This document shows, piece after piece, positions 1-64,000 of a stretch of 64,000 nt of DNA. Origin of the DNA: Acidobacteriaceae bacterium (GTDB lineage Bacteria; Acidobacteriota; Terriglobia; Terriglobales; Acidobacteriaceae). Position 1 is the first letter of the stretch. Every line of letters starts with the position of its first letter. The DNA is taken from contig PKUV01000059.1 of the NCBI GenBank assembly GCA_003131315.1, positions 49,934 through 113,933 of the forward strand. The letters run 5' to 3'. The position numbers were made by a program, and so were the translations under genes. The notes under the pieces were generated by a model, which was not told where the DNA came from, made no database searches, and saw only the letters and a list, made by a program, of their open reading frames with translations.

Positions 1-2
1 AG

Positions 3-1178
3 GAGCCGCCGGATTTCACGTTGAAAGTGAAGCAGGCGGAGCTGCCACCCGACGCCGCAGTGGTGGCGGGCATGGTGCCGCTGATGCAGGCCTTCTACGA
101 GAAGATCGGATTGCACGCCATCTGGGAGCGGCACCGGGCGCGGTACACGGAGTTGACCGAGATCTATCACGCTCCGCTGGCGAAGATGACATTCGACACC
201 GAGATCTATCTGAAGCTGCCATCGGCGGGGTACCTGGGACGGCAGTTCACCGTCTATCTGGATGCGATGGGCGCGCCGGCGCAGACCAACGCGCGGAACT
301 ATGCGTCGGATTACTACGTGGTGATTTCGCCGACGTCGGGCACGGCGATCAAGATGCAGCAGATCCGGCATACGTATCTGCATTATCTTCTGGATCCGCT
401 GGCGATGAAAAACGGCGGCTCGTTCAAGCGGCTGGAACCGTTGCTCGACGACGTGAAGACCGCTCCCATGGACGAAGCTTTCAAGAGCAACATTTCGCTG
501 CTGGTGACCGAATGCCTGGTGCGGGCGATTGAAGAGCGATTGACCAAGATTCCGGAGGCGGAGCGAGCCCAGAGTATCGACGAAGCCGACAAGGAGGGGT
601 ACGTCCTAACGCGCTATTTCTACGACGCGCTGGGCAAGTTCGAAAAAGATCCCGCGGGCATGCGCAACGCTTATGCGGACCTGGTCGGCTCGATTGACGC
701 CGGCAAAGAAAGGAAGCGGGCATCGCTGATCCAGTTCTCGGGTGAGGCGGCGCCCGAGCTTCTGCACCTGGCTGGCCGCCGGAACGAGCACCTGCTGCTG
801 AACGCGGAGCGGCGGCTGGCGGCTGGCGATCCGGAAACTGCACAGAAACTGGCGCAGCAGGCGCTCGATGAGCAGGAAGAAGATTCGGGACGCGCGCTAT
901 TTATTTTGGCGGAAGTCGCCACCGCGAATCGGGACATGGATGGGGCGCGCACCTACTTTGAACGAGCGCTGCAGACGGCCCATGAACCCAAGGTGATCGC
1001 GTGGTCTCATATTTATCTGGGACGCATTTATGATTTAAGAGAGGATCGGTTCGCCGCCCTGGACCAATATCGGGCGGCGTTGAACGCGGTGGGCGGAGCG
1101 CTTCCGGAAGCGAAGCAGGCGGCGCAGCGGGGGCTGGAGCAGCCGTATGAGCCTCCCGTGGCGAAGCAGCCGGAGTGA
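3..1178 (+). CDS. TPR-repeat protein, 5' end outside the window
   Basis: The reading frame is open to the left edge, and the earliest possible internal start is a TTG at 21, so the true N-terminus probably lies outside the window. The first 200 or so visible residues form a domain I do not recognise, rich in Tyr and His (HTYLHYLLDP near 115). The C-terminal third reads as tetratricopeptide repeats (ALFILAEVATANRDMDGARTYF and the repeat after it, ending near residue 370). TPRs mediate protein-protein contacts, so a scaffold or peptidase-like role is possible, but no catalytic motif is clear. It lies on the same strand as the next TPR protein, 230 bases downstream. Confidence 0.7.
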   Translation, partial: EPPDFTLKVKQAELPPDAAVVAGMVPLMQAFYEKIGLHAIWERHRARYTELTEIYHAPLAKMTFDTEIYLKLPSAGYLGRQFTVYLDAMGAPAQTNARNYASDYYVVISPTSGTAIKMQQIRHTYLHYLLDPLAMKNGGSFKRLEPLLDDVKTAPMDEAFKSNISLLVTECLVRAIEERLTKIPEAERAQSIDEADKEGYVLTRYFYDALGKFEKDPAGMRNAYADLVGSIDAGKERKRASLIQFSGEAAPELLHLAGRRNEHLLLNAERRLAAGDPETAQKLAQQALDEQEEDSGRALFILAEVATANRDMDGARTYFERALQTAHEPKVIAWSHIYLGRIYDLREDRFAALDQYRAALNAVGGALPEAKQAAQRGLEQPYEPPVAKQPE

Positions 1179-1228
1179 AGCAGGTTTCAGAGTTTCAAGG
1201 TTTCAGGGTTTCAAGGTTGCTGGCCTGT

Positions 1229-1330
1229 GCAGGCTGCGTAATAGTTCGATTTTCGATGCGCGGCCCCTGAAGGGGCGGCTGATTTCGGAGAATTAGCGGC
1301 ATCGCTAAAGCGATGCCCTGATACGAAAAC
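1229..1330 (+). repeat. MITE-like palindromic element, copy 1 (right end lost)
   Basis: This copy has a left end like GCAGGCTGCG, then a GGCCCCTGAAGGGG hairpin, then a GCATCGCTAAAGCGATGC hairpin and CCTGATACGAA. It belongs to the family seen complete at 2321-2442, but the right inverted repeat (TTTTTCCGCAGCCTGC) is missing here. Just upstream, 1182-1218 holds a quasi-repeat of GGTTTCA(A/G)G units. Confidence 0.7.
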
Positions 1331-1335
1331 GGAGT

Positions 1336-1366
1336 AGGGCCGGACAGCCGAGGGCGGCTGTCCCTA
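1336..1366. repeat. Short palindrome with GGACAGCCG arms
   Basis: Arms GGACAGCCG and CGGCTGTCC surround a 4-base centre at 1342-1363, extended by TAGG/CCTA. A second copy with the same arms is at 38284-38306. It is an interspersed palindrome in the gap between two TPR genes; terminator or repeat function is not distinguishable by eye. Confidence 0.6.
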
Positions 1367-1411
1367 CGTGATTAAATCTGACGTACAAAATTTTGCATTA
1401 TGGGAGACAGC

Positions 1412-2314
1412 ATGAAGCGAGCAGCAGTCATTCTGGGGATACTGAGTTTAGGGATACTGAGCATCGCGGTTTGGGCCGAAGCCCAGACGAGCGGACAGCC
1501 GGCGCAGCAGAATCCACCGGCAGCGGGTCAGGCGGCGCCAGCGCAGGGTACGACTCAGAGTGGCACGACGGCGCCAGCGGGAAAACGTCCACCGCAAGCC
1601 AAGACCCAGCCGGAGTTTGATGCCTGGAAGGCGGCAGCGGCAAGCACCGATGTTGCCGCGCTGGAGAAGGCGTCTGACGATTTTGCTACCAAGTTCCCAG
1701 ACAGTGAACTTCGCGTGCTGCTCTATAAGAACGCGATGCGACTCTACCAGAATGCCAACAACGCTGAGAAGACCGAGGCCATGGGCCGCAAAGTGCTCGG
1801 CTTTGACGGGGACGATCCCGAGGCTCTGGTAATCGTCGCCGAGGTAATCGCCGAGAGAACGCGCGACTCGGATATCGACAAAGATCAGCGTTTCGGCGAA
1901 GCAACCTCGAATGCCCAGAAGGCCACGCAGACCGTTGACACCGACGTCCAAGTCCCGGCGGGCACGCCGCAGGAGAAGATCGACGCCTACAAATCGCTGC
2001 TGCGCTCGAACGCGTATTCGATTCTCGGTACCATTGAGTTCAAGAAAGAGAATTACCCGGCAGCGCAGGAGAATCTGCAGAAGTCTATCGACGCGTTCCC
2101 CAGTAACCCGGACCCCGTGGTCGTTCTCCGCCTGGCGCTGTCGCTGGATAAGCAGCAAAAATATCCGGAGGCGCTCAAGGTGGCCAACCGCGCCGTGGAA
2201 ATGACGCAGGACAACACCGTGATTGGAACTCCGGCGCGCCGGGAACGCGACCGCTTGCAGCAGCTCACCGGAGGCGCGGCCCCGGCCCAACCGCAGAGCC
2301 CGCCGAAGAACTAA
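1412..2314 (+). CDS. Exported tetratricopeptide repeat protein
   Basis: The 300-residue product starts MKRAAVILGILSLGIL, a clear signal peptide ending near AEAQ. I chose the ATG at 1412 because GGGAG lies 5 bases upstream; an ATG at 1400 would only add GDS. A low-complexity Gln/Pro/Ala/Gly linker (about 25-60) follows. After it come helical TPR-type units, the clearest at 195-225 (AYSILGTIEFKKENYPAAQ) and 235-265. The protein probably works in the periplasm or outer envelope as a binding scaffold. I see no enzymatic motif. It is flanked by dispersed repeats on both sides, so it is probably transcribed alone. Confidence 0.8.
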   Translation: MKRAAVILGILSLGILSIAVWAEAQTSGQPAQQNPPAAGQAAPAQGTTQSGTTAPAGKRPPQAKTQPEFDAWKAAAASTDVAALEKASDDFATKFPDSELRVLLYKNAMRLYQNANNAEKTEAMGRKVLGFDGDDPEALVIVAEVIAERTRDSDIDKDQRFGEATSNAQKATQTVDTDVQVPAGTPQEKIDAYKSLLRSNAYSILGTIEFKKENYPAAQENLQKSIDAFPSNPDPVVVLRLALSLDKQQKYPEALKVANRAVEMTQDNTVIGTPARRERDRLQQLTGGAAPAQPQSPPKN

Positions 2315-2320
2315 CCCCTA

Positions 2321-2442
2321 GCAGGGTGCGGAAAAAGTCGATTGTCGATGCCCAGCCCCTAAAGGGGCGTCTGATTTCGAGGAGATTACGGCATCGCTAA
2401 AGCGATGCCCTGATACGAAGCCCGAGTTTTTCCGCAGCCTGC
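2321..2442 (+). repeat. MITE-like palindromic element, copy 2 (complete reference copy)
   Basis: This is the best complete copy, about 122 bases. The left end is GCAGGGTGCGGAAAAA (2321-2336) and the right end TTTTTCCGCAGCCTGC (2427-2442), inverted repeats with one mismatch. Inside are two perfect hairpins, CCCCTAAAGGGG and GCATCGCTAAAGCGATGC, joined by a conserved linker GTCTGATTTCGA, then CCTGATACGAA. Structure and size fit a non-autonomous miniature element or a REP-like bimorphic unit. No transposase is in the window. Confidence 0.8.
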
Positions 2443-2473
2443 CAGGGGCCGAAGGGCATGGCCCCGCTTAGTG

Positions 2474-3262
2474 ATGAAGTCACGCGAAATCATGGCGCTG
2501 GAAGAAAGCCTGGGTCACCACTTCCAGCGCCGGGAACTGATCGAGCAAGCGCTTACCCACAGCTCGCAAGCGCGCGAGGTGGAGGCGCTGGGCGCGGGCA
2601 GCGGTTCGTCTGGCGGCGGGGATAACGAAATACTCGAGTTTCTGGGAGACGCCGTGCTCGGGCTCGTCACCAGCGAGGCGCTGTTCCACCGCTTCCCCGA
2701 ATTTCAGGAAGGGCACCTTTCCAAGCTGCGTGCTCATCTGGTAGGGCAACGGCATCTGCTGCGGGTGGCCGAGCAGCTTCAGATTGGTCATTACATGCGT
2801 CTGGGCCGCGGCGAAGAAAAAAGCGGTGGCCGCAACAAGGCAAGCCTGCTCGTGGACGCACTGGAAGCGATCCTGGCTGCGCTCTATCTCGACGGCGGAT
2901 GGCCGGTGGCGCGAGACTTTATCGTGCGCGTGATCGTGGGGCCGGAACTGGCCCACATGAAACTGGAGACCAGCGCCATTCCGGTGATGGATTTCAAGTC
3001 CGCGTTGCAGGAAGCACTGCAGGCCAAAGGAGGACCGCAGCCGGTTTACGCCCTCGTGAAGGAGGAAGGTCCCGAACACAAGAAGACTTTTACGGTCGAG
3101 GTGAGACTGCCGGAACCTGAGATGGGGCAATTCGTGGGGCGCGCCCAGGGCGCGACCAAAAAACGGGCCGAACAGGAAGCGGCGCGGCAGGTCCTGGAGC
3201 ACCTGGCAACGTTGCCCGGGGGACGGCATCCGAATGCCGCAAAAGACGACGGCGCGTCGTAG
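2474..3262 (+). CDS. rnc: Ribonuclease III
   Basis: RNase III cleaves double-stranded RNA in rRNA maturation and mRNA decay. The signature NEILEFLGD is at about residues 51-59, and the second acidic pair is in DALEAILAALYLDGG (about 128-142). The expected Glu/Asp metal ligands are all present. A double-stranded RNA-binding domain follows (DFKSALQEAL to ARQVLEHL, about 172-247). Length (262 aa) is normal apart from a Gly/Ser-rich insert (GAGSGSSGGGD) just before the catalytic motif. I used the ATG at 2474; a GTG at 2471 adds one residue. It is followed by two signal peptidase genes, a neighbourhood seen in other bacteria (lepB-rnc). Confidence 0.95.
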   Translation: MKSREIMALEESLGHHFQRRELIEQALTHSSQAREVEALGAGSGSSGGGDNEILEFLGDAVLGLVTSEALFHRFPEFQEGHLSKLRAHLVGQRHLLRVAEQLQIGHYMRLGRGEEKSGGRNKASLLVDALEAILAALYLDGGWPVARDFIVRVIVGPELAHMKLETSAIPVMDFKSALQEALQAKGGPQPVYALVKEEGPEHKKTFTVEVRLPEPEMGQFVGRAQGATKKRAEQEAARQVLEHLATLPGGRHPNAAKDDGAS

Positions 3263-3273
3263 TCCTGTCTTAA

Positions 3274-3369
3274 CAGGCTGCGGAAGAACCTAGGTTCGTA
3301 TCAGGGTATCGCTTTAGCGATATCGAAAGCTCTTCGGAGTCAGACGCCCCTTTAGGGGCTCGGCATTGA
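3274..3369 (-). repeat. MITE-like palindromic element, copy 3 (minus orientation)
   Basis: CAGGCTGCGGAAGAA at the left, then TTCGTATCAGGG, a slightly decayed TATCGCTTTAGCGATA hairpin and CCCCTTTAGGGG. The far inverted repeat is missing because the lepB coding frame begins where it should lie, so the lepB start sits directly on the element boundary. Confidence 0.7.
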
Positions 3370-4131
3370 ATGCCAATTGTTATGTCATGGAGCGAGAAGA
3401 TTTCCGTTGGGGATTGGCCCGCGACTATTCAGTCGGTCGCGGGAACGATCGTGATCGCCGTTTTTGTGGTTACCTTCCTCGTGCAGGCGTTCACCATCCC
3501 TTCGGAATCCATGGAGCAAACGCTGCTGATTGGCGACTACCTGCTGGTGGATAAGTTTTGCTACGGCGACAGCGGCGGGTGGAACCGTCTGGTACCCTAC
3601 CGCAACGTCCGGCGCGGTGACATCATCGTCTTCCATTATCCTGTGAATCCTGCGCAGGACTTCGTGAAGCGAGTGGTGGCCTTGCCCGGAGATCGCCTGC
3701 GCCTCATCAACAAGCGCGTCTACATCAACGGCGTTCCCGTGCAGGAGCCCTACGTGCAGTACCTCACCGCGCTCCGCAATTTCTATCGCGACGACTTTCC
3801 GCGCACCGATTCTCCCGACTACGGAGTGGATGCAAAATGGTGGAAAGAAATGCCGAAGCTGGTGGAAGACCACCAGTTGATTATCCCCGAGGGCCACTAT
3901 TTTGTGCTGGGTGACAATCGCGATGACAGCCAGGACAGCCGGTACTGGGGATTCGTGCCGCGCGAAAATATTATCGGGCGGCCGCTGTTGATCTACTGGT
4001 CGTCGGGCAATGTGAACAATGATCTTCCCGGATCGCCAACCGTGGGTGATAGACTTTATCACCTTGCCTACGCGGTAACTCATTTGTTCCAGATAACGCG
4101 CTGGGAACGTACTTTCAGGCTGGTGCGCTGA
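3370..4131 (+). CDS. lepB: Signal peptidase I (first of two tandem copies)
   Basis: A membrane-bound S26 serine protease that removes signal peptides from exported proteins. One transmembrane helix (about 22-42) precedes the nucleophile motif PSESMEQTL (Ser47). The general-base Lys100 is in DFVKRVVALPGD, and the C-terminal box GDNRDDSQDSRYWGFVP is complete. The 253-residue length is typical. It is the second gene after rnc and sits 13 bases before a paralogue. The ATG at 3370 lies at the edge of a repeat; an in-frame ATG at 3382 is an alternative. Neither has a convincing ribosome-binding site. Confidence 0.93.
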   Translation: MPIVMSWSEKISVGDWPATIQSVAGTIVIAVFVVTFLVQAFTIPSESMEQTLLIGDYLLVDKFCYGDSGGWNRLVPYRNVRRGDIIVFHYPVNPAQDFVKRVVALPGDRLRLINKRVYINGVPVQEPYVQYLTALRNFYRDDFPRTDSPDYGVDAKWWKEMPKLVEDHQLIIPEGHYFVLGDNRDDSQDSRYWGFVPRENIIGRPLLIYWSSGNVNNDLPGSPTVGDRLYHLAYAVTHLFQITRWERTFRLVR

Positions 4132-4144
4132 TGCAGATTCGCTG

Positions 4145-4963
4145 ATGAAGCTCGCTGAGAAGAAATCCTCTAGACGGATGGCAAACGTGCCGAAAAAAGA
4201 AAAAGAAGAAGTCGTTGTGGACGAAAAGCCGCGCGAGACGACGGTGGAATTTCTGGCCTCGCTGGCGGGAGTGCTGGTCACCGGCCTGTTCATCATCACG
4301 TTTGTGCTGCAGGCGTTTGAGATTCCCTCCAGTTCCATGGAGGACACGCTGCTCATCGGCGACCACGTATTCGTGAACCGGGAGCAGTTCGCGCCGGCGA
4401 CGCGTTGGATGGGGCCGCTGATGCCCTATCGCGATATCCGCCGCGGCGACATTGTTGTGTTCCTGTCGCCGGAGGAACAAGGTCTGTTTGTGGTGAAGCG
4501 GATCATGGGCGTTCCTGGCGATCGCATCCACTTGCGCGATGGCGTCGTCCACCGCAACGGCGAGAAACTGGTTGAGCCGTACGTCCAGCACAAACTGGCG
4601 GATTACAACCCCTACCGCGACAACTTCCCTGCCGTGCCGCCTTCGGAAATGTACGGGGTAAGAAACGAAAAATGGCAGCAGGAACTGCCTTCGCATCTGG
4701 AGGGCGGTGACATCGTCGTGCCTCCGGACAGCTACTTTGCCATGGGCGACAACCGCGATGTGAGTTACGACAGCCGTTACTGGGGGTTTATTCCGCGGAA
4801 GAACGTCATCGGACGTCCCATGTTCGTTTACTGGTCATTTATCACCCCGGCAGACCAGTACCAGATGCGCAGCGCGGGCGACCGGCTGGGCTTCGTGGCG
4901 CACATCATCATTCACTTCTTTGATGAAACGCGCTGGTCGCGAACCCTCAGGATCGTGCGGTGA
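4145..4963 (+). CDS. lepB: Signal peptidase I (second tandem copy)
   Basis: Paralogue of the preceding gene with the same layout: a charged cytoplasmic N-terminus (Lys/Glu-rich to about 30), a membrane helix (about 38-58), nucleophile motif PSSSMEDTL (Ser64), catalytic Lys118 in VVKRIMGVPGD, and box GDNRDVSYDSRYWGF. Both copies keep the Ser/Lys dyad, so both should be active. A later in-frame ATG at 4178 is possible. The stop codon overlaps the GTG of the AsmA gene (GTGA), implying translational coupling. Two active copies may divide substrates or differ in expression; that is inference. Confidence 0.93.
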   Translation: MKLAEKKSSRRMANVPKKEKEEVVVDEKPRETTVEFLASLAGVLVTGLFIITFVLQAFEIPSSSMEDTLLIGDHVFVNREQFAPATRWMGPLMPYRDIRRGDIVVFLSPEEQGLFVVKRIMGVPGDRIHLRDGVVHRNGEKLVEPYVQHKLADYNPYRDNFPAVPPSEMYGVRNEKWQQELPSHLEGGDIVVPPDSYFAMGDNRDVSYDSRYWGFIPRKNVIGRPMFVYWSFITPADQYQMRSAGDRLGFVAHIIIHFFDETRWSRTLRIVR

Positions 4964-7581
4964 AATTTCTGCGGTCCGAATTTCTGCGTTCCAGGCGCGG
5001 GGTAGCTGCGGTCGCGGCTCTCGTGCTGATCCTGTTTCTGTTCCGGCCCGGCGTGTACAAGTTGCGAAACCGGATTTCGAGTTCTATCGGAAGCGCTCTG
5101 GGGCGCAGGGTCGAACTCGACAACGTGCGTTTGCGTCTTCTGCCGCGGCCAGGCTTTGATCTTGAGGGGCTCGTCATCTATGACGATCCCGCATTCAGCG
5201 CGGAACCGATGATCCGCGCGCAGGACGTTTCCGCGGCGATCCGGTTTCGTTCCCTGCTCCGCGGGCGGATCGAGATCGCCACCCTGAGCGCGACCGAGCC
5301 CAGCATCAACCTGGTGCGCAACCACGAAGGCCACTGGAACCTGGCGAGCCTGCTCCTGCGCAACGCGCAAATTCCTGCGGCTCCGACCGAAAAACCCGCT
5401 TCCGAGCGCCGCCCGGCATTCCCGTACCTCGAAGCCAACGGCGCTCGCATCAATTTCAAGCTGGGACAGACGAAGAAGTCCTACGCGCTCATGGATGCCG
5501 ACGTCGCGCTCTGGCAGGATTCGGAAAATTCCTGGAGCGCGCGCATCAAGGCCGAGCCCGTGCGCACCGATTTTAATCTCACCGATACCGGGCTGCTCCA
5601 GATCAACGCCACGTGGCAGCGCGCTTCCAGCTTGCAGTCGACCCCGGTGCAGATCGCCGTGCAATGGCAGAATGGGCAACTCGGACAGATCACCAAGTTG
5701 CTGAGCGGAAAAGACCGGGGCTGGCGCGGCGGAGTGAATTTCGCGGCGAATTTGTCCGGCACTCCGGAAGCACTGCTGATCGAGAGCCAGACCGCAATCG
5801 AAGATTTCCATCGCTACGACATTGTTGGCAGCGAGAACGTGCGCATGGCAACCAGTTGCTCGGGACGGTACAACGTCGTCACCAGCACACTTGCCGACCT
5901 GCTGTGCGAATCGCCGGTAAGTGGCGGGACCCTCCGCCTGCGCGGAACTTTTGCTCTGGTCGCACAACTACCCACCTATGATCTGACGCTGGAGGCCGAG
6001 AAGGTGCCGCTGACCTCCGTGGTTCGATTGCTGCGTCAGGCGAAAAAGCAGATCCCCGGCGATCTCACTGCGACTGGATTGCTGAATGCGGAGTTCCGCG
6101 CAACGCGCAACGTTACCGGGGCCGCAGGGCACGACTTATTGCAGCAATGGAGCGGGAGCGGCTCGGCGACCAACGTGCACCTGTCGTCGAATGTGGGGAA
6201 TGCGGGGAAAGATGAGGTTGCCTTCGGCACGATTCCACTGGCCCTGGTTTCACGGACCATAGTACCCGCCGATTCGCAGCGGGGCAGGCCCGGTCATCCG
6301 AGGACACAAGAACAACAAAAGGAGCAGGAGCCTGCGGAACCTCACCTGCGGATTGGGCCGGTCGAACTGGCGATGAACGCTTCCGCGCCGGTGAACGCCG
6401 GCGGGTGGATGTCCACTGCCGGCTATCGTTTTTTTCTGCGCGGCGACGTGGAGCTGAAAGACCTATTTCGTCTGGAGAACGTTCTGGGCTTGCCGGTAGC
6501 TCGCCCGGCGGCGGAAGGCGCGGCCAAGTTGGATGTGAGCGTCTCCGGGCCGTGGCAGGGATTTGCACCTGCCGTCACCGCTGGGACCGCTCAACTGCGC
6601 AACGTGCGCGCCGAGATGCACGGCCTGAACACGCCGATTGAGATTAGCTCGGCAACCATGTCTCTCGCTCCGGACGTGGTGTTGATGGAGAAGATTTCTG
6701 CCCGTACTGGAAACACGCATTGGAGCGGCGGGATTACAGCGCCCCGCCATTGCGCCGTTCCAACTTGCGTGTTTCAGTTCGATCTCACGGCCGACCAGCT
6801 TTCGACTGGAGATCTCGCCGAATGGTTCACACCGCATCCTGCCAAACGTCCGTGGTACCGCATCTTGAATTCCAGCGAGCCGCAGGGCGGCTCGCCACTC
6901 CTCGCGATTCAGGCGCGCGGCAACCTGCACGTCGGGCGATTAGGATTGAAGAGGGTGTTCGCCACTCAGGTTGCAACGCAAGTGGAAGTGGATCACGGCA
7001 AGGTCACACTGACTGCTCTGCGCGCACAACTGCTGCAGGGCACGCATCAGGGGAACTGGACGATTGATGTGTCGAGTCACGACGCGTCCACTCAGCCCGT
7101 GCGCTATCACGGCACCGGCACGTTGCACGACATTTCGCTGGCGCAGGTGGGCACGTTGATGAACGATGAGTGGATTGCCGGAACGGCCGACGGGAATTTC
7201 GATCTGGAAGGATCGGGAGACAGCTTTCGTGAGCTACTGGCGCACTCCGACGGCAAGTTGCAGTTCGTGATGCGGAACGGCAGCCTGACACATATTGAAA
7301 TTCCGGGCTCGCCCCTGCCTCTGCCGGTGCATCGGTTCGCCGGAGAGCTGCATCTGAAGAAAGGCGTTTGGGATCTCTCCGCAGGAAGACTGGAATCGCG
7401 CGACGGCATTTATCGGGTAAGCGGAACGGCTTCCCCGAGCAGCGGTTTCGACTTCGTGTTGACGCGCGGTGACGTGCAATCGTGGACGCTCACCGGGACG
7501 CTCGCTGAGCCGCGCGTCGCGCCGTTTGATCGAACGGAAGCCAAGCGTGCGGAAGCGGACGCGAAGACCGTCAAACCATAG
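4960..7581 (+). CDS. AsmA-family envelope protein
   Basis: An 873-residue protein with one N-terminal membrane anchor (about 15-32), then RRVELDNVRLRLLPRPGFDLEGL, typical of AsmA/TamB-like proteins. The long body is beta-rich. Toward the C-terminus the AsmA pattern recurs (GTADGNFDLEGSG, then a short conserved stretch with FAGELHLKKGVW). Such proteins span the periplasm and are implicated in lipid transport and outer-membrane assembly; the function here is inferred from family. It overlaps the upstream lepB by 4 bases with a GTG start, so rnc-lepB-lepB-asmA may form one transcription unit. Confidence 0.82.
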   Translation: MKFLRSEFLRSRRGVAAVAALVLILFLFRPGVYKLRNRISSSIGSALGRRVELDNVRLRLLPRPGFDLEGLVIYDDPAFSAEPMIRAQDVSAAIRFRSLLRGRIEIATLSATEPSINLVRNHEGHWNLASLLLRNAQIPAAPTEKPASERRPAFPYLEANGARINFKLGQTKKSYALMDADVALWQDSENSWSARIKAEPVRTDFNLTDTGLLQINATWQRASSLQSTPVQIAVQWQNGQLGQITKLLSGKDRGWRGGVNFAANLSGTPEALLIESQTAIEDFHRYDIVGSENVRMATSCSGRYNVVTSTLADLLCESPVSGGTLRLRGTFALVAQLPTYDLTLEAEKVPLTSVVRLLRQAKKQIPGDLTATGLLNAEFRATRNVTGAAGHDLLQQWSGSGSATNVHLSSNVGNAGKDEVAFGTIPLALVSRTIVPADSQRGRPGHPRTQEQQKEQEPAEPHLRIGPVELAMNASAPVNAGGWMSTAGYRFFLRGDVELKDLFRLENVLGLPVARPAAEGAAKLDVSVSGPWQGFAPAVTAGTAQLRNVRAEMHGLNTPIEISSATMSLAPDVVLMEKISARTGNTHWSGGITAPRHCAVPTCVFQFDLTADQLSTGDLAEWFTPHPAKRPWYRILNSSEPQGGSPLLAIQARGNLHVGRLGLKRVFATQVATQVEVDHGKVTLTALRAQLLQGTHQGNWTIDVSSHDASTQPVRYHGTGTLHDISLAQVGTLMNDEWIAGTADGNFDLEGSGDSFRELLAHSDGKLQFVMRNGSLTHIEIPGSPLPLPVHRFAGELHLKKGVWDLSAGRLESRDGIYRVSGTASPSSGFDFVLTRGDVQSWTLTGTLAEPRVAPFDRTEAKRAEADAKTVKP

Positions 7582-7639
7582 GGCGGCTGTCGGCTCCTAA
7601 GCTTTTAGCCTCACCGCTCAAATTCTCGACATTTGGCTT

Positions 7640-7757
7640 GTCATCCTGAGCGAAGCGAAGGATCTGCTGTCTTTTGCAGTGAGAAAAAAGCAGGTCCTTC
7701 GCTTCGCTCAGGATGACAATGTGGGTTATGCCACGAACTTGCGGGACACGACGCTAC
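7640..7757. repeat. Interspersed inverted repeat GTCATCCTGAGCGAAGCGAAGG, copy 1
   Basis: Long inverted arms (GTCATCCTGAGCGAAGCGAA and its complement) span 7640-7717 with a short variable centre. A conserved tail, TATGCCACGAACTTGCGGGA and ACACGACGCTACGG, continues to about 7757 and reaches the stop codon of the minus-strand amidohydrolase. Other copies are at 11543, 47633 and 51179. It sits between two genes whose 3' ends face each other, so it may also act as a bidirectional terminator. Confidence 0.75.
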
Positions 7758-9448
7758 GGTGTGTAGCCCGCGCCTCGCAACACTTTTCCCGGCAACGCGC
7801 CGGTCATCTTTCCGTTCTCGATCACGGGAACTCCGTTGATGAGCACATACTCCATGCCTTCCGACAGCCGGTTCGGATCGTCAAAAGTTGCCAGGTCACG
7901 CACCGTCTCGGGATCGAACACAACCACGTCTGCCCACATTCCCTGCTTCAGCACGCCGCGATCCGTGAGCCTCATGCGCTGGGCGGGCAGCGCCGAGAAC
8001 TTGCGGATTGCCTCCTCCAGAGTCAGCTTCTTTTCTTCTCTAACGTATTTACGCAGGATGCGCGGGAATGTGCCGTAAGCTCTGGGGTGTGGGTGCTCCT
8101 CGCCGAGGATGCCGTCGGGCGACGTACCGGAAGAGTCGTTGTCCACGGAAACCCACGGCTGCTGCAGGGCCAGCGCAACGTCGGGCTCTGACATCCCGAA
8201 TACCGCGCAATCGGTGAACGCCTTATCTTCGATGAGCAGATCGAAGAGCGTGTCCATCGCATCTTTGTTCAGAATCTTCGCGACTTCCGTGAGCCGCTTG
8301 CCCTGAAACTTTTTCAGCGCGGGATTCTGGACCACACTGATCATCACGTCCTGCGGCCCGCTGATCTCGTCCCACTCGTTGTCCCAGTCTTTGGACGGCG
8401 TCTCCATGTCTTTCCGAATGCGGGCGCGGGTTGCGGGATCTTTGAGCCGCTCAATCAATTTGGCATCGCCGCCGTCATGCGCCCACGCGGGCACGAAGGC
8501 CGACATGCTGTTGAACCATGCGGTGTAGGCGTAGGTGTCCGCCTCCACGTCAACGCCCTCGGCGCGCGCCTTGTTAACTCGCGCCACCAACTCGGGCATG
8601 CGTCCAAAGTTGGCCTTGCCAGCCACCTTGAAATGCCAGATCTCCACGGGAATGTGTGCTTCCCGACCGATGCGAACGGCTTCGTCGATCGACTCGAGGA
8701 CGCTGTCACTCTCGTTGCGCATGTGGGTCGCGTAGATTCCGCCGAACTTCGAAGCTTCCGAAGCCAGCGCAATAATCTCTTCGGTCTTCGCGTAGGGCGC
8801 GGGCGCGTACATCAGCGACGTCGAGACTCCGACGGCCCCGTCGCGCATGGCGTCTCGAACCAGAGCTTTCATTTTTTCGAGTTGCTCGGGCGTGGGCTGC
8901 ACATCGGCGTCGCCCAGCACCATTCGCCGCACCTGAGTCGCGCCCACGTAGCTGGCGAGATTGATGCCCACGCCTTGCTTTTCCAGGCGCGAGAAATATT
9001 GACGGAACGTCCGCCAGTCGGGATTGATCTTGTAGTGTTCGTAGCCGGGGCGATCGTTCGCAATGATCGCATCGTTTAACGGAGCGGCGGATCCTCCCTC
9101 CCCGGTGATCTCGGTGGTGATGCCCTGATAGATCTTCGAAGGCAAGCGCGGATCGACCAGGATCGTCGTTTCCGACTGGCCGAGCATGTCGATAAAGCCG
9201 GGAGCAACGACTTTGCCCTTGGCGTCAACGGTACGCTTACGTGCGGCGGTAGAAAGATTGCCGATGGCGGCGATGCGGCCGTCGCGGATTCCGATGTCGC
9301 CTGAGTACCAGGGAGAGCCGGTGCCGTCCACGATGTGTCCGTTGGTGATGACAAGGTCGAAGGGCGAGTCGGCGGCCCGATCGGCGGCAAAGGCAAAGGT
9401 GGAGACGATCAGCAAAAGTGCCAGCGTTAGACGGCGAGTTGCGGTCAT
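7754..9448 (-). CDS. Exported amidohydrolase of the N-acyl-D-amino-acid deacylase family
   Basis: A 564-residue protein with a signal peptide (to about AFAAD) and the amidohydrolase fold: strand motif DLVITNGHIVDGTG, then GKVVAPGFID. Metal-site residues typical of D-aminoacylases are only partly present. The His of YATHMRNE, the His of EIWHFK and the Asp of SVDNDSS are retained. The usual HxH after GFID is replaced by MLGQSE (88-93), and the Cys site reads GEGG. A mononuclear or altered site is possible, so substrate is uncertain. It overlaps the upstream permease by 4 bases, so uptake of the released amino acid or peptide is a reasonable guess. Confidence 0.82.
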   Translation of the reverse strand: MTATRRLTLALLLIVSTFAFAADRAADSPFDLVITNGHIVDGTGSPWYSGDIGIRDGRIAAIGNLSTAARKRTVDAKGKVVAPGFIDMLGQSETTILVDPRLPSKIYQGITTEITGEGGSAAPLNDAIIANDRPGYEHYKINPDWRTFRQYFSRLEKQGVGINLASYVGATQVRRMVLGDADVQPTPEQLEKMKALVRDAMRDGAVGVSTSLMYAPAPYAKTEEIIALASEASKFGGIYATHMRNESDSVLESIDEAVRIGREAHIPVEIWHFKVAGKANFGRMPELVARVNKARAEGVDVEADTYAYTAWFNSMSAFVPAWAHDGGDAKLIERLKDPATRARIRKDMETPSKDWDNEWDEISGPQDVMISVVQNPALKKFQGKRLTEVAKILNKDAMDTLFDLLIEDKAFTDCAVFGMSEPDVALALQQPWVSVDNDSSGTSPDGILGEEHPHPRAYGTFPRILRKYVREEKKLTLEEAIRKFSALPAQRMRLTDRGVLKQGMWADVVVFDPETVRDLATFDDPNRLSEGMEYVLINGVPVIENGKMTGALPGKVLRGAGYTP

Positions 9449-10803
9449 GAGTTTCTTTCCTCGTCAGTTTTTCCTGTCGCAAGCTGTGTGCCGCGCGGGC
9501 GGCCAATCAACGTGCCAAGGATAATCCAGAGCCCGAGCACAAGCCACTCCCAGCCGGAAAAGTGTCCCGGCACAAATGGCACAAACTTCATCAGCACCAT
9601 CGCCAAACCAACCAATGCGCCCAGCAGAGCGATCAAGCAGTCGGCGATTCGGGGCCTCATCCACAGATAGGCGGCGCACACCGCAAACCATCCGGTAGCG
9701 GAAGCGACCGATCCGACCTCAGAGATCGGAACCAGAATCGCGCTGCCGAGAAACATGCACAAAGCGGTGGCGACGCCAACCCAGACGACCGCCGCGGCAG
9801 GGGTTTGATTCCGCGGATGCACGCTGGCCAGTCGTGCATCCACCAGCCCACGCCGTCCCATGGCAAACAACAAGCGGCTGGCGGCGATAAAATTTCCGTT
9901 GAAAACCTTGAATAGCGAAAGCAACGCGGCACTCAGAATGATGCTCACGATCCAGCGCGAGCCGACGGCATGCTGAAAAGCAACCGCAGTCATGAATGGT
10001 TCCCCGGTCAGCGAACGCCACGGCGCGACGAAGCCCACCGCCGCGATCACAATGATGTAGAACACGGCGCCGACGATGATCGCCGCGAAGATGGCGCGAG
10101 AAAATCCTTGTGCGCGAAATTGGGGATTGGCTTCCTCGGCAGCCTTCGTCACCGATTCATATCCCGTCATGTAGTAAGGGACGATCTGCAGCACCAGCAA
10201 AATGGAGACGAACGGAGTGTGCGTGAATAAAGGCGGAAAATTGGCTGGCGATCCGCGCGTGACGCCAATGGCGACGAAGATCACGAAGAGCGCAAGCGTG
10301 CCGAACGTGCTCCAGTTTTGAAAGGTGGCGCTCAGCCGGATGCCACGATAGTTCACCACCGTGACCAATGCCGTGAGCGCGAGCCCGATGGCCAGGTGCG
10401 GCAAGTAAATGGGCTTTCCCGCCACGCGGTACAACTCGATGGAATCGAGCGCGGGGAAGATGTAGCCGGCGATGCGGCCGACGGCCACGGCCTCCCACGG
10501 GCAGACGATGAAGTAGGCGAGCAGCATCATCCATCCGGTAAAAAAGCTGACCGGCCGCGGGAAAACTTTCGCGGTATAGGCCACCTCGCCCGATGCGTCG
10601 GGCATGGCCATCACCAACTTGCCATACACATAGCCGATGGGCAGCAGAAGAACACCGCCAATCGCGAAACCAAGAATGCCGCCCAGCGGGCCGCCGCGCA
10701 GCAGCCAATCGTCCATGACGACCAGCCAGCCCACGCCCACCATCGTTCCCCAGCCAAGGGAGAAGTAATCGGTGATGCGCAATTTGCGGGCGAGATGCGT
10801 CAT
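9445..10803 (-). CDS. APC-superfamily amino acid permease
   Basis: A 452-residue, about 12-helix transporter. The N-terminal motif GWGTMVGVGWLVV matches the substrate-binding loop of amino acid/polyamine/organocation permeases. Further hallmarks are SGEVAYTAKVFPRP and YYMTGYESVTKAAEE. It should import an amino acid across the inner membrane using an ion gradient. It is the first gene of a two-gene unit with the amidohydrolase (stop and start overlap as ATGA), suggesting hydrolysis outside and uptake of the product. The substrate cannot be read from sequence. Confidence 0.87.
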   Translation of the reverse strand: MTHLARKLRITDYFSLGWGTMVGVGWLVVMDDWLLRGGPLGGILGFAIGGVLLLPIGYVYGKLVMAMPDASGEVAYTAKVFPRPVSFFTGWMMLLAYFIVCPWEAVAVGRIAGYIFPALDSIELYRVAGKPIYLPHLAIGLALTALVTVVNYRGIRLSATFQNWSTFGTLALFVIFVAIGVTRGSPANFPPLFTHTPFVSILLVLQIVPYYMTGYESVTKAAEEANPQFRAQGFSRAIFAAIIVGAVFYIIVIAAVGFVAPWRSLTGEPFMTAVAFQHAVGSRWIVSIILSAALLSLFKVFNGNFIAASRLLFAMGRRGLVDARLASVHPRNQTPAAAVVWVGVATALCMFLGSAILVPISEVGSVASATGWFAVCAAYLWMRPRIADCLIALLGALVGLAMVLMKFVPFVPGHFSGWEWLVLGLWIILGTLIGRPRGTQLATGKTDEERNS

Positions 10804-11009
10804 CGGCTGGGATCAAGAATTTCGAGTGTCCAAGAAAAGAACTGGCGGAGGTGTTGCTGGTGTGGAAATGAGAATCCAAAAGACCCGGCAGGCGGCTTCT
10901 GAACAAAATTCAGCTGACAAACCTGAGACCTAACACCTGAGACCTGACAACTGATGTTGGGCTCCATGGACGCGAATTATAAAGCATCGCGCCCGTGAGT
11001 CCGGCTTAC

Positions 11010-11390
11010 TCAGGCGACCGCGAAGCGCGGCGGGCATTCCTTCCCCCGCAAAATGCAGATTGCTTCTTTCAGGGAAGAAATCTCAAACACCGATGTGAGA
11101 TGCGTGGCCTCGAGCATTCTGCGGAAGAAAACCGGCGGACTGACCAGCTTCATCGTCGCCGAGTTCTGCATTGCCCAACGGCGCACCTGCAGCAGGGTTC
11201 CCAAGCCACCCGCATCCAGTTGCTCGACCTCGGAAACATCCAGCACCAGCACCCGGACACGCTCGAGTTGCTCGATCCGGCGCCGGAACTCGTCGAGCGC
11301 TGCCCCGCGCACCATGCGTCCCGAGCAGTTCACGACCGCCACATCCTGCAAGCATTCGATTTGATATTGGAGTTCCATATGTCTATTCAT
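11010..11390 (-). CDS. STAS-domain protein lacking the phosphorylatable serine
   Basis: A 126-residue single STAS domain, the fold of anti-sigma-factor antagonists such as SpoIIAA. The order of secondary structure fits (VAVVNCSGRM, VRVLVLDVSEV, LRRMLEATHL-like helix). The loop that normally reads DSSG is LDAGGLG (about 58-64), so the serine phosphorylated by anti-sigma kinases is absent. It may therefore be constitutively binding or a structural partner. No kinase, phosphatase or sigma factor is adjacent. An in-frame ATG at 11378 (MELQYQIE) is an alternative start. Upstream, 10925-10952 carries a repeat of ACCTGAGACCTAAC type. Confidence 0.78.
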   Translation of the reverse strand: MNRHMELQYQIECLQDVAVVNCSGRMVRGAALDEFRRRIEQLERVRVLVLDVSEVEQLDAGGLGTLLQVRRWAMQNSATMKLVSPPVFFRRMLEATHLTSVFEISSLKEAICILRGKECPPRFAVA

Positions 11391-11542
11391 ACGAACCAGC
11401 CTTGACGTCTGTTGATACGAACCATCCCAGGAAAAAGTTCCGTGATCTGCTGTCCTTCAATTGGACGTGGAAAAGGGAAAACAGTTATCAGCGGCAAAGC
11501 AAGTCTTTGAATGTTGCGGACACGTAAATTCATCACACGGTT

Positions 11543-11620
11543 GTCATCCTGAGCGAAGCGAAGGATCTGCTTTCTTGTCAGTGCGTGAGACAGCAGGTCC
11601 TTCGCTTCGCTCAGGATGAC
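11543..11620. repeat. Interspersed inverted repeat GTCATCCTGAGCGAAGCGAAGG, copy 2
   Basis: Same arms as the copy at 7640, with a different 30-base centre. It is followed by TTTATGCCACGAACTAC, the conserved tail, ending next to the stop of the ABC permease gene. It occupies most of the gap between the STAS gene and the permease. Confidence 0.75.
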
Positions 11621-11641
11621 AAGTGCGATTTATGCCACGAA

Positions 11642-12526
11642 CTACAACCCGGCTTCAATCCGGGATCTTGGGTCTAGAAGGTCGCGCAATGCATCGCCGA
11701 TAAAGTTGAAGGCCAGGACCGCGAACATCACCGTCACCGCCGGGAAGAGCACCAGATGAGGAGCATCGAAGAGGTGCGAGCGAGCGTCGTTCAGCATCGA
11801 TCCCCAACTCGCGGTTGGCGGCGGCACGCCTAATCCCAGGAAGCTCATCGTCGCTTCGGCCAGAACCGCGCCCGCCATTCCGATTGCCGCCTGCACAATC
11901 ACCGGCTGAATGATGTTGGGCAGGATGTGCCTGGTAATGATGTGGAGATCTCCGGCGCCGAGCGCCCGCGCCGCTTCGACAAATTCGCGTTCGCGCACCG
12001 CCAGCACCTGTGCGCGCACCAGGCGGGCGTAGCCCACCCATCCTCCAATCGACAGAGCAAGAATGAGGTTGAAAATGCCAGGGCCGCGGAAGGCCACGAA
12101 GGCGATCGCGATGAGAATGCCGGGGAACGAAAGAAACGCATTCATCAACACGACGTTGACGAAGCGGTCGATGCCCCCGCCGTAGTATCCGGCAAGGCTG
12201 CCGATGATGAGGCCGAGCAGAAGCGAACACGCCACCACGCTGCTGCCCACAAACAGAGAAATACGCGCGCCCCAGATCAGGCGAGAGAGGATGTCGCGTC
12301 CAAGTTCATCGGTTCCGCACCAATGCTGCGCCGAGGGCGTTTGCAAGCGGTTTGGAAGATCGATATGGGCGGGATCTTGCGGAGCAATCCAGGGCGCGAA
12401 AATCGCGGAGAACGCGAAGACGGCAAACAAGATGACTCCGACGGCCGCCAAGGGATTGTGGCGGGCGATGCGGGTGGTACGGCTCAGTTGCCAGTTGCTG
12501 GTTGTCAGTTGTGCGTTGGTGACCAT
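11642..12526 (-). CDS. ABC transporter permease, DppC/OppC type
   Basis: A 294-residue inner-membrane permease of the peptide/nickel/opine uptake family. It carries the N-terminal OppC segment (NPLAAVGVILFAVFAF), the characteristic GTDELGRDILSRLIWGAR, and the EAA loop that contacts the ATPase (EAARALGAGDLHIITRHILPN). The first 20 residues (TNAQLTTSNWQLSRTT) look like read-through of a local repeat, so the functional start may be later. Its normal partner, the DppB-like permease, is at 15115-16032 on the same strand, 2.6 kb upstream, with a toxin-antitoxin insert between them. No solute-binding protein or ATPase is in the window. Confidence 0.9.
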   Translation of the reverse strand: MVTNAQLTTSNWQLSRTTRIARHNPLAAVGVILFAVFAFSAIFAPWIAPQDPAHIDLPNRLQTPSAQHWCGTDELGRDILSRLIWGARISLFVGSSVVACSLLLGLIIGSLAGYYGGGIDRFVNVVLMNAFLSFPGILIAIAFVAFRGPGIFNLILALSIGGWVGYARLVRAQVLAVREREFVEAARALGAGDLHIITRHILPNIIQPVIVQAAIGMAGAVLAEATMSFLGLGVPPPTASWGSMLNDARSHLFDAPHLVLFPAVTVMFAVLAFNFIGDALRDLLDPRSRIEAGL

Positions 12527-12989
12527 CGAATCTTGAATTCTTGTCTCTGCTGTGTGCGGTCCCTTTTCCGCTGCGGTCTTGAAAGGCGCCGCTGGTTGTT
12601 GTCCGTGGGGTTACCCCCTCCCCCCCTCCCGCTCGGTCTATTGGAATGATGATGTTAGCGGGAATTTCCCGCCAAAGTCTTCAACGAAAATGACTTAGAT
12701 GCAAAGTATTGAGCGAGTGGGAGTTAGCAGCCAAGAAACGCCTGCACAGGCGACTGTCGCTTGTAAAGTATTCATTCCAGATACATTACATTCACAGTAT
12801 CGAAAATAAACGGTTTATCGTGACAGCCTGTCTCTCTTCTGGCGCATGACCTCGCCGGGGTCTCGCGGGGAAAGATGTCAAAGATCGCTGTTGGTGCGCC
12901 GCCTCCTGAGAAGCGGAAAGCTGGCAGAAAACTCGTTTGCTGTATTTCTATTTTAGCAGGCGGAGTCAAGCTCTAAATCGGCGTGGGCT
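12527..12989. other. Gene-free stretch between the DppC-like gene and the AbiEii gene
   Basis: I see no convincing gene in this 463-base stretch. It holds a pyrimidine run (TACCCCCTCCCCCCCTCCCG near 12613), a GCGGGAA-T-TTCCCGC palindrome at 12658-12672 and a CGCCTG/CAGGCG pair near 12739. Base composition shifts to more A/T from about 12650 on. It is the likely left boundary of the insert and the promoter region of the AbiEii-like gene; no clean promoter could be picked. Confidence 0.5.
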
Positions 12990-13964
12990 ATGCGTCGGCA
13001 TCCCACGTCTCGAAAATCGAAACGTGGAACCCGGCAAGACACCCAGAGCGTGATGGCGTGGCTTGATGGGCGAGAGATCGTGTGCAAGTATCGCTCTATG
13101 GCACAGGTCCCTCTGGATTTTCAAGCCATCAGGAGAATTGCTATCACAGCCCTGTTTTCTGACGACGTTCTGTTCGAAAAGGTGGTTCTTAAGGGGGGAA
13201 ACGCCCTCAATCTTGCGCTGGGCTTGAGCGACCGCACATCGCTGGATTTGGATTTCTCTATCGAGAATGATTTTGAGGATATTGAGGACGTGCGAAAGCG
13301 CATATCCGAAGCTCTCCGTCGGCGTTTTGGCTCAGCAGGATACGTAGTGTTTGATTTTAAGTTCGAACGGAAGCCCAAGGAATTGCGAGAAGGGGCCAAT
13401 CCGCGCTGGGGCGGGTACATGGTCTCATTCAAGTTGACGGACCAAGAGAAATACGAAAAGCTGGCGGGTAATATTGATGCACTCCGTCGTGATTCGCTCG
13501 TTATTGGGCCGAATCAACAGCGCGTTTTCACTATCGACCTGAGCAAGTGTGAATACGTCCAGGGCAAAAGAAAGGTAGAGATCGACAACTACTCTGTCTA
13601 CGTTTACTCATCTGAGATGATCGCAGTGGAAAAACTTCGTGCGATCTGTCAACAGATGCCCGAATACGCACTGAAACCTTATCCGACTCCACGAGCCAGG
13701 GATTTCTTCGATATTCACCTAATCGTCTCGCGGACAGGAGTGGATCTAACTTCGGCGGAGAATTTGGAACTGACACGTCAGATCTTTGCGGCGAAAGAAG
13801 TGCCACTGCGTCTATTAGCAAGTATAGGTGCGTTCCGAGAATTCCACCGTCCGGATTGGGAGAGCGTGAGAACTTCCACTAAGGCGCACTTGAAGGAGTT
13901 TGACCACTACTTTGATTTCGTGGTTAACGTCGTCAGCTCAATGAAATCCCTTTGGAACGTATAG
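12990..13964 (+). CDS. abiEii: AbiEii/AbiGii-type nucleotidyltransferase toxin
   Basis: Belongs to the type IV toxin-antitoxin toxin family (DUF1814), DNA polymerase beta-like nucleotidyltransferases that cause reversible growth arrest in phage abortive infection. Motif I is [13 protein letters not shown] (about 67-79), motif II is SLDLDF with both Asp residues, and the C-terminal family motif is AVEKLRAIC followed by [10 protein letters not shown], matching the usual EKL...RDxxDL. All key residues look intact. Start is uncertain: ATGs at 12990, 13053 and 13098 are in frame, none with a good ribosome-binding site, and the domain begins just after 13098. Its 3' end overlaps the antitoxin gene's 3' end by 27 bases; in described AbiE systems the two are in one operon. 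Confidence 0.85.
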
Positions 13965-14813
13965 GCGCCAGTCGGCAATGTATTCTGTGTCTCGCAAATC
14001 GTAGGTTAGGTAGAAGTCGTATTGCAGTCCGAGGTCTTTCAGTCTGCTGTATAGCTTCTCTGGATACCCCGCCCTCTGCATGTAAAAGCCGATTGCCTGA
14101 TGATATGGGTAAACGTATGCGAGTTTCTTGAGCGTGGCTATTAAAGTTCCGATTGAAACTTGTGATTGTGCGCGACGGTAGGCCTCCAATACCTGAAATA
14201 CGCCTCCCGAATAGTTTGGCCGAACCACGATATCAATGAGTGTTCGCTCCAAACTGGTAACCGGCAGCTTGGCTCCCGAATAATCTAGCAGTGTCACTTC
14301 GAGTTGGCCGGTATTCTTGCCCCAAAGCACCACTGCCTCGTGGTCGTTGAAGCGGAATACGAAAGTTGATTCTCGTTGTTTGTGGGCGAAGGCCCTATGA
14401 ATGCCATCCTGGGTGAGTATTCCTGAGGATGTCTTCGGACTTTGTTCTGCATTTACGAAAATGCGGGAGGGTATTTGCTCAGCTAGGCCGCGTAGGAACA
14501 GAGCGGTGGCATGGCAAAGATAAGCTTTTCGCTTTAGGGAGAGCGCAATTTCGTAAGGAGAGGCTTGTTTCCAAACGTACCTAATGGCGTTGTACGCACT
14601 GTGATGCGTCGCTAGGAGATCAACCTTCGTCATGGGGGTTTTGTCGAGAAGAAATCTCAGGAAGGCGGCGGTGCTTGTGTTCTGTGCTAGTCGCCAGAAC
14701 TGACGATGTTGAGTGAGAATGCTAGAAATATCGCTAGGCCAGAAGACTCGATTGGGCGCGTTATCGAACAGAGCGATTATGTCCTTCTTAGCGATTTGAA
14801 GTCTGGTTGCCAT
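13938..14813 (-). CDS. abiEi: AbiEi-type antitoxin (winged-helix transcriptional regulator)
   Basis: A 291-residue protein resembling AbiEi antitoxins: an N-terminal winged-helix-like segment (residues 1-60, [20 protein letters not shown]), a middle region, and the family block [22 protein letters not shown] near 190-210, followed by EAYRRA. AbiEi proteins neutralise AbiEii and repress their own promoter by binding inverted repeats. I set the start at the ATG ending at 14813 ([11 protein letters not shown]). The frame stays open to 14894, but that extension only translates a perfect palindrome. It is more A/T-rich than the flanking permeases. The orientation opposite to the toxin means the two genes have separate promoters. 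Confidence 0.75.
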
Positions 14814-14828
14814 TCTCGTAGTGTCGTT

Positions 14829-14874
14829 GGTATGGGACTGGATTTGGTATATATACCAAATCCAGTCCCATACC
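14829..14874. promoter_or_regulatory. Perfect 46-base palindrome P1 upstream of abiEi
   Basis: Every base from 14829 to 14874 pairs with its mirror around 14851.5, giving 23-base arms without mismatch. The centre is TTGGTATATATACCAA. It ends 15 bases before the abiEi start and lies at the predicted transcription start, so it could be an operator at +1 or a leader hairpin in the mRNA. The same 16-base core recurs at 14948 and 15050. Confidence 0.8.
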
Positions 14875-14878
14875 TTCC

Positions 14879-14908
14879 ATTCTAAAGTATGCAAGGCAGT
14901 TGTTGCAA
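14879..14908 (-). promoter_or_regulatory. Candidate sigma-70 promoter of abiEi
   Basis: Read on the minus strand: -35 TTGCAA at 14908-14903, 18-base spacer, -10 TAGAAT at 14884-14879. Transcription would begin near 14872, the outer edge of palindrome P1. Match is moderate, judged by eye only. Confidence 0.45.
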
Positions 14909-14939
14909 GTTGTGTGGGTTTCGAGCCTCACGGATACAC

Positions 14940-14971
14940 CATCTCACTTGGTATATATACCAAGTGAGATG
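14940..14971. promoter_or_regulatory. Perfect 32-base palindrome P2
   Basis: Perfect symmetry around 14955.5 with 16-base arms. The core TTGGTATATATACCAA is identical to P1 but the outer arm (CATCTCAC) is unrelated. It lies 104 bases from the centre of P1, upstream of the predicted abiEi promoter. Confidence 0.8.
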
Positions 14972-15042
14972 TACGACCGCATGAGACTCTATCCTCGTGC
15001 AATCCATTGGGGTTAAATCCAGATACCTTGGGACGGTTCACT

Positions 15043-15072
15043 GTATTGCTTGGTATATATACCAAGCAATAC
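15043..15072. promoter_or_regulatory. Perfect 30-base palindrome P3
   Basis: Perfect symmetry around 15057.5 with 15-base arms. The core is again TTGGTATATATACCAA and the outer arm GTATTGC differs from P1 and P2. It is 102 bases from P2 and 43 bases from the 3' end of the DppB-like permease gene. Confidence 0.8.
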
Positions 15073-15114
15073 GTCGACACCGCCCCAAGCTCTTCCTTTA
15101 GTTCCCGTCCAAGC

Positions 15115-16032
15115 TCACTGCCGAATCCTCGGGTTCACCGCCGAGTACAGCAAATCAGTCAGAAAGTTCACCGCAACATACGTCAACCCAATCGCCAGAA
15201 TGCATCCCTGCACCAGGTAGTAGTCGCGGTTGGCGATGGCTTGGATGGTTAGGCGTCCGATGCCGGGCCAGGAGAAGATGGTTTCGGTTACGATCGCGCC
15301 GGCTAGCAGCGCGCCGAATTGTAATCCGAGCACGGTTAGGATCGGGATCATGGCGTTGCGCAGGGCGTGACGATAGACTACGGTGCGCTCCGGCAAGCCT
15401 TTGGCGCGAGCGGTGCGAATGTAGTCTTGTCCTAACTCTTCCAGCATCGAGGTTCGCACCATGCGGGTCAGGATCGCGGCCAGCGCTCCGCCCATGGTGA
15501 TTGCTGGAAGCACCAGATGGGCTAAGCTGCCGGAACCGGACACGGGGAGCCATCCCAGCTTGACGGCGAAGAACAGGATCAGCACCGGTCCCAGCGCGAA
15601 GTTTGGGAACGACAGGCCGAAGAGGCTTACTACGCTTAGTGCGCGGTCATCCCATTGATTGCGGCGCTGGGCCGAGCGCACGCCTGCTGGAATGGCCAAC
15701 ACTATCGCTACAAATAATGACGCCAGCGTTAGCTGCAAGGTGAAGGGATAGCGCTGGGCGATCAATTTAGTAACTCCCTGGTTGAAGCGCAGCGACTTGC
15801 CTAGATCTCCGTGGAGGACGCCTTTCCAGTAATTCAGGTATTGCTGGCCGAGCGGCACATCGAGTCCATAGGCGTGGCGGGCTGCCTGGATGTCGCCGGC
15901 GGCTGCGCCCTCTCCTAGCATTTGCTGAATGGGATCGCCGGGAACGAAGTGGATCAGCAGGAAGACGGTGGAGACGACTAGCCAGATGACTGGCAGGGTG
16001 TAGAGGACGCGGGTGATGATGTAGCGCGGCAT
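15115..16032 (-). CDS. ABC transporter permease, DppB/OppB type
   Basis: A 305-residue inner-membrane permease of the peptide/nickel uptake family. It opens with the family signature MPRYIITRVLYTLPVIWLV and HFVPGDPIQQMLG. It has the segment YWKGVLHGDLGKSLRF, and the ATPase-contact loop is DYIRTARAKGLPERTVVYRHALRN. It should pair with the DppC-like permease at 11642-12526 to form the channel. These genes are normally adjacent; here an AbiE module with palindromes lies between them, so transcription of the downstream permease gene is probably altered. Confidence 0.92.
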   Translation of the reverse strand: MPRYIITRVLYTLPVIWLVVSTVFLLIHFVPGDPIQQMLGEGAAAGDIQAARHAYGLDVPLGQQYLNYWKGVLHGDLGKSLRFNQGVTKLIAQRYPFTLQLTLASLFVAIVLAIPAGVRSAQRRNQWDDRALSVVSLFGLSFPNFALGPVLILFFAVKLGWLPVSGSGSLAHLVLPAITMGGALAAILTRMVRTSMLEELGQDYIRTARAKGLPERTVVYRHALRNAMIPILTVLGLQFGALLAGAIVTETIFSWPGIGRLTIQAIANRDYYLVQGCILAIGLTYVAVNFLTDLLYSAVNPRIRQ

Positions 16033-16077
16033 AGGGAACTAAGAAGCTATCTCACAAATAAGTCTTAGGCCGTGATG

Positions 16078-16204
16078 TCCGGCCCTCAGGGGCTAAAGAG
16101 TGTACGTGAGAACTGGGTCGTCCCTCCGGGACTTGAATCGTTTCTCCCCACTTTTCCCAGCGCTGAAGCGCTGGGCTAAGCTGGTTCGCCCCTGCCGGGG
16201 CTGG
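16078..16204. repeat. Interspersed multi-hairpin repeat with CCCAGCGCTGAAGCGCTGGG, copy 1
   Basis: A chain of hairpins: GGCCCTCAGGGGC, GTCCCTCCGGGAC, CCCAGCGCTGAAGCGCTGGG and CGCCCCTGCCGGGGC. A second copy in the same order is at 37049-37171. It fills the gap between the DppB-like gene and the CorC-like gene. Confidence 0.75.
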
Positions 16205-16225
16205 ATTCACTTGTACCACGGACTG

Positions 16226-17644
16226 CTAGTCTCCGGCCCGCTGCGCCGTTGCTGTCGACGCTGATGTAGCCGACGACGGCGGCGCGGGCACGGGCTCGAT
16301 CCTAACGGTCGCCACGCGATGGCCGTCCATTTTTTCGACGACAAAACGCCGCCCCTCATAATCGAACGCCTCGCCGCCCGTGGGCATCTTCTGCAAGCGT
16401 GAAAGCAGGAAGCCGGCGAGAGTTTCGAAGCCTTCGTCCTGTGGAAGTTTCAGCTCGTATTGAGTTTCGAGGTCGCGAATGTTGACCGCTCCGTCGAGCA
16501 CGAGCGGCGCATTCGCGTCGGTAACCGCCGGCTGCGTGGAAGCGACGTCGAATTCGTCTTCCAGTTCGCCGACCAGTTGCTCCAGCACGTCTTCCACGCT
16601 AATCACTCCCGCCGTGGAGCCGAATTCGTCGACCACTACAGCCAGGTGCCGCCTGCGCTGCTGGAATTCACCGAGCAGGTCGAGCAATGACTTGGTCTCG
16701 GGCACCACCAGCACATCGTGCATGACCTGGCCGATCTTCATCTGGGAAATGCGCATGGCAGCGGGAGGAGCAGCGGAAGGAGAAGGAGCAACGATGAGGC
16801 CGAGGCGCAGCCTTGTCCAACGCATCAAGTCCTTGACGTAAAGCACGCCAACAATATGTTCGGGACCGCGCTGCGGATCGTACACCGGGACGCGCGAATG
16901 CTGTTCTTCGACCACTCGCGACAGCGCTTCGTCCAGGTTCAGGTCGGAGGGCAAAGAAAAAATTCTGGTCCGCGGCACCATCACTTGACGCGCGGTAATG
17001 TTGTCCAGTTCGAGCGCATTCAGCAGCATTTCTTCCTGGGCGGGAGAGAGCTGTCCGGAGTGGTGGGCGTTGGTTACGATCAGCTTGAGTTCATCGGGGG
17101 AGTGGACGGAGCCGTGCCGGATCTCGCGTGTCCCGAAGGCGCGCAGGACAAAACCAGCCGCGCGGCTCATGCCAATCGTCAGGGGCGCGGTGATGGTCAG
17201 GAAAACGTCCATGGGCGCCGCAACCGCCAGTGCGACGCGCTCGGCCCGTTGCAACGCGAGCGACTTCGGAACCAGTTCACCCAGGATCACGTGCAGGCAG
17301 GTGATCATCACAAATGCCACCGTCACGGCGGTGGCATGAGCGTAGATCGCCGCATACGGCACGCTTCCGATCCAGCCCTCGAACAGTCGCGCCAGCACCG
17401 GCTCGCCCAGCCAACCCAGGGTCAGGCTGGTCACGGTGATTCCCAGTTGCACGCCGTTGACGACGCGGCTGAGTTGCTGGTGAAGTTTGAGGACGGTGCG
17501 GGCGCCCACCCGGTGGGCCGCGATCAACTGCTGGATGCGCGTCTCGCGCACGCTGACGAGCGCAAACTCCGCTGCGGCGAAGAAGGCATTGGCCGCCACC
17601 AGGAGCAGGATGACGAACACCCGCAGCAGCACGTATGCAAGCAT
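16226..17644 (-). CDS. CNNM/CorC-family membrane protein (hemolysin family)
   Basis: A 472-residue protein with an N-terminal DUF21 membrane domain (about 1-190, motif NAFFAAAEFALVSVRETRI), a CBS pair (about 205-335, MVPRTRIFSLPSDLNLDEAL and LAVVVDEFGSTAGVISVED) and a C-terminal CorC/HlyC domain (DEGFETLAGFLLSRLQ to near 450). CNNM/CorC proteins export or regulate magnesium and related divalent cations; the hemolysin label is historical. A short Ala/Ser/Pro-rich tail follows. It is transcribed alone. Confidence 0.92.
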   Translation of the reverse strand: MLAYVLLRVFVILLLVAANAFFAAAEFALVSVRETRIQQLIAAHRVGARTVLKLHQQLSRVVNGVQLGITVTSLTLGWLGEPVLARLFEGWIGSVPYAAIYAHATAVTVAFVMITCLHVILGELVPKSLALQRAERVALAVAAPMDVFLTITAPLTIGMSRAAGFVLRAFGTREIRHGSVHSPDELKLIVTNAHHSGQLSPAQEEMLLNALELDNITARQVMVPRTRIFSLPSDLNLDEALSRVVEEQHSRVPVYDPQRGPEHIVGVLYVKDLMRWTRLRLGLIVAPSPSAAPPAAMRISQMKIGQVMHDVLVVPETKSLLDLLGEFQQRRRHLAVVVDEFGSTAGVISVEDVLEQLVGELEDEFDVASTQPAVTDANAPLVLDGAVNIRDLETQYELKLPQDEGFETLAGFLLSRLQKMPTGGEAFDYEGRRFVVEKMDGHRVATVRIEPVPAPPSSATSASTATAQRAGD

Positions 17645-17824
17645 GGAACTCTAATTCTAACATTCCAAAGGGATAATCGTTCGGAGGATGAGAATTTCTG
17701 GAGCGCGGATCGCGGGCTTTTGGAACTCGCTGGCGGTACAATCAAAATGAACCCTTGATTGCCAGCGCAAACTGATCGCTTTCTTTTTCGCTGTCGGACG
17801 GTCTAAGTATGTACAAGATGGCTG

Positions 17825-17940
17825 AGCCGGCTGCGAAAGAAGTCGAATATCGACGCCCAGCCCCTAAAGGGGCATCTGATTTTGAAGAACTTGCGGTATC
17901 GCTAAAGCGATGCCCTGATACGAAACCTGAGAATTTTTGA
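17825..17940 (+). repeat. MITE-like palindromic element, copy 4
   Basis: The left end is GCCGGCTGCGAAAGAAGTCG, followed by CCCCTAAAGGGG, CATCTGATTTTGAAG, the TATCGCTAAAGCGATG hairpin and CCTGATACGAA. The right end is decayed to GAGAATTTTTGAGG. It is in the 372-base gap (17645-18016) before the HlyD gene; nothing else recognisable is there. Confidence 0.7.
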
Positions 17941-18016
17941 GGAACTATTCCGATGTTTCTCCCGTAACAACAGGTGAATGCCGGTTCTAAGATTTGAAAT
18001 CAAGCAGGAGGCGGTC

Positions 18017-19231
18017 GTGGAAGGTAACGGTAATGGCAAGAAAAAGCGGCGTAAGCGAATCATCTATGGCTCGATAGCGGCCGTTCTGGTTCTGGTAGTC
18101 GCCGGCGTGCTGATCGCAGCCACCAGCGGCGGCACCAAGATCGACCCCTCGAAGCTCGCCAAGGTCGAGAAGGGAGACCTGGCGAAAAGCGTGGTGGCCA
18201 CCGGCAAGATCGAGCCCATCACCAAGGTTGAGATCAAGTCCAAGGCCAGCGGCATCGTGAAAAAGCTCTATGTCGATTACGGCGACAAAGTTAAGAAGGG
18301 CCAAGTGCTCGCCGAACTCGACAAGGAAGAGATTCAGGCCCGTGTCGCCCAAGCCCGCGCGCAGTTGGAGGCGTCGAGCGCCAGCTTGAACGGCACGCGC
18401 GCCGACCTGGAGCGCGCCAAGGTCGACGCCGAGGGCCCCGACGTGCCGCTGCTGAAACGCGCGTACGTCCGTGCCCAGGGTATGGCGAAGGAGGGCGTAG
18501 TTTCCGCTTCCGCGCTCGACGACGCGCAAAAGAATTATGAGATGGCGCTGAACAAGCAAAATGTGTCCAAGGCGCAGTTGCAGGTTTTGCAGGCCAAGAT
18601 TGGTCAAGCCCAGGGGCAGGTGGCGCAGGACCGCGCTAACCTGAAACAGCTGGAAGAACAGTTGGGTTACACCACGGTTGAGTCACCGATTGACGGGATC
18701 GTTCTTTCGCGCGACGTGGAAATTGGCGATGCGGTCAGCTCCATCCTGGTGCTGGGTTCCTCGGCCACGCTGGTCATGACACTCGGCGACACCAGCGAGG
18801 TTTACGTCAAAGGCAAAGTGGACGAGAGCGATATCGGCAAGGTTTATTTGGGACAACCCGCCCGGATCAAAGTCGAGTCGTTCAAGGACAAGACCTTCAC
18901 CGGCAAAGTGACGAAGATCTCTCCCATGGGCGTGGAAAAAGACAATGTCACTACTTTCGAGGTGCGCGTCTCGATCAACAACCCCGAGGGTATCCTGAAA
19001 GCGATGATGACGGCCAATGCCGAGATCATTCTCGAAGAGCACAAGAATGTGCTGCAGATCCCGGAAGGCTCGATCATTTACGACAAGGATAAGAAGGCAT
19101 CGGTCGAAGTGCCGGACCCGAAAGCCAAGGAAGGCAAGAAGAAACTCGCCGTCAACATTGGCATCTCGAATGGCGCCAAGACCGAGTTGCTGCAAGGGCT
19201 GAAGGAAGGCGACCAGGTAGTGCTGCAGTGA
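18017..19231 (+). CDS. HlyD/RND-type periplasmic adaptor protein (MacA-like)
   Basis: A 404-residue membrane-fusion protein linking an inner-membrane pump to an outer-membrane channel. After a Lys/Arg-rich N-terminus comes one anchor helix (about 16-36), then a barrel-sandwich half (GKIEPITKVEIKSKASG), a long coiled-coil hairpin (about 105-215, VAQARAQLEASSASL), the second lipoyl half (TTVESPIDGIVLSR) and the beta barrel. I chose the GTG at 18017 because a perfect AGGAGG (18006-18011) precedes it by 5 bases; an ATG at 17978 is in frame but has none. No ABC or RND pump follows; the next gene is a DUF4097 protein. Confidence 0.88.
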   Translation: MEGNGNGKKKRRKRIIYGSIAAVLVLVVAGVLIAATSGGTKIDPSKLAKVEKGDLAKSVVATGKIEPITKVEIKSKASGIVKKLYVDYGDKVKKGQVLAELDKEEIQARVAQARAQLEASSASLNGTRADLERAKVDAEGPDVPLLKRAYVRAQGMAKEGVVSASALDDAQKNYEMALNKQNVSKAQLQVLQAKIGQAQGQVAQDRANLKQLEEQLGYTTVESPIDGIVLSRDVEIGDAVSSILVLGSSATLVMTLGDTSEVYVKGKVDESDIGKVYLGQPARIKVESFKDKTFTGKVTKISPMGVEKDNVTTFEVRVSINNPEGILKAMMTANAEIILEEHKNVLQIPEGSIIYDKDKKASVEVPDPKAKEGKKKLAVNIGISNGAKTELLQGLKEGDQVVLQ

Positions 19232-19234
19232 GAA

Positions 19235-19272
19235 AGCGGCTTTTAGCTTTTAGCTTTTGGCTCTTAGCTTGG
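19235..19272. repeat. Quasi-tandem TTTTAGCTCTTAGC-type repeat, copy A
   Basis: Units of the form TTTTAGC, TTTTGGC and CTTAGC follow each other. The same octamer-like run occurs at 24019, 32829, 36287 and 41442, always just downstream of or between genes. Confidence 0.65.
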
Positions 19273-19323
19273 GAAAAATGCGCTGACCTGACACGCTAGG
19301 CTTACTTATGGAGTTAGACCGCT

Positions 19324-20253
19324 ATGACAAACACTTTATTGATTCGACATCGAGCCGTTAGAACGCTGATTTTTATTTTGGCCAGCTCGCTGGCCGGCTT
19401 CGCCTCGGTTATCGGAACCTTTGACCGCTCGTTCCAGGTCAATGGCTCCGTCGACCTTGAAGTGCTGACTCGCTCCGGCGACATCACCGTCCGTAACGGC
19501 GCTGCGGGCTCGGTCTCCATTCATGCCAAGATCCACTCGGGCAATTCCTGGTTCGGCGGCGACCACAAGGCGGAGGTGCAGGAGTTGCAGAAAAGTCCTC
19601 CAATTCGCCAGAACGGCAACAGCATCCGCATCGACTACGTGAACATCAACAACATTTCGATCGACTACGAAATCACCGTCCCAGAGAACACCGCGATTCG
19701 CGCGCATACCGGCAGCGGCGATCAGAAGGTCGAAGGACTCAAGGGCAACGTCGATCTTGAGAGTGGATCGGGCGACATGCAACTGGCGCGCCTCACCGGC
19801 GAAATGCGTTTCCAGACGGGCTCGGGAAACGTCCGTGGGCGCGAACTTTCCGGTCCCGCGCGGATCAAAGCGGGCAGCGGTGACATCGAAATCGAGGAAA
19901 CGGGAGCGGGTGACGTGGACATCCGCACCGGATCCGGCAACATCACCGTAAACGGAATCAACGGTGGATTTCATGCCGAGGCGGGCAGCGGCGACATTCA
20001 CGGCAAAGGCTTGCCTAAGAACATGTGGAGCGTCCGTACCGGCTCGGGAAACGTGAACCTGAGTGTGCCCTCCGACGCCGCCTTCGACGTCGACATCTCA
20101 TCGAATTCTGGAACCGTCACGCTGGGCCATCCCGTGACAACCACCGTCCAGGGCCGCATCCAGGAGTCGAGGAAGAGTGTGGTGGGCAAAGTGCGCGGCG
20201 GCGGTCCCACGGTTTCGGTTCACACCGGTTCGGGCGACGTGCAGGTAGACTAA
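19324..20253 (+). CDS. DUF4097-family beta-repeat protein
   Basis: A 309-residue exported protein: signal peptide to about residue 28, then repeated beta-strand blocks with the family hallmark of alternating GSGD/GSGN turns (HTGSGDQKVEG, ESGSGDMQLAR, QTGSGNVRGRE, KAGSGDIEIEE and so on, at roughly 20-residue spacing from about 120 to the end). DUF4097 proteins are predicted right-handed beta-solenoids on the cell surface or in the periplasm; the biochemical role is unknown. It follows the HlyD adaptor on the same strand with a 92-base gap. Confidence 0.85.
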   Translation: MTNTLLIRHRAVRTLIFILASSLAGFASVIGTFDRSFQVNGSVDLEVLTRSGDITVRNGAAGSVSIHAKIHSGNSWFGGDHKAEVQELQKSPPIRQNGNSIRIDYVNINNISIDYEITVPENTAIRAHTGSGDQKVEGLKGNVDLESGSGDMQLARLTGEMRFQTGSGNVRGRELSGPARIKAGSGDIEIEETGAGDVDIRTGSGNITVNGINGGFHAEAGSGDIHGKGLPKNMWSVRTGSGNVNLSVPSDAAFDVDISSNSGTVTLGHPVTTTVQGRIQESRKSVVGKVRGGGPTVSVHTGSGDVQVD

Positions 20254-20328
20254 CGGCCAGGTGAACACAACGTCGCGCTGAATCGCGTACTCTTACCGCT
20301 GGAATTACGGTAGCGTCCTAAGTTCATC

Positions 20329-20409
20329 AACCACCAAGGACACGAAGGAGCACGAAGGAAACCCTTCAAGGGATTCGTACCTTTGTGTGACTTCGTGTCC
20401 TTCGTGGTT
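20329..20409. repeat. Inverted repeat with AACCACCAAGGACACGAAG arms
   Basis: Left arm 20329-20347 and right arm 20391-20409 are complementary over 19 bases with one mismatch. The left side contains a tandem CACGAAGG unit. It is between the DUF4097 gene and the DUF62 gene and could fold as a terminator-like hairpin. Confidence 0.65.
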
Positions 20410-20511
20410 AAACGGCATTGCGGAATTACGCGCGCACCTTGACGTGCCATCCTGCGACGTCCGATACTTCGTTGGGGCCCCTGTAAACTTGCAGGTTCAA
20501 CGAGGTAACGA

Positions 20512-21324
20512 TTGGCACGCACCGCGATCATCACTCTCACAACCGATTTCGGACTCAACGATCATTTCATCGGCGCCATGAAGGGGGTCATGCTGGAGAT
20601 TGCCCCCGAGGCGCAGATCATCGACATCAGCCATGCGGTGCAGCCGTTCGACATTCTGGACGGCGCGCTGACCATTTCGCAGGCTTACTCCTACTACCCT
20701 TCCGGCACCGTGCACATGGTGATCGTCGATCCTGGGGTGGGGACGGCGCGGCGGCCCGTGATTATGACCGGCGAGCGGCACCTGTTTGTGGCTCCCGACA
20801 ACGGCGTACTTTCTCTGATCTACGACCGCGAAGAGCGTATCTCCGTCCGCCACGTCACCGCCGAGCATTATTTTCTGCAGCCCCGCAGCAACACTTTCCA
20901 CGCGCGCGATATCTTCTCCCCAGTCGCGGCGTATCTGGCTAAGGGAGTCGATGCCGATCGTTTCGGCGAAGAGATCACCGATTATGTCCGCTTTGGCGCG
21001 CCACGGCCCAAGCCGGTGGATGAGCGGACCTTACGAGGAGTGGTGCTGAAAGTCGATCGTTTTGGCAATCTCATCACCAACATCACTCCGCAGGATGCGC
21101 CCCAACTTTTCGGAGCCACGCCGCCCGCCTTCAAGATCGCGATTGGAAACAAGGCACAGGCAACTCGCATGTGCACAAGCTATGCGGAAGGCGCTCCCGG
21201 CGAAGTCTTCGGAATCGTCGGCAGCATGGGTTTTCTGGAAGTCGCAGCTAACCGCGGTTCAGCCTATCAACTGCTGGGCGCGGGCAAAGGCAGCGAAGTC
21301 AATGTTGTGATGGAAGGCCGCTGA
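20512..21324 (+). CDS. SAM-dependent hydroxide adenosyltransferase (DUF62)
   Basis: A 270-residue member of the fluorinase/chlorinase-like DUF62 family, which in ordinary bacteria uses water to split S-adenosylmethionine into adenosine and methionine. Hallmarks: TLTTDFGLNDHFIGAMKG at the N-terminus (Asp12 region), IVDPGVGTARRP, APDNGVL, the family block NTFHARDIFSPVAAYLA, and KVDRFGNLITNI in the C-terminal domain. The start is a TTG at 20512 supported by GAGG 6 bases upstream; the translated N-terminus (ARTAIITLTTDFG) begins right at the conserved domain. Confidence 0.9.
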   Translation: MARTAIITLTTDFGLNDHFIGAMKGVMLEIAPEAQIIDISHAVQPFDILDGALTISQAYSYYPSGTVHMVIVDPGVGTARRPVIMTGERHLFVAPDNGVLSLIYDREERISVRHVTAEHYFLQPRSNTFHARDIFSPVAAYLAKGVDADRFGEEITDYVRFGAPRPKPVDERTLRGVVLKVDRFGNLITNITPQDAPQLFGATPPAFKIAIGNKAQATRMCTSYAEGAPGEVFGIVGSMGFLEVAANRGSAYQLLGAGKGSEVNVVMEGR

Positions 21325-21361
21325 GACGCACAGCGATCGGGCCCGAAACCATCTCGAATAG

Positions 21362-23014
21362 TTAGGGAACCATCCACTGTAGCCAGTAAGCTTGGGCATA
21401 AGCTACAAGACTCAGCATTGCCGCAAGCAGGATGCTGTGCCAGAAAGTCCCACGCAAGATTCTGCCTTCCTGGCCGATCAGGCCGACTGTCGTGACCCCG
21501 ACCGCTATGTTTTGAGGTGAAATCATTTTCCCCGTGACCGCTCCCGAAGAATTGGTAGCAGCCATCAGCACGGAGCTGAGATGGAGTTGGTGAGCCGCGG
21601 CCACCTGCAGATTGCCGAATAGCAGGTTGCTGGCGGTATCACTGCCGCTGAGGAAACATGCCACCCAGCCCAAGTAGCTGCTCAGCAAAGGAAAGGCTGG
21701 GCCCGTCCGGGCCACTGCCGCCCCCAGCGTGTAGGCCATTCCGGAATAGTTGTAGAGGTAAGCCAGACCGACAATCACCATGACGGTCAGACCGGGAAGT
21801 CGCAACTGGCGGAGCGTCTTCGATCCAGCCCTCCAGAAGACCTGGCCACGAACTCCAAAGCAGAGCGCGGTGAGCGCCGTCGCCGTGAGGACGGCGGTCC
21901 CCGGCCCAAGAGGCTGAAAAGAATAAAGAGCCGCGTAGGGTTTTTGGTAAAGAGTGATAAGAACGCCATTGTGCAGGTGGGGAATTGGGATTGCGATCTG
22001 CCACTTCTGCAGAAGCTTAAGGTAAGACCACAGAATCATCACGACGGAGAGCATGGCCCACGGCAGCCAAGCTTCAAAGGCCTGTCTTAAAGAGAGTGCA
22101 GGCGTAGGATCTGCAACCGCAAGCGGGACGCGAGACTCATCGCGCAACCGTCGATGGTCCGCACGACCCAGGTCTGCACCACCGGGAGTCCAGACGCGAA
22201 GAAAGGTTACCAAGGCCGCGATCGAAACCAATGCGGCGACAATGTCTGTGGCGTAGGGCCCCCAAAAGTTCGACGCCAGAAACTGAGCCAGGGCGAAGGT
22301 GGTGCCAGCAACGAGCGCTGCCGGCCAGGTTCGTCTCAAGCCTTGGCCGCGCGCGACCACCCACACAAGGTAAGCCGGAAGGATGAACGAGAGAAACGGA
22401 ACTTGTCTGCCTACCATGGCAGAGAGCTGTGAGAGGTCAAGCCCCGTTACTCCGGCCAGCGCAACGATAGGAGTGCCCAACGCACCGAACGCTACGGGAG
22501 CCGTGTTCGCAAGCAGCGAGACGATGACCGCTTGGCGTGGTTCAAAACCGAGGCCAACGAGTAAATAACCGGTCACGGCGACCGGCGCTCCGAAGCCCGC
22601 AGTGCCCTCCAGTAGCGCTCCGAAGCAGAAAGCCACCAGAATTGCCTGGATGCAAGCGTCTCCGGAAGCGTGCACTTCCATCCAGCGGCGAAGCAGTTCA
22701 AATTTGCCCGTTTCTAGCGTGAGGTTGTAGAGCCAGAGGGCGCTAAAGACAATCCAAAGAATCGGCCAGAGCGCGTAAATGAATCCATAGACAGCGCTCC
22801 ACACAGCAAGTGCCAGCGGCATGTGCCAGACTAGGACTGCCAGCAATCCAGCCGTGCCCAAGCCACATGCCGAGGCCAACAGACCGCTCTTACGCAGGCC
22901 TCCCATCAAAACGAGCACGAGGATCAGGGGAAGCGCTGCCACGAGCGCGGAAAGCGCCACGGAGTGGAGCGGGTCAAGCGGCTGCGGCCAGATCAGAACA
23001 AGCGCAAAGCTCAT
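21362..23014 (-). CDS. lldP: L-lactate permease (LctP family)
   Basis: A 550-residue, about 13-helix proton-coupled importer for lactate or glycolate. Family blocks are present: WPILWIVFSALWLYNLTLET, the highly conserved EGTAGFGAPVAVTGYLLVGLGF, VALAGVTGLDLSQLSAMVGRQ and the C-terminal SPQNIAVGVTTVGLIGQEG. Length is normal. No lactate dehydrogenase or regulator is next to it, so it looks like a solitary uptake gene. Confidence 0.93.
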   Translation of the reverse strand: MSFALVLIWPQPLDPLHSVALSALVAALPLILVLVLMGGLRKSGLLASACGLGTAGLLAVLVWHMPLALAVWSAVYGFIYALWPILWIVFSALWLYNLTLETGKFELLRRWMEVHASGDACIQAILVAFCFGALLEGTAGFGAPVAVTGYLLVGLGFEPRQAVIVSLLANTAPVAFGALGTPIVALAGVTGLDLSQLSAMVGRQVPFLSFILPAYLVWVVARGQGLRRTWPAALVAGTTFALAQFLASNFWGPYATDIVAALVSIAALVTFLRVWTPGGADLGRADHRRLRDESRVPLAVADPTPALSLRQAFEAWLPWAMLSVVMILWSYLKLLQKWQIAIPIPHLHNGVLITLYQKPYAALYSFQPLGPGTAVLTATALTALCFGVRGQVFWRAGSKTLRQLRLPGLTVMVIVGLAYLYNYSGMAYTLGAAVARTGPAFPLLSSYLGWVACFLSGSDTASNLLFGNLQVAAAHQLHLSSVLMAATNSSGAVTGKMISPQNIAVGVTTVGLIGQEGRILRGTFWHSILLAAMLSLVAYAQAYWLQWMVP

Positions 23015-23065
23015 GGGACAATCCCCGCACTAAACACTATGTCCAAGACTGTTCTTGGGATATTT

Positions 23066-23299
23066 CTAGAGGTTCTTCGCCCCCGGATGGACGTAGCGGT
23101 CCATCTCCGCTGTCCACTTCAGGAACCGCCACAGGCTGGTTCGCTCGGTCCACAAGAATTCCCAGAATTCCAGGAATCCAATCTGGGTCATTTTGACGCC
23201 GGTGAAGGTCTCGATCCGCCATAGAAGATAGGGACTGCGCCAGGGCGCAATCCGGTGGCCACGGGTGGAGTTCCAAAGAAAGCGCAGCATCGGCCGCAT
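23066..23299 (-). CDS. Small conserved hypothetical protein
   Basis: A 77-residue basic, Trp-rich protein starting MRPMLRFLWNSTRGHR. It contains the striking run WRSPYLLWRIET, then GFLEFWEFLWTER and LWRFLKW. The frame extends upstream through a repeat, but codon use and composition change at the ATG ending at 23299, so I start there. The pattern of aromatic and Arg residues looks like a real, conserved family, probably an uncharacterised acidobacterial protein. No function can be assigned. Confidence 0.6.
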   Translation of the reverse strand: MRPMLRFLWNSTRGHRIAPWRSPYLLWRIETFTGVKMTQIGFLEFWEFLWTERTSLWRFLKWTAEMDRYVHPGAKNL

Positions 23300-23397
23300 C
23301 GGGTTCAGTATAGCGCCGGGAGATGGCGCACAGCTCCGCAGCCCCTTATCTTCTGGAGTACGGCGCCTCGCAGGCCTGAAGGGGTATCTGATTTCTC

Positions 23398-23425
23398 GTA
23401 GAGACGGGGCAAGCCCCGTCTCTAC
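23398..23425. repeat. Palindrome GTAGAGACGGGGC, copy 1
   Basis: Two 13-base arms, GTAGAGACGGGGC and GCCCCGTCTCTAC, around AA. Related copies are at 34520-34547, 53603-53653 and 56174-56197. It is just after the 3' end of the DUF2911 gene, which runs toward it. Confidence 0.75.
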
Positions 23426-23444
23426 AGACACACGAACCAACTTC

Positions 23445-24002
23445 TTACTTCGTAATCTCGACGCTGGCGCGGGTGTTTTCCCACTCCATGCGCAGCGTAC
23501 ATTTGCTGCCTGCCTGGTCGAAAGCGATCAAGAAATTCTCCACCGGCGCAGTTGTTTTGGAAACACTCATCGGCATGCGCACCAAATCTTCTTTCTCTCC
23601 GGGATACGGGATTCCCCATTCTCCCGTCTTCTTACTGATGATCAGCGTCCAAGCGTCCGCTTTCGGAATCGTAAAGATCGTATAGCTGCCGGCCGGCACG
23701 TCCTTGCCGCCCACCGTTACATTCGCGTCCGTAACAAACGTAGTCGCTTCATTCGCGCCGGTGCGCCAGACGTCTCCATAAGGAACGAGCCCTCCAAAGA
23801 TCTTGCGCGGCTGGTGAGTTTTGGGATCATTCGTGCGCGGGCTCGAATAATCCACCTTGATCGTTTTGCCATCTGAAAACTTGCACTCCGCACTGGCCGG
23901 CGGACTGGGTCTCTTGGATTTGTCCTGCGACATGCCCATCTGCGCCGAGGCGAGAGTTGCAACCGCGAAGAGTGCCACTGCGATTAAGACAAACTTCTTC
24001 AT
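23445..24002 (-). CDS. DUF2911-family exported protein
   Basis: A 185-residue protein with a signal peptide (MKKFVLIAVALFAVATLASA) and one DUF2911 domain: KVDYSSPRTNDPKT, the conserved FGGLVPYGDVWRTGANEATT, AGSYTIFTIP and a C-terminal beta-strand set. The family is common in Bacteroidota and Acidobacteriota and its function is unknown. It is transcribed alone toward the palindrome at 23398. Confidence 0.9.
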   Translation of the reverse strand: MKKFVLIAVALFAVATLASAQMGMSQDKSKRPSPPASAECKFSDGKTIKVDYSSPRTNDPKTHQPRKIFGGLVPYGDVWRTGANEATTFVTDANVTVGGKDVPAGSYTIFTIPKADAWTLIISKKTGEWGIPYPGEKEDLVRMPMSVSKTTAPVENFLIAFDQAGSKCTLRMEWENTRASVEITK

Positions 24003-24018
24003 GACTTGTTCCTCCTGA

Positions 24019-24163
24019 AATAGCTTTTAGCCATTAGCTTTTAGCTCTTAGTTTTTAGCCAAAACAATTCGTAGGTTGCGTCGGGTTTCCGAGCACGCCC
24101 CATTCGCCTGGGATGCGGGTTCGTTTAAGCTAACGGCTAAAGGCCAAGAGCTAAGGGCTGAAT
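24019..24163. repeat. TTTTAGCTCTTAGC-type repeats in inverted pair (copies B and C)
   Basis: Copy B (24019-24064) reads in TTTTAGC/CTTAGC units. Copy C (24127-24163) is the reverse complement in AAGCTAA/GAGCTAA units. Together they form a long imperfect stem between the divergent DUF2911 and 84-residue protein genes. Confidence 0.6.
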
Positions 24164-24209
24164 TGCCAACGCCAAGAATTATACCCACATCCCCCGTTAC
24201 AATCTGTCC

Positions 24210-24464
24210 ATGGCCGTCTTCAATGAAAAGCAGGAAGAACTCGAGCACTACGAAACCCGCATGGGCGTGCCTCGCGGACGCCTCGCCGTCACCATGGACT
24301 TGGTCACCGACGCCATGGCCCTCGTCGGGCAGCATGGCGTCTACTGCCAGAGCCAGCGCTGGCCGGGCAAGCCGGTCATGGATGTGCAGCTCATCATGAA
24401 AAACCTCACCGACGCCAAAGAGTTGATTCAAAGTGTGATGGAAGAACTCCGGCCCAAAGCCTGA
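24210..24464 (+). CDS. Small conserved hypothetical protein (84 aa)
   Basis: An 84-residue soluble, slightly acidic protein (MAVFNEKQEELEHYETRMG...) with predicted alpha/beta character and no cysteine cluster, signal peptide or membrane helix. The body QRWPGKPVMDVQLIMKNL looks well structured, and codon use matches neighbours, so I take it as real. It begins at an ATG at 24210 with no strong ribosome-binding site. No family is recognised. Confidence 0.6.
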   Translation: MAVFNEKQEELEHYETRMGVPRGRLAVTMDLVTDAMALVGQHGVYCQSQRWPGKPVMDVQLIMKNLTDAKELIQSVMEELRPKA

Positions 24465-24549
24465 TTTCAGCGGGCGACCATGTACGCCCCGTAGCACCGA
24501 CTCTCTCCAGCCGGGATCGTAACTGGCGGGAAAGACTTACAATCCAGAT

Positions 24550-24696
24550 ATGGAGCGCAAGATCTTCTGGATCTCCTTCACCGTGCTCGGGCTGTTCGCC
24601 GATTTCGTTCTGCCGCTCTGGTGGGCCCTGGGCGCGACTATTCCCATCGTGTACGTCTCGTGGTGGCTGGCTTACCGCAGCGGCTGGTTCGAGTGA
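24550..24696 (+). CDS. 48-residue membrane protein
   Basis: A very short frame, MERKIFWISFTVLGLF to YRSGWFE, almost entirely one or two hydrophobic helices rich in Trp (PLWWALGATIPIVYVSWWLAY). It starts at an ATG at 24550. It overlaps by 25 bases the 3' end of the HicB-like gene on the other strand. The regular hydrophobic/aromatic pattern and clean start-stop frame support a real small membrane protein; function unknown. Confidence 0.55.
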   Translation: MERKIFWISFTVLGLFADFVLPLWWALGATIPIVYVSWWLAYRSGWFE

Positions 24697-24851
24697 GCGG
24701 GGCAAAACTCCTCAAGGTACAACTCAGTGGCCTCCTTCAGATTATCGACCTCTTCTTCAACCGTCTCCCCTTGACTGACCGTGCCCACCTCCGGGCACTC
24801 GGCCACGTAGAGGTTGCCTTCCTTGTGCAAAACGGCGGTGAACGTACTCAC
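24672..24851 (-). CDS. HicB-like protein without an adjacent HicA
   Basis: A 59-residue protein, MSTFTAVLHKEGNLYVA then ECPEVGTVSQGETVEEEVDN and LKEATELYLEE. This is the compact N-terminal fold of HicB antitoxins (strand, YVAECPEV turn, ET(V/L)EEA helix). It lacks the C-terminal DNA-binding domain found in many HicB proteins. It starts with GTG at 24851 and lies 22 bases downstream of the acyl-CoA dehydrogenase gene, so may be co-transcribed with it. No HicA toxin is on either side, so it is probably an orphan or a domesticated regulator. Confidence 0.7.
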   Translation of the reverse strand: MSTFTAVLHKEGNLYVAECPEVGTVSQGETVEEEVDNLKEATELYLEEFCPAHSNQPLR

Positions 24852-24873
24852 TGGCAGTGGTTCGCCTCCAACA

Positions 24874-26667
24874 TCAAATCACGTACTTCCCTGCCTCGAT
24901 CGTCTTCTGCGCAATCTGCTGTCGCAGCGCAATCGTGTTGAACGGCTCGTGCTTGGACAACCGCCGCACGATCGCCAACTGCGTCCGCAGCATGTCGCCT
25001 TCCGCTACATCGGCAATGACCTTCTTTGCCGCCGCTTCGACTTTTTCCAGCGCTTGCGTCAGATACACTCGCGTCATTGCAATCGGCAGCGCAGCCGACG
25101 CTTCGCCTTTCCGCTCGACCATCTTCTGCGCGCGCAGCACGGCCGATTCCATGGCGTAAATCTCGATCGTCATATCCGCGATCGCGCCCATCACCTCTTG
25201 CTGCTCCTGGATCGCCTGCATATATTTCTGCGTGGCCGCGCCGGAGACGAACAGGCCCAGCTTCTTCGCCTGCGCGACCTGCTTGCGCTCTTCCGCCAGC
25301 ACACCCTCGATCTCCTCGCCGGCAGACGGACCGCTGAGCACTTCGTCCATCAACTTCTTGATCGCCGGCAGCAGCGGCAACTGGCCGGTCATCGCGCGCT
25401 TCAGCAGGAATCCCGTGATGATCAGCCGGTTGATCTCGTTCGTGCCCTCGAAAATGCGGTTGATGCGAGCATCGCGGTAGGCGCCTTCCGCCGGATACTC
25501 TTCCACGAAGCCGTAGCCGGCATAGATCTGCAGCGTTTCGTCGACGACGTAGTCGATCATCTCCGAGCCCCAGACTTTGAGGATCGAGCACTCCACCGCG
25601 TATTCTTCGATCGCCTTGCGCTGTTCTTTGGCGGCGCCGGAGCTCGCGGAGTCGATTTCCGAGAGCAACGCGTCCATCATCCCGACCGTGCGATAGACCA
25701 GCGACTCGCCGACATAGATCAGCGTTGCCATGTTCGCGATCTTTTCCCGTACCAGCCCGAACTCGCCGATCGTCTTGCCGAACGCCTTGCGCTGCTTGGC
25801 GTAGGCCACGGCACTCTCGATCGAAACCCGGGCTCCGCCCACGCACATCGCGCAAAGTTTGAAACGTCCAACGTTCAAAATGTTAAAGGCGATGACGTGC
25901 CCCTTGCCAATCTCGCCGAGCAGATTTTCGACCGGCACCTTGCAGTCATTCAAAATAACGGGGCAAGTGGAAGATCCGCGAATGCCCATTTTGTGCTCTT
26001 CGGCGCCGGTGGAAAATCCGGGAAAAGTTCTTTCGACCAGGAACGCCGAAAACTTCTCGCCGTCAATTTTCGCGAACACCGTAAACAGGTCGGCAAAGCC
26101 CGCGTTGGTGATCCACATCTTCTCGCCGTTCAGGATGTAGTGCTTGCCGTCAGGCGAAAGCACGGCACGGGCGCGGCAATTGAGGGCGTCGGAGCCGGAA
26201 GTCGCTTCCGACAAAGCGTACGCGCCAACCATTTCTCCCGTGGCCAGCCGCGGTAAATATTTCTTCTTCTGCTCTTCGGTGCCGAAATAAACGATAGGCA
26301 ACAAGCCGATACCGCTGTGCGCGCCCCAGGTGGTGGCAAACCCGGCGTACTTGGCGATGTGGTCGGCGATGATGGCGGCGGTGACTTTGTCCATTTCGAG
26401 GCCGCCGTAGGCCTCGGGAATCTCAACCCCGCTGAGGCCGAGGTCGCCGGCTTTTTTCAGCAGATCGCGCGAAATCGAGAAATCCTTGTGTTCGATCTTC
26501 TCGGCCTGGGGCAGAATTTCGTTGATGACAAACTCTTCGGTCGTCTGCCTGATCATCTGGTGTTGCTCGGAAAAATCTTCTGGGGTGAAGACGTCGGCAG
26601 TCTGCCGCTCTTCGAGCAGGAAGCTGCCGCCGGAAATCTTGGTTTTCGGGATTGCAATCGTCGCCAT
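24874..26667 (-). CDS. Acyl-CoA dehydrogenase
   Basis: A 597-residue FAD enzyme that oxidises acyl-CoA to trans-2-enoyl-CoA in fatty-acid beta-oxidation. Order of domains: N-terminal helices (PEDFSEQHQMIRQTTEEFV), middle beta domain with YALSEATSGSDA and WITNAGFADLFTVFAK, then the C-terminal helical domain with QIYAGYGFVEEYPAEGAYRD and IFEGTNEINR, which carries the usual catalytic Glu region. The extra 170 residues at the C-terminus match the longer VLCAD-like type. I start at MATIAIPKT because AAGGGA precedes it; an upstream in-frame extension to 26793 lacks family similarity. A thiolase gene follows nearby. Confidence 0.92.
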   Translation of the reverse strand: MATIAIPKTKISGGSFLLEERQTADVFTPEDFSEQHQMIRQTTEEFVINEILPQAEKIEHKDFSISRDLLKKAGDLGLSGVEIPEAYGGLEMDKVTAAIIADHIAKYAGFATTWGAHSGIGLLPIVYFGTEEQKKKYLPRLATGEMVGAYALSEATSGSDALNCRARAVLSPDGKHYILNGEKMWITNAGFADLFTVFAKIDGEKFSAFLVERTFPGFSTGAEEHKMGIRGSSTCPVILNDCKVPVENLLGEIGKGHVIAFNILNVGRFKLCAMCVGGARVSIESAVAYAKQRKAFGKTIGEFGLVREKIANMATLIYVGESLVYRTVGMMDALLSEIDSASSGAAKEQRKAIEEYAVECSILKVWGSEMIDYVVDETLQIYAGYGFVEEYPAEGAYRDARINRIFEGTNEINRLIITGFLLKRAMTGQLPLLPAIKKLMDEVLSGPSAGEEIEGVLAEERKQVAQAKKLGLFVSGAATQKYMQAIQEQQEVMGAIADMTIEIYAMESAVLRAQKMVERKGEASAALPIAMTRVYLTQALEKVEAAAKKVIADVAEGDMLRTQLAIVRRLSKHEPFNTIALRQQIAQKTIEAGKYVI

Positions 26668-26892
26668 TTCAAGTCCCTTTGAGTAGAAACCGGCAAGTAG
26701 GCCGAGGAGGTTAGGATCAATCATTAGAAGTCTATGAGAAGTCCGGGCGGGCGTCCACTGGGTTTCAGCGAAGGCAGCGAAGGGCCCTTTCAAGCACGAT
26801 ACAGCCCCGCAATTGCGGGTCTAAAATTTCCTGTTTTTGATGTCACGTCAATCCCGTCAATGGCCGATATTCCATTGGAGGATGGAACCAAC

Positions 26893-27312
26893 ATGACCGT
26901 TTCGACCCCGGCTTTTCGCTGGACAGAAAAGTACAGCGTGAACATCGCGGCCCTCGACCATCAGCATCAAGGTTTGTTCGCGACCATCAACGAACTCAAC
27001 GAGGCACTCGCCCACGGTGAAGGCAGAGCAGTCACCGACGCGATTCTGCAGAAACTGGTCGAGTACGCACTGACCCACTTCGCCGCCGAAGAAGCGCTGA
27101 TGGTCGAGTACGAATTCCCCGGACTCGCCACCCACTGTATGGCGCACCAGAAGTTTGTCCAGGCGGTCACAAAGTTTCTGGAAGACTACTACGCCGGCAA
27201 GCCGGGAGTTCCCGTCTCGCTTCTGCTGTTCCTGCAGACCTGGTTGAAGGAGCACATCCTTGTAGCCGACAAGGCCTACAGCAGTTTTCTCAATGCCCGG
27301 GGAGTGCATTAA
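26893..27312 (+). CDS. Bacteriohemerythrin
   Basis: A 139-residue four-helix protein that binds a non-heme di-iron centre for oxygen sensing, storage or transfer. All ligands are visible: DHQHQGLF (His at 23/25), THFAAEE (His62, Glu66), THCMAHQKF (His81, His85) and EHILVADKAY (His121, Asp126). I start at the ATG at 26893 behind TTGGAGG; an ATG at 26860 would add 11 residues. It is divergently placed from the acyl-CoA dehydrogenase and shares a 225-base intergenic region with it. Confidence 0.92.
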   Translation: MTVSTPAFRWTEKYSVNIAALDHQHQGLFATINELNEALAHGEGRAVTDAILQKLVEYALTHFAAEEALMVEYEFPGLATHCMAHQKFVQAVTKFLEDYYAGKPGVPVSLLLFLQTWLKEHILVADKAYSSFLNARGVH

Positions 27313-27350
27313 CTCTCACGGCAGTCGATAATTCCCATGGGGCGCCGCAG

Positions 27351-28529
27351 TCAATTCAGATTCTCAAAAATCCCCGCCGCGCCCATCCCTCCGCCGACGC
27401 ACATGGTTACCATGCCATAGCGTCCCTTGCGGCGCTTAAGTTCACGAATGACGCTGGCCGTCAACTTCGCCCCCGTACATCCCAGCGGATGGCCGAGCGC
27501 GATCGCTCCCCCGCTCGGATTCACGCGCTCGGGATCAAGCCCGGCTTCTTTGATCACCGCCAGCGACTGCGCCGCAAACGCCTCGTTCAGTTCGATCACA
27601 TCAATATCCGAGAGCTTCAACCCAGCCAGCTTCAGCGCCTTCGGAATCGCAAACACCGGCCCCAGCCCCATCTCTTCCGGCTTGCATCCGGCGGTGGCGA
27701 ACGCGACGTAGCGCGCCAGCGGAGTGATGCCCAGAGCCTTCGCCCGCTCGGCCGACATCACCACTGCCGCCGCCGCGCCATCCGACATCTGCGAAGAATT
27801 TCCCGCCGTGGTCACGCCCTTCACGTGAAACGCGGCCCTGAGCGCGCCCAGAGCCTCAATCGAAGTATCGGCGCGCGGACCCTCGTCCACTTTGAAAGAA
27901 ATTTCCTGCCGCTTCGGCTTCGATCCATTCGGAGTAGTAAAGCTAACCGGCACAGCGACAGTCTCATCCTCAAACTTGCCCGCCGCAATCGCCGCAATCG
28001 CCTTCCGATGGCTACGCAGCGAAAACGCGTCGCACGCCTCGCGCGTGATGCCAAAGCGCGCCGCCACCCGCTCCGCCGTCAGGCCCATCGAGAGATACGC
28101 ATCCGGATAATGATCCACCAGCCACGGGTTGGGCGAAATCTTGTTGCCGCCCATGGGGATCATCGACATCGATTCCGTCCCGCCCGCCACCATCACCTCG
28201 GCGCCGCCCGCCAGGATGCGCTCGGCCGCCATGGCAATCGCCTGCAAGCCGGACGAGCAGAAGCGATTGATGGTCACCGCCGACACCTCGACCGGCAGCC
28301 CCGCGCGCAGCGACGCGATGCGGGCCACGTTCATCCCCTGCTCGCCCTCGGGCATCGCGCAGCCCAGGATGACGTCTTCAATTTCTTTGGGATCAAGTTG
28401 CGGCACGCGATCGAGCGCGCCCTTGATCGCAACAGCAGCCAGTTCATCAGGACGCGTAGCCCGCAGCGTACCCTTATACGCGCGGCCTACCGGAGTGCGG
28501 ACGGAAGAAACCAGAACGACTTCACGCAT
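27351..28529 (-). CDS. Acetyl-CoA C-acyltransferase (thiolase)
   Basis: A 392-residue thiolase that cleaves 3-ketoacyl-CoA or condenses acetyl-CoA. The acyl-accepting Cys91 is in [14 protein letters not shown], the His347 motif is [12 protein letters not shown], and the second Cys377 is in [16 protein letters not shown]. Length and all three active-site residues are standard. It is near the acyl-CoA dehydrogenase and on the same strand, with the hemerythrin gene between them on the other strand, so the pair points to beta-oxidation. Confidence 0.95.
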
Positions 28530-28604
28530 GGGACGATTTTAACCGCAGAGGGCGCAGAAAGCGCGGAGAAGATCGGGCCGTGAACATCTTGAACGGAGGC
28601 ACCG

Positions 28605-28811
28605 TCAGATCGTGATGTATTCGGTCGTCGCGTTGGGAGCGGGGATGGGATCGCCGTGCGTGCGCATGCCTTCCAAGTGAAACTCAACCGCCTCGCGGAT
28701 GAGAACCTTCACTTCGTCGAGCGTTTTGCCCGCAGCACCAAGACCAGGCAAGTCGGGAGCGTATGCACCCCACCCTGCGGCTGATTTTTCGTAGACGACC
28801 AAATACTTCAT
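28605..28811 (-). CDS. HicB-like protein, second orphan
   Basis: A 68-residue protein, MKYLVVYEKSAAGWGAYAPD then LPGLGAAGKTLDEVKVLIRE and AVEFHLEGMRTHG, a textbook single-domain HicB fold. I start at MKYLVV rather than at the in-frame ATG eight codons upstream because family members begin here. HicB proteins normally neutralise a neighbouring HicA mRNA interferase; none is adjacent. The stop lies 75 bases before the thiolase gene on the same strand, so it could be co-transcribed with it. Confidence 0.8.
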   Translation of the reverse strand: MKYLVVYEKSAAGWGAYAPDLPGLGAAGKTLDEVKVLIREAVEFHLEGMRTHGDPIPAPNATTEYITI

Positions 28812-28841
28812 TTCAGCCCCGCCTGTTCTGCCCACTACCCA

Positions 28842-29213
28842 CTATCCACGGCTCTTTTTCAACTGCTGCTTCCACCCCAGCACCCGCGCCTTGTTCCCTT
28901 CCGCCTCGGCCTCTGGGACCATTCCCTTTTTCTGATACAGGATCGAGAGGCTGGTGTGCGCCAGAATGTCGTCGGGATCGATTTCTGAAATTCGCGTTGA
29001 GATTTCGATGGCTTCGTCGAAGCGGTTGAGATCCTGCAGCGCCCGGCTCAGACCATGCAGCGCATCGGTGAACTTGGGATCAGCCGCCACCGCCTGCCGG
29101 TACTCTTCGACCGCTTGCTCGTGGTGGCCTTCGAGAACAAGGTCGAGCGCGGCATAGTAGTGGTCTTCGGCCAGTTGGCGGGCGCTTGCGAAGCTGGCCG
29201 GATCGTCAGACAT
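28842..29213 (-). CDS. Small tetratricopeptide repeat protein
   Basis: A 123-residue cytoplasmic TPR protein (MSDDPASFASARQLAEDHYY). Three TPR units are readable from about 15 to 115 (DLVLEGHHEQAVEEYRQAV, ALQDLNRFDEAIEISTRI, SILYQKKGMVPEAEAEG). An upstream in-frame extension reaches into the repeat at 29259 and is probably not translated. It ends 30 bases upstream of the second HicB-like gene. A protein-binding role is all that can be said. Confidence 0.8.
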   Translation of the reverse strand: MSDDPASFASARQLAEDHYYAALDLVLEGHHEQAVEEYRQAVAADPKFTDALHGLSRALQDLNRFDEAIEISTRISEIDPDDILAHTSLSILYQKKGMVPEAEAEGNKARVLGWKQQLKKSRG

Positions 29214-29258
29214 AGGGTTGGACTTAGGTGATTCTAGCAAGCAATACGCTACGCACAA

Positions 29259-29358
29259 CTGCGGATTCGTATCAGGGCATCGCTTTAGCGATGCCAAAAT
29301 TCGTGAGATCAGATGCCCCTTTAGGGGCTGGGCGTCCACGTACGACTCTTCCGCAGCG
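29259..29358 (-). repeat. MITE-like palindromic element, copy 5 (minus orientation)
   Basis: CTGCGGATTCGTATCAGGG, then the GCATCGCTTTAGCGATGC hairpin, TCAGATGCCCC, CCCCTTTAGGGG and a right end TCTTCCGCAGCG. The linker is shortened. It lies upstream of the small TPR gene. Confidence 0.7.
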
Positions 29359-29431
29359 TTTGTGCCGGTGCCAGCGGCGGGGCCGAGCTGCGCTCGGCTT
29401 GGACGGGCGGGGACGCCCGTCCCTCCACGAA

Positions 29432-30922
29432 CTAAGGTTCCGGCTTCCAGCGCAGCACTGGTTTGCGCGCCGCGGCGGTTTCATCCAGACGCGAAATGCG
29501 TGTGTTGTGCGGGGCGTCGAGCACGAACTGCGGATCTTCTTCCACCTCTTCCGCGATTGACTTCATCGCCTCGATGAACAGATCCAGTTCTTCTTTCGGC
29601 TCGCTCTCGGTCGGCTCAATCATCAGCGCGCCCGCGACGATCAGCGGGAACGCGGTGGTGTAGGGATGGAATCCGTAATCGATCAGGCGTTTCGCGAGGT
29701 CCATCGTCTTCACGCCTTTCTTCGACTGCAGCTTATCGCTGAAGACGACCTCGTGCATGGAAGGCGTCGAGTACGGCAGGTCGTAAACTCCTTCGAGTCC
29801 TTTGCGGATGTAATTCGCGTTGAGCACCGCGTCTTCCGTCGTCTGCCGCAGGCCGTCTGGCCCGTTGGCGAAGATGTAGGCCAGCGCGCGGATGAACATT
29901 CCGAAATTTCCGTAGAACGCGCGCACGCGCCCCACCGACTGCGGACGATTATATTCGAACCCCAGCGTGCCATCCGCCTTGGTCACGACGACCGGCGTCG
30001 GCAGGAACGGCGCGAGAATTTTCTTCACCGCCACCGGGCCCGACCCCGGACCGCCTCCGCCATGCGGCGTCGAAAATGTTTTGTGCAGGTTCAGGTGCAT
30101 GACATCGGCGCCAAAGTCCCCCGGCCGGGCTTTCGCGACCAGCGCGTTCATGTTGGCGCCGTCCATGTAGAGCAGCCCGCCCTTGGCGTGCATGAGTTCG
30201 GCGATCTTGTGAATCTCCTGCTCGAAAACACCCAGCGTATTCGGATTGGTCACCATCAGCGCCGCGACGTCTTCATTCATCTGCGCCGCCAGCGCCGCCA
30301 CGTCCACCATGCCGCAGTCGTTCGATTTCAGATTTTCGACCGCGTAACCCACCGTGGCCGCCGTCGCCGGATTCGTCCCATGCGCCGAGTCTGGAATCAG
30401 AATCTTCTTGCGCGCGTTGCCTTTGGACTGGTGATACGCGCGCACCATCAGCATTCCGGTAAGTTCGCCGTGCGCGCCCGCGGCTGGTTGCAAGGTGATC
30501 GCGTCCATGCCAGTGATTTCGAGCAGGCAGTCGCTCAGCGTCTTCATGATGCGCAAAGCGCCCTGCGAAATTTTCTCGGCTTGATAGGGATGCCCGTTCG
30601 CGAGCCCTTCGACGCGCGCCACAAACTCATTCACCCGTGGGTTGTACTTCATGGTGCAAGAGCCCAGCGGATACATTCCCAGATCAATGGCGTAATTCCA
30701 CGTCGAGAGCCGCGTGAAGTGACGGATGATTTCGATCTCGCTCACTTCCGGCATGTCGCCGAGATCCTTCCGCTCCTGCTTGCCCAGCAGCTTCGCCGTA
30801 TCGACTTCCGGAACATCCAGCGGCGGCAGCTTCCAAGCAGCCTTCCCCGGTGACGACTTCTCGAAAATCAATCCCTCGTTCTGGCTGATGTGACGCGTCG
30901 CTTTGCGAGTCATGTGCTTCAT
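29432..30922 (-). CDS. gcvPB: Glycine dehydrogenase (aminomethyl-transferring) subunit 2
   Basis: One half of the split P-protein of the glycine cleavage system, a PLP enzyme that decarboxylates glycine and passes the aminomethyl group to the lipoyl arm of GcvH. It contains the PLP-binding lysine (Lys281) in [20 protein letters not shown], and [14 protein letters not shown] and [12 protein letters not shown]. The 496-residue length is normal for subunit 2. The ATG overlaps the stop of gcvPA by 4 bases (ATGA), so the two subunits are translationally coupled. It is the last gene of gcvT-gcvH-gcvPA-gcvPB. Confidence 0.96.
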
Positions 30923-32298
30923 CGCGCCACCTCCTCGGGCTCGGCATCTTTCATGCTTCGCACCGAGCGTTCGCTCTCGGCAACTAGGCCGACCGCGGTA
31001 TCGATCATCGACCGTGTCGTCAACTCCGTGCAGCACCAAAGCGCCGCGTGGCCAAGCTCGGGATAGAACTTCTTCAGCGGAAATCCGCCAACGATTTTGT
31101 GTCCGAGCAGCCGCGAGTTGATGGCGTAAGGATCTTCGCTGGTCTCGACCACGAACTCGTTGAATCGTGGCGCACCCGCGAACAGCACTTCGGCATGTTT
31201 ACTGAACTGGTCGGCGGCGTAAGCCGCCTTCGCCAGGTTCTGCTTCGCCAGTTCCCGCAAGCCGATCTTGCCGTACACGGTCATGAAGATGTTCACCATC
31301 AGCGCGACCAGCGCCTGGTTGGTGCAAATATTCGAAGTCGCTTTCTCGCGCCGGATGTGCTGCTCGCGAGTAGCCAGCGTCAGCACGAAACCGCGTTTGC
31401 CGTTCTTGTCCACGGTCTGACCGGCCAAGCGGCCCGGCATCTGCCGGACGAATTTCTCTTTCGTGGCGAGCACGCCGCAATAGGGACCGCCGAATCCGAG
31501 CGGCACTCCGAACGACTGCGCTTCCATGGCCACGATGTCGGCCGTGCGCGGCGGCTCCACAATCCCGAGCGACACCGCTTCGGCGATCGAGACCACCAGC
31601 AGCGCTCCGCGTTTGTGGGCGATCCCGGCAATCGCTTCGACGTCTTCAATCGTCCCAAAGAAATTCGGCGACTGAATCAGGACGCACGCCGTATCGTCGC
31701 CCACTGCCTTCTCGAGTTCCTTCAGATCGATTTGTCCCGAGTCCGTGAACGAGACCGTCTTCAGCGGAATCGCCTGGTGCGTCGCGTACGTGTTGAGCAC
31801 CTCCCGATACTCGGGATGGAGGTTACGCGCGATCGCCGCCGAATGCCTCCCGGTGATGCGGACCGCCATCATCACGGCCTCGGCAGCGCCCGTCGAGCCG
31901 TCGTACATCGAGGCATTCGCCAGGTCCATGCCCGTGAGTTCCGAGATCATCGTCTGAAACTCGAAGATGGCCTGCAGCGTGCCCTGCGCAAACTCCGCCT
32001 GGTACGGCGTGTAGGACGTCAGGAATTCGCCGCGTTGCACCAGCGCATCGATTACAACCGGCCGGTAATGGGAGTAAGCTCCGGCTCCCAGAAAACTCGT
32101 GTAGCCTTCGCCGTTTTCTTTCGCGCGCTGTTTGAACCAGTCCACGATTTCCGACTCCGCCATTTGCCGGGGGATATCGAGATCGCGCGTCAGGCGATAC
32201 TCGGCCGGAATCGGCGAGAAAAGATCATCCACGGAGTGGATCCCGATCGCCTTCAACATGGCGGCGCGATCCGCGGGAGATTTAGGCAGATATCTCAT
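30919..32298 (-). CDS. gcvPA: Glycine dehydrogenase (aminomethyl-transferring) subunit 1
   Basis: The other half of the split P-protein, 459 residues, opening [19 protein letters not shown] and containing the family blocks [42 protein letters not shown] and [19 protein letters not shown]. It folds like the PLP half but lacks the PLP lysine, which is on subunit 2. It is transcribed after gcvH with a 140-base gap that holds an inverted repeat (32332-32435), and overlaps gcvPB by 4 bases. Confidence 0.96.
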
Positions 32299-32331
32299 AA
32301 GAACCTTTGATTGGATATAAGACAGCTAAAA

Positions 32332-32435
32332 CGATTGCAGAGGTCAGATTGCAGAGGTGAACCCCTCGGCCTTCAGCGGTCATCAATGAGGCCAGGTTTT
32401 TACCTCTGCAATCTGACCTCTCACCTCTGCAATCG
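32332..32435. repeat. Inverted repeat of CGATTGCAGAGGTCAGA units inside the gcv operon
   Basis: A tandem (GATTGCAGAGGT) pair at 32332-32359 faces its complement ACCTCTGCAATCTGACCTC and more at 32402-32435. It sits between gcvH and gcvPA, so the transcript would carry a long stem that could reduce expression of the downstream genes or stabilise the upstream part. Confidence 0.65.
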
Positions 32436-32438
32436 TCT

Positions 32439-32819
32439 TCAGTGTGCCGCCTCTTCGCTCACAAACTTGTCATAGTCCGGTGCTGATAGCAGCGCATTCA
32501 TCTCGGACGGATCTTTGACTTTGATCTTGACCATCCAGGCGCCATGCGCATCTTTGTTTACTTGTTCCGGCGCCGTGGCGAGAGCTTCATTCACGCCCGT
32601 GACGGTCCCGGAAACCGGCGCGTACAAATCGGACACGGCTTTCACCGACTCCACCGTGCCGAAGGACTTGCCAATGGTGATCTCCGTCCCCACCTTGGGC
32701 AGTTCCACGAACACGATGTCGCCCAGCGAGCCCTGGGCGTGGTGCGTGATGCCGATCATGCCATCGGCAGTGATCCACTCATGTTCTTTTGTGTATTTGC
32801 GGTCGGTTGGGTAAGGCAT
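32439..32819 (-). CDS. gcvH: Glycine cleavage system H protein
   Basis: A 126-residue lipoyl carrier shuttling the aminomethyl intermediate between P and T proteins. The lipoylated Lys60 is in GTVESVKAVSDLYAP. Opening PYPTDRKYTKEHEWIT and the block GITHHAQGSLGDIVFVELP are diagnostic. It is second in the gcv operon. The C-terminal SEEAAH is short but normal. Confidence 0.97.
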   Translation of the reverse strand: MPYPTDRKYTKEHEWITADGMIGITHHAQGSLGDIVFVELPKVGTEITIGKSFGTVESVKAVSDLYAPVSGTVTGVNEALATAPEQVNKDAHGAWMVKIKVKDPSEMNALLSAPDYDKFVSEEAAH

Positions 32820-32828
32820 GTCGGCTTC

Positions 32829-32893
32829 TCGCTCCTGGCTTTTAGCTCTTAGCTATTCGCTGATCGCTTGTCGCTATTCGCTTTTCGCTGCTT
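32829..32893. repeat. TTTTAGCTCTTAGC-type repeat, copy D (overlaps the gcvT stop)
   Basis: Units TTTTAGC, CTTAGC, TATTCGC and TTTTCGC in series. The repeat runs into the 3' end of gcvT and supplies its last codons and stop (AAAAGCGAATAG on the minus strand). Confidence 0.65.
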
Positions 32894-34034
32894 TCTTCGG
32901 ACGCTTATAAAACGGCGTCGGTATCACCTGCGCTTTCACGCCCTGTCCGCGGATATCGACTTTTACCATAGTCCCAACCGCAGCCTGCGCGGGCGGGACG
33001 TATGCCAATGCAATATTCTTCTTCAAGAACGGCGCCGGAGAACCGCTGGTAACGTAGCCAATCTCACGCCCGCCCTCGTCCAGGACCTTGTATCCGTCGC
33101 GGGCGATGCCCCGGTCAATCATCTCGAGCCCGACCAGAGTTCTCTTCACGCCCTCGGCTTTCGCCTTCTCCAGTGCCGCGCGCCCAACGAACTCCGGCTT
33201 CTCCATCTTGCAGAAACGATCCAGTCCCGCTTCCCACACATTGATCGTGTCCGAAATTTCGTGCCCGTAGAGCGGGAGCTTGCCTTCGAGCCGAAGCGTG
33301 TTGCGCGCACCGAGGCCGCAAGGGACAGCGCCAAACTCTTTTCCCGCCGCCAGAATTTCGTGCCAGACCCGCGCGCTCGTCTCCTCGTCCGGTGGGATGT
33401 AAATCTCGAAGCCGTCTTCGGCGGTATAGCCCGTGCGGCCCATCAAGATATTCTTCAGGCCGCATACCGTGCCGCGCGTCACCCAGTAGAACTTCACCGC
33501 GCTCAGGTCTGCATCGGTCAGCTTTTGCAGCACGTTCACACCCTTTGGCCCCTGAATCGCAATCTGCGTGAAATCGTCGGAGAGATGCTCAACCTTACAG
33601 TCAAACTGGCGGGTATTGTCGCGCACCCAATTAAAATCCTTCTCCCGTGTGCCCGCGTTGATTACGAGCAGGTACTCGTCCTCGCCGAGACGGTGGACGA
33701 TCACGTCATCCACAAACGTCCCTTGCGGATAGAGCAGCGCCGAATACTGCGCCTGGCCAACCGCCAGTCGCGACGCGTCATTCATCGAGATATGCTGCAC
33801 GGCGGCCAGCGCTTCACGCCCCGCCAATCGGATATCCCCCATGTGGCTGACGTCAAAAATGCCGACGCCCGTACGCACCGCCATGTGCTCGGCCACAATG
33901 CCGCACCCGATCGAGGCAGGGTATTCCACCGGCATGTCCCAGCCGTTAAACTCCACCATCTTCGCGCCCATCTGGCGATGGACGGCGTTCAACACGGTCT
34001 TGCGGACAACGGGAGTTGCTTCGACTACGGACAA
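32874..34034 (-). CDS. gcvT: Aminomethyltransferase (glycine cleavage T protein)
   Basis: A 386-residue folate-dependent enzyme that transfers the methylene group from GcvH to tetrahydrofolate and releases ammonia. Diagnostic blocks: MVEFNGWDMPVEYPASIG, GVGIFDVSHMGDIRLAGR, RTGYTAEDGFEIYIPP and GLGARNTLRLEGKLPLYGHE. It is the first gene of the operon. The C-terminal Lys-rich tail ends in the repeat at 32829. I see no glycine riboswitch in the 272 bases upstream. Confidence 0.96.
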   Translation of the reverse strand: MSVVEATPVVRKTVLNAVHRQMGAKMVEFNGWDMPVEYPASIGCGIVAEHMAVRTGVGIFDVSHMGDIRLAGREALAAVQHISMNDASRLAVGQAQYSALLYPQGTFVDDVIVHRLGEDEYLLVINAGTREKDFNWVRDNTRQFDCKVEHLSDDFTQIAIQGPKGVNVLQKLTDADLSAVKFYWVTRGTVCGLKNILMGRTGYTAEDGFEIYIPPDEETSARVWHEILAAGKEFGAVPCGLGARNTLRLEGKLPLYGHEISDTINVWEAGLDRFCKMEKPEFVGRAALEKAKAEGVKRTLVGLEMIDRGIARDGYKVLDEGGREIGYVTSGSPAPFLKKNIALAYVPPAQAAVGTMVKVDIRGQGVKAQVIPTPFYKRPKKAAKSE

Positions 34035-34130
34035 GAAGAACCTCGGTCAGACATCGTTCAGACAGTGGCTGGGCTGCCGGAATCTGGAACTGATTAACTT
34101 AACACCCTGGCGGGAAGGGCGGCAAATTGG

Positions 34131-34250
34131 TCAGGTCTCAGGTCTTAAGGTGTTAGGTGTCAGGAAAACCAAATTGGAAGATAACAAAGTTGTACCGGAA
34201 GCGCGGAGGTTGCTCTTCCTGAGACCCGAGACCTAACACCTGAGACCTGC
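34131..34250. repeat. Inverted repeat of TCAGGTCTCAGGTCTTAAGG units
   Basis: Left half TCAGGTCTCAGG...GTTAGGTGTCAGG (34131-34164) faces its complement CCTGAGACCCGAGACCTAAC and following (34218-34249) across a 50-base loop. A related run is at 10925-10952. It lies between gcvT and the Cys-rich gene, which are divergent. Confidence 0.65.
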
Positions 34251-34306
34251 TTCTGGGTGACTTCCGTTACGTTCCTTCCCTGCCTCTGCCAAACTAAACT
34301 CCAACC

Positions 34307-34501
34307 ATGTCCTCTAGACCAAGTGTAAGCCGCATCGTCTGCGCCCAATGCGAGCGGCCTGAAGCGGGTTGCGGGTGCGAAAAATACTGCGTGTACTGCC
34401 AGTCCCAACTCGAAGTGCGCCTCTGCACCGACGGCCTCTTTTACTGCGAAGCCTGCCGCTCCGCCTGCGATTACAAACTGGCGGACTGCCCCAGCCCCTA
34501 G
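34307..34501 (+). CDS. Small cysteine-rich protein (probable zinc ribbon)
   Basis: A 64-residue protein with ten cysteines in CxxC-like spacing: CAQCERPEAGCGCEKYCVYC, then CTDGLFYCEACRSACDY and a last Cys. This suggests two zinc sites, as in small ribbon proteins. The last residues (CPSP) and the TAG stop are read from the edge of the MITE-like element at 34490, so the original C-terminus may have been different. It is divergent from gcvT. No family name is assigned. Confidence 0.6.
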   Translation: MSSRPSVSRIVCAQCERPEAGCGCEKYCVYCQSQLEVRLCTDGLFYCEACRSACDYKLADCPSP

Positions 34502-34618
34502 AGGCGTGCCTGATCTCCCGTAGAGACGCGGCAAGCCCCGTCTCTACAGGTGGAAGAAACTTGCGGCATCGCTAAAGCGATGCCCTGATACGAAACTTGA
34601 GTTTTGCCGCGGCCTGCT
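34490..34618 (+). repeat. MITE-like element, copy 6, with a nested palindrome
   Basis: CAGCCCCTAGAGGCGTGCCTG is the degenerate first hairpin. Then a GTAGAGACGCGGC-type palindrome (34520-34547) interrupts the linker that normally reads GATTTCGAAGAA. The GCATCGCTAAAGCGATGC hairpin, CCTGATACGAA and the right end GTTTTGCCGCGGCCTGC follow. One repeat family thus lies inside another. Confidence 0.7.
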
Positions 34619-34634
34619 AACGACTAACGCCGGC

Positions 34635-36272
34635 TCAAATCACCACCGCTTCCTTATATTCTCCGTACACCTTTCGCATCGCGTCCGAAATTTCGCCCAC
34701 CGTGGCATTCGCCTCCACTGCCGCCAGTATCCGAGGCATTAGATTGTCTCCCGAGCGCGCCGTGTCTTCGACCGACTGGATCGCGGCTTGCCAGGTCGCG
34801 ACATTGCGCTTGGCGCGCAGCGCACGCAACCGCTCCACCTGTTTCGGCTCCAGCGCGGGATCAATCCGCTGAATCGGCACCGCCTTCTCTGCGTCCACCT
34901 GCACCTGGAACCGGTTCACGCCGACCACCACCGCCTCCAGTCGATCCACCGCCTGCTGATATTCGTACGCCGCGTTCTGAATCTCCTGCTGCACATATCC
35001 GCGTTCGATCGCTTTGAGCATCCCGCCCATGGCTTCGATTTTTTCGAGATAATCGCTGGCTCGCTTTTCGATTTCGCTGGTCAGCGATTCGACGTAATAC
35101 GACCCCGCCAGCGGATCCACCGTCTGCGGCGCGCCCGACTCAAACGCGATCACCTGCTGCGTGCGCAGCGCGATCCGCGCCGACGCCTCGGTGGGCAATG
35201 CCAGCGCCTCGTCAAACGAATTCGTGTGCAGAGACTGCGTCCCGCCGAGCACTGCCGCCATCGCCTGGATCGCCGTCCGCACAATGTTGTTCTCCGGTTG
35301 CTGCGCCGTCAGCGTGGAACCGGCCGTCTGCGCGTGGAAGCGCAGCATCCACGATTTTGGATTCTTCGCCTTGAACCGGTCGCGCATGATCTTCGCCCAC
35401 ATCCGCCGCGCGGCGCGGAACTTCGCGACCTCCTCGAGAAAATTACTGTGGGCATTGAAGAAGAAGGAGAGCCGCGGAGCGAACTGGTCAACATCGAGGC
35501 CCGCCCGAATCGCCGCTTCCACATACGCGATCCCGTTGCCCAGCGTGAAGGCGACTTCCTGCACCGCCGTCGATCCCGCCTCTCGCATGTGATAGCCGGA
35601 GATCGAGATCGTGTTCCACTCGGGCACGTTTTCCTTCGACCAGGCAAAAATGTCGGTGATGATGCGCATCGCCTGCTGCGGCGGATAAATATACGTTCCG
35701 CGCGCGATGTATTCCTTGAGCACATCGTTCTGCACCGTGCCGGAGAGCTTACGAATGTCCCTGCCCTGCCGCCGCGCCACGGCCACGTACAACGCCAGAA
35801 GAATCGACGCCGTAGCATTGATGGTCATCGATGTTGAAATCGCGGTCAGGTCAATGCCATCGAACAGCCGCTGCATGTCTTCGATTGAATCGATCGCCAC
35901 GCCGACTTTGCCAACTTCTCCCACGGCCAGCGGATGGTCCGAATCCAGCCCAATCTGCGTCGGCAAATCAAATGCCACCGATAGCCCAGTCGTTCCGTTC
36001 GCGAGCAGATATTTGTAACGCTTGTTCGACTCCTCGGCATCGCCCATGCCTGCATACTGGCGCATCGTCCACAGGCGGCCGCGGTACATCGTGGCCTGCA
36101 CGCCGCGCGTGTACGGAAACTCCCCCGGATACCCCGCATCGCGCTCATAGTCCCACGCCGCAAGATCCACGGGCGTGTAGAGGGGGCGTACGGGGATGTG
36201 AGAAGACGTCTCTTCGTTCGGGAGGCGGGCTGCCCGCTTGGTTGTGGATTCGACCGTCTTCAGTTCCGTCAT
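34635..36272 (-). CDS. Methylmalonyl-CoA mutase large-subunit catalytic domain
   Basis: A 545-residue protein covering the substrate-binding barrel of adenosylcobalamin-dependent acyl-CoA mutases, which interconvert succinyl-CoA and methylmalonyl-CoA. Blocks: [20 protein letters not shown] (with the Tyr typical of methylmalonyl-CoA mutase), [40 protein letters not shown] and [15 protein letters not shown]. The cobalamin-binding domain (DxHxxG) is not in this protein, so a separate small subunit is required; none is in the window. Substrate could also be isobutyryl-CoA or a relative. Confidence 0.9.
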
Positions 36273-36286
36273 ATTGCCCTGCCCTT

Positions 36287-36335
36287 CTTAGCTCATGGCT
36301 CTTGGCTTTTGGCTCTTAGCTTTTAGCTCTTCGCT
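36287..36335. repeat. TTTTAGCTCTTAGC-type repeat, copy E
   Basis: A run of CTTGGC, TTTTGGC, CTTAGC and TTTTAGC units between the mutase start and the 113-residue gene. The latter's stop codon (TAA) is read from the repeat, as are its last residues RAKS. Confidence 0.65.
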
Positions 36336-36657
36336 TTACTCGCCAGAACGAACTCAGGCCGAACCAGGTGAACGAAGCCGTGAAGCATATCGCGAGCACC
36401 AACCGCCCCGGTCCAGTCGCGTGGCCAGCCTGGTACTTCCCGTACTCGCGCATGCCAGCCAGCGCCCCGATCCCGGCAATCGCCAAAAACATGAACCCGG
36501 TCACTTCCAGCCAGAGTTGGTGCAGCACCCGCTCGAAAGAACGCGCCGTCGTGCGGATCGCCGTCAGCACCGCCCGGCCCGTCCGGCTGCGCGCCAGCAT
36601 GTTGGCGGCCACACGGTAAATCAGCTTGATTTTTCTCGCCGCTTGGCCGTCGATCAT
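36316..36657 (-). CDS. Small inner-membrane protein of unknown function
   Basis: A 113-residue protein with a basic amphipathic N-terminus (IDGQAARKIKLIYRVAANM) and two hydrophobic helices, TGFMFLAIAGIGALAGM and GRLVLAICFTASFTWFGL. Nothing catalytic is visible. It lies just upstream of the mutase gene on the same strand, with a 43-base gap occupied by a repeat. Its final residues come from that repeat. Confidence 0.65.
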   Translation of the reverse strand: MIDGQAARKIKLIYRVAANMLARSRTGRAVLTAIRTTARSFERVLHQLWLEVTGFMFLAIAGIGALAGMREYGKYQAGHATGPGRLVLAICFTASFTWFGLSSFWRVKRRAKS

Positions 36658-36756
36658 CTGTCGATTTTAGCAGCGGCCGGGCGTACAATGACGATGGGCG
36701 GGATCACCACCACTTGTGATGTCCCCCATCAGCGGCGTCCGATTCCAGGGGGACTC

Positions 36757-37044
36757 GTGGATCAGCAACTGAAGCAGCTCATGAAAGAACTCGGAGAAGC
36801 GATCAACGAGTCTCTGTCCGATTCCGAATCGATCGCCGAAGTGGTGGGCCGCATCAAGGAAGGCGGCTACGACATTTTCCTCGTTCTCGAAGCCACCATC
36901 GGCGTCAGCAAGCAAGGCGAACACACCACCGACAAGACTTCCCTGGTCTCCACCCTCAGCACCAATGCCGAACTCAAGATCAGCGATCAGGATCTGAAGT
37001 TTCTCAAGTCCCTCCGCATCAAGATCGACGACGAAGGCGAGTAG
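36757..37044 (+). CDS. Small conserved hypothetical protein (95 aa)
   Basis: A 95-residue acidic, helical protein: DQQLKQLMKELGEAINESL, then SIAEVVGRIKEGGYDIFLVL and a C-terminal LKFLKSLRIKID. I start at the GTG at 36757, which follows AGGGGGA by 3 bases; an ATG at 36688 is in frame but its extension is not protein-like. It is divergent from the small membrane protein. I do not recognise a named family. Confidence 0.65.
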   Translation: MDQQLKQLMKELGEAINESLSDSESIAEVVGRIKEGGYDIFLVLEATIGVSKQGEHTTDKTSLVSTLSTNAELKISDQDLKFLKSLRIKIDDEGE

Positions 37045-37048
37045 AAAT

Positions 37049-37171
37049 GGTCCGACCCTCAGGGACTCAAGAGGGAGAACTGGGCCGTCCCTCCGGGACT
37101 TGAATCGTTTCTTCCATGTTTCCCAGCGCTGAAGCGCTGGGCTAAGCTGGTTCGCCCCGCCGGGGCTGGTT
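37049..37171. repeat. Interspersed multi-hairpin repeat with CCCAGCGCTGAAGCGCTGGG, copy 2
   Basis: It has the same order of hairpins as the copy at 16078-16204: GACCCTCAGGGACTC, GTCCCTCCGGGAC, CCCAGCGCTGAAGCGCTGGG and CGCCCCGCCGGGGC. It follows the 95-residue gene by 4 bases. Confidence 0.75.
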
Positions 37172-37226
37172 CTGAAAACTCCCCCTGAGACCCTCCCGCA
37201 CTGTGCTACGATTTTGCCCGACCGCC

Positions 37227-38207
37227 ATGAACCGCTATTTCCCTCTCGCGCTTCTGCTCTTGCTCTGTGCCGCGCTGCTCTTTGCTTCGCCGCTTTGGGC
37301 CCAAGCCGTTCCCACCTTCGTCGGAGTGCGCACCTTTCTTGGCGCGCCTTATGTCACCAACCTCGAAAAGCTCGATGCCGACTTCGCCGTCCTCGGCGTG
37401 CCGTTCGACGAGGGCACATGGGGACAACCCGGCGAACGTTACGGCCCGCGCGACATGCGCGAAGCCTCGCAGGAATATAACCACGATCTGACCGAAGGCT
37501 TCTACTACATCGACGGCGACCGCACCGTACTCAAAGGTAAGCGCTGGGCCGATGTTGGCGATATTGCGATCATGCCCACCGTGCCGGCGCAGACCAACGA
37601 CCAAGTCACGGCAGCGGTAAAGACGATCCTCGCCCACAAGGCGTTCCCCATTGTGATTGGCGGCGATCACAGCATCACCTACCCGTCGCTGCGCGCCTTC
37701 AACCAGCCTCTCACCCTCATCCACATTGACGCGCACCTCGACACCTGGAACGGCGCGCCGGGCAACCTCGATCACGCGTCGTGGGTTCTGCGCGCCGCTC
37801 AACTTCCGCATGTCACGAAGATCATCCAGATCGGCATGCGCGGCCTGGCCAACGATCCCGAGGCCGTGGGCAATGCCCGCAAGCTGCACACGCAAATCAT
37901 CACCGCCGAGGAACTGCACCGCCGCGGCGTCGCCTGGGTCCTTTCCCAGATCGCCCCCACGGGCAACATCTACGTCACCTTCGACGTCGATTCCATGGAT
38001 CCCACGCTTGCCCCCGGCACCGGCACGCTCGAACCGGGCGGACTCAGCTTCGCCGAGATCGACGACCTCCTGATGAGCATCCCCACCAAGGGAAAACTGG
38101 TTGGCCTCGACATCATGGAAGTCAACCCGCTACGCGATTCGAGCGGACGCACCGCGCAAACTGCCATCCGCTTGATGGTCGACATGCTCGGAGCGGCGTT
38201 TCACTGA
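37227..38207 (+). CDS. Agmatinase/arginase-family protein with a signal peptide
   Basis: A 326-residue ureohydrolase-fold protein with all manganese ligands: GGDHSITYP, HIDAHLDTW and DVDSMDPTLAPGTGT. Agmatinases split agmatine to putrescine and urea. The N-terminus MNRYFPLALLLLLCAALLF to SPLWAQA is a strong signal peptide, which is unusual because most family members are cytoplasmic. I start at the ATG at 37227. Substrate specificity (agmatine, guanidinobutyrate or other) is not decided by these motifs. Confidence 0.87.
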   Translation: MNRYFPLALLLLLCAALLFASPLWAQAVPTFVGVRTFLGAPYVTNLEKLDADFAVLGVPFDEGTWGQPGERYGPRDMREASQEYNHDLTEGFYYIDGDRTVLKGKRWADVGDIAIMPTVPAQTNDQVTAAVKTILAHKAFPIVIGGDHSITYPSLRAFNQPLTLIHIDAHLDTWNGAPGNLDHASWVLRAAQLPHVTKIIQIGMRGLANDPEAVGNARKLHTQIITAEELHRRGVAWVLSQIAPTGNIYVTFDVDSMDPTLAPGTGTLEPGGLSFAEIDDLLMSIPTKGKLVGLDIMEVNPLRDSSGRTAQTAIRLMVDMLGAAFH

Positions 38208-38609
38208 GAAGCGTAGCCTTCTGGGAAGGTTCTTTTTTCGTAGCTCGAAGCTCGTAGCTCGCCGCTGCCGAGCTTCGCTCGGCTGGACAGCCGAGGGCGG
38301 CTGTCCCCACGTGTTTCGTTCTGATACCGGCGTTCCGAGCAAAATTTTCCGATTTCCCACAAAATTTTCCCCTTCCCCAAATAGGAAAAATCTTGCAGGT
38401 GAGGTCTTTCGGTCTGTTAGAATAGATTTTTCCTCACCTAAGTGGCCGCTTAGCAGCATCTTAAGAGTGTAGCGCCTTCGTCGAAAATGGCCTTCGGCGT
38501 GCACTTCAGGAGTCAGAAGTGTTCGTCCTTCGGCCCGTCTCCCGCGGTCTTTAAAGTGCTAGTTCGTGGGACTGACTACTTCTTTTGGCAAGGCTAGGCA
38601 GGTAGCTAC
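38208..38609. other. Gene-free 402-base stretch with a candidate operator
   Basis: It holds a GGACAGCCG palindrome (38284-38306), two CAAAATTTTCC runs (near 38340-38370), a possible -10 TAGAAT near 38419 within an AGGTGAGG...CCTCACCT inverted repeat (arms 38397 and 38432), and a GCGCCTTCG...CTTCGGCGTGC hairpin near 38470. The inverted repeat around a promoter-like element could be an operator for the TonB-C gene downstream. I see no tRNA or known riboswitch. Confidence 0.4.
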
Positions 38610-39668
38610 ATGAGGGTGCCGGACATGGATTTCCAGGCTTCACAATTGACGCTAGGCCTTCTTCCCGAGCCTCGTACCCGTTGGGAGAAGTTCGTTCTCA
38701 GTTATGGCGTGCAGTCGATAGTGGTGGCGTTCTTCGTGATTGCTGCCATCGTATACCCCGAAGTTCTTGTGTTGCCGGTGCACGACTACCACTTCGTAAG
38801 TCTGGTCAGCACTCCGCCCCCGGTTCCACAGGCTCCGGCGCCGGTCAAGCATTTTGCCGTGCCAAAGATCGTCGAACCGGTAACGCCGCGGCCCGAAGCT
38901 ATGCGCGTTCCCTCCGAATTGGTCCGGAAAAAGCCTCCAGTTCCCGACGAGGCGCCCAAGGTCACGCTGGCTGCCAAGAAAGAACTTCTGCCGGACGCGA
39001 AGCCGCTGATCCCCAGGCCGCCGGTCAAGACGAATGTGTTCTCCACAGGCAGCTCGGCAACGCCAACCATGGCGGCCGCGCCGCAGAAAGTACAAACGGG
39101 TGGATTTGGCGATCCCAACGGCGTGCCCGCTTCGGATAATCACGGCCGTCCGATTACGATCGCGCAGGCAGGCTCGTTTAACATGCCCTCCGGCCCAGGC
39201 TATGGCAACGGCACCGGCGGAGCGCACGGCGCCCGCGGGGTGGTTGCGAGCACCGGGTTTGGCAGCGGCGTCGCTACCGGCAACAGTTCCGGCCCGGTTT
39301 CCGGCTCGCGCGGTACGGTTCGCCAAGGCGGCTTCGGAGACGCCGACGTCGCAGCCGCTTCTCAGCCCAAAACCAAGTCCGCCGAACCCGTCGTCAAAAC
39401 CTCGCCGGCTGAGATCACATTCAAGCCCCGTCCGGTTTACACTGATGAAGGGCGTCAGCTTAAAATTGAGGGCGAGGTTCTGCTCGAGGTTGTGTTTTCA
39501 GCGACCGGGCAGATTCGCGTCGTGAAGGTGGTGCATGGTCTCGGTCATGGGCTGGACGAGTCGGCGGTTCGCGCCGCGGAAAAAATTCAGTTTAAGCCCG
39601 CCCTGAAAGACGGCCACCCCGCTGATTTCGAGGCGGTGTTGCACATCGTGTTTCAACTCGTATCGTAG
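38610..39668 (+). CDS. TonB-family protein (C-terminal TonB domain)
   Basis: A 352-residue protein: one N-terminal membrane anchor (about 30-55, SIVVAFFVIAAIVYPEVLVL), a Pro-rich periplasmic spacer (PPPVPQAPAPV and so on, about 70-140), a Gly/Ser-rich stretch (about 180-235), and a TonB-C domain (about 265-352, KPRPVYTDEGRQLKIEGEVL then SAVRAAEKIQFKPAL). TonB proteins transmit proton-motive force to outer-membrane receptors. No ExbB/ExbD is adjacent, so its energising partner is elsewhere. An ATG at 38625 is an alternative start. Confidence 0.87.
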   Translation: MRVPDMDFQASQLTLGLLPEPRTRWEKFVLSYGVQSIVVAFFVIAAIVYPEVLVLPVHDYHFVSLVSTPPPVPQAPAPVKHFAVPKIVEPVTPRPEAMRVPSELVRKKPPVPDEAPKVTLAAKKELLPDAKPLIPRPPVKTNVFSTGSSATPTMAAAPQKVQTGGFGDPNGVPASDNHGRPITIAQAGSFNMPSGPGYGNGTGGAHGARGVVASTGFGSGVATGNSSGPVSGSRGTVRQGGFGDADVAAASQPKTKSAEPVVKTSPAEITFKPRPVYTDEGRQLKIEGEVLLEVVFSATGQIRVVKVVHGLGHGLDESAVRAAEKIQFKPALKDGHPADFEAVLHIVFQLVS

Positions 39669-39687
39669 GTCACGCATCGTAGGTAGA

Positions 39688-41439
39688 ATGAAACAAACAA
39701 AAATGTTGCGCTCCCGATTCGTACTCTTTACGCTCTCCCTGGTCTGCTGCGCCTCGTCTCTGTTCGCTCAGACTCCGCCGGAACCCCAGCTCTCCACCCG
39801 CGACGCCGCCGCCACCCAACAGGCTGCCGCCGCCGCCAGCAGCTTCGACCAGGTTGTCGATCGAGCGGTTGAGCGCGAACATTTCTTCATGGCCCAGATG
39901 AAGCAACTTCATCCCCTGGTGGAAACTTATCTCCAGAATCTGAAGGAAGACAAAGACCTCGGCGCTCCCGTCCCCACCAGCGACGTGTACTTCCTTGGCC
40001 GATTGGATATGAGCGAGGGTACCGATGACCGCACTTTCACCTCGCCCACCACTGCCGGCCTCGGCAAACGCATGCTCAGCAAACTGAGCGACGTTTATTC
40101 CATGAAATTCCTGCCCCTGGGCTTTGCCCAGATGGTGGTCCTCGATCAGGATTTTCAGCGCAGGTATTACGACTTCACTTTCGTCCGCCGCGAGTTCCTC
40201 GGCGAAGTACGCTGCGTCGTCATGGACGTCGCCCCCAAGAAAGACTCCGGCAAGGGCCGGTTCCTCGGCCGCATCTGGATCGAGGACCAGGACTACAACA
40301 TCGTCCGCTTCAACGGCACTTACTATCCTCATCCGCGAGCCAGTTATTACCTGCACTTTGACAGCTGGCGCCAGAACCTCCGCCCCGGCGTCTGGCTGCC
40401 TTCGCTGATTTATTCCGAGGAGTCCGATCTCAAATATCGCCTCGGTCAGACGCTTCACTACAAGGCGCAGACGCGGCTCTGGGGCTACAACCTGAAGGAT
40501 CTCCGCCGCAACTCTGAGTTCACTGAGATCACCGTCGACGCTCCCCAGTCGGTCCATGACCAGAGTCAGAAAGCCCAGGATGCTACGCCCATCGAAGCCC
40601 AGCGTGCGTGGGAACGTCAGGCTGAAATCAACGTGATTGACCGCCTGCAGCAGATCGGCCTGATCGCGCCGGAAGGCGAAATCGACAAGGTGCTACAGAC
40701 CGTCGTCAACAACGTGATGGTCACCAATAACCTCGACATTCAACCCGAGATCAAGTGCCGCGTGCTGCTGACCACGCCGCTCGAGTCCTTCACCATTGGC
40801 CACACCATCGTCATGAGCCGCGGCATGATTGACGTGCTGCCCGACGAAGCAGCCCTGGCCATGATTCTGACCCACGAACTGGCGCACATCGTGCTCGGCC
40901 ATCACCTCAATACCAAGCTCGCCTTCAACGACCGCATGTTCTTTCCCGATGAACGCACCTTCGAGCGCATGGATTTCGCTCGCGATCGCGGCGAAGAAGA
41001 AGCCGCCGACAAGAAAGCCATCGAACTGCTCAACAACTCGCCCTACAAGGACAAGCTCAGCAACGCCGGCTTGTTCCTCAAAGCGGTCCAGGCCCGCGCT
41101 CCGCAATTGAAGAACCTGATCCGGGCGCACCTGGGCGACAGCCTGCTCAATGGCAACGCCACCAGGATGTCGTCTTTGATGACCGCCTCGCCGCAATTCG
41201 ACCCGAAGAAGGCCGACCAGGTCGCGGCGCTTCCGCTCGGTGGCCGGGTCAAGGTCGACCCGTGGAACAATCAACTGGAATTGATCAAGACCAAGCCCGT
41301 CGCCATCACCACCGCGGCCGAGAAGATGCCCTTCGAAGTCACGCCCTTCTTCCCGTTCCTCACCAGGCTCGTCACCACCGCTCCAGGAAAAACGGCTCCG
41401 GCGCCGGAGAAAACGGAGGCAGCTCCGACGGGGCAGTAA
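39688..41439 (+). CDS. Exported M48-family metalloprotease
   Basis: A 583-residue protein with a signal peptide (to about FAQTPP), an N-terminal region of unknown fold (about 45-270, with repeated FLGRIWIEDQDYNIVRF-like strands), then a peptidase M48 domain: HTIVMSRGMIDVLPDEAAL, zinc motif ILTHELAHIVLGHH and the third ligand in EEEAADKKAIELL. It follows the TonB gene by 19 bases and is probably co-transcribed. M48 enzymes at the envelope often degrade misfolded proteins; the target is unknown. Confidence 0.88.
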   Translation: MKQTKMLRSRFVLFTLSLVCCASSLFAQTPPEPQLSTRDAAATQQAAAAASSFDQVVDRAVEREHFFMAQMKQLHPLVETYLQNLKEDKDLGAPVPTSDVYFLGRLDMSEGTDDRTFTSPTTAGLGKRMLSKLSDVYSMKFLPLGFAQMVVLDQDFQRRYYDFTFVRREFLGEVRCVVMDVAPKKDSGKGRFLGRIWIEDQDYNIVRFNGTYYPHPRASYYLHFDSWRQNLRPGVWLPSLIYSEESDLKYRLGQTLHYKAQTRLWGYNLKDLRRNSEFTEITVDAPQSVHDQSQKAQDATPIEAQRAWERQAEINVIDRLQQIGLIAPEGEIDKVLQTVVNNVMVTNNLDIQPEIKCRVLLTTPLESFTIGHTIVMSRGMIDVLPDEAALAMILTHELAHIVLGHHLNTKLAFNDRMFFPDERTFERMDFARDRGEEEAADKKAIELLNNSPYKDKLSNAGLFLKAVQARAPQLKNLIRAHLGDSLLNGNATRMSSLMTASPQFDPKKADQVAALPLGGRVKVDPWNNQLELIKTKPVAITTAAEKMPFEVTPFFPFLTRLVTTAPGKTAPAPEKTEAAPTGQ

Positions 41440-41441
41440 GA

Positions 41442-41577
41442 AGGCTTTTGGCTTTTGGCTTTTGGCTGTCAGAAATGGGTCGCATCGCCGTACACCCAGC
41501 ACTCACTTCTGGCGTTTTTCAACCAACTGCCGGCACCAGGAGGTACAAGCTAAGAGCCAAAAGCTAAGAGCCAATTG
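41442..41577. repeat. TTTTAGCTCTTAGC-type repeats in inverted pair (copies F and G)
   Basis: Copy F (41442-41469) has CTTTTGG units. Copy G (41548-41577) has the complement in AAGCTAAGAGCCAAAAGC order. They form a long stem after the protease stop. No gene in the 41440-41690 stretch. Confidence 0.6.
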
Positions 41578-41690
41578 GCCTCGATCATGGCACGCAGATA
41601 GTCGAGCGGCAAAAATTCAAAGCGGGAGAGAACGGCAGAAAAAATCAGGGAAAGCCCCCTGCCAGGCGCAGCGGGGCTTGATCTTGCAGG

Positions 41691-41864
41691 CTATTGCGGT
41701 TGCGCCATGCTGCTTCCGACTTGCGAAAATACGTTGTTGGCGTTGCCGCCGATCAGTTTGACCGTGCCAATGACGATCACCAGGATTACCGCGAGCATCA
41801 CGGCGTATTCGGCGACATCTTGCCCGCTCTCCTCAGCCCAAAGTTGACGGATTGCTTTAATCAC
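41691..41864 (-). CDS. Flp-family type IVb pilin
   Basis: A 57-residue Flp pilin precursor: short leader (MIKAIRQLWAEES), then GQDVAEYAVMLAVILVIVIG, the prepilin-peptidase processing site (after Gly) and N-terminal helix of type IVb pilins. The rest is a short tail. I start at the GTG at 41864 because GAGGGGG lies about 6 bases upstream; a TTG at 41879 would add 5 residues. No Tad assembly genes (cpaA, rcp, tad) are nearby, so the pilus machinery must lie elsewhere. Confidence 0.85.
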   Translation of the reverse strand: MIKAIRQLWAEESGQDVAEYAVMLAVILVIVIGTVKLIGGNANNVFSQVGSSMAQPQ

Positions 41865-42047
41865 TGTTTGCCCCCTCAATCGACGACACGCCCGAGCTTT
41901 GCTGATCTCCGGTACAGTACTTCGCCGTCGTGTGATTATAAAAGTATCGTGAACGGTCCCCTCTACCCAATAGCACAGCGGTGACCTGGGATAGCACTAT
42001 CGTGCCATGAACTCAGGGGTTCCCCTTAGATCCCGCCAACCTGTAGA

Positions 42048-42737
42048 TTACACAATCGTTTTCAGCGGAAGCCCCTGGTTGACGGCGAACAGCGCCAGCT
42101 CCAGGCGGGTAGAAACCCCCAGTTTGTCGAAGATATTGCTGAGGTGGTGCTTCACCGTATCCTCGCTGATTTTGAAGTACTCGGCGATTTCCCGGTTGGC
42201 ATAGCCTGCGACCACTGCGGAGACGATCTCCAGTTCCCGCGGCGTCAGCCCGAATTTCTTCTGTTTCGATTCCTCGTTCGTACTCTGCATGAGGTTGCGC
42301 AGGTACTGCACCAGATTCGAGACGCTGTCCCGCCCCACCCAGTACTCCCCGGCCATCACCGCATGAATGCTCTTCAGCAACAGTTGCGTGGCGGAATCCT
42401 TCAGCACCACGCCGCGCGCTCCCAACTGCAACGCCTCCACCACCTGCTTCTTTTCCACCGCCGCCGTCAGCAGGATGATGCGCACCGCCCCGGCCGCGCC
42501 ACCGCTCGTGTTCAGGTCGCGCAGCGCATCCAGTCCAGTGTGGTGCGGCATGGCCAGATCGAGCAGAAGAATGTCGGGCTTGATCTCCGTCGCCAACTTC
42601 ACCGCCTCGTGGCCATCGCAGGCTTCGCCCACCACTTTCATATCGTCTTCCGATTCCAGCAGGCGCCGCAGCCCGTCGCGGAAAATTGGGTGATCGTCGG
42701 CAATCACAATGCGTATGGGACGAATGCGTTTATCCAT
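42048..42737 (-). CDS. NarL/FixJ-family response regulator
   Basis: A 229-residue two-component regulator: receiver domain (about 8-125) with acidic pocket ADDHP, phospho-acceptor Asp60 in DILLLDLAMP and Lys in VLKDSA, and a LuxR-type helix-turn-helix (about 162-218, LTPRELEIVSAVVAGYANRE and VKHHLSNIFDKLGV). It is activated by the kinase encoded just upstream (overlap of 8 bases). The target genes are unknown. Confidence 0.94.
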   Translation of the reverse strand: MDKRIRPIRIVIADDHPIFRDGLRRLLESEDDMKVVGEACDGHEAVKLATEIKPDILLLDLAMPHHTGLDALRDLNTSGGAAGAVRIILLTAAVEKKQVVEALQLGARGVVLKDSATQLLLKSIHAVMAGEYWVGRDSVSNLVQYLRNLMQSTNEESKQKKFGLTPRELEIVSAVVAGYANREIAEYFKISEDTVKHHLSNIFDKLGVSTRLELALFAVNQGLPLKTIV

Positions 42738-44553
42738 GATCCGTCTTCCTCGCCGGCGGAATCCGTACTTCCAGCCGTGCGCCGTGCCCCGGAGTCGATT
42801 CTATCGTGAGTTCGCCCGCCAGCAGGCGTACCCTTTCCCGGATCACCACCGGCCCCTTACCGGTCGTCTCCAGTTCCGCATCCGACAGCTTTCCAGAAAA
42901 AGAAAATCCATTGCCGTCGTCCTCCACCGTCAATTGCAGATTACCCGCCCGCTGCGCCAGCCGTACCAGCACATGGTGCGCTCCACTGTGCTTGCGCACG
43001 TTGACCAGACTCTCCTGCACAATGCGCGCCAGTTCCCGGCACACTTTCTGCGCCAAATCCACCCGCTCCAGTTCGCTGACGAACTCCGCTGCGATTCCCG
43101 TCTCCCGCCGGAAGCGCTCCACCGTGTCGGAAATGAAGCCCAGAAGCCGGTCCGCATTCACCTCAAACGATTTCATCGCCTGCATCAGTTCGCGCAACTT
43201 CAGAACTTCTTCGCGCAGCAGTTTCTGGATCCGCCCCAGCTCCGCGTTCACCACCGGCGCCTGCGTTCCCGACTGGCGCCGCAGCACATCCAACTGCATT
43301 TCCACTGCGATCAGCGATTGAATCGCTCCATCATGAAGTTCGCGCGCGAACCGTCCCCGCTCCAGCGCCCCTGCCCGCTCCCGCAGCCGCCGCATCAGGT
43401 ACACGTTGTAGATCGCCGGACCCACCTGCTGCGCGAACTCCTGCAGAAACCGCAATTCCTCTTCCGGCTCCCCCATCATCTCTGGATCGAACAGGAACAC
43501 CCGGACCGACCACTCGGTCCCGAACACCAATGCCACCGAAACCATCGCGTCAAATTTTTCCACTCGCGCCAGCGCATCCAGAAATCCCGTGCTTACATCG
43601 CGCAGCCGCGCCCCGTCGCGATCCAGCAGCACCGTGTGAAAACCCTTGGCACTGCGCGACGCGTAAATCGCGTCCGCTGGCGAGTCGAACAGATACGCCT
43701 TTTCGCTTCCCGGCAAAGCCTCGCGCCAGCGCAGCGCTTCGGCGCCCTCGGCGCCACGCCTCACCTCGGCCAGAAATACCCGGTAACTGTTCGCTTCCTG
43801 CGAGGCGCTCAGCACCCGGCACGCGCCGTAGATGCTCGTCACCTCCCCAAGAATCTGCTGCATGGTCCCGGTCAGTCCCGCCTCCACCCGCGTCGAACTG
43901 AGAACGCGCGTGATCACGGCGCGCTCCGCCCGCACTTTCTTCTGGTTCTCCGACATGTAGCCCAGCAAAAATCCGAGCACAATCAGATACACCGAACTCA
44001 TGAACAGCTGTTGCGGATCCAGTTCCCGCACGCTCACACCCAGCCGCGGCAGATGCATCACCCGCAGCCACTGATCCGCCGCCGGTTCCAGTCCAGCTCG
44101 CACCGCGAACGCTTCGGCCCACAGCAGTGCCACCGCCGTGCCCGCCGTACCCACCGTCTCCCACAGCCCCCAACGATACGCCGCGGCCGCCATCACGAAC
44201 ACGAAGAATAGAAAGAATGGCCCCCGCTGCGCCGTCGCGAACATCGAGATCAGCACCGGCCACACGATGTCCGCAGAATGCACCACTAGACGAAAAGCCT
44301 GTGTCGACTGCGGCCGGAAGCGCAACAGCAACATCACCACCACCGCATGCACGAAGTACACCGTCAGCAGCCAGTACAGCCAGCGCGAATACACAAACCC
44401 GCGCACCGGCTCCATCCAAAGAGTAAGCACCGCCACAATCGTCAGCGCCACCCGCGCCGACGCCAGCCAGCGCTCCGTGCGCCGGATTTCGCCCGCACTG
44501 AGCGGCGCCCGGAAGCGCCATAGATCACGGTATCGAGGGATCATCCAGGACAA
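42730..44553 (-). CDS. NarX/DegS-type sensor histidine kinase
   Basis: A 607-residue kinase with several N-terminal membrane helices (about 30-190), a middle region that may be GAF-like, and a C-terminal HisKA_3 (about 395-460, phospho-His in FARELHDGAIQSLIAVEMQL) plus HATPase_c with EDDGNGFSF and KGPVVIRERVRLLAG. This is the class that phosphorylates LuxR-type regulators and it overlaps the regulator gene, so the pair is one two-component system. The signal is not evident. Confidence 0.92.
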   Translation of the reverse strand: MSWMIPRYRDLWRFRAPLSAGEIRRTERWLASARVALTIVAVLTLWMEPVRGFVYSRWLYWLLTVYFVHAVVVMLLLRFRPQSTQAFRLVVHSADIVWPVLISMFATAQRGPFFLFFVFVMAAAAYRWGLWETVGTAGTAVALLWAEAFAVRAGLEPAADQWLRVMHLPRLGVSVRELDPQQLFMSSVYLIVLGFLLGYMSENQKKVRAERAVITRVLSSTRVEAGLTGTMQQILGEVTSIYGACRVLSASQEANSYRVFLAEVRRGAEGAEALRWREALPGSEKAYLFDSPADAIYASRSAKGFHTVLLDRDGARLRDVSTGFLDALARVEKFDAMVSVALVFGTEWSVRVFLFDPEMMGEPEEELRFLQEFAQQVGPAIYNVYLMRRLRERAGALERGRFARELHDGAIQSLIAVEMQLDVLRRQSGTQAPVVNAELGRIQKLLREEVLKLRELMQAMKSFEVNADRLLGFISDTVERFRRETGIAAEFVSELERVDLAQKVCRELARIVQESLVNVRKHSGAHHVLVRLAQRAGNLQLTVEDDGNGFSFSGKLSDAELETTGKGPVVIRERVRLLAGELTIESTPGHGARLEVRIPPARKTDHG

Positions 44554-44580
44554 GGGACTCTCGTCGTTACGCGACTAGAA

Positions 44581-44699
44581 CGCTGCGGAAAAAGTCGATC
44601 TTCGATTCCAGCCCCTAAAGGGGCATCTGATTTCGAAGAACTTCCGGCATCGCTAAAGCGATGCCCTGATACGAATCCCGAGTTTTTCCGCAGCTTGCT
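44581..44699 (+). repeat. MITE-like palindromic element, copy 7 (complete)
   Basis: Left CGCTGCGGAAAAAGTCG and right CGAGTTTTTCCGCAGCTTGC ends are inverted. Both hairpins (CCCCTAAAGGGG and GCATCGCTAAAGCGATGC) and the linker are intact. It occupies most of the 305-base gap between divergently transcribed kinase genes, which otherwise shows nothing. Confidence 0.8.
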
Positions 44700-44858
44700 A
44701 ATTCTAAAGTTAAGCGCCTAATTCTAAAGGCAATCTCAGCCAAACTCCATGAGCTTCTTACTTTCGCAATTTCCCACTTCTCACTCTGCACTATGGGTTA
44801 CTCTAGTAACCCCGTCAACCCCACATCACGCTCTAGAATGGAGTCGGAGTAGTTTGCC

Positions 44859-46646
44859 TTGGCCGCACTCACCAAACTCTGGGTCTCCCTGCTGGTAGCG
44901 CTGGTTCTCGCCCAGACGGCGGCGTCTCTGCTCATGCCAAGAGGCGACGCCCTCACCATTGCCAGCGACCTCATCCAGGGCAGTCTCCTGCTGGTTGCCA
45001 CCGCCGCCTTCCTGCCCAATATCTCGCGCTCGCGCTGCCCCACTCTCCACATCCGGCTCTTTTGGATCCTCATGAGCGTGGGCATGCTCTTCTGGCTAAC
45101 TTACCAGGGAATGTGGAATTACTTTGAAGTCGTGAAACGTCAGGACGTGCCCGACCCCTTCTTGGGCGATATCGTTCTGTTCTTGCATCTGGTGCCCATG
45201 ATCGCCGCTCTCGCCGTGCTTCCTCATCTCCGGGAAGACGAGCGGGACGAACGCATCCGCATGCTCGACTTTACCCTCCTGCTCACCTGGTGGATCTTCA
45301 TTTATGTATACGCCGTCATCCCATGGCAAACCGTGCAGGTCGATGAAGCGGCTTACAGCGCCAATTTCAACTTTGCATATCTGACCGAAAAACTCGTGCT
45401 CCTGGTCTCGCTTGCCGTCCTCGCCTACACCGCTCACGGCGGCTGGCGGCAGCTGTACGGACAGTTGCTCGGCGCCAGTGCGCTCTACGCCTCCAGTTCC
45501 TATGTCGCCAACTATGCCATCGGTCACAAGCTTTACTACAGCGGCAGCATCTACGACATCCCGCTGAGCGTTTCCATCGCCTGGATGGCTGCGGCTCCCT
45601 TGCTCGCTCTCCGTCTCGACCTATCCTACGCCAAGCCGTCGCGCCCTGTGCTCGGCGTCTGGATCACACGCCTGAGCATGCTCGCTCTGTTCAGCCTCCT
45701 CTGGGCCGCCCTGCACTCCGAACTGGACCCGGCGCTTCCGCCTTCGGTCAAGGCCTTCCGCATTACCGTGAGTCTTGTCACCATGGTCGTGATGGGCATC
45801 GTGGTTTTCTGGCGCCAACGCCTGCTCCGATCCGAGCTTTCGCTGTTTCTCGAAAGGTCCCGACGCTCTTTCGACGACCTCAAGGATTTGCAGGAAAAGC
45901 TTATTCAATCCGAGAAACTGGCCTCGCTCGGCCAGTTGGTGGGCGGAGCCGCCCACGAGATCAACAACCCGCTCACCGCCATGCTGGGATACTCCGACCT
46001 GCTCAGCGCGTCCAACTTGCCCCCCCAGGAACAACTCCAAGCCGCGCAAATCGGCGAGCAGGTCCGCCGCACAACCACGCTGGTTGCTAGCCTGCTCACT
46101 TTTGCCCGTCAAGCTCCTGCCAGGCTTGCCGCCGTCGACATCAACTCCGTGCTGCAAACCGCCGTGCGCCTGCTTGCTCCCCAACTGGAGGCGGAAGCCA
46201 ATTCGATCCGACTCGAACTCGCTCCTTCGCTTCCGCCCGTGCTCGCCGACTCCAACCAGATTCTCCACGTCTGCATGCACCTTGCCGGACAGATCAGCGC
46301 CCATCTCGATCGCGAAATAAACTCCACCCTGTTCGTTCGCACGCACAGGCTAGGCAACTTTGTCCTGGTTGACTTCTCGTCTTACGATCCTTCTGCCGAT
46401 CCTTCTGCCGATCCTTCTTCGCAGCCAGTCTCGTACCCGTCGCTGCTCAACTCCGAAGGCGCGAACAAGCCTGCTACCCTTTCGCTGAGCGCCTGCTGCC
46501 GCATCGTCGAAGAACATGGCGGCCGTCTCTTGCAGCCGTCGACTCCCGGTAACCCCGCTTTCCGTGTGGAACTGCAGGTCGCGAATTCCGCAAGCCGCTC
46601 CTCGCTCGCCGTGCCCAACCGGGCCGCGGCCCGCAGCGGCTCTTAG
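44859..46646 (+). CDS. Membrane sensor kinase with degenerate ATPase domain
   Basis: A 595-residue protein with about eight N-terminal membrane helices (1-320) and an intact dimerisation/phosphoacceptor domain: KLASLGQLVGGAAHEINNPL with phospho-His366. The catalytic ATPase part is abnormal. Where an N box (NLLxNA) should be, it has QILHVCMHLAGQISAHL. The DxGxG box is replaced by DPSADPSADPSS, encoded by a short tandem repeat (46386-46420). The end (CRIVEEHGGRLLQPS) is recognisable. It may act as phosphatase, or receive phosphate from another kinase. It starts with TTG at 44859 behind GGAG. Confidence 0.82.
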   Translation: MAALTKLWVSLLVALVLAQTAASLLMPRGDALTIASDLIQGSLLLVATAAFLPNISRSRCPTLHIRLFWILMSVGMLFWLTYQGMWNYFEVVKRQDVPDPFLGDIVLFLHLVPMIAALAVLPHLREDERDERIRMLDFTLLLTWWIFIYVYAVIPWQTVQVDEAAYSANFNFAYLTEKLVLLVSLAVLAYTAHGGWRQLYGQLLGASALYASSSYVANYAIGHKLYYSGSIYDIPLSVSIAWMAAAPLLALRLDLSYAKPSRPVLGVWITRLSMLALFSLLWAALHSELDPALPPSVKAFRITVSLVTMVVMGIVVFWRQRLLRSELSLFLERSRRSFDDLKDLQEKLIQSEKLASLGQLVGGAAHEINNPLTAMLGYSDLLSASNLPPQEQLQAAQIGEQVRRTTTLVASLLTFARQAPARLAAVDINSVLQTAVRLLAPQLEAEANSIRLELAPSLPPVLADSNQILHVCMHLAGQISAHLDREINSTLFVRTHRLGNFVLVDFSSYDPSADPSADPSSQPVSYPSLLNSEGANKPATLSLSACCRIVEEHGGRLLQPSTPGNPAFRVELQVANSASRSSLAVPNRAAARSGS

Positions 46647-46650
46647 GATC

Positions 46651-46717
46651 AAAGTTTCAAGGTTTCAAAGTTTACCCTCAACGACACACGCCTTTTCCTT
46701 GAAACTTTGAAACCTTC
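46651..46717. repeat. Inverted repeat of GGTTTCAA units
   Basis: AAAGTTTCAAGGTTTCAAAG (46651-46670) faces CCTTGAAACTTTGAAACCTT (46697-46716) around a 26-base loop. The same motif family is at 1182-1218 and 55623-55706. It follows the kinase stop codon. Confidence 0.65.
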
Positions 46718-46721
46718 CTAC

Positions 46722-46749
46722 TTGCATGTTATAGTACAAGTTGTATAAT
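46722..46749 (+). promoter_or_regulatory. Strong sigma-70-like promoter of the HigBA-type module
   Basis: -35 TTGCAT (46722-46727), 16-base spacer, -10 TATAAT (46744-46749). A dyad TATANNACAAGTNNTATA (46730-46747) overlaps the -10 and could bind the antitoxin. The predicted transcript start is 3 bases from the GTG of the toxin frame, implying a leaderless mRNA. Confidence 0.6.
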
Positions 46750-46758
46750 CATATTACC

Positions 46759-47124
46759 GTGAAGGACGTTCGGCGCACACCGGCAGAGATTCACTGGGAG
46801 GGAGATTCGAAGGAGGTTCTGAGCGGATTCCCGAGAGACGTGAAACTGAGCCTTGGCTACTCTTTACGCAGGCTGCAGAGCGGTGAGTTCCCAGCGTGCG
46901 AGACGCGATCGATGGCGTCGATCGGAAAAGGTGTCTGGGAACTCAAGGAATCGGATGAGCGGGCTTGATACCGGGTAGTTTACTTAACGAAGATTGGCGG
47001 CGTGATTTACGTACTGCACTGCTTCGAAAAGGAAAGCCGAAAGACGGACAGGCGAGATGTCGCGAGTGCGCGAGCCCGGCTGAAAAAGGTCTTGAAGCGT
47101 ATTCAAGAGGAGAAAAACAGGTGA
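46759..47124 (+). pseudogene. higB: HigB/Gp49-like toxin frame interrupted by one in-frame TGA
   Basis: Reading from the GTG at 46759 gives KDVRRTPAEIHWEGDSKEVL, GYSLRRLQSGEF and GKGVWELKESDERA. Then comes TGA (46966-46968), and in the same frame YRVVYLTKIGGVIYVLHCFE to KKVLKRIQEEKNR and a real stop at 47122. The continuous protein matches the RelE-like phage-derived Gp49/HigB family, in which the position of the TGA is normally Trp (DERAWYR). So a single TGG to TGA change separates the two halves. Either a pseudogene or a stop read through; the downstream half contains essential strands. Confidence 0.75.
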
Positions 47125-47540
47125 AGTCCGAAAATAAGCCAAGCCACATCACGAAGGGAGATGTGTTTGACGATCTCGGATTGTCACGTTCCGAAGCGTC
47201 TGCGCTGAAGGTCAAAGCGACGCTGCTCGATGCTATTCTCCGAGAAATCGAGAAGCGGGGCTACACGCAGAGCCAACTTGTTGAGATTCTCGACGAATAT
47301 CAGCCTTCGGTCAGCAACCTGACGCGAGGAAAGATAGCCAAAGTGAGCGTGGAGAAGCTGCTGACCTATTCCGATCGGCTGAGGATGAAGACCACACTCA
47401 CGGTGCACGCCAGCTCCGGCGCGCACCGCAACAATCGTAATGACAATGCCCGAACGCATTCCCGTTTGGCTGCTCGTTCCCCTGCGCGCGGTCGCTCGGG
47501 CTCACTCCGTGCTCGTCGGCAAGCTGCGACGATTGGCTAG
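47121..47540 (+). CDS. higA: HigA-type antitoxin (XRE helix-turn-helix)
   Basis: The GTG at 47121 overlaps the toxin stop (GTGA). Residues 1-95 are KSENKPSHITKGDVFDDLGL, then LLDAILREIEKRGYTQSQLV and QPSVSNLTRGKIAKVSVEKL, a HigA-like XRE domain that neutralises and autoregulates with HigB. Family members end near residue 95-100. Here a Ser/Arg-rich tail (HASSGAHRNNRND onward, about 40 residues) follows with no similarity to the family, as if the stop were lost and translation runs on. An antitoxin without a working toxin fits decay of the module. Confidence 0.8.
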   Translation: MKSENKPSHITKGDVFDDLGLSRSEASALKVKATLLDAILREIEKRGYTQSQLVEILDEYQPSVSNLTRGKIAKVSVEKLLTYSDRLRMKTTLTVHASSGAHRNNRNDNARTHSRLAARSPARGRSGSLRARRQAATIG

Positions 47541-47632
47541 ATTAAAACCAGGCCGGACATCACCGCCGCGTGCAGCGGTTCGTAGGGTTGTGTCCCACAA
47601 ATTCGCGGCATAAGTTTGGGTTGTCATCCTGA

Positions 47633-47698
47633 GCGAAGCGAAGGATCTCGTGCATAGCGAGTTCAAATACACAGGTCCTTCGCTTCGCTCAGGATGAC
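47633..47698. repeat. Interspersed inverted repeat GTCATCCTGAGCGAAGCGAAGG, copy 3
   Basis: Same arms as at 7640 with a 26-base centre; the conserved tail is upstream this time (complement of CCACAAATTCGCGGCATAAG). It overlaps the 3' end of rlmN, and the last codons and TGA of that gene are read from it (TTGTCATCCTGA). Confidence 0.75.
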
Positions 47699-48843
47699 AA
47701 CGTGGATTTGGACTCACGACCGGGCGCCGCTTCCACCGTCCTCTTCAACTGTCCGCACGCCGCGAAAATGTCGCGTCCTCGCGGCCGCCGCACAAATGCC
47801 GGAATTCCCGCTGCCACCAGAATCCGCTGGAACCGAAACACCCGCTCTTGCTCCGGCGTCCGGTACGGCAACTCCGTTCCCGGATTCAGTGCAATCAAAT
47901 TAACTTTTGCCTTTATGCCCCGCACCAACTCCACCAACTCGCGCGCCTGTTCCGGAGCGTCATTCACGCCCGCCAGCAGCACATACTCAAACGTAAGCCG
48001 CTCCCGCGCTCGCAACGGAAACTCCCGTGCCGCTTTCATCAACTCCCCCAGGTTCCACTTCCGGTTCAGCGGCATCACTTCGCTGCGCAACGCGTCGTTC
48101 GATCCGTTCAGCGAAATCGCCAGCTTTGGCCGCACCGCTTCCTGCCCGAAATCGCGAATCCGCGGCACGATCCCCGCTGTCGACACCGTCATCCGCGACT
48201 CCGGAATCCCCACGCCCTCGGCCAGCAGCCGCACCGACTTCATGAAGTTGTCATAGTTCAAGAAGGGTTCGCCCATGCCCATGAACACGATGTTAACGCG
48301 CTGCAACGGAGGCTCCACTCCCTGCTCCCCCAGCACCGCCGCGATCTGCCCAACGATTTCTCCCGCCTCCAGATTTCGCTTGACCCCAAGCAGCGCCGTA
48401 AAACAGAACTTGCAATTCACCGCACATCCCACCTGGCTCGATACGCAAATCGTGGCCCGACGCCACCCCACCGGAGCAGTTCCACCCTCAATCTCGTCAC
48501 CCGCTTCGCTTCCGTCGCCGCTCTCCCCGCCATCTCCCTCCGGCATCCAGACCGTCTCCACCGTCTCCCCGTCGGCCAGTTCCACCAGATACCGCACCGT
48601 GCCATCGCTCGAAACAAACTTGCGCGCAATTGCCGGAAGCCCCACTCCCCAGCCTTGCTCCGCCAGCCGCACGCGATATTCGAGTGGCAGTGTCGAAACC
48701 CGATCCAGCCGATCGATCTTTTGCCGATATACCGCATCGAATAATTGCTGGCCCCGGTAGGCAGGCTGCCCCGACCCAAGCGCAAGATTCGTGAGTTCCT
48801 GCAAGTTAAGTCCTAACAGCGAATTGGATGGCTGGCGTTGCAT
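47689..48843 (-). CDS. rlmN: 23S rRNA (adenine2503-C2)-methyltransferase RlmN
   Basis: A 384-residue radical SAM enzyme that methylates A2503 of 23S rRNA and A37 of some tRNAs. It has the CxxxCxxC cluster in VGCAVNCKFCFTA (Cys140, 144, 147), the conserved Cys133 of TICVSSQ and the C-terminal Cys in GRDIFAACGQL (about 363). An acidic Gly/Glu insert (GDGGESGDGSEAGDEIEGG, about 103-121) between two family blocks is unusual. The last residues LSS come from the repeat at 47633, so the native C-terminus may have been altered. Confidence 0.94.
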   Translation of the reverse strand: MQRQPSNSLLGLNLQELTNLALGSGQPAYRGQQLFDAVYRQKIDRLDRVSTLPLEYRVRLAEQGWGVGLPAIARKFVSSDGTVRYLVELADGETVETVWMPEGDGGESGDGSEAGDEIEGGTAPVGWRRATICVSSQVGCAVNCKFCFTALLGVKRNLEAGEIVGQIAAVLGEQGVEPPLQRVNIVFMGMGEPFLNYDNFMKSVRLLAEGVGIPESRMTVSTAGIVPRIRDFGQEAVRPKLAISLNGSNDALRSEVMPLNRKWNLGELMKAAREFPLRARERLTFEYVLLAGVNDAPEQARELVELVRGIKAKVNLIALNPGTELPYRTPEQERVFRFQRILVAAGIPAFVRRPRGRDIFAACGQLKRTVEAAPGRESKSTLSS

Positions 48844-48967
48844 TTGGCACGGTGGAGCGACGGGCGTCCTCGCCCGTCTCTGAGTGTAATCCGTAAAATA
48901 CAGGAATCGAGCTGCAGGGACTCCGACCGCTCAGCTTTCCATCGGAGAAGGTTAACCAAGCGTGTCC

Positions 48968-49459
48968 TTAGCTTTCCATGTCTTTCGGGGCGGGAGCGAA
49001 CCGGCGCAAAAGCGTAATGGAAAATACCAAAATGAGGATGAGCAGTCCCAACAAGCCAAGCTCGGTCATGCTAGCTCGAAATATGCTCGCACCCTCGGTC
49101 GACCACGTTCCACCCTTTGTGAGGGTGGCCGCTTCCAAGGTAATCACCAGGACGCGCCGAATCGAGGCAATCAGGCCCACGACAAGGAATGGTTCGGTAA
49201 CCAGAAAATGCGAGCGGATGGAGATGCGCACCGTATGCAGAATCTCCACCAGCATCAGCACAACGAGCAGTTGGTCCAACACCAGCAGGGTCTCGGTGGC
49301 AATCGTCCAGTGACCGAGGCCCTCCCAGAGCATTTTGCCGGCGTTTGCAATCGTCGCGAGCGCCGTTATAAAAAGCAACACAGCAAGGACGGAATAGATA
49401 ACCACTTCGGCTTTACCCAGATAGTCGCCAAAGTGGACGCGGAGCTTCTCTTCGGCCAT
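48968..49459 (-). CDS. PsiE-family membrane protein
   Basis: A 163-residue protein with about four membrane helices (VVIYSVLAVLLFITALATIA, LLVVLMLVEILHTVRISI, PFLVVGLIASIRRVLVIT, LGLLGLLILILVFSITLL). The block RISIRSHFLVTEPFLVVG is the PsiE family signature. PsiE was named for phosphate-starvation induction in E. coli; the role is unknown. I cannot see a Pho box. It is transcribed alone. Confidence 0.82.
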   Translation of the reverse strand: MAEEKLRVHFGDYLGKAEVVIYSVLAVLLFITALATIANAGKMLWEGLGHWTIATETLLVLDQLLVVLMLVEILHTVRISIRSHFLVTEPFLVVGLIASIRRVLVITLEAATLTKGGTWSTEGASIFRASMTELGLLGLLILILVFSITLLRRFAPAPKDMES

Positions 49460-49862
49460 TTGGGGTCACTCGTAAAATCGCTCTGGTTCGCGCCTCTTCA
49501 CAGGCAGAGTATAACGATAAGTCGCTTATGGAAAAGTGAGAACGTGGATACGTTGCCGATTACGGGCGAAAAATCCCCATTCCCACGGCGCCATCGAAGG
49601 CGGCGTCACCTACGTCGGCATCGGCAAACTTCGACAACTAGACATGGCCGTGCCGGCAAACCGGAGATCTGTCCATTTCGTAATACTGAGTGCAATACCG
49701 AAATTACGATGCCGGAGAATCGCCGTAAGTCACACAAAAGACAGACTAAACTTCAACCGCCGTCGCTTCTCCCCGGATTGTGGGAGAATAGTGCCAGCAA
49801 CCCGCCCCGGAATTCATACGTGGACCCGAACGTCATAGTAGGAAATTCATGGTAAGAACCTA
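49460..49862. other. Gene-free 403-base stretch upstream of the M16 protease gene
   Basis: No supported gene. A 100-codon frame (49536-49838) has no protein-like character. CATCGAAGGCGGCGTCACCT and GCCATCGAAGG-type short repeats are present but no long palindrome. The last 20 bases have GGTAAGAACC ahead of the M16 gene start, a weak ribosome-binding region. Confidence 0.4.
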
Positions 49863-51140
49863 ATGGTAAAAGAGACGCGCAGCATTCGTCGTCAGATCCT
49901 GCCGAACGGCCTAACCGTCATCACCGAGCAGATGTCCCACATCCGCTCCGTCGCGATCGGCATCTGGCTCAAGTCCGGCTCCCGCGACGAAGGTTCCGAA
50001 TGGAATGGCATCTCCCATTTCATCGAGCACATGGTGTTTAAGGGCACGGAAACCCGCTCCGCCGAAGCCATCGCCCGCCAGGTCGATTCGATCGGCGGCA
50101 ATATGGATGCTTTCACAGCGAAGGAATGTATCTGCTTCAACATCAAAGTCCTCGATGAGCACCTTCCGCTCGCCATGGATGTCCTCAGCGATCTCGTCCT
50201 TCATCCCGTCTTCGATGCCGGCGATATCGCGCGCGAGCGCGGCGTCATCCTCGAAGAAATAAAAATGGACCAGGACAATCCCGACTACCTCGTCCACGAA
50301 ATCTTCACCCAAAGTTTCTGGAAAGACCACGCCCTTGGTCTGCCGATACTGGGCACGCGCGACACCGTAAAAAAATTCGAGCGTCCCGTCGTCTCCCGTT
50401 TCTATGGACACCACTTCGCGCCCGGCAATCTCATCGTCAGCGCCGCCGGTAACCTCGACCACGAGCACTTTGTCGAACTCGTCGCTAAACATTTTGAAAA
50501 CGTGAAGCCGGCGAAAAACGGATTGCACTCGCCCCAGCCCAAAACTTTTTCCCGCATCAACCTGCGCAACAAGAAATCGCTGGAGCAGGTCCAGATCTGC
50601 ATCGGCGTCCCCTCGCATCCCATGGCCCACGAACGCCGCTACGCTTCCTATATCCTGAATACGCTGCTCGGAGGAGGCATGAGCTCGCGCCTGTTCCAGA
50701 ACATCCGCGAGCGCCAGGGGCTCGCCTACTCCATCTACAGCGACCTGAACCCCTACCGCGACACCGGCTCCATGTGCGTATACGCGGGCACCTCGCGCGA
50801 GTCGGCCATCAAAGTTGTCGAGTGCGTCATCGCGGAATTCCGCAACCTGAAAGCCACGCCCGTTCCCGAAGAAGAACTGCGCCGCTCCAAGGACCAACTC
50901 AAAGGCAGCCTCATGCTCTCGCTCGAATCCTCCACCGCGCGCATGTCAAACCTCGCCCGCCAGGAAATGTACTACGACCATTTCTACGGCCTCGACGAAC
51001 TTATCGAGCGCATCGAAGCCGTCACCATCGACGACCTTCAACAAACCGCCGAAGAATTTTTCCGCACCGAGCAGATCGCCGTAACCATCCTCGGCAACCT
51101 GACCGGCCTAAAACTAACTCGCGACCAGCTAACGTGCTGA
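49863..51140 (+). CDS. M16-family zinc protease (insulinase-like)
   Basis: A 425-residue peptidase of the mitochondrial-processing-peptidase type. The inverted zinc motif HFIEHMVFKGT (HxxEH, about 51-55) is present with the distal Glu in EECICFN-like ERGVILEEIKMDQDN (about 128-133). The C-terminal inactive half starts near 220, ending RTEQIAVTILGNL. It begins MVKETRSIRRQILPNGLTV. It is the predicted processing or degradation enzyme of the cytoplasm or envelope; the target is unknown. Confidence 0.93.
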   Translation: MVKETRSIRRQILPNGLTVITEQMSHIRSVAIGIWLKSGSRDEGSEWNGISHFIEHMVFKGTETRSAEAIARQVDSIGGNMDAFTAKECICFNIKVLDEHLPLAMDVLSDLVLHPVFDAGDIARERGVILEEIKMDQDNPDYLVHEIFTQSFWKDHALGLPILGTRDTVKKFERPVVSRFYGHHFAPGNLIVSAAGNLDHEHFVELVAKHFENVKPAKNGLHSPQPKTFSRINLRNKKSLEQVQICIGVPSHPMAHERRYASYILNTLLGGGMSSRLFQNIRERQGLAYSIYSDLNPYRDTGSMCVYAGTSRESAIKVVECVIAEFRNLKATPVPEEELRRSKDQLKGSLMLSLESSTARMSNLARQEMYYDHFYGLDELIERIEAVTIDDLQQTAEEFFRTEQIAVTILGNLTGLKLTRDQLTC

Positions 51141-51178
51141 GTGCGGCCTCCCGTAGATCCACGGCCTAAATCCACACT

Positions 51179-51256
51179 GTCATCCTGAGCGAAGCGAAGG
51201 ACCTGCTGTCTCTTGCACCGACAAGAAAGCAGGTCCTTCGCTCCGCTCAGGATGAC
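51179..51256. repeat. Interspersed inverted repeat GTCATCCTGAGCGAAGCGAAGG, copy 4
   Basis: Same arms (one base differs in the right arm, CTCCGCTC) around a 33-base centre, followed by the tail TATGTTGCGAATTTGCGGAA. It lies between the M16 gene and the membrane spermidine-synthase-like gene. Confidence 0.75.
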
Positions 51257-51375
51257 AACTTTTGGAATTATGTTGCGAATTTGCGGAACCCGACGCTGGG
51301 GCGGGAATCATCCAAGCCCCAGCCTCCCCATCCCTGCGTGTTATTCTGTTCGGCTGTTATCAAACGGATTCCCCA

Positions 51376-53607
51376 ATGTCCTTGCGCATCCTGGGCTTCA
51401 TCCTGGCCGCCGTGCTCCTGGTCGGCTACCGCCTAATCAAGCCGCGCACCCATGCCTCCGACCTGCCTGACCGCTTTAATCTCTCCGCCCTGTTTCTGGC
51501 GAGCGCTCTCACCCTCTTTGCGGAACTCGCCCTCATCCGCTGGGTCGCTACCGAAGTCCGCGTGTTTGCCTATGTAAAAAACCTGGCGCTGCTGCTCTGT
51601 TTTCTCGGCTTCGGACTGGGCTGCGCTCTGGCTAGCCAACGCCCACGCTGGCGGACCGCCGCCACCGCTCTCGTCGGATTGATCGTCATCGTGCGCCTGC
51701 CCTGGCGCGGCCCGCAGATCATGGAGAGCCTCTCGCAATACCTCGGCGCGGCGCAGGACGTCGAGATATGGGCCACTCGCGCCGTGCACGACACCCCTGG
51801 CCTTCTTTTGGCCGTGGCCGTCACCGCCATCCTGCTCTTACTCATCACTTACATTTTCATCCCTATCGGACAGACTGTAAGCCGCCAGATCGAACTGGCC
51901 CCGCGCACGCTTTATGGCTACTCTTGGAACCTGGCGGGCAGTCTGGCCGGCATCCTCGCATTCTTTGCCGTGTCCTGGTTGGCTCTGCCCCCCGCGGTAT
52001 GGTTCACCATCGTTCTGGCGGGCATGGCGCTGCTGCAATCCAACCGGAGCGACACCATCCGCCTCGCCGCCGCCGTCTTGCCCGTAGCGCTCCTGCTCGT
52101 CGATCCTTCCACTCCCCACCACTTCAACCTCTGGACTCCCTACCAGCAGATCGAAGTCGAGGATGAGAATTTTCCCAACGGCGAACTCTCCCGCACCGAG
52201 ATTCGCGTCAATCACACCGGCTACCAGGTAGTTGTGAATCTCTCTCCCGACTTTCTGGATCGTCACCCAGGGTTGTTGGACGAGGCGCCGGACGAAAATC
52301 CCTACAATCTGCCCTTCCGTTTCACCTCCCCGAACCCGAGCGTCCTGATCGTCGGCTCGGGTACCGGGAATGACGTTGCCGCCGCTCTGCGCCATCGGAG
52401 CCGCGCCGTCGATGCCGTGGAAATCGACCCCAAAATTCTCGACCTCGGACGCCGCCGCCACCCCGAGCATCCCTACGACGATCCGCGCGTCTCCGCCCAC
52501 CTCACCGACGCCCGCGCCTTCATGAAGCGCACCACTGCCCGTTACGACCTCATCCTTTTCGGATTGCTCGATTCCCACACCCAGCTCTCCGACTATTCCA
52601 ACATGCGCCTCGACAACTTCGTTTACACCGAAGAGTCTTTCCGCGAAGCTCGCGCACTGCTCGCACCGAACGGCGTCCTGTTCCTTAAGTTCCAGATCAA
52701 TCACCCTTTCGTGGGACGACGCCTGGCCGAAATGCTGACCCGCACCTTCGGTAAAGCTCCAGTGGTTTTCCTCGCGCCTTCTAGTTACACCGCGGGCGCC
52801 ACCTGTTTTGCCGTCTCGCCCTCAGCACAGGTGGAAGCAAGCCTTGCCGCCGATCTTCGCTTGCGTCAGTTCGTCGCGGCCCGGCGTCCAGCCTTTCTCG
52901 CCTTGCCCGAAGTCGCCGTCACCACCGACGATTGGCCCTATCTCTACCATCAGGGACACTGGATCCCGGGCATCTTCTACCTGCTCAGCGCCCTCGTCAT
53001 TTTGCTCGCGGCCGTCTTCTATTTTAAGATTCCGGAAGCCCGCACCCGCGTTCCTTCTCTCTTTTTCTTCAGCATGGGCGCCGGATTCCTGCTGCTCGAA
53101 ACGCAAGTCGTCAGCCGGCTGGCTTTGTATTTTGGGACCACATGGCAAGTCAACGGCATCGTGATCGCCGCCATTCTCTCGGCGCTTCTCCTCGCCAACT
53201 TCGTCATCGAAAGACAGAAACAACGCCCCACGTGGCCACGCTCCTGGACTCTGATCGGCATCCTCGTCGGCATCGCCTGCGCCTACTTCGTACCCTTCAA
53301 CCGTATTCCCGGCTCGGCGGCCATGGTCGGCTCCTTCGCCGCCCTGATCTTCGCCATCCCGGTTTTCTTTGCCGGATTGTTGTTCGCCTCTGAATTCCGC
53401 TCCGCTGACTCCCCCGCCGCGGCCCTCGGCGCCAACATGCTAGGAGCCGTCGTCGGTGGCCTCCTGGAAAACCTGTCGCTGATCGTCGGGATGAAAGCGC
53501 TTCTCGTGGTCGCCGCTCTCTTGTATTCCCTGGCCGCCCTAGGTTTCCTCGGACTCCCATTGCCCCGGCCCGCCGCCTCAATCCCGCCAGATCGAAGCCA
53601 ACCGTAG
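51376..53607 (+). CDS. Polytopic membrane protein with a spermidine-synthase-like domain
   Basis: A 743-residue protein: N-terminal membrane helices (about 1-280), a soluble SAM-methyltransferase-fold domain (about 315-500) with GSGTGNDVAAALRH, VDAVEIDPKILDLGRRRHPE and VSAHLTDARAFM, and a C-terminal membrane region (about 560-740). The dcSAM/SAM-binding glycine loop and acidic motif are intact, but the aminopropyltransferase active-site residues are not clear, so the activity is uncertain. I start at the ATG at 51376. Its last residues and TAG lie in the palindrome at 53603. Confidence 0.8.
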   Translation: MSLRILGFILAAVLLVGYRLIKPRTHASDLPDRFNLSALFLASALTLFAELALIRWVATEVRVFAYVKNLALLLCFLGFGLGCALASQRPRWRTAATALVGLIVIVRLPWRGPQIMESLSQYLGAAQDVEIWATRAVHDTPGLLLAVAVTAILLLLITYIFIPIGQTVSRQIELAPRTLYGYSWNLAGSLAGILAFFAVSWLALPPAVWFTIVLAGMALLQSNRSDTIRLAAAVLPVALLLVDPSTPHHFNLWTPYQQIEVEDENFPNGELSRTEIRVNHTGYQVVVNLSPDFLDRHPGLLDEAPDENPYNLPFRFTSPNPSVLIVGSGTGNDVAAALRHRSRAVDAVEIDPKILDLGRRRHPEHPYDDPRVSAHLTDARAFMKRTTARYDLILFGLLDSHTQLSDYSNMRLDNFVYTEESFREARALLAPNGVLFLKFQINHPFVGRRLAEMLTRTFGKAPVVFLAPSSYTAGATCFAVSPSAQVEASLAADLRLRQFVAARRPAFLALPEVAVTTDDWPYLYHQGHWIPGIFYLLSALVILLAAVFYFKIPEARTRVPSLFFFSMGAGFLLLETQVVSRLALYFGTTWQVNGIVIAAILSALLLANFVIERQKQRPTWPRSWTLIGILVGIACAYFVPFNRIPGSAAMVGSFAALIFAIPVFFAGLLFASEFRSADSPAAALGANMLGAVVGGLLENLSLIVGMKALLVVAALLYSLAALGFLGLPLPRPAASIPPDRSQP

Positions 53608-53653
53608 AGACGCGGCTTGCCGCGTCTGAGACGAGGCAAGCCGCGTCTCTACG
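53603..53653. repeat. Palindrome GTAGAGACGCGGC, copy 3 (expanded)
   Basis: CCGTAGAGACGCGGCTTGCC and GGCAAGCCGCGTCTCTACGG arms surround GCGTCTGAGACGA, forming a longer stem than the other copies. It supplies the TAG stop of the membrane protein gene. Confidence 0.7.
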
Positions 53654-53716
53654 GGAAGATGATCCAAAGAAAAGCGGAAAAGCGACAGCAGCGATCGAAG
53701 AAAGCGCCAAGCGCTA

Positions 53717-53843
53717 GCAGGCGGCCGAAAAACTCCTGTTTCGTATCAGGGCATCGCTTTAGCTTTAGCGATGCCGGAAGTTCTCGAAGTCAGACGCCCC
53801 TTTAGGGGCTGGGCATCGAGAATCGACTTTCTCCGCAGCCTGC
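53717..53843 (-). repeat. MITE-like palindromic element, copy 8 (minus orientation)
   Basis: GCAGGCGGCCGAAAAACTCC at the left, TTCGTATCAGGGCATCGC, an imperfectly duplicated TTTAGC centre (GCTTTAGCTTTAGC), TTCTCGAAGTCAGACGCCCC, CCCCTTTAGGGG and a right end TCTCCGCAGCCTGC. The 6-base internal duplication shows these hairpins can slip. Confidence 0.75.
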
Positions 53844-53975
53844 AAGAAAAGAAAAACGAGTGGAAAAGAGAAACGTAGCGAGAGGCGAGTTGGGTTGTTC
53901 GCCAGAAGCTGAAAGCTGACACCGGAAAGGCGGCCTGCCAGCGCGATCACGTTCGTCAAAAAACGCCCGAAGCCT

Positions 53976-54659
53976 TCACCAGCGCAGCCCAACCGTGATT
54001 GGCATGACGATGGTCTTGCCGTCGCTGTGATAAGCGCGATGGTAGCGGCCTTCGATGTAGAGCTTGGCATTACCCAGATGGTTCAGACGATAGGTGACTC
54101 CGCCGCCGTAGTTGAAGCCGCCCGCATCCTTGGAGTTCGAAGACATGGTTTGCGGGGTGATAGGGTTGCCGAAGATATCGCGGTTAATGTCCCACCATCT
54201 CCACGCGGGCTCGTAGACTGTGCCGGCTTGGAGGGACCGGCTGGGCACCGAAACGCTGCGCCGATAGAAACCCACGCCGAAAATTCCGTATGCGCCCAAA
54301 TTGCCCAAATGACGCGGCACGGTGACGATGCCGTCCAGGCTTATCGACTGCATATGTCCGCTTTGGCCCGACAGCGACTGACTCTGGATCACGTTGGGCC
54401 GAAAGTTGAGGCCGTAGTACATGTATTCGGCATCCACCCCGAACAGGCGGCTGAAGTTGACGCCACCTCCGACCACACTCTGAAAAGAGTTCCCGACAAA
54501 GCTGGCGACATCGCCGCGGCCGACGCCAGGTCCGCCGCCGGCGGTAAAGTTAAAACGATTGAAATTTGATTGTGCCGAAGCCGATGCGACAAGCCCGCAA
54601 AAGGCAAGTAAGAACAGTATCCGATTCCTCAATCTCGATCTCCTGTTTCGTAGAGCCAC
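53976..54659 (-). CDS. Outer-membrane beta-barrel protein
   Basis: A 227-residue exported protein: signal peptide (to about SASAQS), then alternating aromatic strands (GGGVNFSRLFGVDAEYMYYG, GGVTYRLNHLGNAKLYIEGR) and a C-terminal strand ending in GLRW, with an aromatic last residue as in outer-membrane barrels. OmpA/OmpW-like in size. It is on the same strand as the next upstream gene, an exported protein. Confidence 0.8.
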   Translation of the reverse strand: MALRNRRSRLRNRILFLLAFCGLVASASAQSNFNRFNFTAGGGPGVGRGDVASFVGNSFQSVVGGGVNFSRLFGVDAEYMYYGLNFRPNVIQSQSLSGQSGHMQSISLDGIVTVPRHLGNLGAYGIFGVGFYRRSVSVPSRSLQAGTVYEPAWRWWDINRDIFGNPITPQTMSSNSKDAGGFNYGGGVTYRLNHLGNAKLYIEGRYHRAYHSDGKTIVMPITVGLRW

Positions 54660-54743
54660 GCTCGTAAAACCATAGTTCTGCCACGACCGCTTTTCTTCAA
54701 CTTAGATGCGCACGCACAAAAGGAAAGCCAGCCTTTTTCCCGG

Positions 54744-55568
54744 TCAGTTGTGTCCGGCGGTCGGCCGGGACACGTGGTGGATCTTCCCGTAGAACACCGG
54801 CCAGTACTCGCGGAGCATGTTTCCACCCGCTCGTTGTGCCACATCCAGACCATAGCGCAGGAATGTGTCTCCGACGGTGCGGTTCCGATCCGGCCAGTAG
54901 ACGTTCGCCAGTCCCTCGGCCATAAGTGGCCCTACCAACCCGGACCAGTTGGCGACGTCGCGACCGTCATCGTTGCGCGTGACGAAGACCCGCTGCACCG
55001 AATACTTCACCGCGTGGGAGAAGGTCGGTTTGACCTCTGGATAAAAACGCGGATCCTGGTGCAGCGCCGAGGCCAGCAAAAACTCCCCGAAGAAATTGCT
55101 GGACGCCTGGCGCCCCATGGAGGACCCGAATCGCTTGGCATATGCATCCCAACCCTGTCCGAAGCCAGTGGGCGAGTTCTCCGCCTGGTTGACCGCCGAA
55201 CCCAGGGCCGCCCATGTCAGCGTGTGCAAGGAAATGCTGTTGTCCACGAACAGTTGAAATTTCTGCCCTGTCGAAAGTCGCTCCGTACTGGAAGCGATGT
55301 CGGGGAAGAAGATGGACTTCTTCTGCAACTGATCGTACAAGGCCACGGGCGGAATCTTCGCCGGAGCACTCGGAGCTTGCCCGGTCGATGAAGCGCCGGT
55401 CTGAGTCTGCGGCTTCGGCGTTTCCTGGGCGGGTGCTGCACTTGTCCAGCCGAACGCGATCGCTCCGAAAAAAATCAACGCGCACAGGGGCGGTTGCAGA
55501 GAGAGCGCCTTGTTGGACTGCCTGACGGGCGCAGTTCCATAGATGCTGATTTCCTGGCGAGACGGCAT
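54744..55568 (-). CDS. Exported protein of unknown function
   Basis: A 274-residue protein with a signal-type hydrophobic N-terminus (about 24-45, LQPPLCALIFFGAIAFGWTS), a Pro/Thr/Ser linker (about 50-72), and a folded part rich in Phe/Tyr/Trp (GKFQLFVDNSISLHTLTW, ASNFFGEFLLASALHQDPRF, REYWPVFYGKIH). No family recognised. It lies upstream of the barrel gene on the same strand, separated by 84 bases, so the two could be co-expressed. Confidence 0.65.
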   Translation of the reverse strand: MPSRQEISIYGTAPVRQSNKALSLQPPLCALIFFGAIAFGWTSAAPAQETPKPQTQTGASSTGQAPSAPAKIPPVALYDQLQKKSIFFPDIASSTERLSTGQKFQLFVDNSISLHTLTWAALGSAVNQAENSPTGFGQGWDAYAKRFGSSMGRQASSNFFGEFLLASALHQDPRFYPEVKPTFSHAVKYSVQRVFVTRNDDGRDVANWSGLVGPLMAEGLANVYWPDRNRTVGDTFLRYGLDVAQRAGGNMLREYWPVFYGKIHHVSRPTAGHN

Positions 55569-55622
55569 CGCTAGAGATTACTCAATCGCCAGCCCGGCGG
55601 CAAACGCTTAAAACCCCAAAAT

Positions 55623-55706
55623 CAGGTTTCAAGGTTTCAGAGTCTCAAGGTCTGAACTAGCATCTGGCATTGGCGGAACCTTGAAACCTTGAAACTTTGA
55701 AACCTG
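55623..55706. repeat. Inverted repeat of GGTTTCAAGG units
   Basis: CAGGTTTCAAGGTTTCAGAG (left) and CCTTGAAACCTTGAAACTTT and GAAACCTG (right) across 32 bases. Same motif family as 1182 and 46651. It is between two convergent/tandem minus-strand genes. Confidence 0.65.
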
Positions 55707-55714
55707 GCTCGACT

Positions 55715-55936
55715 TCAGACAACTTCTCCGGCCCGAGCCGCCAGGTACTCCAGCAGTTCGCGGACGGTCAGGCCCGACTGCAGCAACTGAATCATCTGAT
55801 CTGCACTGACTCCTATTTGTTCGCCCAACGCAACAATCTTGGCGACCGCGCGCTGCAGCGCTTCTTTCTGGGCAAAGGTGAGCGGCTCGGCTAGGCCACG
55901 GCTCACGGCTGCATTCCGATGCAGTTCTGTCGTCAT
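55715..55936 (-). CDS. Small conserved hypothetical protein (73 aa)
   Basis: A 73-residue helical protein: TTELHRNAAVSRGLAEPLTF, then EALQRAVAKIVALGEQIGVS and ADQMIQLLQSGLTVRELLEY. I start at MTTELHRN because the region upstream of it is basic and low-complexity; ATGs at 55978 and 56056 are also in frame. It ends 8 bases after a palindromic repeat. No family recognised; composition is protein-like. Confidence 0.55.
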   Translation of the reverse strand: MTTELHRNAAVSRGLAEPLTFAQKEALQRAVAKIVALGEQIGVSADQMIQLLQSGLTVRELLEYLAARAGEVV

Positions 55937-56173
55937 TCGAGTCTCCACGTCTTTGCACAACGCTGGCTTGGATTCCATGCCACCCCGTCGTTCCCGGAAC
56001 CGGAATCCGGCCAGGATTACCCACTTGTAGCGCCGACTTGTGGCATGATCCGCCAATCCAGTCGGTCTGCGCTGTGATGCCGCTTACTTGTAATTGTGAT
56101 GAAATTGACGGGCTGGCTCCCCGATGGACGGACGGGACCAGTCAAGGCGTTCTCCGGCTTGCGAACCGAAGGC

Positions 56174-56197
56174 AAGAGACGCGGCAAGCCGCGTCTC
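56174..56197. repeat. Palindrome AGAGACGCGGC, copy 4
   Basis: AGAGACGCGGC/AA/GCCGCGTCTCT. Same family as 23398, 34520 and 53603, with the outer GTAG replaced by CA on the left. Confidence 0.65.
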
Positions 56198-56206
56198 TAC
56201 ACGACG

Positions 56207-56349
56207 CTAGCAGGCTGAGGAAAAACTCAATCTCGGGCTTGATTTTGGGTGGCGCAGCGCTTCAGCGCTGCCATAACTGTTCTCAGTGTCGGCTTTAGCC
56301 GCTGGGGTCAGACTGCGGCGCAGAAGATACTTTTTCCGCAGCCTCCTAG
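56207..56349. repeat. MITE-like element with a different interior (copy 9)
   Basis: TAGCAGGCTGAGGAAAAACT (left) and TTTTTCCGCAGCCTCCTA (right) are the same type of terminal inverted repeats as in copy 2, but the interior has other hairpins (GGCGCAGCGCTTCAGCGCTGCC and GGCTTTAGCC). So the same ends carry different cargo. It abuts the M20 gene and supplies its TAG stop. Confidence 0.65.
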
Positions 56350-57656
56350 GGTTTACTCATCAATTCCAGAATCGCCGCCATCTCGACTTCGATTCCCGTC
56401 TTTAGGCTGGGTTCGCGGTCGGGCGCGAAGTAGGGGGAATGCGGGCCGGGAAGCGCCCCTCCACTCTTCATTGCCTCCGCATATTTCGCCGGGTTGACCG
56501 CGCCCAATTCGAGCATGACGCTCGGAACTCCCCCGAAGCGATATTCGGCAAAATCGTCGCTGGCCATAATCGGACGTCCGAGTACGACGTTCGCATCTCC
56601 CATGACCTGCTTCAGCCGTTCCGCGACACGGTTGGTGATTTGAGGATCGTTGTACACCGCGCCGACGCCTTCCATGAGTTGGACGAGCGGCTTTTTGGGA
56701 GCGCCCGCGGCTGCGGCTTCCGCCACCGCGATCCGCTCGATGGCCGCCAGCAGGTGCTTGCGAACCTCATCTTTGTAGGAACGTACGGTCAGCTGCATCA
56801 GAACTTCGTCGGGAATGATGTTGTTCTTGGTGCCGCCGTGGATCGTACCCACTGTGATGACAGCCGGCTCTTGCGGATCGATTTCGCGGGAGACGATGGT
56901 CTGCCAGCTCACGATGGTTCGCGCGGCGATCACGATGGGATCGACCGTCTCCTGCGGGGCCGAGCCGTGTCCGCCGACACCGTACACAGTGACGTTCACG
57001 GAATCGGCATTCGACGCGCTGAAGCCGGGCGTGTAGCCGACTTTCCCGGCGGGGAGTCCGTTGCTGTCGTGCACGGCGAAGGCGAAGTCGGGCTTGGGGA
57101 AGCGGGTGAACAGGCCCTCTTTGATCATGGCCTTGGCGCCGCCGATGCGCTCCTCGGCGGGCTGACCCACATAGATAAAGGTTCCGCGCCAGCGGTCTTT
57201 ATTCTGCGCCAGCAGCGCGGCGGTTCCGATGCCGATCGCCATGTGCAGGTCGTGGCCGCAAGCATGCATCACCGGCACTTCGACGCCGCGGTCATCATGC
57301 GTGGTGACGTGGCTGGCGTAAGGGAGACCCGTTTTCTCCGGGACCGGCAAGGCATCGAGTTCGGCGCGCAACATGACCACGGGGCCGGAGCCGTTCTTGA
57401 AAACGCCGACCACGCCGTTGCCGCCAACTCCGGTGGTGACGTCGTATCCGAGCTTGCGAAGCTGGTCGGCGATCTTGGCCGCAGTCTTCTCCTCGTGATA
57501 GGAAAGCTCGGGATTGCGGTGCAGGTCGAGATAGAGCGCTTCAACCTGGGGATAGACGGCATCGATCTGGGTGGACGGAGCGCGCCAGGGCTCGGCGGCC
57601 CACGACGCAACGGAGAGCGAGAGGAGAAGAAGCAGGAGACGTTTCATAGCGTTCAT
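56346..57656 (-). CDS. Exported M20-family amidohydrolase (hippurate hydrolase-like)
   Basis: A 436-residue zinc peptidase with a signal peptide (MNAMKRLLLLLLSLSVASWA) and the M20D layout: LHRNPELSYHEE, AELDALPVPEKTGLPYAS, CGHDLHMAIGIGTAALLA and GTFIYVGQPAEERIGGAKAM. The catalytic Asp/Glu and the Cys/His/Asp/Glu zinc ligands are all present. It should remove acyl or amide groups from amino acids in the periplasm. It is followed by a repeat and preceded by bacilliredoxin on the same strand. Confidence 0.93.
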   Translation of the reverse strand: MNAMKRLLLLLLSLSVASWAAEPWRAPSTQIDAVYPQVEALYLDLHRNPELSYHEEKTAAKIADQLRKLGYDVTTGVGGNGVVGVFKNGSGPVVMLRAELDALPVPEKTGLPYASHVTTHDDRGVEVPVMHACGHDLHMAIGIGTAALLAQNKDRWRGTFIYVGQPAEERIGGAKAMIKEGLFTRFPKPDFAFAVHDSNGLPAGKVGYTPGFSASNADSVNVTVYGVGGHGSAPQETVDPIVIAARTIVSWQTIVSREIDPQEPAVITVGTIHGGTKNNIIPDEVLMQLTVRSYKDEVRKHLLAAIERIAVAEAAAAGAPKKPLVQLMEGVGAVYNDPQITNRVAERLKQVMGDANVVLGRPIMASDDFAEYRFGGVPSVMLELGAVNPAKYAEAMKSGGALPGPHSPYFAPDREPSLKTGIEVEMAAILELMSKP

Positions 57657-57749
57657 GTGGAAGTTTTTCCGTGAACGGCATTAGAACACAAACGGCCGGA
57701 GGAACGCAGACGGGCGGGAGACGCCCGGCGCTCCATTAATTATTTCTAT

Positions 57750-57790
57750 GCCCGTGTGGGGACGGGGCTTCGCCCCGTCCCCACACGGGC
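57750..57790 (-). terminator. Strong hairpin directly after the bacilliredoxin stop
   Basis: A perfect 19-base stem (57750-57768 with 57772-57790) around TTC. It begins at the TAG stop of the bacilliredoxin gene. The following minus-strand DNA is A/T-rich but not a clean U-tract, so factor-independent termination is likely but not certain. Confidence 0.6.
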
Positions 57791-58221
57791 TAGCGAACCG
57801 TCGTGGCTGCGCAGTGCTGATCGAAGGCGGCTTTCAGGTCGGAGGCGATGGCGGAGGCTTCGCGGGTTTCGATCTGATGGCGCTGCATCATGTAGACCGG
57901 CTTGCCGTCGCGCAGAATCGCGATGGAAGGCGAAGATGGCGGGTATCCGGTGAAATAGGAACGGGCGCGCTCCGTCGCTTCCGTGTCCTGTCCGGCAAAT
58001 ACGGTCGCGATTTTGCCGGGCTTGGCCGCATTCTGCAACGCCAGGCGCACGGCGGGACGCATGCGGCCGGCAGCGCATCCGCAAATGGAATTCACGACCA
58101 CCATGGTTGTGCCGGGTTCGTTCTGCACAAACCGGTCAACGTCGGCGGCGCTGCGTAGCTCTTCAATTCCCAGACGCGTCAGTTCTTCACGCATCGGGAT
58201 CACCATTATTTCGGGATACAT
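57790..58221 (-). CDS. BrxA/BrxB-family bacilliredoxin
   Basis: A 143-residue thioredoxin-fold protein that removes bacillithiol mixed disulfides. The CGC active site is in SICGCAAGRMRPAV (Cys47, Cys49), with the family blocks YPEIMVIPMREELTRLG, TVFAGQDTEATERARSYF and PSSPSIAILRDGKPV. Length and motif are standard. Its presence implies bacillithiol or a similar low-molecular-weight thiol in the cell; no bacillithiol biosynthesis gene is in the window. Confidence 0.92.
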   Translation of the reverse strand: MYPEIMVIPMREELTRLGIEELRSAADVDRFVQNEPGTTMVVVNSICGCAAGRMRPAVRLALQNAAKPGKIATVFAGQDTEATERARSYFTGYPPSSPSIAILRDGKPVYMMQRHQIETREASAIASDLKAAFDQHCAATTVR

Positions 58222-58240
58222 GGACTCTCCTGTATTTTAG

Positions 58241-58326
58241 GGCATTGAGTCATTGAATCATTGAGGCATTGAGTGATTCAATTCCAATGATTCAATGATT
58301 CAATGATTCAATGACTCAATGATTCA
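58241..58326. repeat. ATTGA(G/A)TCATTGA-type repeat and its complement
   Basis: Tandem units ATTGAGTC, ATTGAATC and ATTGAGGC (left part, 58241-58275) face ATGATTCA/CAATGACTCA units (right, 58285-58326). A weaker copy follows murB (about 59452-59490). Not a CRISPR: unit length 8-10 and no spacers. Confidence 0.65.
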
Positions 58327-58353
58327 ACCCTACTATAGAGCGACATTAGCCTC

Positions 58354-59436
58354 ATGACGATTCAGGAAAACGTTCCGCTGGCGCCATTGACCACCTTGCA
58401 GGTGGGCGGGGCGGCACGCTACTTTGCGGAATTGAGGAGAGAAGACGACGTTCGGGAGGCCGCGCAGTTCGCGAAAACCCGCGAACTGCCGCTGTTTGTG
58501 CTGGGCGGCGGAAGCAACCTGGTCATCGCCGATTCCGGCTGGCCGGGGCTGGTGCTGAGAATCGCGATCGGAGGAATCACCAGTCCAACTACGAATGACG
58601 CCACCGGCAACGCCGTGCTCTTCAGCGTGGGCGCAGGCGTCCACTGGGATGACTTCGTCGCCCAGGCGGTCGTGCAGAATTGCGCCGGAGTCGAGTGCCT
58701 GAGCGGTATTCCGGGCAGCGTCGGGGGCACGCCGGTGCAAAACGTTGGCGCCTATGGGCAGGAGGTCGCCGACACGATCGAGTCGGTGCGCGCGCTCGAC
58801 TTGAAAGAAGACCGCATTGTGGTGTTGCCCAAGCCGGCGTGCGGGTTCCGCTATCGCGCCAGCATCTTTAACAGCACAGAACGCGGACGGTACATCATCT
58901 TGCGGGTGAATTACCGGTTGAAGCGGGGTGGCGCTCCAAGTTTGAAGTACGCCGATTTGCAAAAGCACTTTGCCGAGCGCCTTGCGGGGCACACTGCCGA
59001 AAAAAAGACGCCGCCATCGCTCGCCGAAACCCGCGAGGCGGTGCTCGAAATACGGCGAGGGAAGGGCATGTTGATTGTCCCCGGAGACGACGATTGCCGC
59101 AGCGCCGGATCGTTCTTCAGGAATCCCGTGCTCAGCGAGGCGCAATTCAAAGACTTGGCCGAGCGCGCCGAATCGAAAGGATTGGAGATCCCCAGCTATC
59201 CCGCTCTCGATGCGCAACGCAAAGTTTCGGCGGCATGGCTGGTGGAACACTCGGGGTTCTCCAAGGGATATGCGGCGGGAGCGGCCGGGATCTCACGCAA
59301 ACATGCGCTGGCGCTGATCAACCGCGGAGACGCGAAGGCGAGCGATATTGTCGGGCTGAAAGATGAAATCCAGCACGGCGTGCAGGAAGCGTGGGGGATT
59401 CTGCTCGAGCTGGAGCCGGTGTTCGTAGGATTTTGA
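58354..59436 (+). CDS. murB: UDP-N-acetylmuramate dehydrogenase
   Basis: A 360-residue flavoenzyme that reduces UDP-GlcNAc-enolpyruvate to UDP-MurNAc in cell-wall synthesis. Diagnostic parts: NVPLAPLTTLQVGGAARYFA, GGGSNLVIADSGWPGLVL, the FAD loop ECLSGIPGSVGGTPVQNVGA, YGQEVADTIESVRAL and the catalytic-Ser segment SAGSFFRNPV. This is the type I architecture, with the extra C-terminal part (residues 300-360). It is not clustered with other mur genes. It starts at an ATG at 58354 with no strong ribosome-binding site. Confidence 0.95.
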   Translation: MTIQENVPLAPLTTLQVGGAARYFAELRREDDVREAAQFAKTRELPLFVLGGGSNLVIADSGWPGLVLRIAIGGITSPTTNDATGNAVLFSVGAGVHWDDFVAQAVVQNCAGVECLSGIPGSVGGTPVQNVGAYGQEVADTIESVRALDLKEDRIVVLPKPACGFRYRASIFNSTERGRYIILRVNYRLKRGGAPSLKYADLQKHFAERLAGHTAEKKTPPSLAETREAVLEIRRGKGMLIVPGDDDCRSAGSFFRNPVLSEAQFKDLAERAESKGLEIPSYPALDAQRKVSAAWLVEHSGFSKGYAAGAAGISRKHALALINRGDAKASDIVGLKDEIQHGVQEAWGILLELEPVFVGF

Positions 59437-59550
59437 CCGCGCTGCGGTCATCGATTTAATGCTTCAATGCCTCAATGTCTAAATGATTCAATAAAAAAGG
59501 GCGGCGCATCCCGGAGCGACGAAACCCCCATGCCGGCCCAGAGGTGTCCG

Positions 59551-60264
59551 TTACCGCGGGATCCGCCCCGTTGATTCCTCGGCCAGTTCGCGTGCTCGCT
59601 TGAAAATCTTTCGGAACATCTCTTTGGTTAGCTTGCCCGTCTGCGTGTTTTGGTTGGAGGGATGGTAGGAAGCTAAGAGCACGCGTCCATCGGGCAGGAC
59701 GTATTCGGCGCCGTGGCGGAATTCATACTCGCGCTTGCCGGCGATCAGCTTTCTGCGCTTCAGGTAATTGAGATAGGCTTCGAATCCGATTCTTCCCAAA
59801 GCAACGATGACGCGCAGATCTTTCAGTCCTTCGAGTTCGCGCTCCAGAAACGGAGCGCAGTTGGCCAGTTCCTCGGGTAGAGGCTTGTTGTCGGGCGGCG
59901 CGCAGCGGGCGGCGGCGGTTATGTAGAGACCGGTTAAGACCTGGCCATCGTTGCGGGCGGTCGCGGTGGGCAGCAGGGCGAATCCAGTTTCGTGCAACAC
60001 CGGGTACATAAAGTTGCCGGAAGAGTCTCCGGTAAACATGCGGCCGGTGCGATTGGAGCCGTGGGCGCCGGGAGCGAGTCCGAGAACGAGGACGCGGGCA
60101 TGGGGATCGCCGAAGCCGGGAACGGGCTTGCCCCAGTACTCGCAGTCGCGGTAAGCGCGGCGCTTCTCGCGGGCGATCTGCTCGCGATACACGACCAGAC
60201 GCGGACAGCGCGTGCAGGCAATGACTTCGGCGTTCAAAACCTTGAGCCAGTTGGGGATAGGCAT
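59551..60264 (-). CDS. Uracil-DNA glycosylase, family 5 (UDGb)
   Basis: A 237-residue glycosylase that removes uracil or other deaminated bases from DNA. It has the iron-sulphur cysteines (ACTRCPRLV at 16-24, and the Cys in AARCAPP and ANCAPF), the family 5 motif GLAPGAHGSNRTGRMFTGDS, and the C-terminal SYHPSNQNTQTGKLT. These motifs separate it from family 4 (UDGa). I start at MPIPNWLKVLNAEV; the in-frame part upstream of it is a translation of repeat DNA. Confidence 0.93.
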   Translation of the reverse strand: MPIPNWLKVLNAEVIACTRCPRLVVYREQIAREKRRAYRDCEYWGKPVPGFGDPHARVLVLGLAPGAHGSNRTGRMFTGDSSGNFMYPVLHETGFALLPTATARNDGQVLTGLYITAAARCAPPDNKPLPEELANCAPFLERELEGLKDLRVIVALGRIGFEAYLNYLKRRKLIAGKREYEFRHGAEYVLPDGRVLLASYHPSNQNTQTGKLTKEMFRKIFKRARELAEESTGRIPR

Positions 60265-60350
60265 TTTGTAATTTTGTAATCGAGTAATTTTGTAATTTGA
60301 AACCAATTGGGGTTGAGATTACAAATTACAAATTACCAAATTACAAATTC
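60265..60350. repeat. Inverted repeat of TTTTGTAATTTTGTAAT units
   Basis: TTTTGTAATTTTGTAATCGA (left) with further TAATTTTGTAATTTG, facing TTACAAATTACAAATTACCA and AATTACAAATT. It is next to the start codon of the uracil-DNA glycosylase gene. Confidence 0.65.
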
Positions 60351-60373
60351 TCTTGCGCCACGGACACAGGAAC

Positions 60374-60411
60374 TTGACTAGTTTTGTGACTATGGTTAAT
60401 ATTATGGTCAC
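60374..60411 (+). promoter_or_regulatory. Candidate promoter and operator of the Phd-VapC operon
   Basis: -35 TTGACT (60374-60379), 17-base spacer, -10 TAATAT (60397-60402). The inverted arms GTGACTAT (60386-60393) and ATGGTCAC (60404-60411), one mismatch, bracket the -10. An antitoxin of the Phd type would be expected to repress here. Judged by eye only. Confidence 0.45.
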
Positions 60412-60448
60412 GTAAGGACGCCGTCGGCGGACTTGCCAGGTGACGGTT

Positions 60449-60688
60449 ATGAACGAAATTTCCATTTCAGAATTTAAGGCCAAGTGCCTTGGCTTGATTG
60501 AAGAGATCCACAAGACGCGGCAGCCCTTACGCATCACGCGTCACGGAAAACCGGTGGCCGAAGTGATTGCGGCCGGCCCGGATCGCACCCGCAAATTTGT
60601 TGGCGATTTGGTGGGAACGGGAAAGATTGTCGGAGACATCGTATCGCCCGCCATCGATCTTGAGGAGATGGAGGTCTACCGGAAGTGA
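60449..60688 (+). CDS. Phd/YefM-family antitoxin
   Basis: A 79-residue antitoxin: NEISISEFKAKCLGLIEEIH and TRQPLRITRHGKPVAEVIAA form the DNA-binding Phd/YefM domain, and a short C-terminal tail (LEEMEVYRK) should bind the toxin. I start at the ATG at 60449, preceded by AGGTGA; the GTG at 60440 adds three residues. Its stop overlaps the VapC GTG (GTGA), so the two proteins are coupled. Confidence 0.9.
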   Translation: MNEISISEFKAKCLGLIEEIHKTRQPLRITRHGKPVAEVIAAGPDRTRKFVGDLVGTGKIVGDIVSPAIDLEEMEVYRK

Positions 60689-61071
60689 ACCTGCTTCTCG
60701 ATACTCATATTTGGCTGTGGAGCAAATTGGAGCCGAAACGCCTGGGGCGGCGGGTGAACACCGAACTCTCCAACGTCGACAATGAACTCTGGCTGTCGTC
60801 GGTAAGCGTTTGGGAAGCGCTTGTGCTGATGCAGAAAGGCCGGGTTCGTGTCGAGAATCCGTTCGCATGGGTAAAGCGGGCCACGGAGCAATTGCGGGAG
60901 GCCCCATTGACGCACGAGATTGTGACCAGCGGCTTGGCGCTTGGCCTTCCCCATGCCGATCCGGCTGACCGCTTTTTGGCGGCAACTGCCAAGGTGCTGG
61001 GTCTAACGTTAGTCACGGCCGATCGCAATCTGCTGGATTTGAGCGAGATCGCTACTCTTCCCAACCGTTAG
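60685..61071 (+). CDS. vapC: VapC-family PIN-domain toxin
   Basis: A 128-residue PIN-domain ribonuclease. Acidic active-site residues are all present: Asp6 in LLLDTHIWLW, Glu44 in SVWEALV, Asp95 in HADPADRFLAATA and Asp113 in LVTADRNLL. VapC proteins cleave tRNA or rRNA unless bound by their antitoxin. It overlaps the Phd-type antitoxin by 4 bases. The module looks complete and functional. Confidence 0.93.
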   Translation: MNLLLDTHIWLWSKLEPKRLGRRVNTELSNVDNELWLSSVSVWEALVLMQKGRVRVENPFAWVKRATEQLREAPLTHEIVTSGLALGLPHADPADRFLAATAKVLGLTLVTADRNLLDLSEIATLPNR

Positions 61072-61239
61072 GGGCAGCCACTTCACCAGAAAGAATGGGA
61101 GAGGGGCTTCCTCAGGACATCCCCTTCCGCCGTTTGACGTTGCTCTTCGGGAGTCTTTACACTCAAGGTTGCGGCACATGCGTCGCAGCCGAGCAATTCC
61201 CTGCGACTCTGCTGCCGCTGCCGCTTTGGAAAGGTAACT

Positions 61240-62538
61240 GTGAGCCCCACTGAAACCAAAGAAAGCACCACCAAACGCGAGATTCAGGTTGAGATTCCGG
61301 TCGAGGATGTCAACCGGCAGACCGATTCGCTGATCCAGAAATATCAGAAGGTGGCGCGCATTCCCGGCTTCCGGCGCGGCCATGTTCCGGCGTCGATTAT
61401 TCGCCAGCGTTTTTCGGAAGAGATCAAGACCGACATGGTCGAAGCGCTGATCCCCCGCTTTTTCAAGCAAGAAGCTGAGCGGTTGAGCCTGCATCCGGTA
61501 TCGCAGCCGCGGGTCACCGACCTGCACCTGCACGATGGCGAGCCGCTGCGGTTCAAAGCCGCCTTTGAGGTGCTGCCGGAAATCAAGCTGGAAGGCTACA
61601 AAGAGCTGCGCGCCGATAAACCGGAGATCGCGGTTTCCGAGGCGGATGTGGAGCAGGCGCTCGCCGATCTGCGCGAGCGTCATGCCAGTTTCAATCCGGT
61701 GGAGGGCCGCGCCCTCGCCGATGGCGATTTCGCTCAGGTCTCGCTCGATGGCAATCCCAAGGCCGAACAAAAGTCCGACCAAGGAAAGATCGGCGAGGGC
61801 CAGCCCGTGCACATGGATGAAGTGCTGGTCGAAATCGCGGGCAAGGACACGATGCCGGAATTCACCGAACACCTGCGCGGGACCAGCCCCGGAGACGATC
61901 GGACCTTCGACGTGAACTATCCGGAAGACACGCAGGACAAGCGCCTGGCGGGGAAAACGTTCAGTTATGCGGTGAAGGTGCAGTCGATCAAACAGAAGAG
62001 CCTGCCGGAACTGAACGACGAGTTCGCCAAGCAACTCGGAGAATTCCAGACGGTGGACGATCTACGGAAGGCGATTCGCGAGCAGATCGAATCCGAACGC
62101 AAGCACCAGGCGGAACGCGATGCCAAGGAAAAGCTGGTGGTAGAACTGATTCAGCGGAACGATTTTGAAGTTCCCGATTCGTTGATCGAACAACAGATCG
62201 ACATCCGGCTGGAGCGGGGACTGCGCGCGCTGGCGGCGCAGGGCCTGACCGCCGAGCAGATGAAGAAAATGGATTTGTCGCGTCTGCGCGTGGGACAGCG
62301 CGAGCAGGCGATTCACGATGTAAGAGCTGCGCTGCTGCTCGAAAGGGTGGCGGAGGAAGAGAATGTGCAGGTCAGCGATGAAGAACTGGATCGGGAACTG
62401 GAATCGCTGGCAAGACAATCAAAGCAAACATCCGAAGCAGTACGCGCTCGTTTGACACGGGATGGGGGCCTCGATAGAATCCGGACAAGAATTCGCAACG
62501 AGAAGACCCTCGATTTTCTGTATCGCCAGTCCGCGTAA
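61240..62538 (+). CDS. tig: Trigger factor
   Basis: A 432-residue ribosome-associated chaperone and peptidyl-prolyl isomerase. The ribosome-docking motif is in IPGFRRGHVPASIIRQRF (about 42-58; most family members have GFRKGK). The PPIase domain follows (about 155-245) and the C-terminal helical arms to the end. It starts with GTG at 61240. It precedes clpP-clpX, the widespread tig-clpP-clpX order for folding and turnover of new proteins. Confidence 0.96.
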   Translation: MSPTETKESTTKREIQVEIPVEDVNRQTDSLIQKYQKVARIPGFRRGHVPASIIRQRFSEEIKTDMVEALIPRFFKQEAERLSLHPVSQPRVTDLHLHDGEPLRFKAAFEVLPEIKLEGYKELRADKPEIAVSEADVEQALADLRERHASFNPVEGRALADGDFAQVSLDGNPKAEQKSDQGKIGEGQPVHMDEVLVEIAGKDTMPEFTEHLRGTSPGDDRTFDVNYPEDTQDKRLAGKTFSYAVKVQSIKQKSLPELNDEFAKQLGEFQTVDDLRKAIREQIESERKHQAERDAKEKLVVELIQRNDFEVPDSLIEQQIDIRLERGLRALAAQGLTAEQMKKMDLSRLRVGQREQAIHDVRAALLLERVAEEENVQVSDEELDRELESLARQSKQTSEAVRARLTRDGGLDRIRTRIRNEKTLDFLYRQSA

Positions 62539-62616
62539 TGACGATGCGGACCATTTCGATCCTCCCCTGAGCCGACGAGACCGCCTTCAGGGCAGGAGTG
62601 TGGAAAGGGTGAACTG

Positions 62617-63201
62617 ATGCTGGTACCGATGGTAATCGAGTCGACGGGACGGGGCGAACGCGCCTATGACATTTACTCCCGTCTGCTCCGCGACAACATC
62701 ATCTTTATTGGCACGCCGATCGATGACAATATCGCCAACCTGGTAATCGCCCAGATGCTGTTCCTGGCGCAGGAAGACCCGGAGAAAGACATCCAGCTCT
62801 ACATCAACTCGCCGGGCGGGTCGATCACGGCGGGCATGGCGATCTACGACACGATGCAGTACGTGAAGAACGACGTGACCACGATCTGCATCGGTCAGGC
62901 GGCGTCGATGGCGGCGCTGCTGCTTTCGGCGGGCGAAGCCAAAAAGCGGCTGGCGCTGCCCAATTCGCGCATCCTGATCCACCAGCCCTCGATGGGCGGG
63001 CTGTCCGGACAGGCGACCGACATTGACATTCATGCCCGCGAGATTCTGCGGATGCGGGAGATTACTAATCAGTTACTGGCCAAGCACACCGGCCAGAAGC
63101 TGGATAAAGTGGAGAAGGACGTGGAGCGCGACTTCATCATGAACTCGCAGCAGGCCAAGGAATACGGAATCATCGACGATATCATCTATAAGACGAGATA
63201 G
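62617..63201 (+). CDS. clpP: ATP-dependent Clp protease proteolytic subunit
   Basis: A 194-residue serine protease forming a 14-mer barrel. Catalytic Ser97 ([11 protein letters not shown]), His122 ([10 protein letters not shown]) and Asp172 (VERDFIMNS) are present, as is the [13 protein letters not shown]-terminal region. It starts with an ATG at 62617 preceded by AAGGGTG. It lies between tig and clpX; ClpX is the ATPase that feeds it substrates. Confidence 0.97.
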
Positions 63202-63369
63202 AGGGTATGATCGGCAGTTCGTGACGCTCAGTGCCAGCAGACGACCAGTACGAGCGGACGATCGGTGCCAGCAGGTCTCGGCGTTAGCGGAGCCGGCCGT
63301 GGGTTGAGAAGCAAAGCCTGGAGAAGGAATCGAGCAGCGGCCAGGCCACCAGAAAAGGAGTTAGGCCGA

Positions 63370-64000
<631 letters not shown>

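Follow-up and report, generated by a model that had tools for sequence, protein, structure and literature searches.

Why should three neighbouring palindromes share a common centre and have arms that are unrelated to one another, each arm nevertheless pairing perfectly with its own partner? The question is raised by a locus of an Acidobacteriaceae bacterium (GCA_003131315.1), which we analysed within a stretch of 64,000 nucleotides of contig PKUV01000059.1 (positions 49,934 to 113,933), hereafter the window. The three palindromes had been pointed out in an earlier reading of the letters alone (the sequence-only reading), and they are real. P1, proximal to an abiEi-family gene (14829..14874; 46 bases, half-length 23, core 14844-14859), P2 in the middle (14940..14971; 32 bases, half-length 16, core 14948-14963) and the distal P3 (15043..15072; 30 bases, half-length 15, core 15050-15065), none of them assigned to a strand, are perfect, have no spacer, and surround the common 16-base core TTGGTATATATACCAA with mutually unrelated arms. 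Their centres lie 38, 142 and 244 nt upstream of the abiEi ATG, and their folding energies as single-strand DNA hairpins are -23.2, -13.4 and -11.8 kcal/mol, respectively. The further statement that nothing similar exists in the window also held when every centre was scanned: there is no other spacer-less perfect palindrome with a half-length of at least 11, and P1, P2 and P3 are the only matches to the 16-base core with up to three mismatches (mean of 0.00 over 100 shuffles). With up to two mismatches, the 6.0-Mb genome yields the same three matches, all at the AbiE locus. A role as intrinsic terminators was rejected by inspection, the stems of P1-P3 not being followed by a T run, and a confident promoter assignment was not possible in the window, where the best -35 candidate is TGGAAG.

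The gene that the palindromes precede (13938..14813, minus strand, start ATG at 14813) encodes an AbiEi-family antitoxin/regulator of 291 aa, which matches the PADLOC profile of AbiEi, the antitoxin of AbiE type IV systems (E 2.9e-15). Searches of Pfam and NCBIfam with this protein gave no match, nor did a search of its profile against PDB sequences or against a phage collection. Its AlphaFold model (pLDDT 92.7) finds Rv2827c and the AbiEi of S. agalactiae as its best PDB folds. The nucleotidyltransferase toxin of the system is present as well, in the form of an abiEii gene (12990..13964, plus strand; Pfam PF08843, E 1.3e-27; PADLOC, E 4.7e-16; no match in NCBIfam), for which the ATG at 13098 may be the true start, since the alignment with many homologues begins only at about residue 40. 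The two genes are convergent, with 3' ends that overlap by 27 nt. Together with the palindromes they form a cassette of approximately 12993..15114 (no strand assigned), flanked by an oppB-type ABC permease gene (15115..16032, minus strand), which lies upstream of the palindromes and outside the element, and on the other side by an oppC-type ABC permease gene (11642..12526, minus strand); the palindromes sit between the stop of the former and the start of abiEi. DNA homologous to the oppB-oppC gap of a genus mate (G165) begins at 12992. In the 15 other genomes of the genus or family that allowed both permease genes to be located, this gap measures 78 to 2671 bases and holds AbiE in none (0/15), only the window's genome having it there. 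The gap itself (window 12527-15114; L025-L041) behaves as a variable insertion site in the genus, with differing contents.

In this family abiEi and abiEii are mostly convergent, unlike the co-directional operon known for AbiE, and no co-directional abiEi-abiEii bicistron is found in the window. An abiEii match is present at 21 of the 32 loci of our main set, on the strand opposite to abiEi in all 21, with the 3' ends of 20 of these pairs at most 120 nt apart; among 17 plasmid loci, 14 are convergent, two divergent (L326, L329) and one lacks an annotated abiEii (L330). At several loci with no facing toxin, a solo AbiEi is instead divergent from another toxin system: an AbiEi_4/AbiEii pair (L242, L244), an AbiEii-like gene (L090), HipA (L256, L240 and, by its annotation, Sulfurimonas) or TacA/GNAT (L271). 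There the palindromes lie within the shared divergent region, where operators serving both sides would be. We note that at L242, L244, L254, L256, L271, L240 and L330 the unit of solo AbiEi and palindromes stands divergently beside other toxin systems (an AbiE operon, HipA, TacA/GNAT), in the manner of a portable regulator.

How closely the palindromes follow abiEi was assessed in a subfamily set that was found with abiEi as the query and not chosen by the core, except for one locus from the core scan (L141); loci duplicated between collections were excluded before counting, as were those on contigs that stop short of the upstream region (G561, G667, G255 and small fragments). A scan that made no use of the core found spacer-less palindromes upstream of abiEi at 31 of 35 distinct subfamily loci and at none of 66 distant AbiEi loci, 67 having been scanned and one (L273), obtained through a weak match, removed because its contig is that of a subfamily locus (L254). 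Of the 63 matches, 61 are centred on GTATATATAC and two on GTATGTATAC, and in the first class-wide set all 26 distinct perfect palindromes with a half-length of at least 9 have the GTATATATAC core. The four loci without palindromes comprise two not known to be broken, which have no site at all (L235 in G477, L250 in G253), and two with a broken abiEi, one holding a single core without arms (L234 in G601) and the other a hybrid site with one core (L257 in G139). A relative on a viral contig (L231) has two palindromes.

Of 24 whole genomes that carry this AbiEi, 19 contain GGTATATATACC, in 38 copies altogether, and every copy is at an AbiE locus: 36 stand upstream of abiEi and two, in G645, precede the facing abiEii. 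The same 24 genomes have no copy of the reversed control pattern. For the 10-base core, 25 of 32 copies in 18 genomes are at AbiE loci, and its reversed control has six copies there. The sequence-only reading had stated that palindromes scattered beside unrelated genes would argue against a link to AbiEi, and the outcome favours the link. The two cores of G645 (L232 3392 and 3513) have just 7 paired positions each; AbiEi may additionally control the toxin promoter at that locus.

The nearest palindrome centre lies an estimated 11-64 nt before the start codon over the 32 loci, the start codons at some of them being estimates by protein alignment. The spacings between the centres of P1, P2 and P3 had been given correctly as 104 and 102, and their likeness to ten helical turns is not general: the 38 spacings measured over 32 loci lie anywhere between 40 and 137 and show no period of 10.4-11.0 bp (Rayleigh p 0.64-0.93), a result that speaks against the proposed looping AbiEi repressor with phased operators. 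A conserved -35 at a fixed distance was likewise not found; ahead of the proximal centre the signal rises only weakly, at -26/-25.

The 16-base core common to P1-P3 is only a local version, the family keeping just GTATATATAC, usually extended to GGTATATATACC. Outside the main set, palindromes were found upstream of abiEi at all 17 plasmid loci that were read (17 places in 17 records, from 43 places in 38 records), in Bacteroidota, Pseudomonadota, Planctomycetota, Bacillota and Campylobacterota, with AbiEi proteins 25-46% identical. These loci give 41 palindrome matches against 5 in 61,763 control centres, although at least three of the 41 look like terminators (L295 -304, L327 -353, L328 -354) and two of the loci (L327 and L328) are near-identical to each other. 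The core is GTATATATAC in several Bacilli, in Phycisphaera and in Sulfurimonas, GGTACGCGTACC with unrelated arms in Hymenobacter, GCGTTAACGC-like in Burkholderiales, GCGTATACGC in Veillonella, GTATGCATAC-like in Planococcus lenghuensis and ATCATATATGAT in Flavobacterium. That it varies with the protein lineage supports the idea that AbiEi reads the core directly. The core GTATATATAC is likely to be an operator bound by AbiEi at its own promoter, given that the sites lie before the start codon at the distance where AbiEi relatives bind and repress their own promoters. By analogy with the AbiEi of S. agalactiae and with Rv2827c, the protein would bind the core as a symmetric pair and repress. 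At nearly all sites the core is self-complementary right to its centre, which fits a linear dyad, where this is needed, and would not be needed in a hairpin loop.

Outside the core, symmetry rather than sequence is preserved, as the sequence-only reading had maintained. Arm identity at positions 7-14 is 0.28 within a locus (35 pairs) and 0.29 between loci (1343 pairs), yet 66 of 70 core sites (32 loci) reach a stem score of at least 5, as against 61 of 12,666 random centres. Across 53 core sites from 25 loci, G or C predominates at position 6, and information falls to near zero past position 8; those sites were selected by their core, and the conservation of the core rests on the class-wide set and on the core-free scan. 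The stems of the 70 sites comprise 824 Watson-Crick pairs, 7 G.T, 5 A.C, 27 other oppositions and 10 gaps, and the two wobble classes taken as half pairs number 154 (G.T) and 160 (A.C). Pairing of this Watson-Crick kind, with no preference for G.T, speaks against RNA. The arms are no richer in GC than their flanks (0.485 vs 0.484), and their edges are sharp, pairing past the terminal mismatch being 0.20-0.37 against a baseline of 0.26. Mismatches and small bulges occur at the junction of core and arm (positions 6-8); by eye, L148 and L248 have perfect arms of 13 bp and 19 bp around a 1/0 or 2/1 bulge. Since a symmetric protein can demand symmetry of the core but not a match between arms of free sequence, the arms point either to some structure of the DNA or to a process of copying. 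Cruciforms call for inverted repeats that have no spacer and whose arms measure at least about 10 bp, and 64 of the 70 core sites have a half-length of at least 11 without gaps.

Related loci reveal several ways in which arms change. Between G242 and G259 (AbiEi 72% identical), the proximal arms differ at two positions, both of them G-C to C-G, and no uncompensated change is found within the arm. In a trio of loci, two of which have an AbiEi 81-82% identical to that of the third, the proximal palindrome is conserved down to a shared T.T mismatch and the distal arms differ, in surroundings that differ too. Between G063 and G187 (76%), the arms have been replaced and the flanks are partly alike. 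One site at the broken abiEi of G139 (L257, centre 1460) joins the left half of one G187 site to the right half of the other, leaving its arms mostly unpaired; this suggests, from the arrangement of the sequence, a deletion product between two cores and hence that repeated cores can recombine. Four abiEi genes are broken in all, with pairing lost in G601 and G139 and kept in G276 and G454:C102. The loss at two of the four is weak evidence for selection, and the breaks may be assembly errors.

We suggest, with somewhat less than even confidence, that the core is the likely AbiEi operator and that the arms make each site a cruciform that can be switched by torsion. Sites regulated by cruciforms are reportedly inverted repeats able to form them under negative supercoiling, and among the options raised in the sequence-only reading the cruciform, although unproven, is the best. 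In the pathway we envisage, each site would alternate between linear DNA bound by AbiEi and an extruded cruciform. Negative supercoiling, for example that behind RNA polymerase transcribing abiEi, is predicted to extrude the AT-centred palindrome, and a change of torsion during infection would be another possible trigger. In the extruded form the core would lie in the hairpin tips, where AbiEi is predicted to be unable to bind, so that repression would become dependent on torsion; fresh, perfectly paired arms would probably arise by template switching during replication. More doubtful, in our view, is the generalization that there exists a class of torsion-gated cruciform operators in which the core is read by sequence and the arms are selected for DNA pairing alone. 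Several observations count against the cruciform switch: the absence of any site at G477 and G253; the four of 70 core sites below the pairing threshold; short-armed sites (half-length 7 in the proximal site of G655 and in the two G645 sites before abiEii); arms 20-28 long, more than a cruciform seems to require; the sequence-conserved proximal arms of the trio with their common mismatch; the paired arms retained at the broken loci G276 and G454:C102; and the like arms within some plasmid loci described below.

Copies of the core away from AbiE are informative here. An exact scan for the 16-base core returned 98 stretches, 81 from a collection of one genome per species and 17 from a viral set. 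Eight copies adjoin an abiEi homologue, each with 4-12 further paired bases; of the 90 others, 76 have 0-3 extra pairs and 14 have at least four, six of these 14 coming from one Parcubacteria MAG. That MAG (NIOZ-UU136; L064, L071, L079, L106, L115, L133) contains dispersed palindromes, at least six in number, that are built on the same 16-base core, have 15-19 flanking bases paired and come in a few repeated versions; no abiEi was found in these stretches. Core copies with paired flanks were also seen in three acidobacterial stretches that hold no abiEi homologue (L073 326, L080 4905 and L092 2035, the last of these bulged). In a stretch of Anaerosalibacter in which no abiEi was seen, two long perfect palindromes with different cores (L085 2404 and 2471) are found between short genes, at a distance of about 60 bases from each other. 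We also considered, and rejected, the idea that the core, or indeed any palindrome, generally tends to acquire arms: in 18 genomes, all seven copies of the 10-base core that lie off AbiE loci are armless.

The dispersed palindromes of the Parcubacteria MAG are what one would expect if the sites were mobile or repetitive elements of the REP or MITE type, lying beside abiEi by chance, which the sequence-only reading had listed among its options. We regard this as very improbable: all 38 of the 12-base cores in the 24 genomes stand at AbiE loci, no scattered copies were found there, and none of 299 other genomes of the family contains the 16-base core. The main rival to the cruciform switch is instead a purely mutational one, in which template switching (snap-back copying) at AbiEi-bound sites repeatedly rewrites one arm after the pattern of its partner, so that the arms would be perfect yet without purpose, and selection acts on the core only. 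It would account for the sharp edges and wide length range of the arms, for their Watson-Crick pairing and flank-like composition, and for the replacement of arms between loci with AbiEi 76-82% identical, and the available text on template switching describes perfect stems and compensatory changes that arise at once, in a single event (PMC8794818). Such a process operating alone would, however, have to be reconciled with the seven armless cores elsewhere, with the rarity of perfect palindromes that lack the core (they make up 5 of the 70 distinct palindromes found in 1.43 Mb of retrieved DNA, which is itself enriched for the core), and with the loss of pairing at two of the four broken abiEi loci, and we consider it unlikely.

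The remaining alternatives would leave the reading of the arms either to RNA or to the protein. Stem-loops transcribed in the abiEi leader, or from both strands, could act on mRNA stability or translation; the stems are very stable and near the 5' end of the gene, and convergent transcription could yield both strands and thereby forbid G.U. The sequence-only reading had offered RNA hairpins alongside cruciforms, but the stems carry no excess of G.T over A.C (7 vs 5) and so no sign of the tolerance of G.U expected of RNA, they are not enriched in GC, and Rfam gave no match above its gathering score, the five matches found being to miRNA models and far below theirs. In several Bacillota plasmids, moreover, a -10 box identified by eye in the left arm would place the start of the RNA near the centre of the palindrome. 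A role as RNA thus seems improbable to us. The other possibility is a plain long operator, a dyad of 24-30 bp read by sequence throughout, with arms that differ through loose specificity. Most plasmid sites, with half-lengths of 12-15, would suit it, as would the known AbiEi operators, described in the accessible texts as 23-bp inverted repeats (PMC3985639, PMC7319586), and the same arms recur within loci of B. subtilis, Lactococcus and Flavobacterium, arms being alike within a locus at some Burkholderiales plasmid sites too. In the main set, by contrast, arms of one locus are no more alike than arms of different loci and are near perfectly complementary, and loose reading would not maintain an exact mirror symmetry; we therefore think a plain long operator rather unlikely.

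Operators are expected to keep their sequence and structured RNAs their pairing, whereas this DNA element, which occurs in several phyla, retains a short central sequence and, in the main set, nothing but pairing beyond it. If the arms act as a cruciform, the sites would offer a natural, repeated test case for gene regulation by cruciforms in vivo, and would point to a way in which torsion is sensed by a toxin-antitoxin pair; if the torsion-gated class is true, antitoxin supply, and with it toxin release, would be coupled to the state of supercoiling in the cell or in an invading phage. If the arms are a side effect of template switching, the sites would serve as a clean, natural archive of this mutational process. 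In both cases, a convergent AbiE architecture is defined, together with a simple signature for finding such systems, whose regulators, among the matches listed, are mostly unnamed or annotated as "hypothetical protein".

In a literature search, no title or opening of an abstract described such sites, most subscription journals being outside its coverage, and the closest relatives are characterized AbiE loci. According to the available text on the system of S. agalactiae, AbiEi represses its own operon by binding inverted repeats that lie over the promoter, with transcription beginning 26 bp ahead of the ATG (PMC3985639), and the nearest palindrome centre here, 11-64 nt before the start codon, occupies a position like that of this mapped promoter. 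The S. agalactiae repeats form an 11-bp perfect, 23-bp imperfect pair with a 3-bp spacer, as far as that text details them, whereas the palindromes have none; similar repeats precede other abiE loci there, whereas here some 10-12 bases are kept and the arms are free but paired; and AbiE is described in it as a co-directional, bicistronic abiEi-abiEii operon, in contrast to the mostly convergent genes of the present family (PMC3985639). In ICESsuHN105 of S. suis, the promoter likewise contains palindromic sequences, IR1 and IR2, that are bound by AbiEi and required for repression, and the available part of that report makes no mention of free, covarying arms or of repeated palindromes with the same core (PMC11062541). 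The hairpins attributed to template switching, in the available text, belong to RNA genes, whereas the element considered here is a DNA operator with a fixed core (PMC8794818). Rv2827c/Rv2826c of M. tuberculosis is similar in having tandem pairs of inverted repeats upstream of the antitoxin gene, and the fold of Rv2827c resembles that of the AbiEi of the window; its operator, in the available description, consists of four 23-bp repeats that share a sequence consensus (PMC7319586), and not of spacer-less palindromes with free arms.
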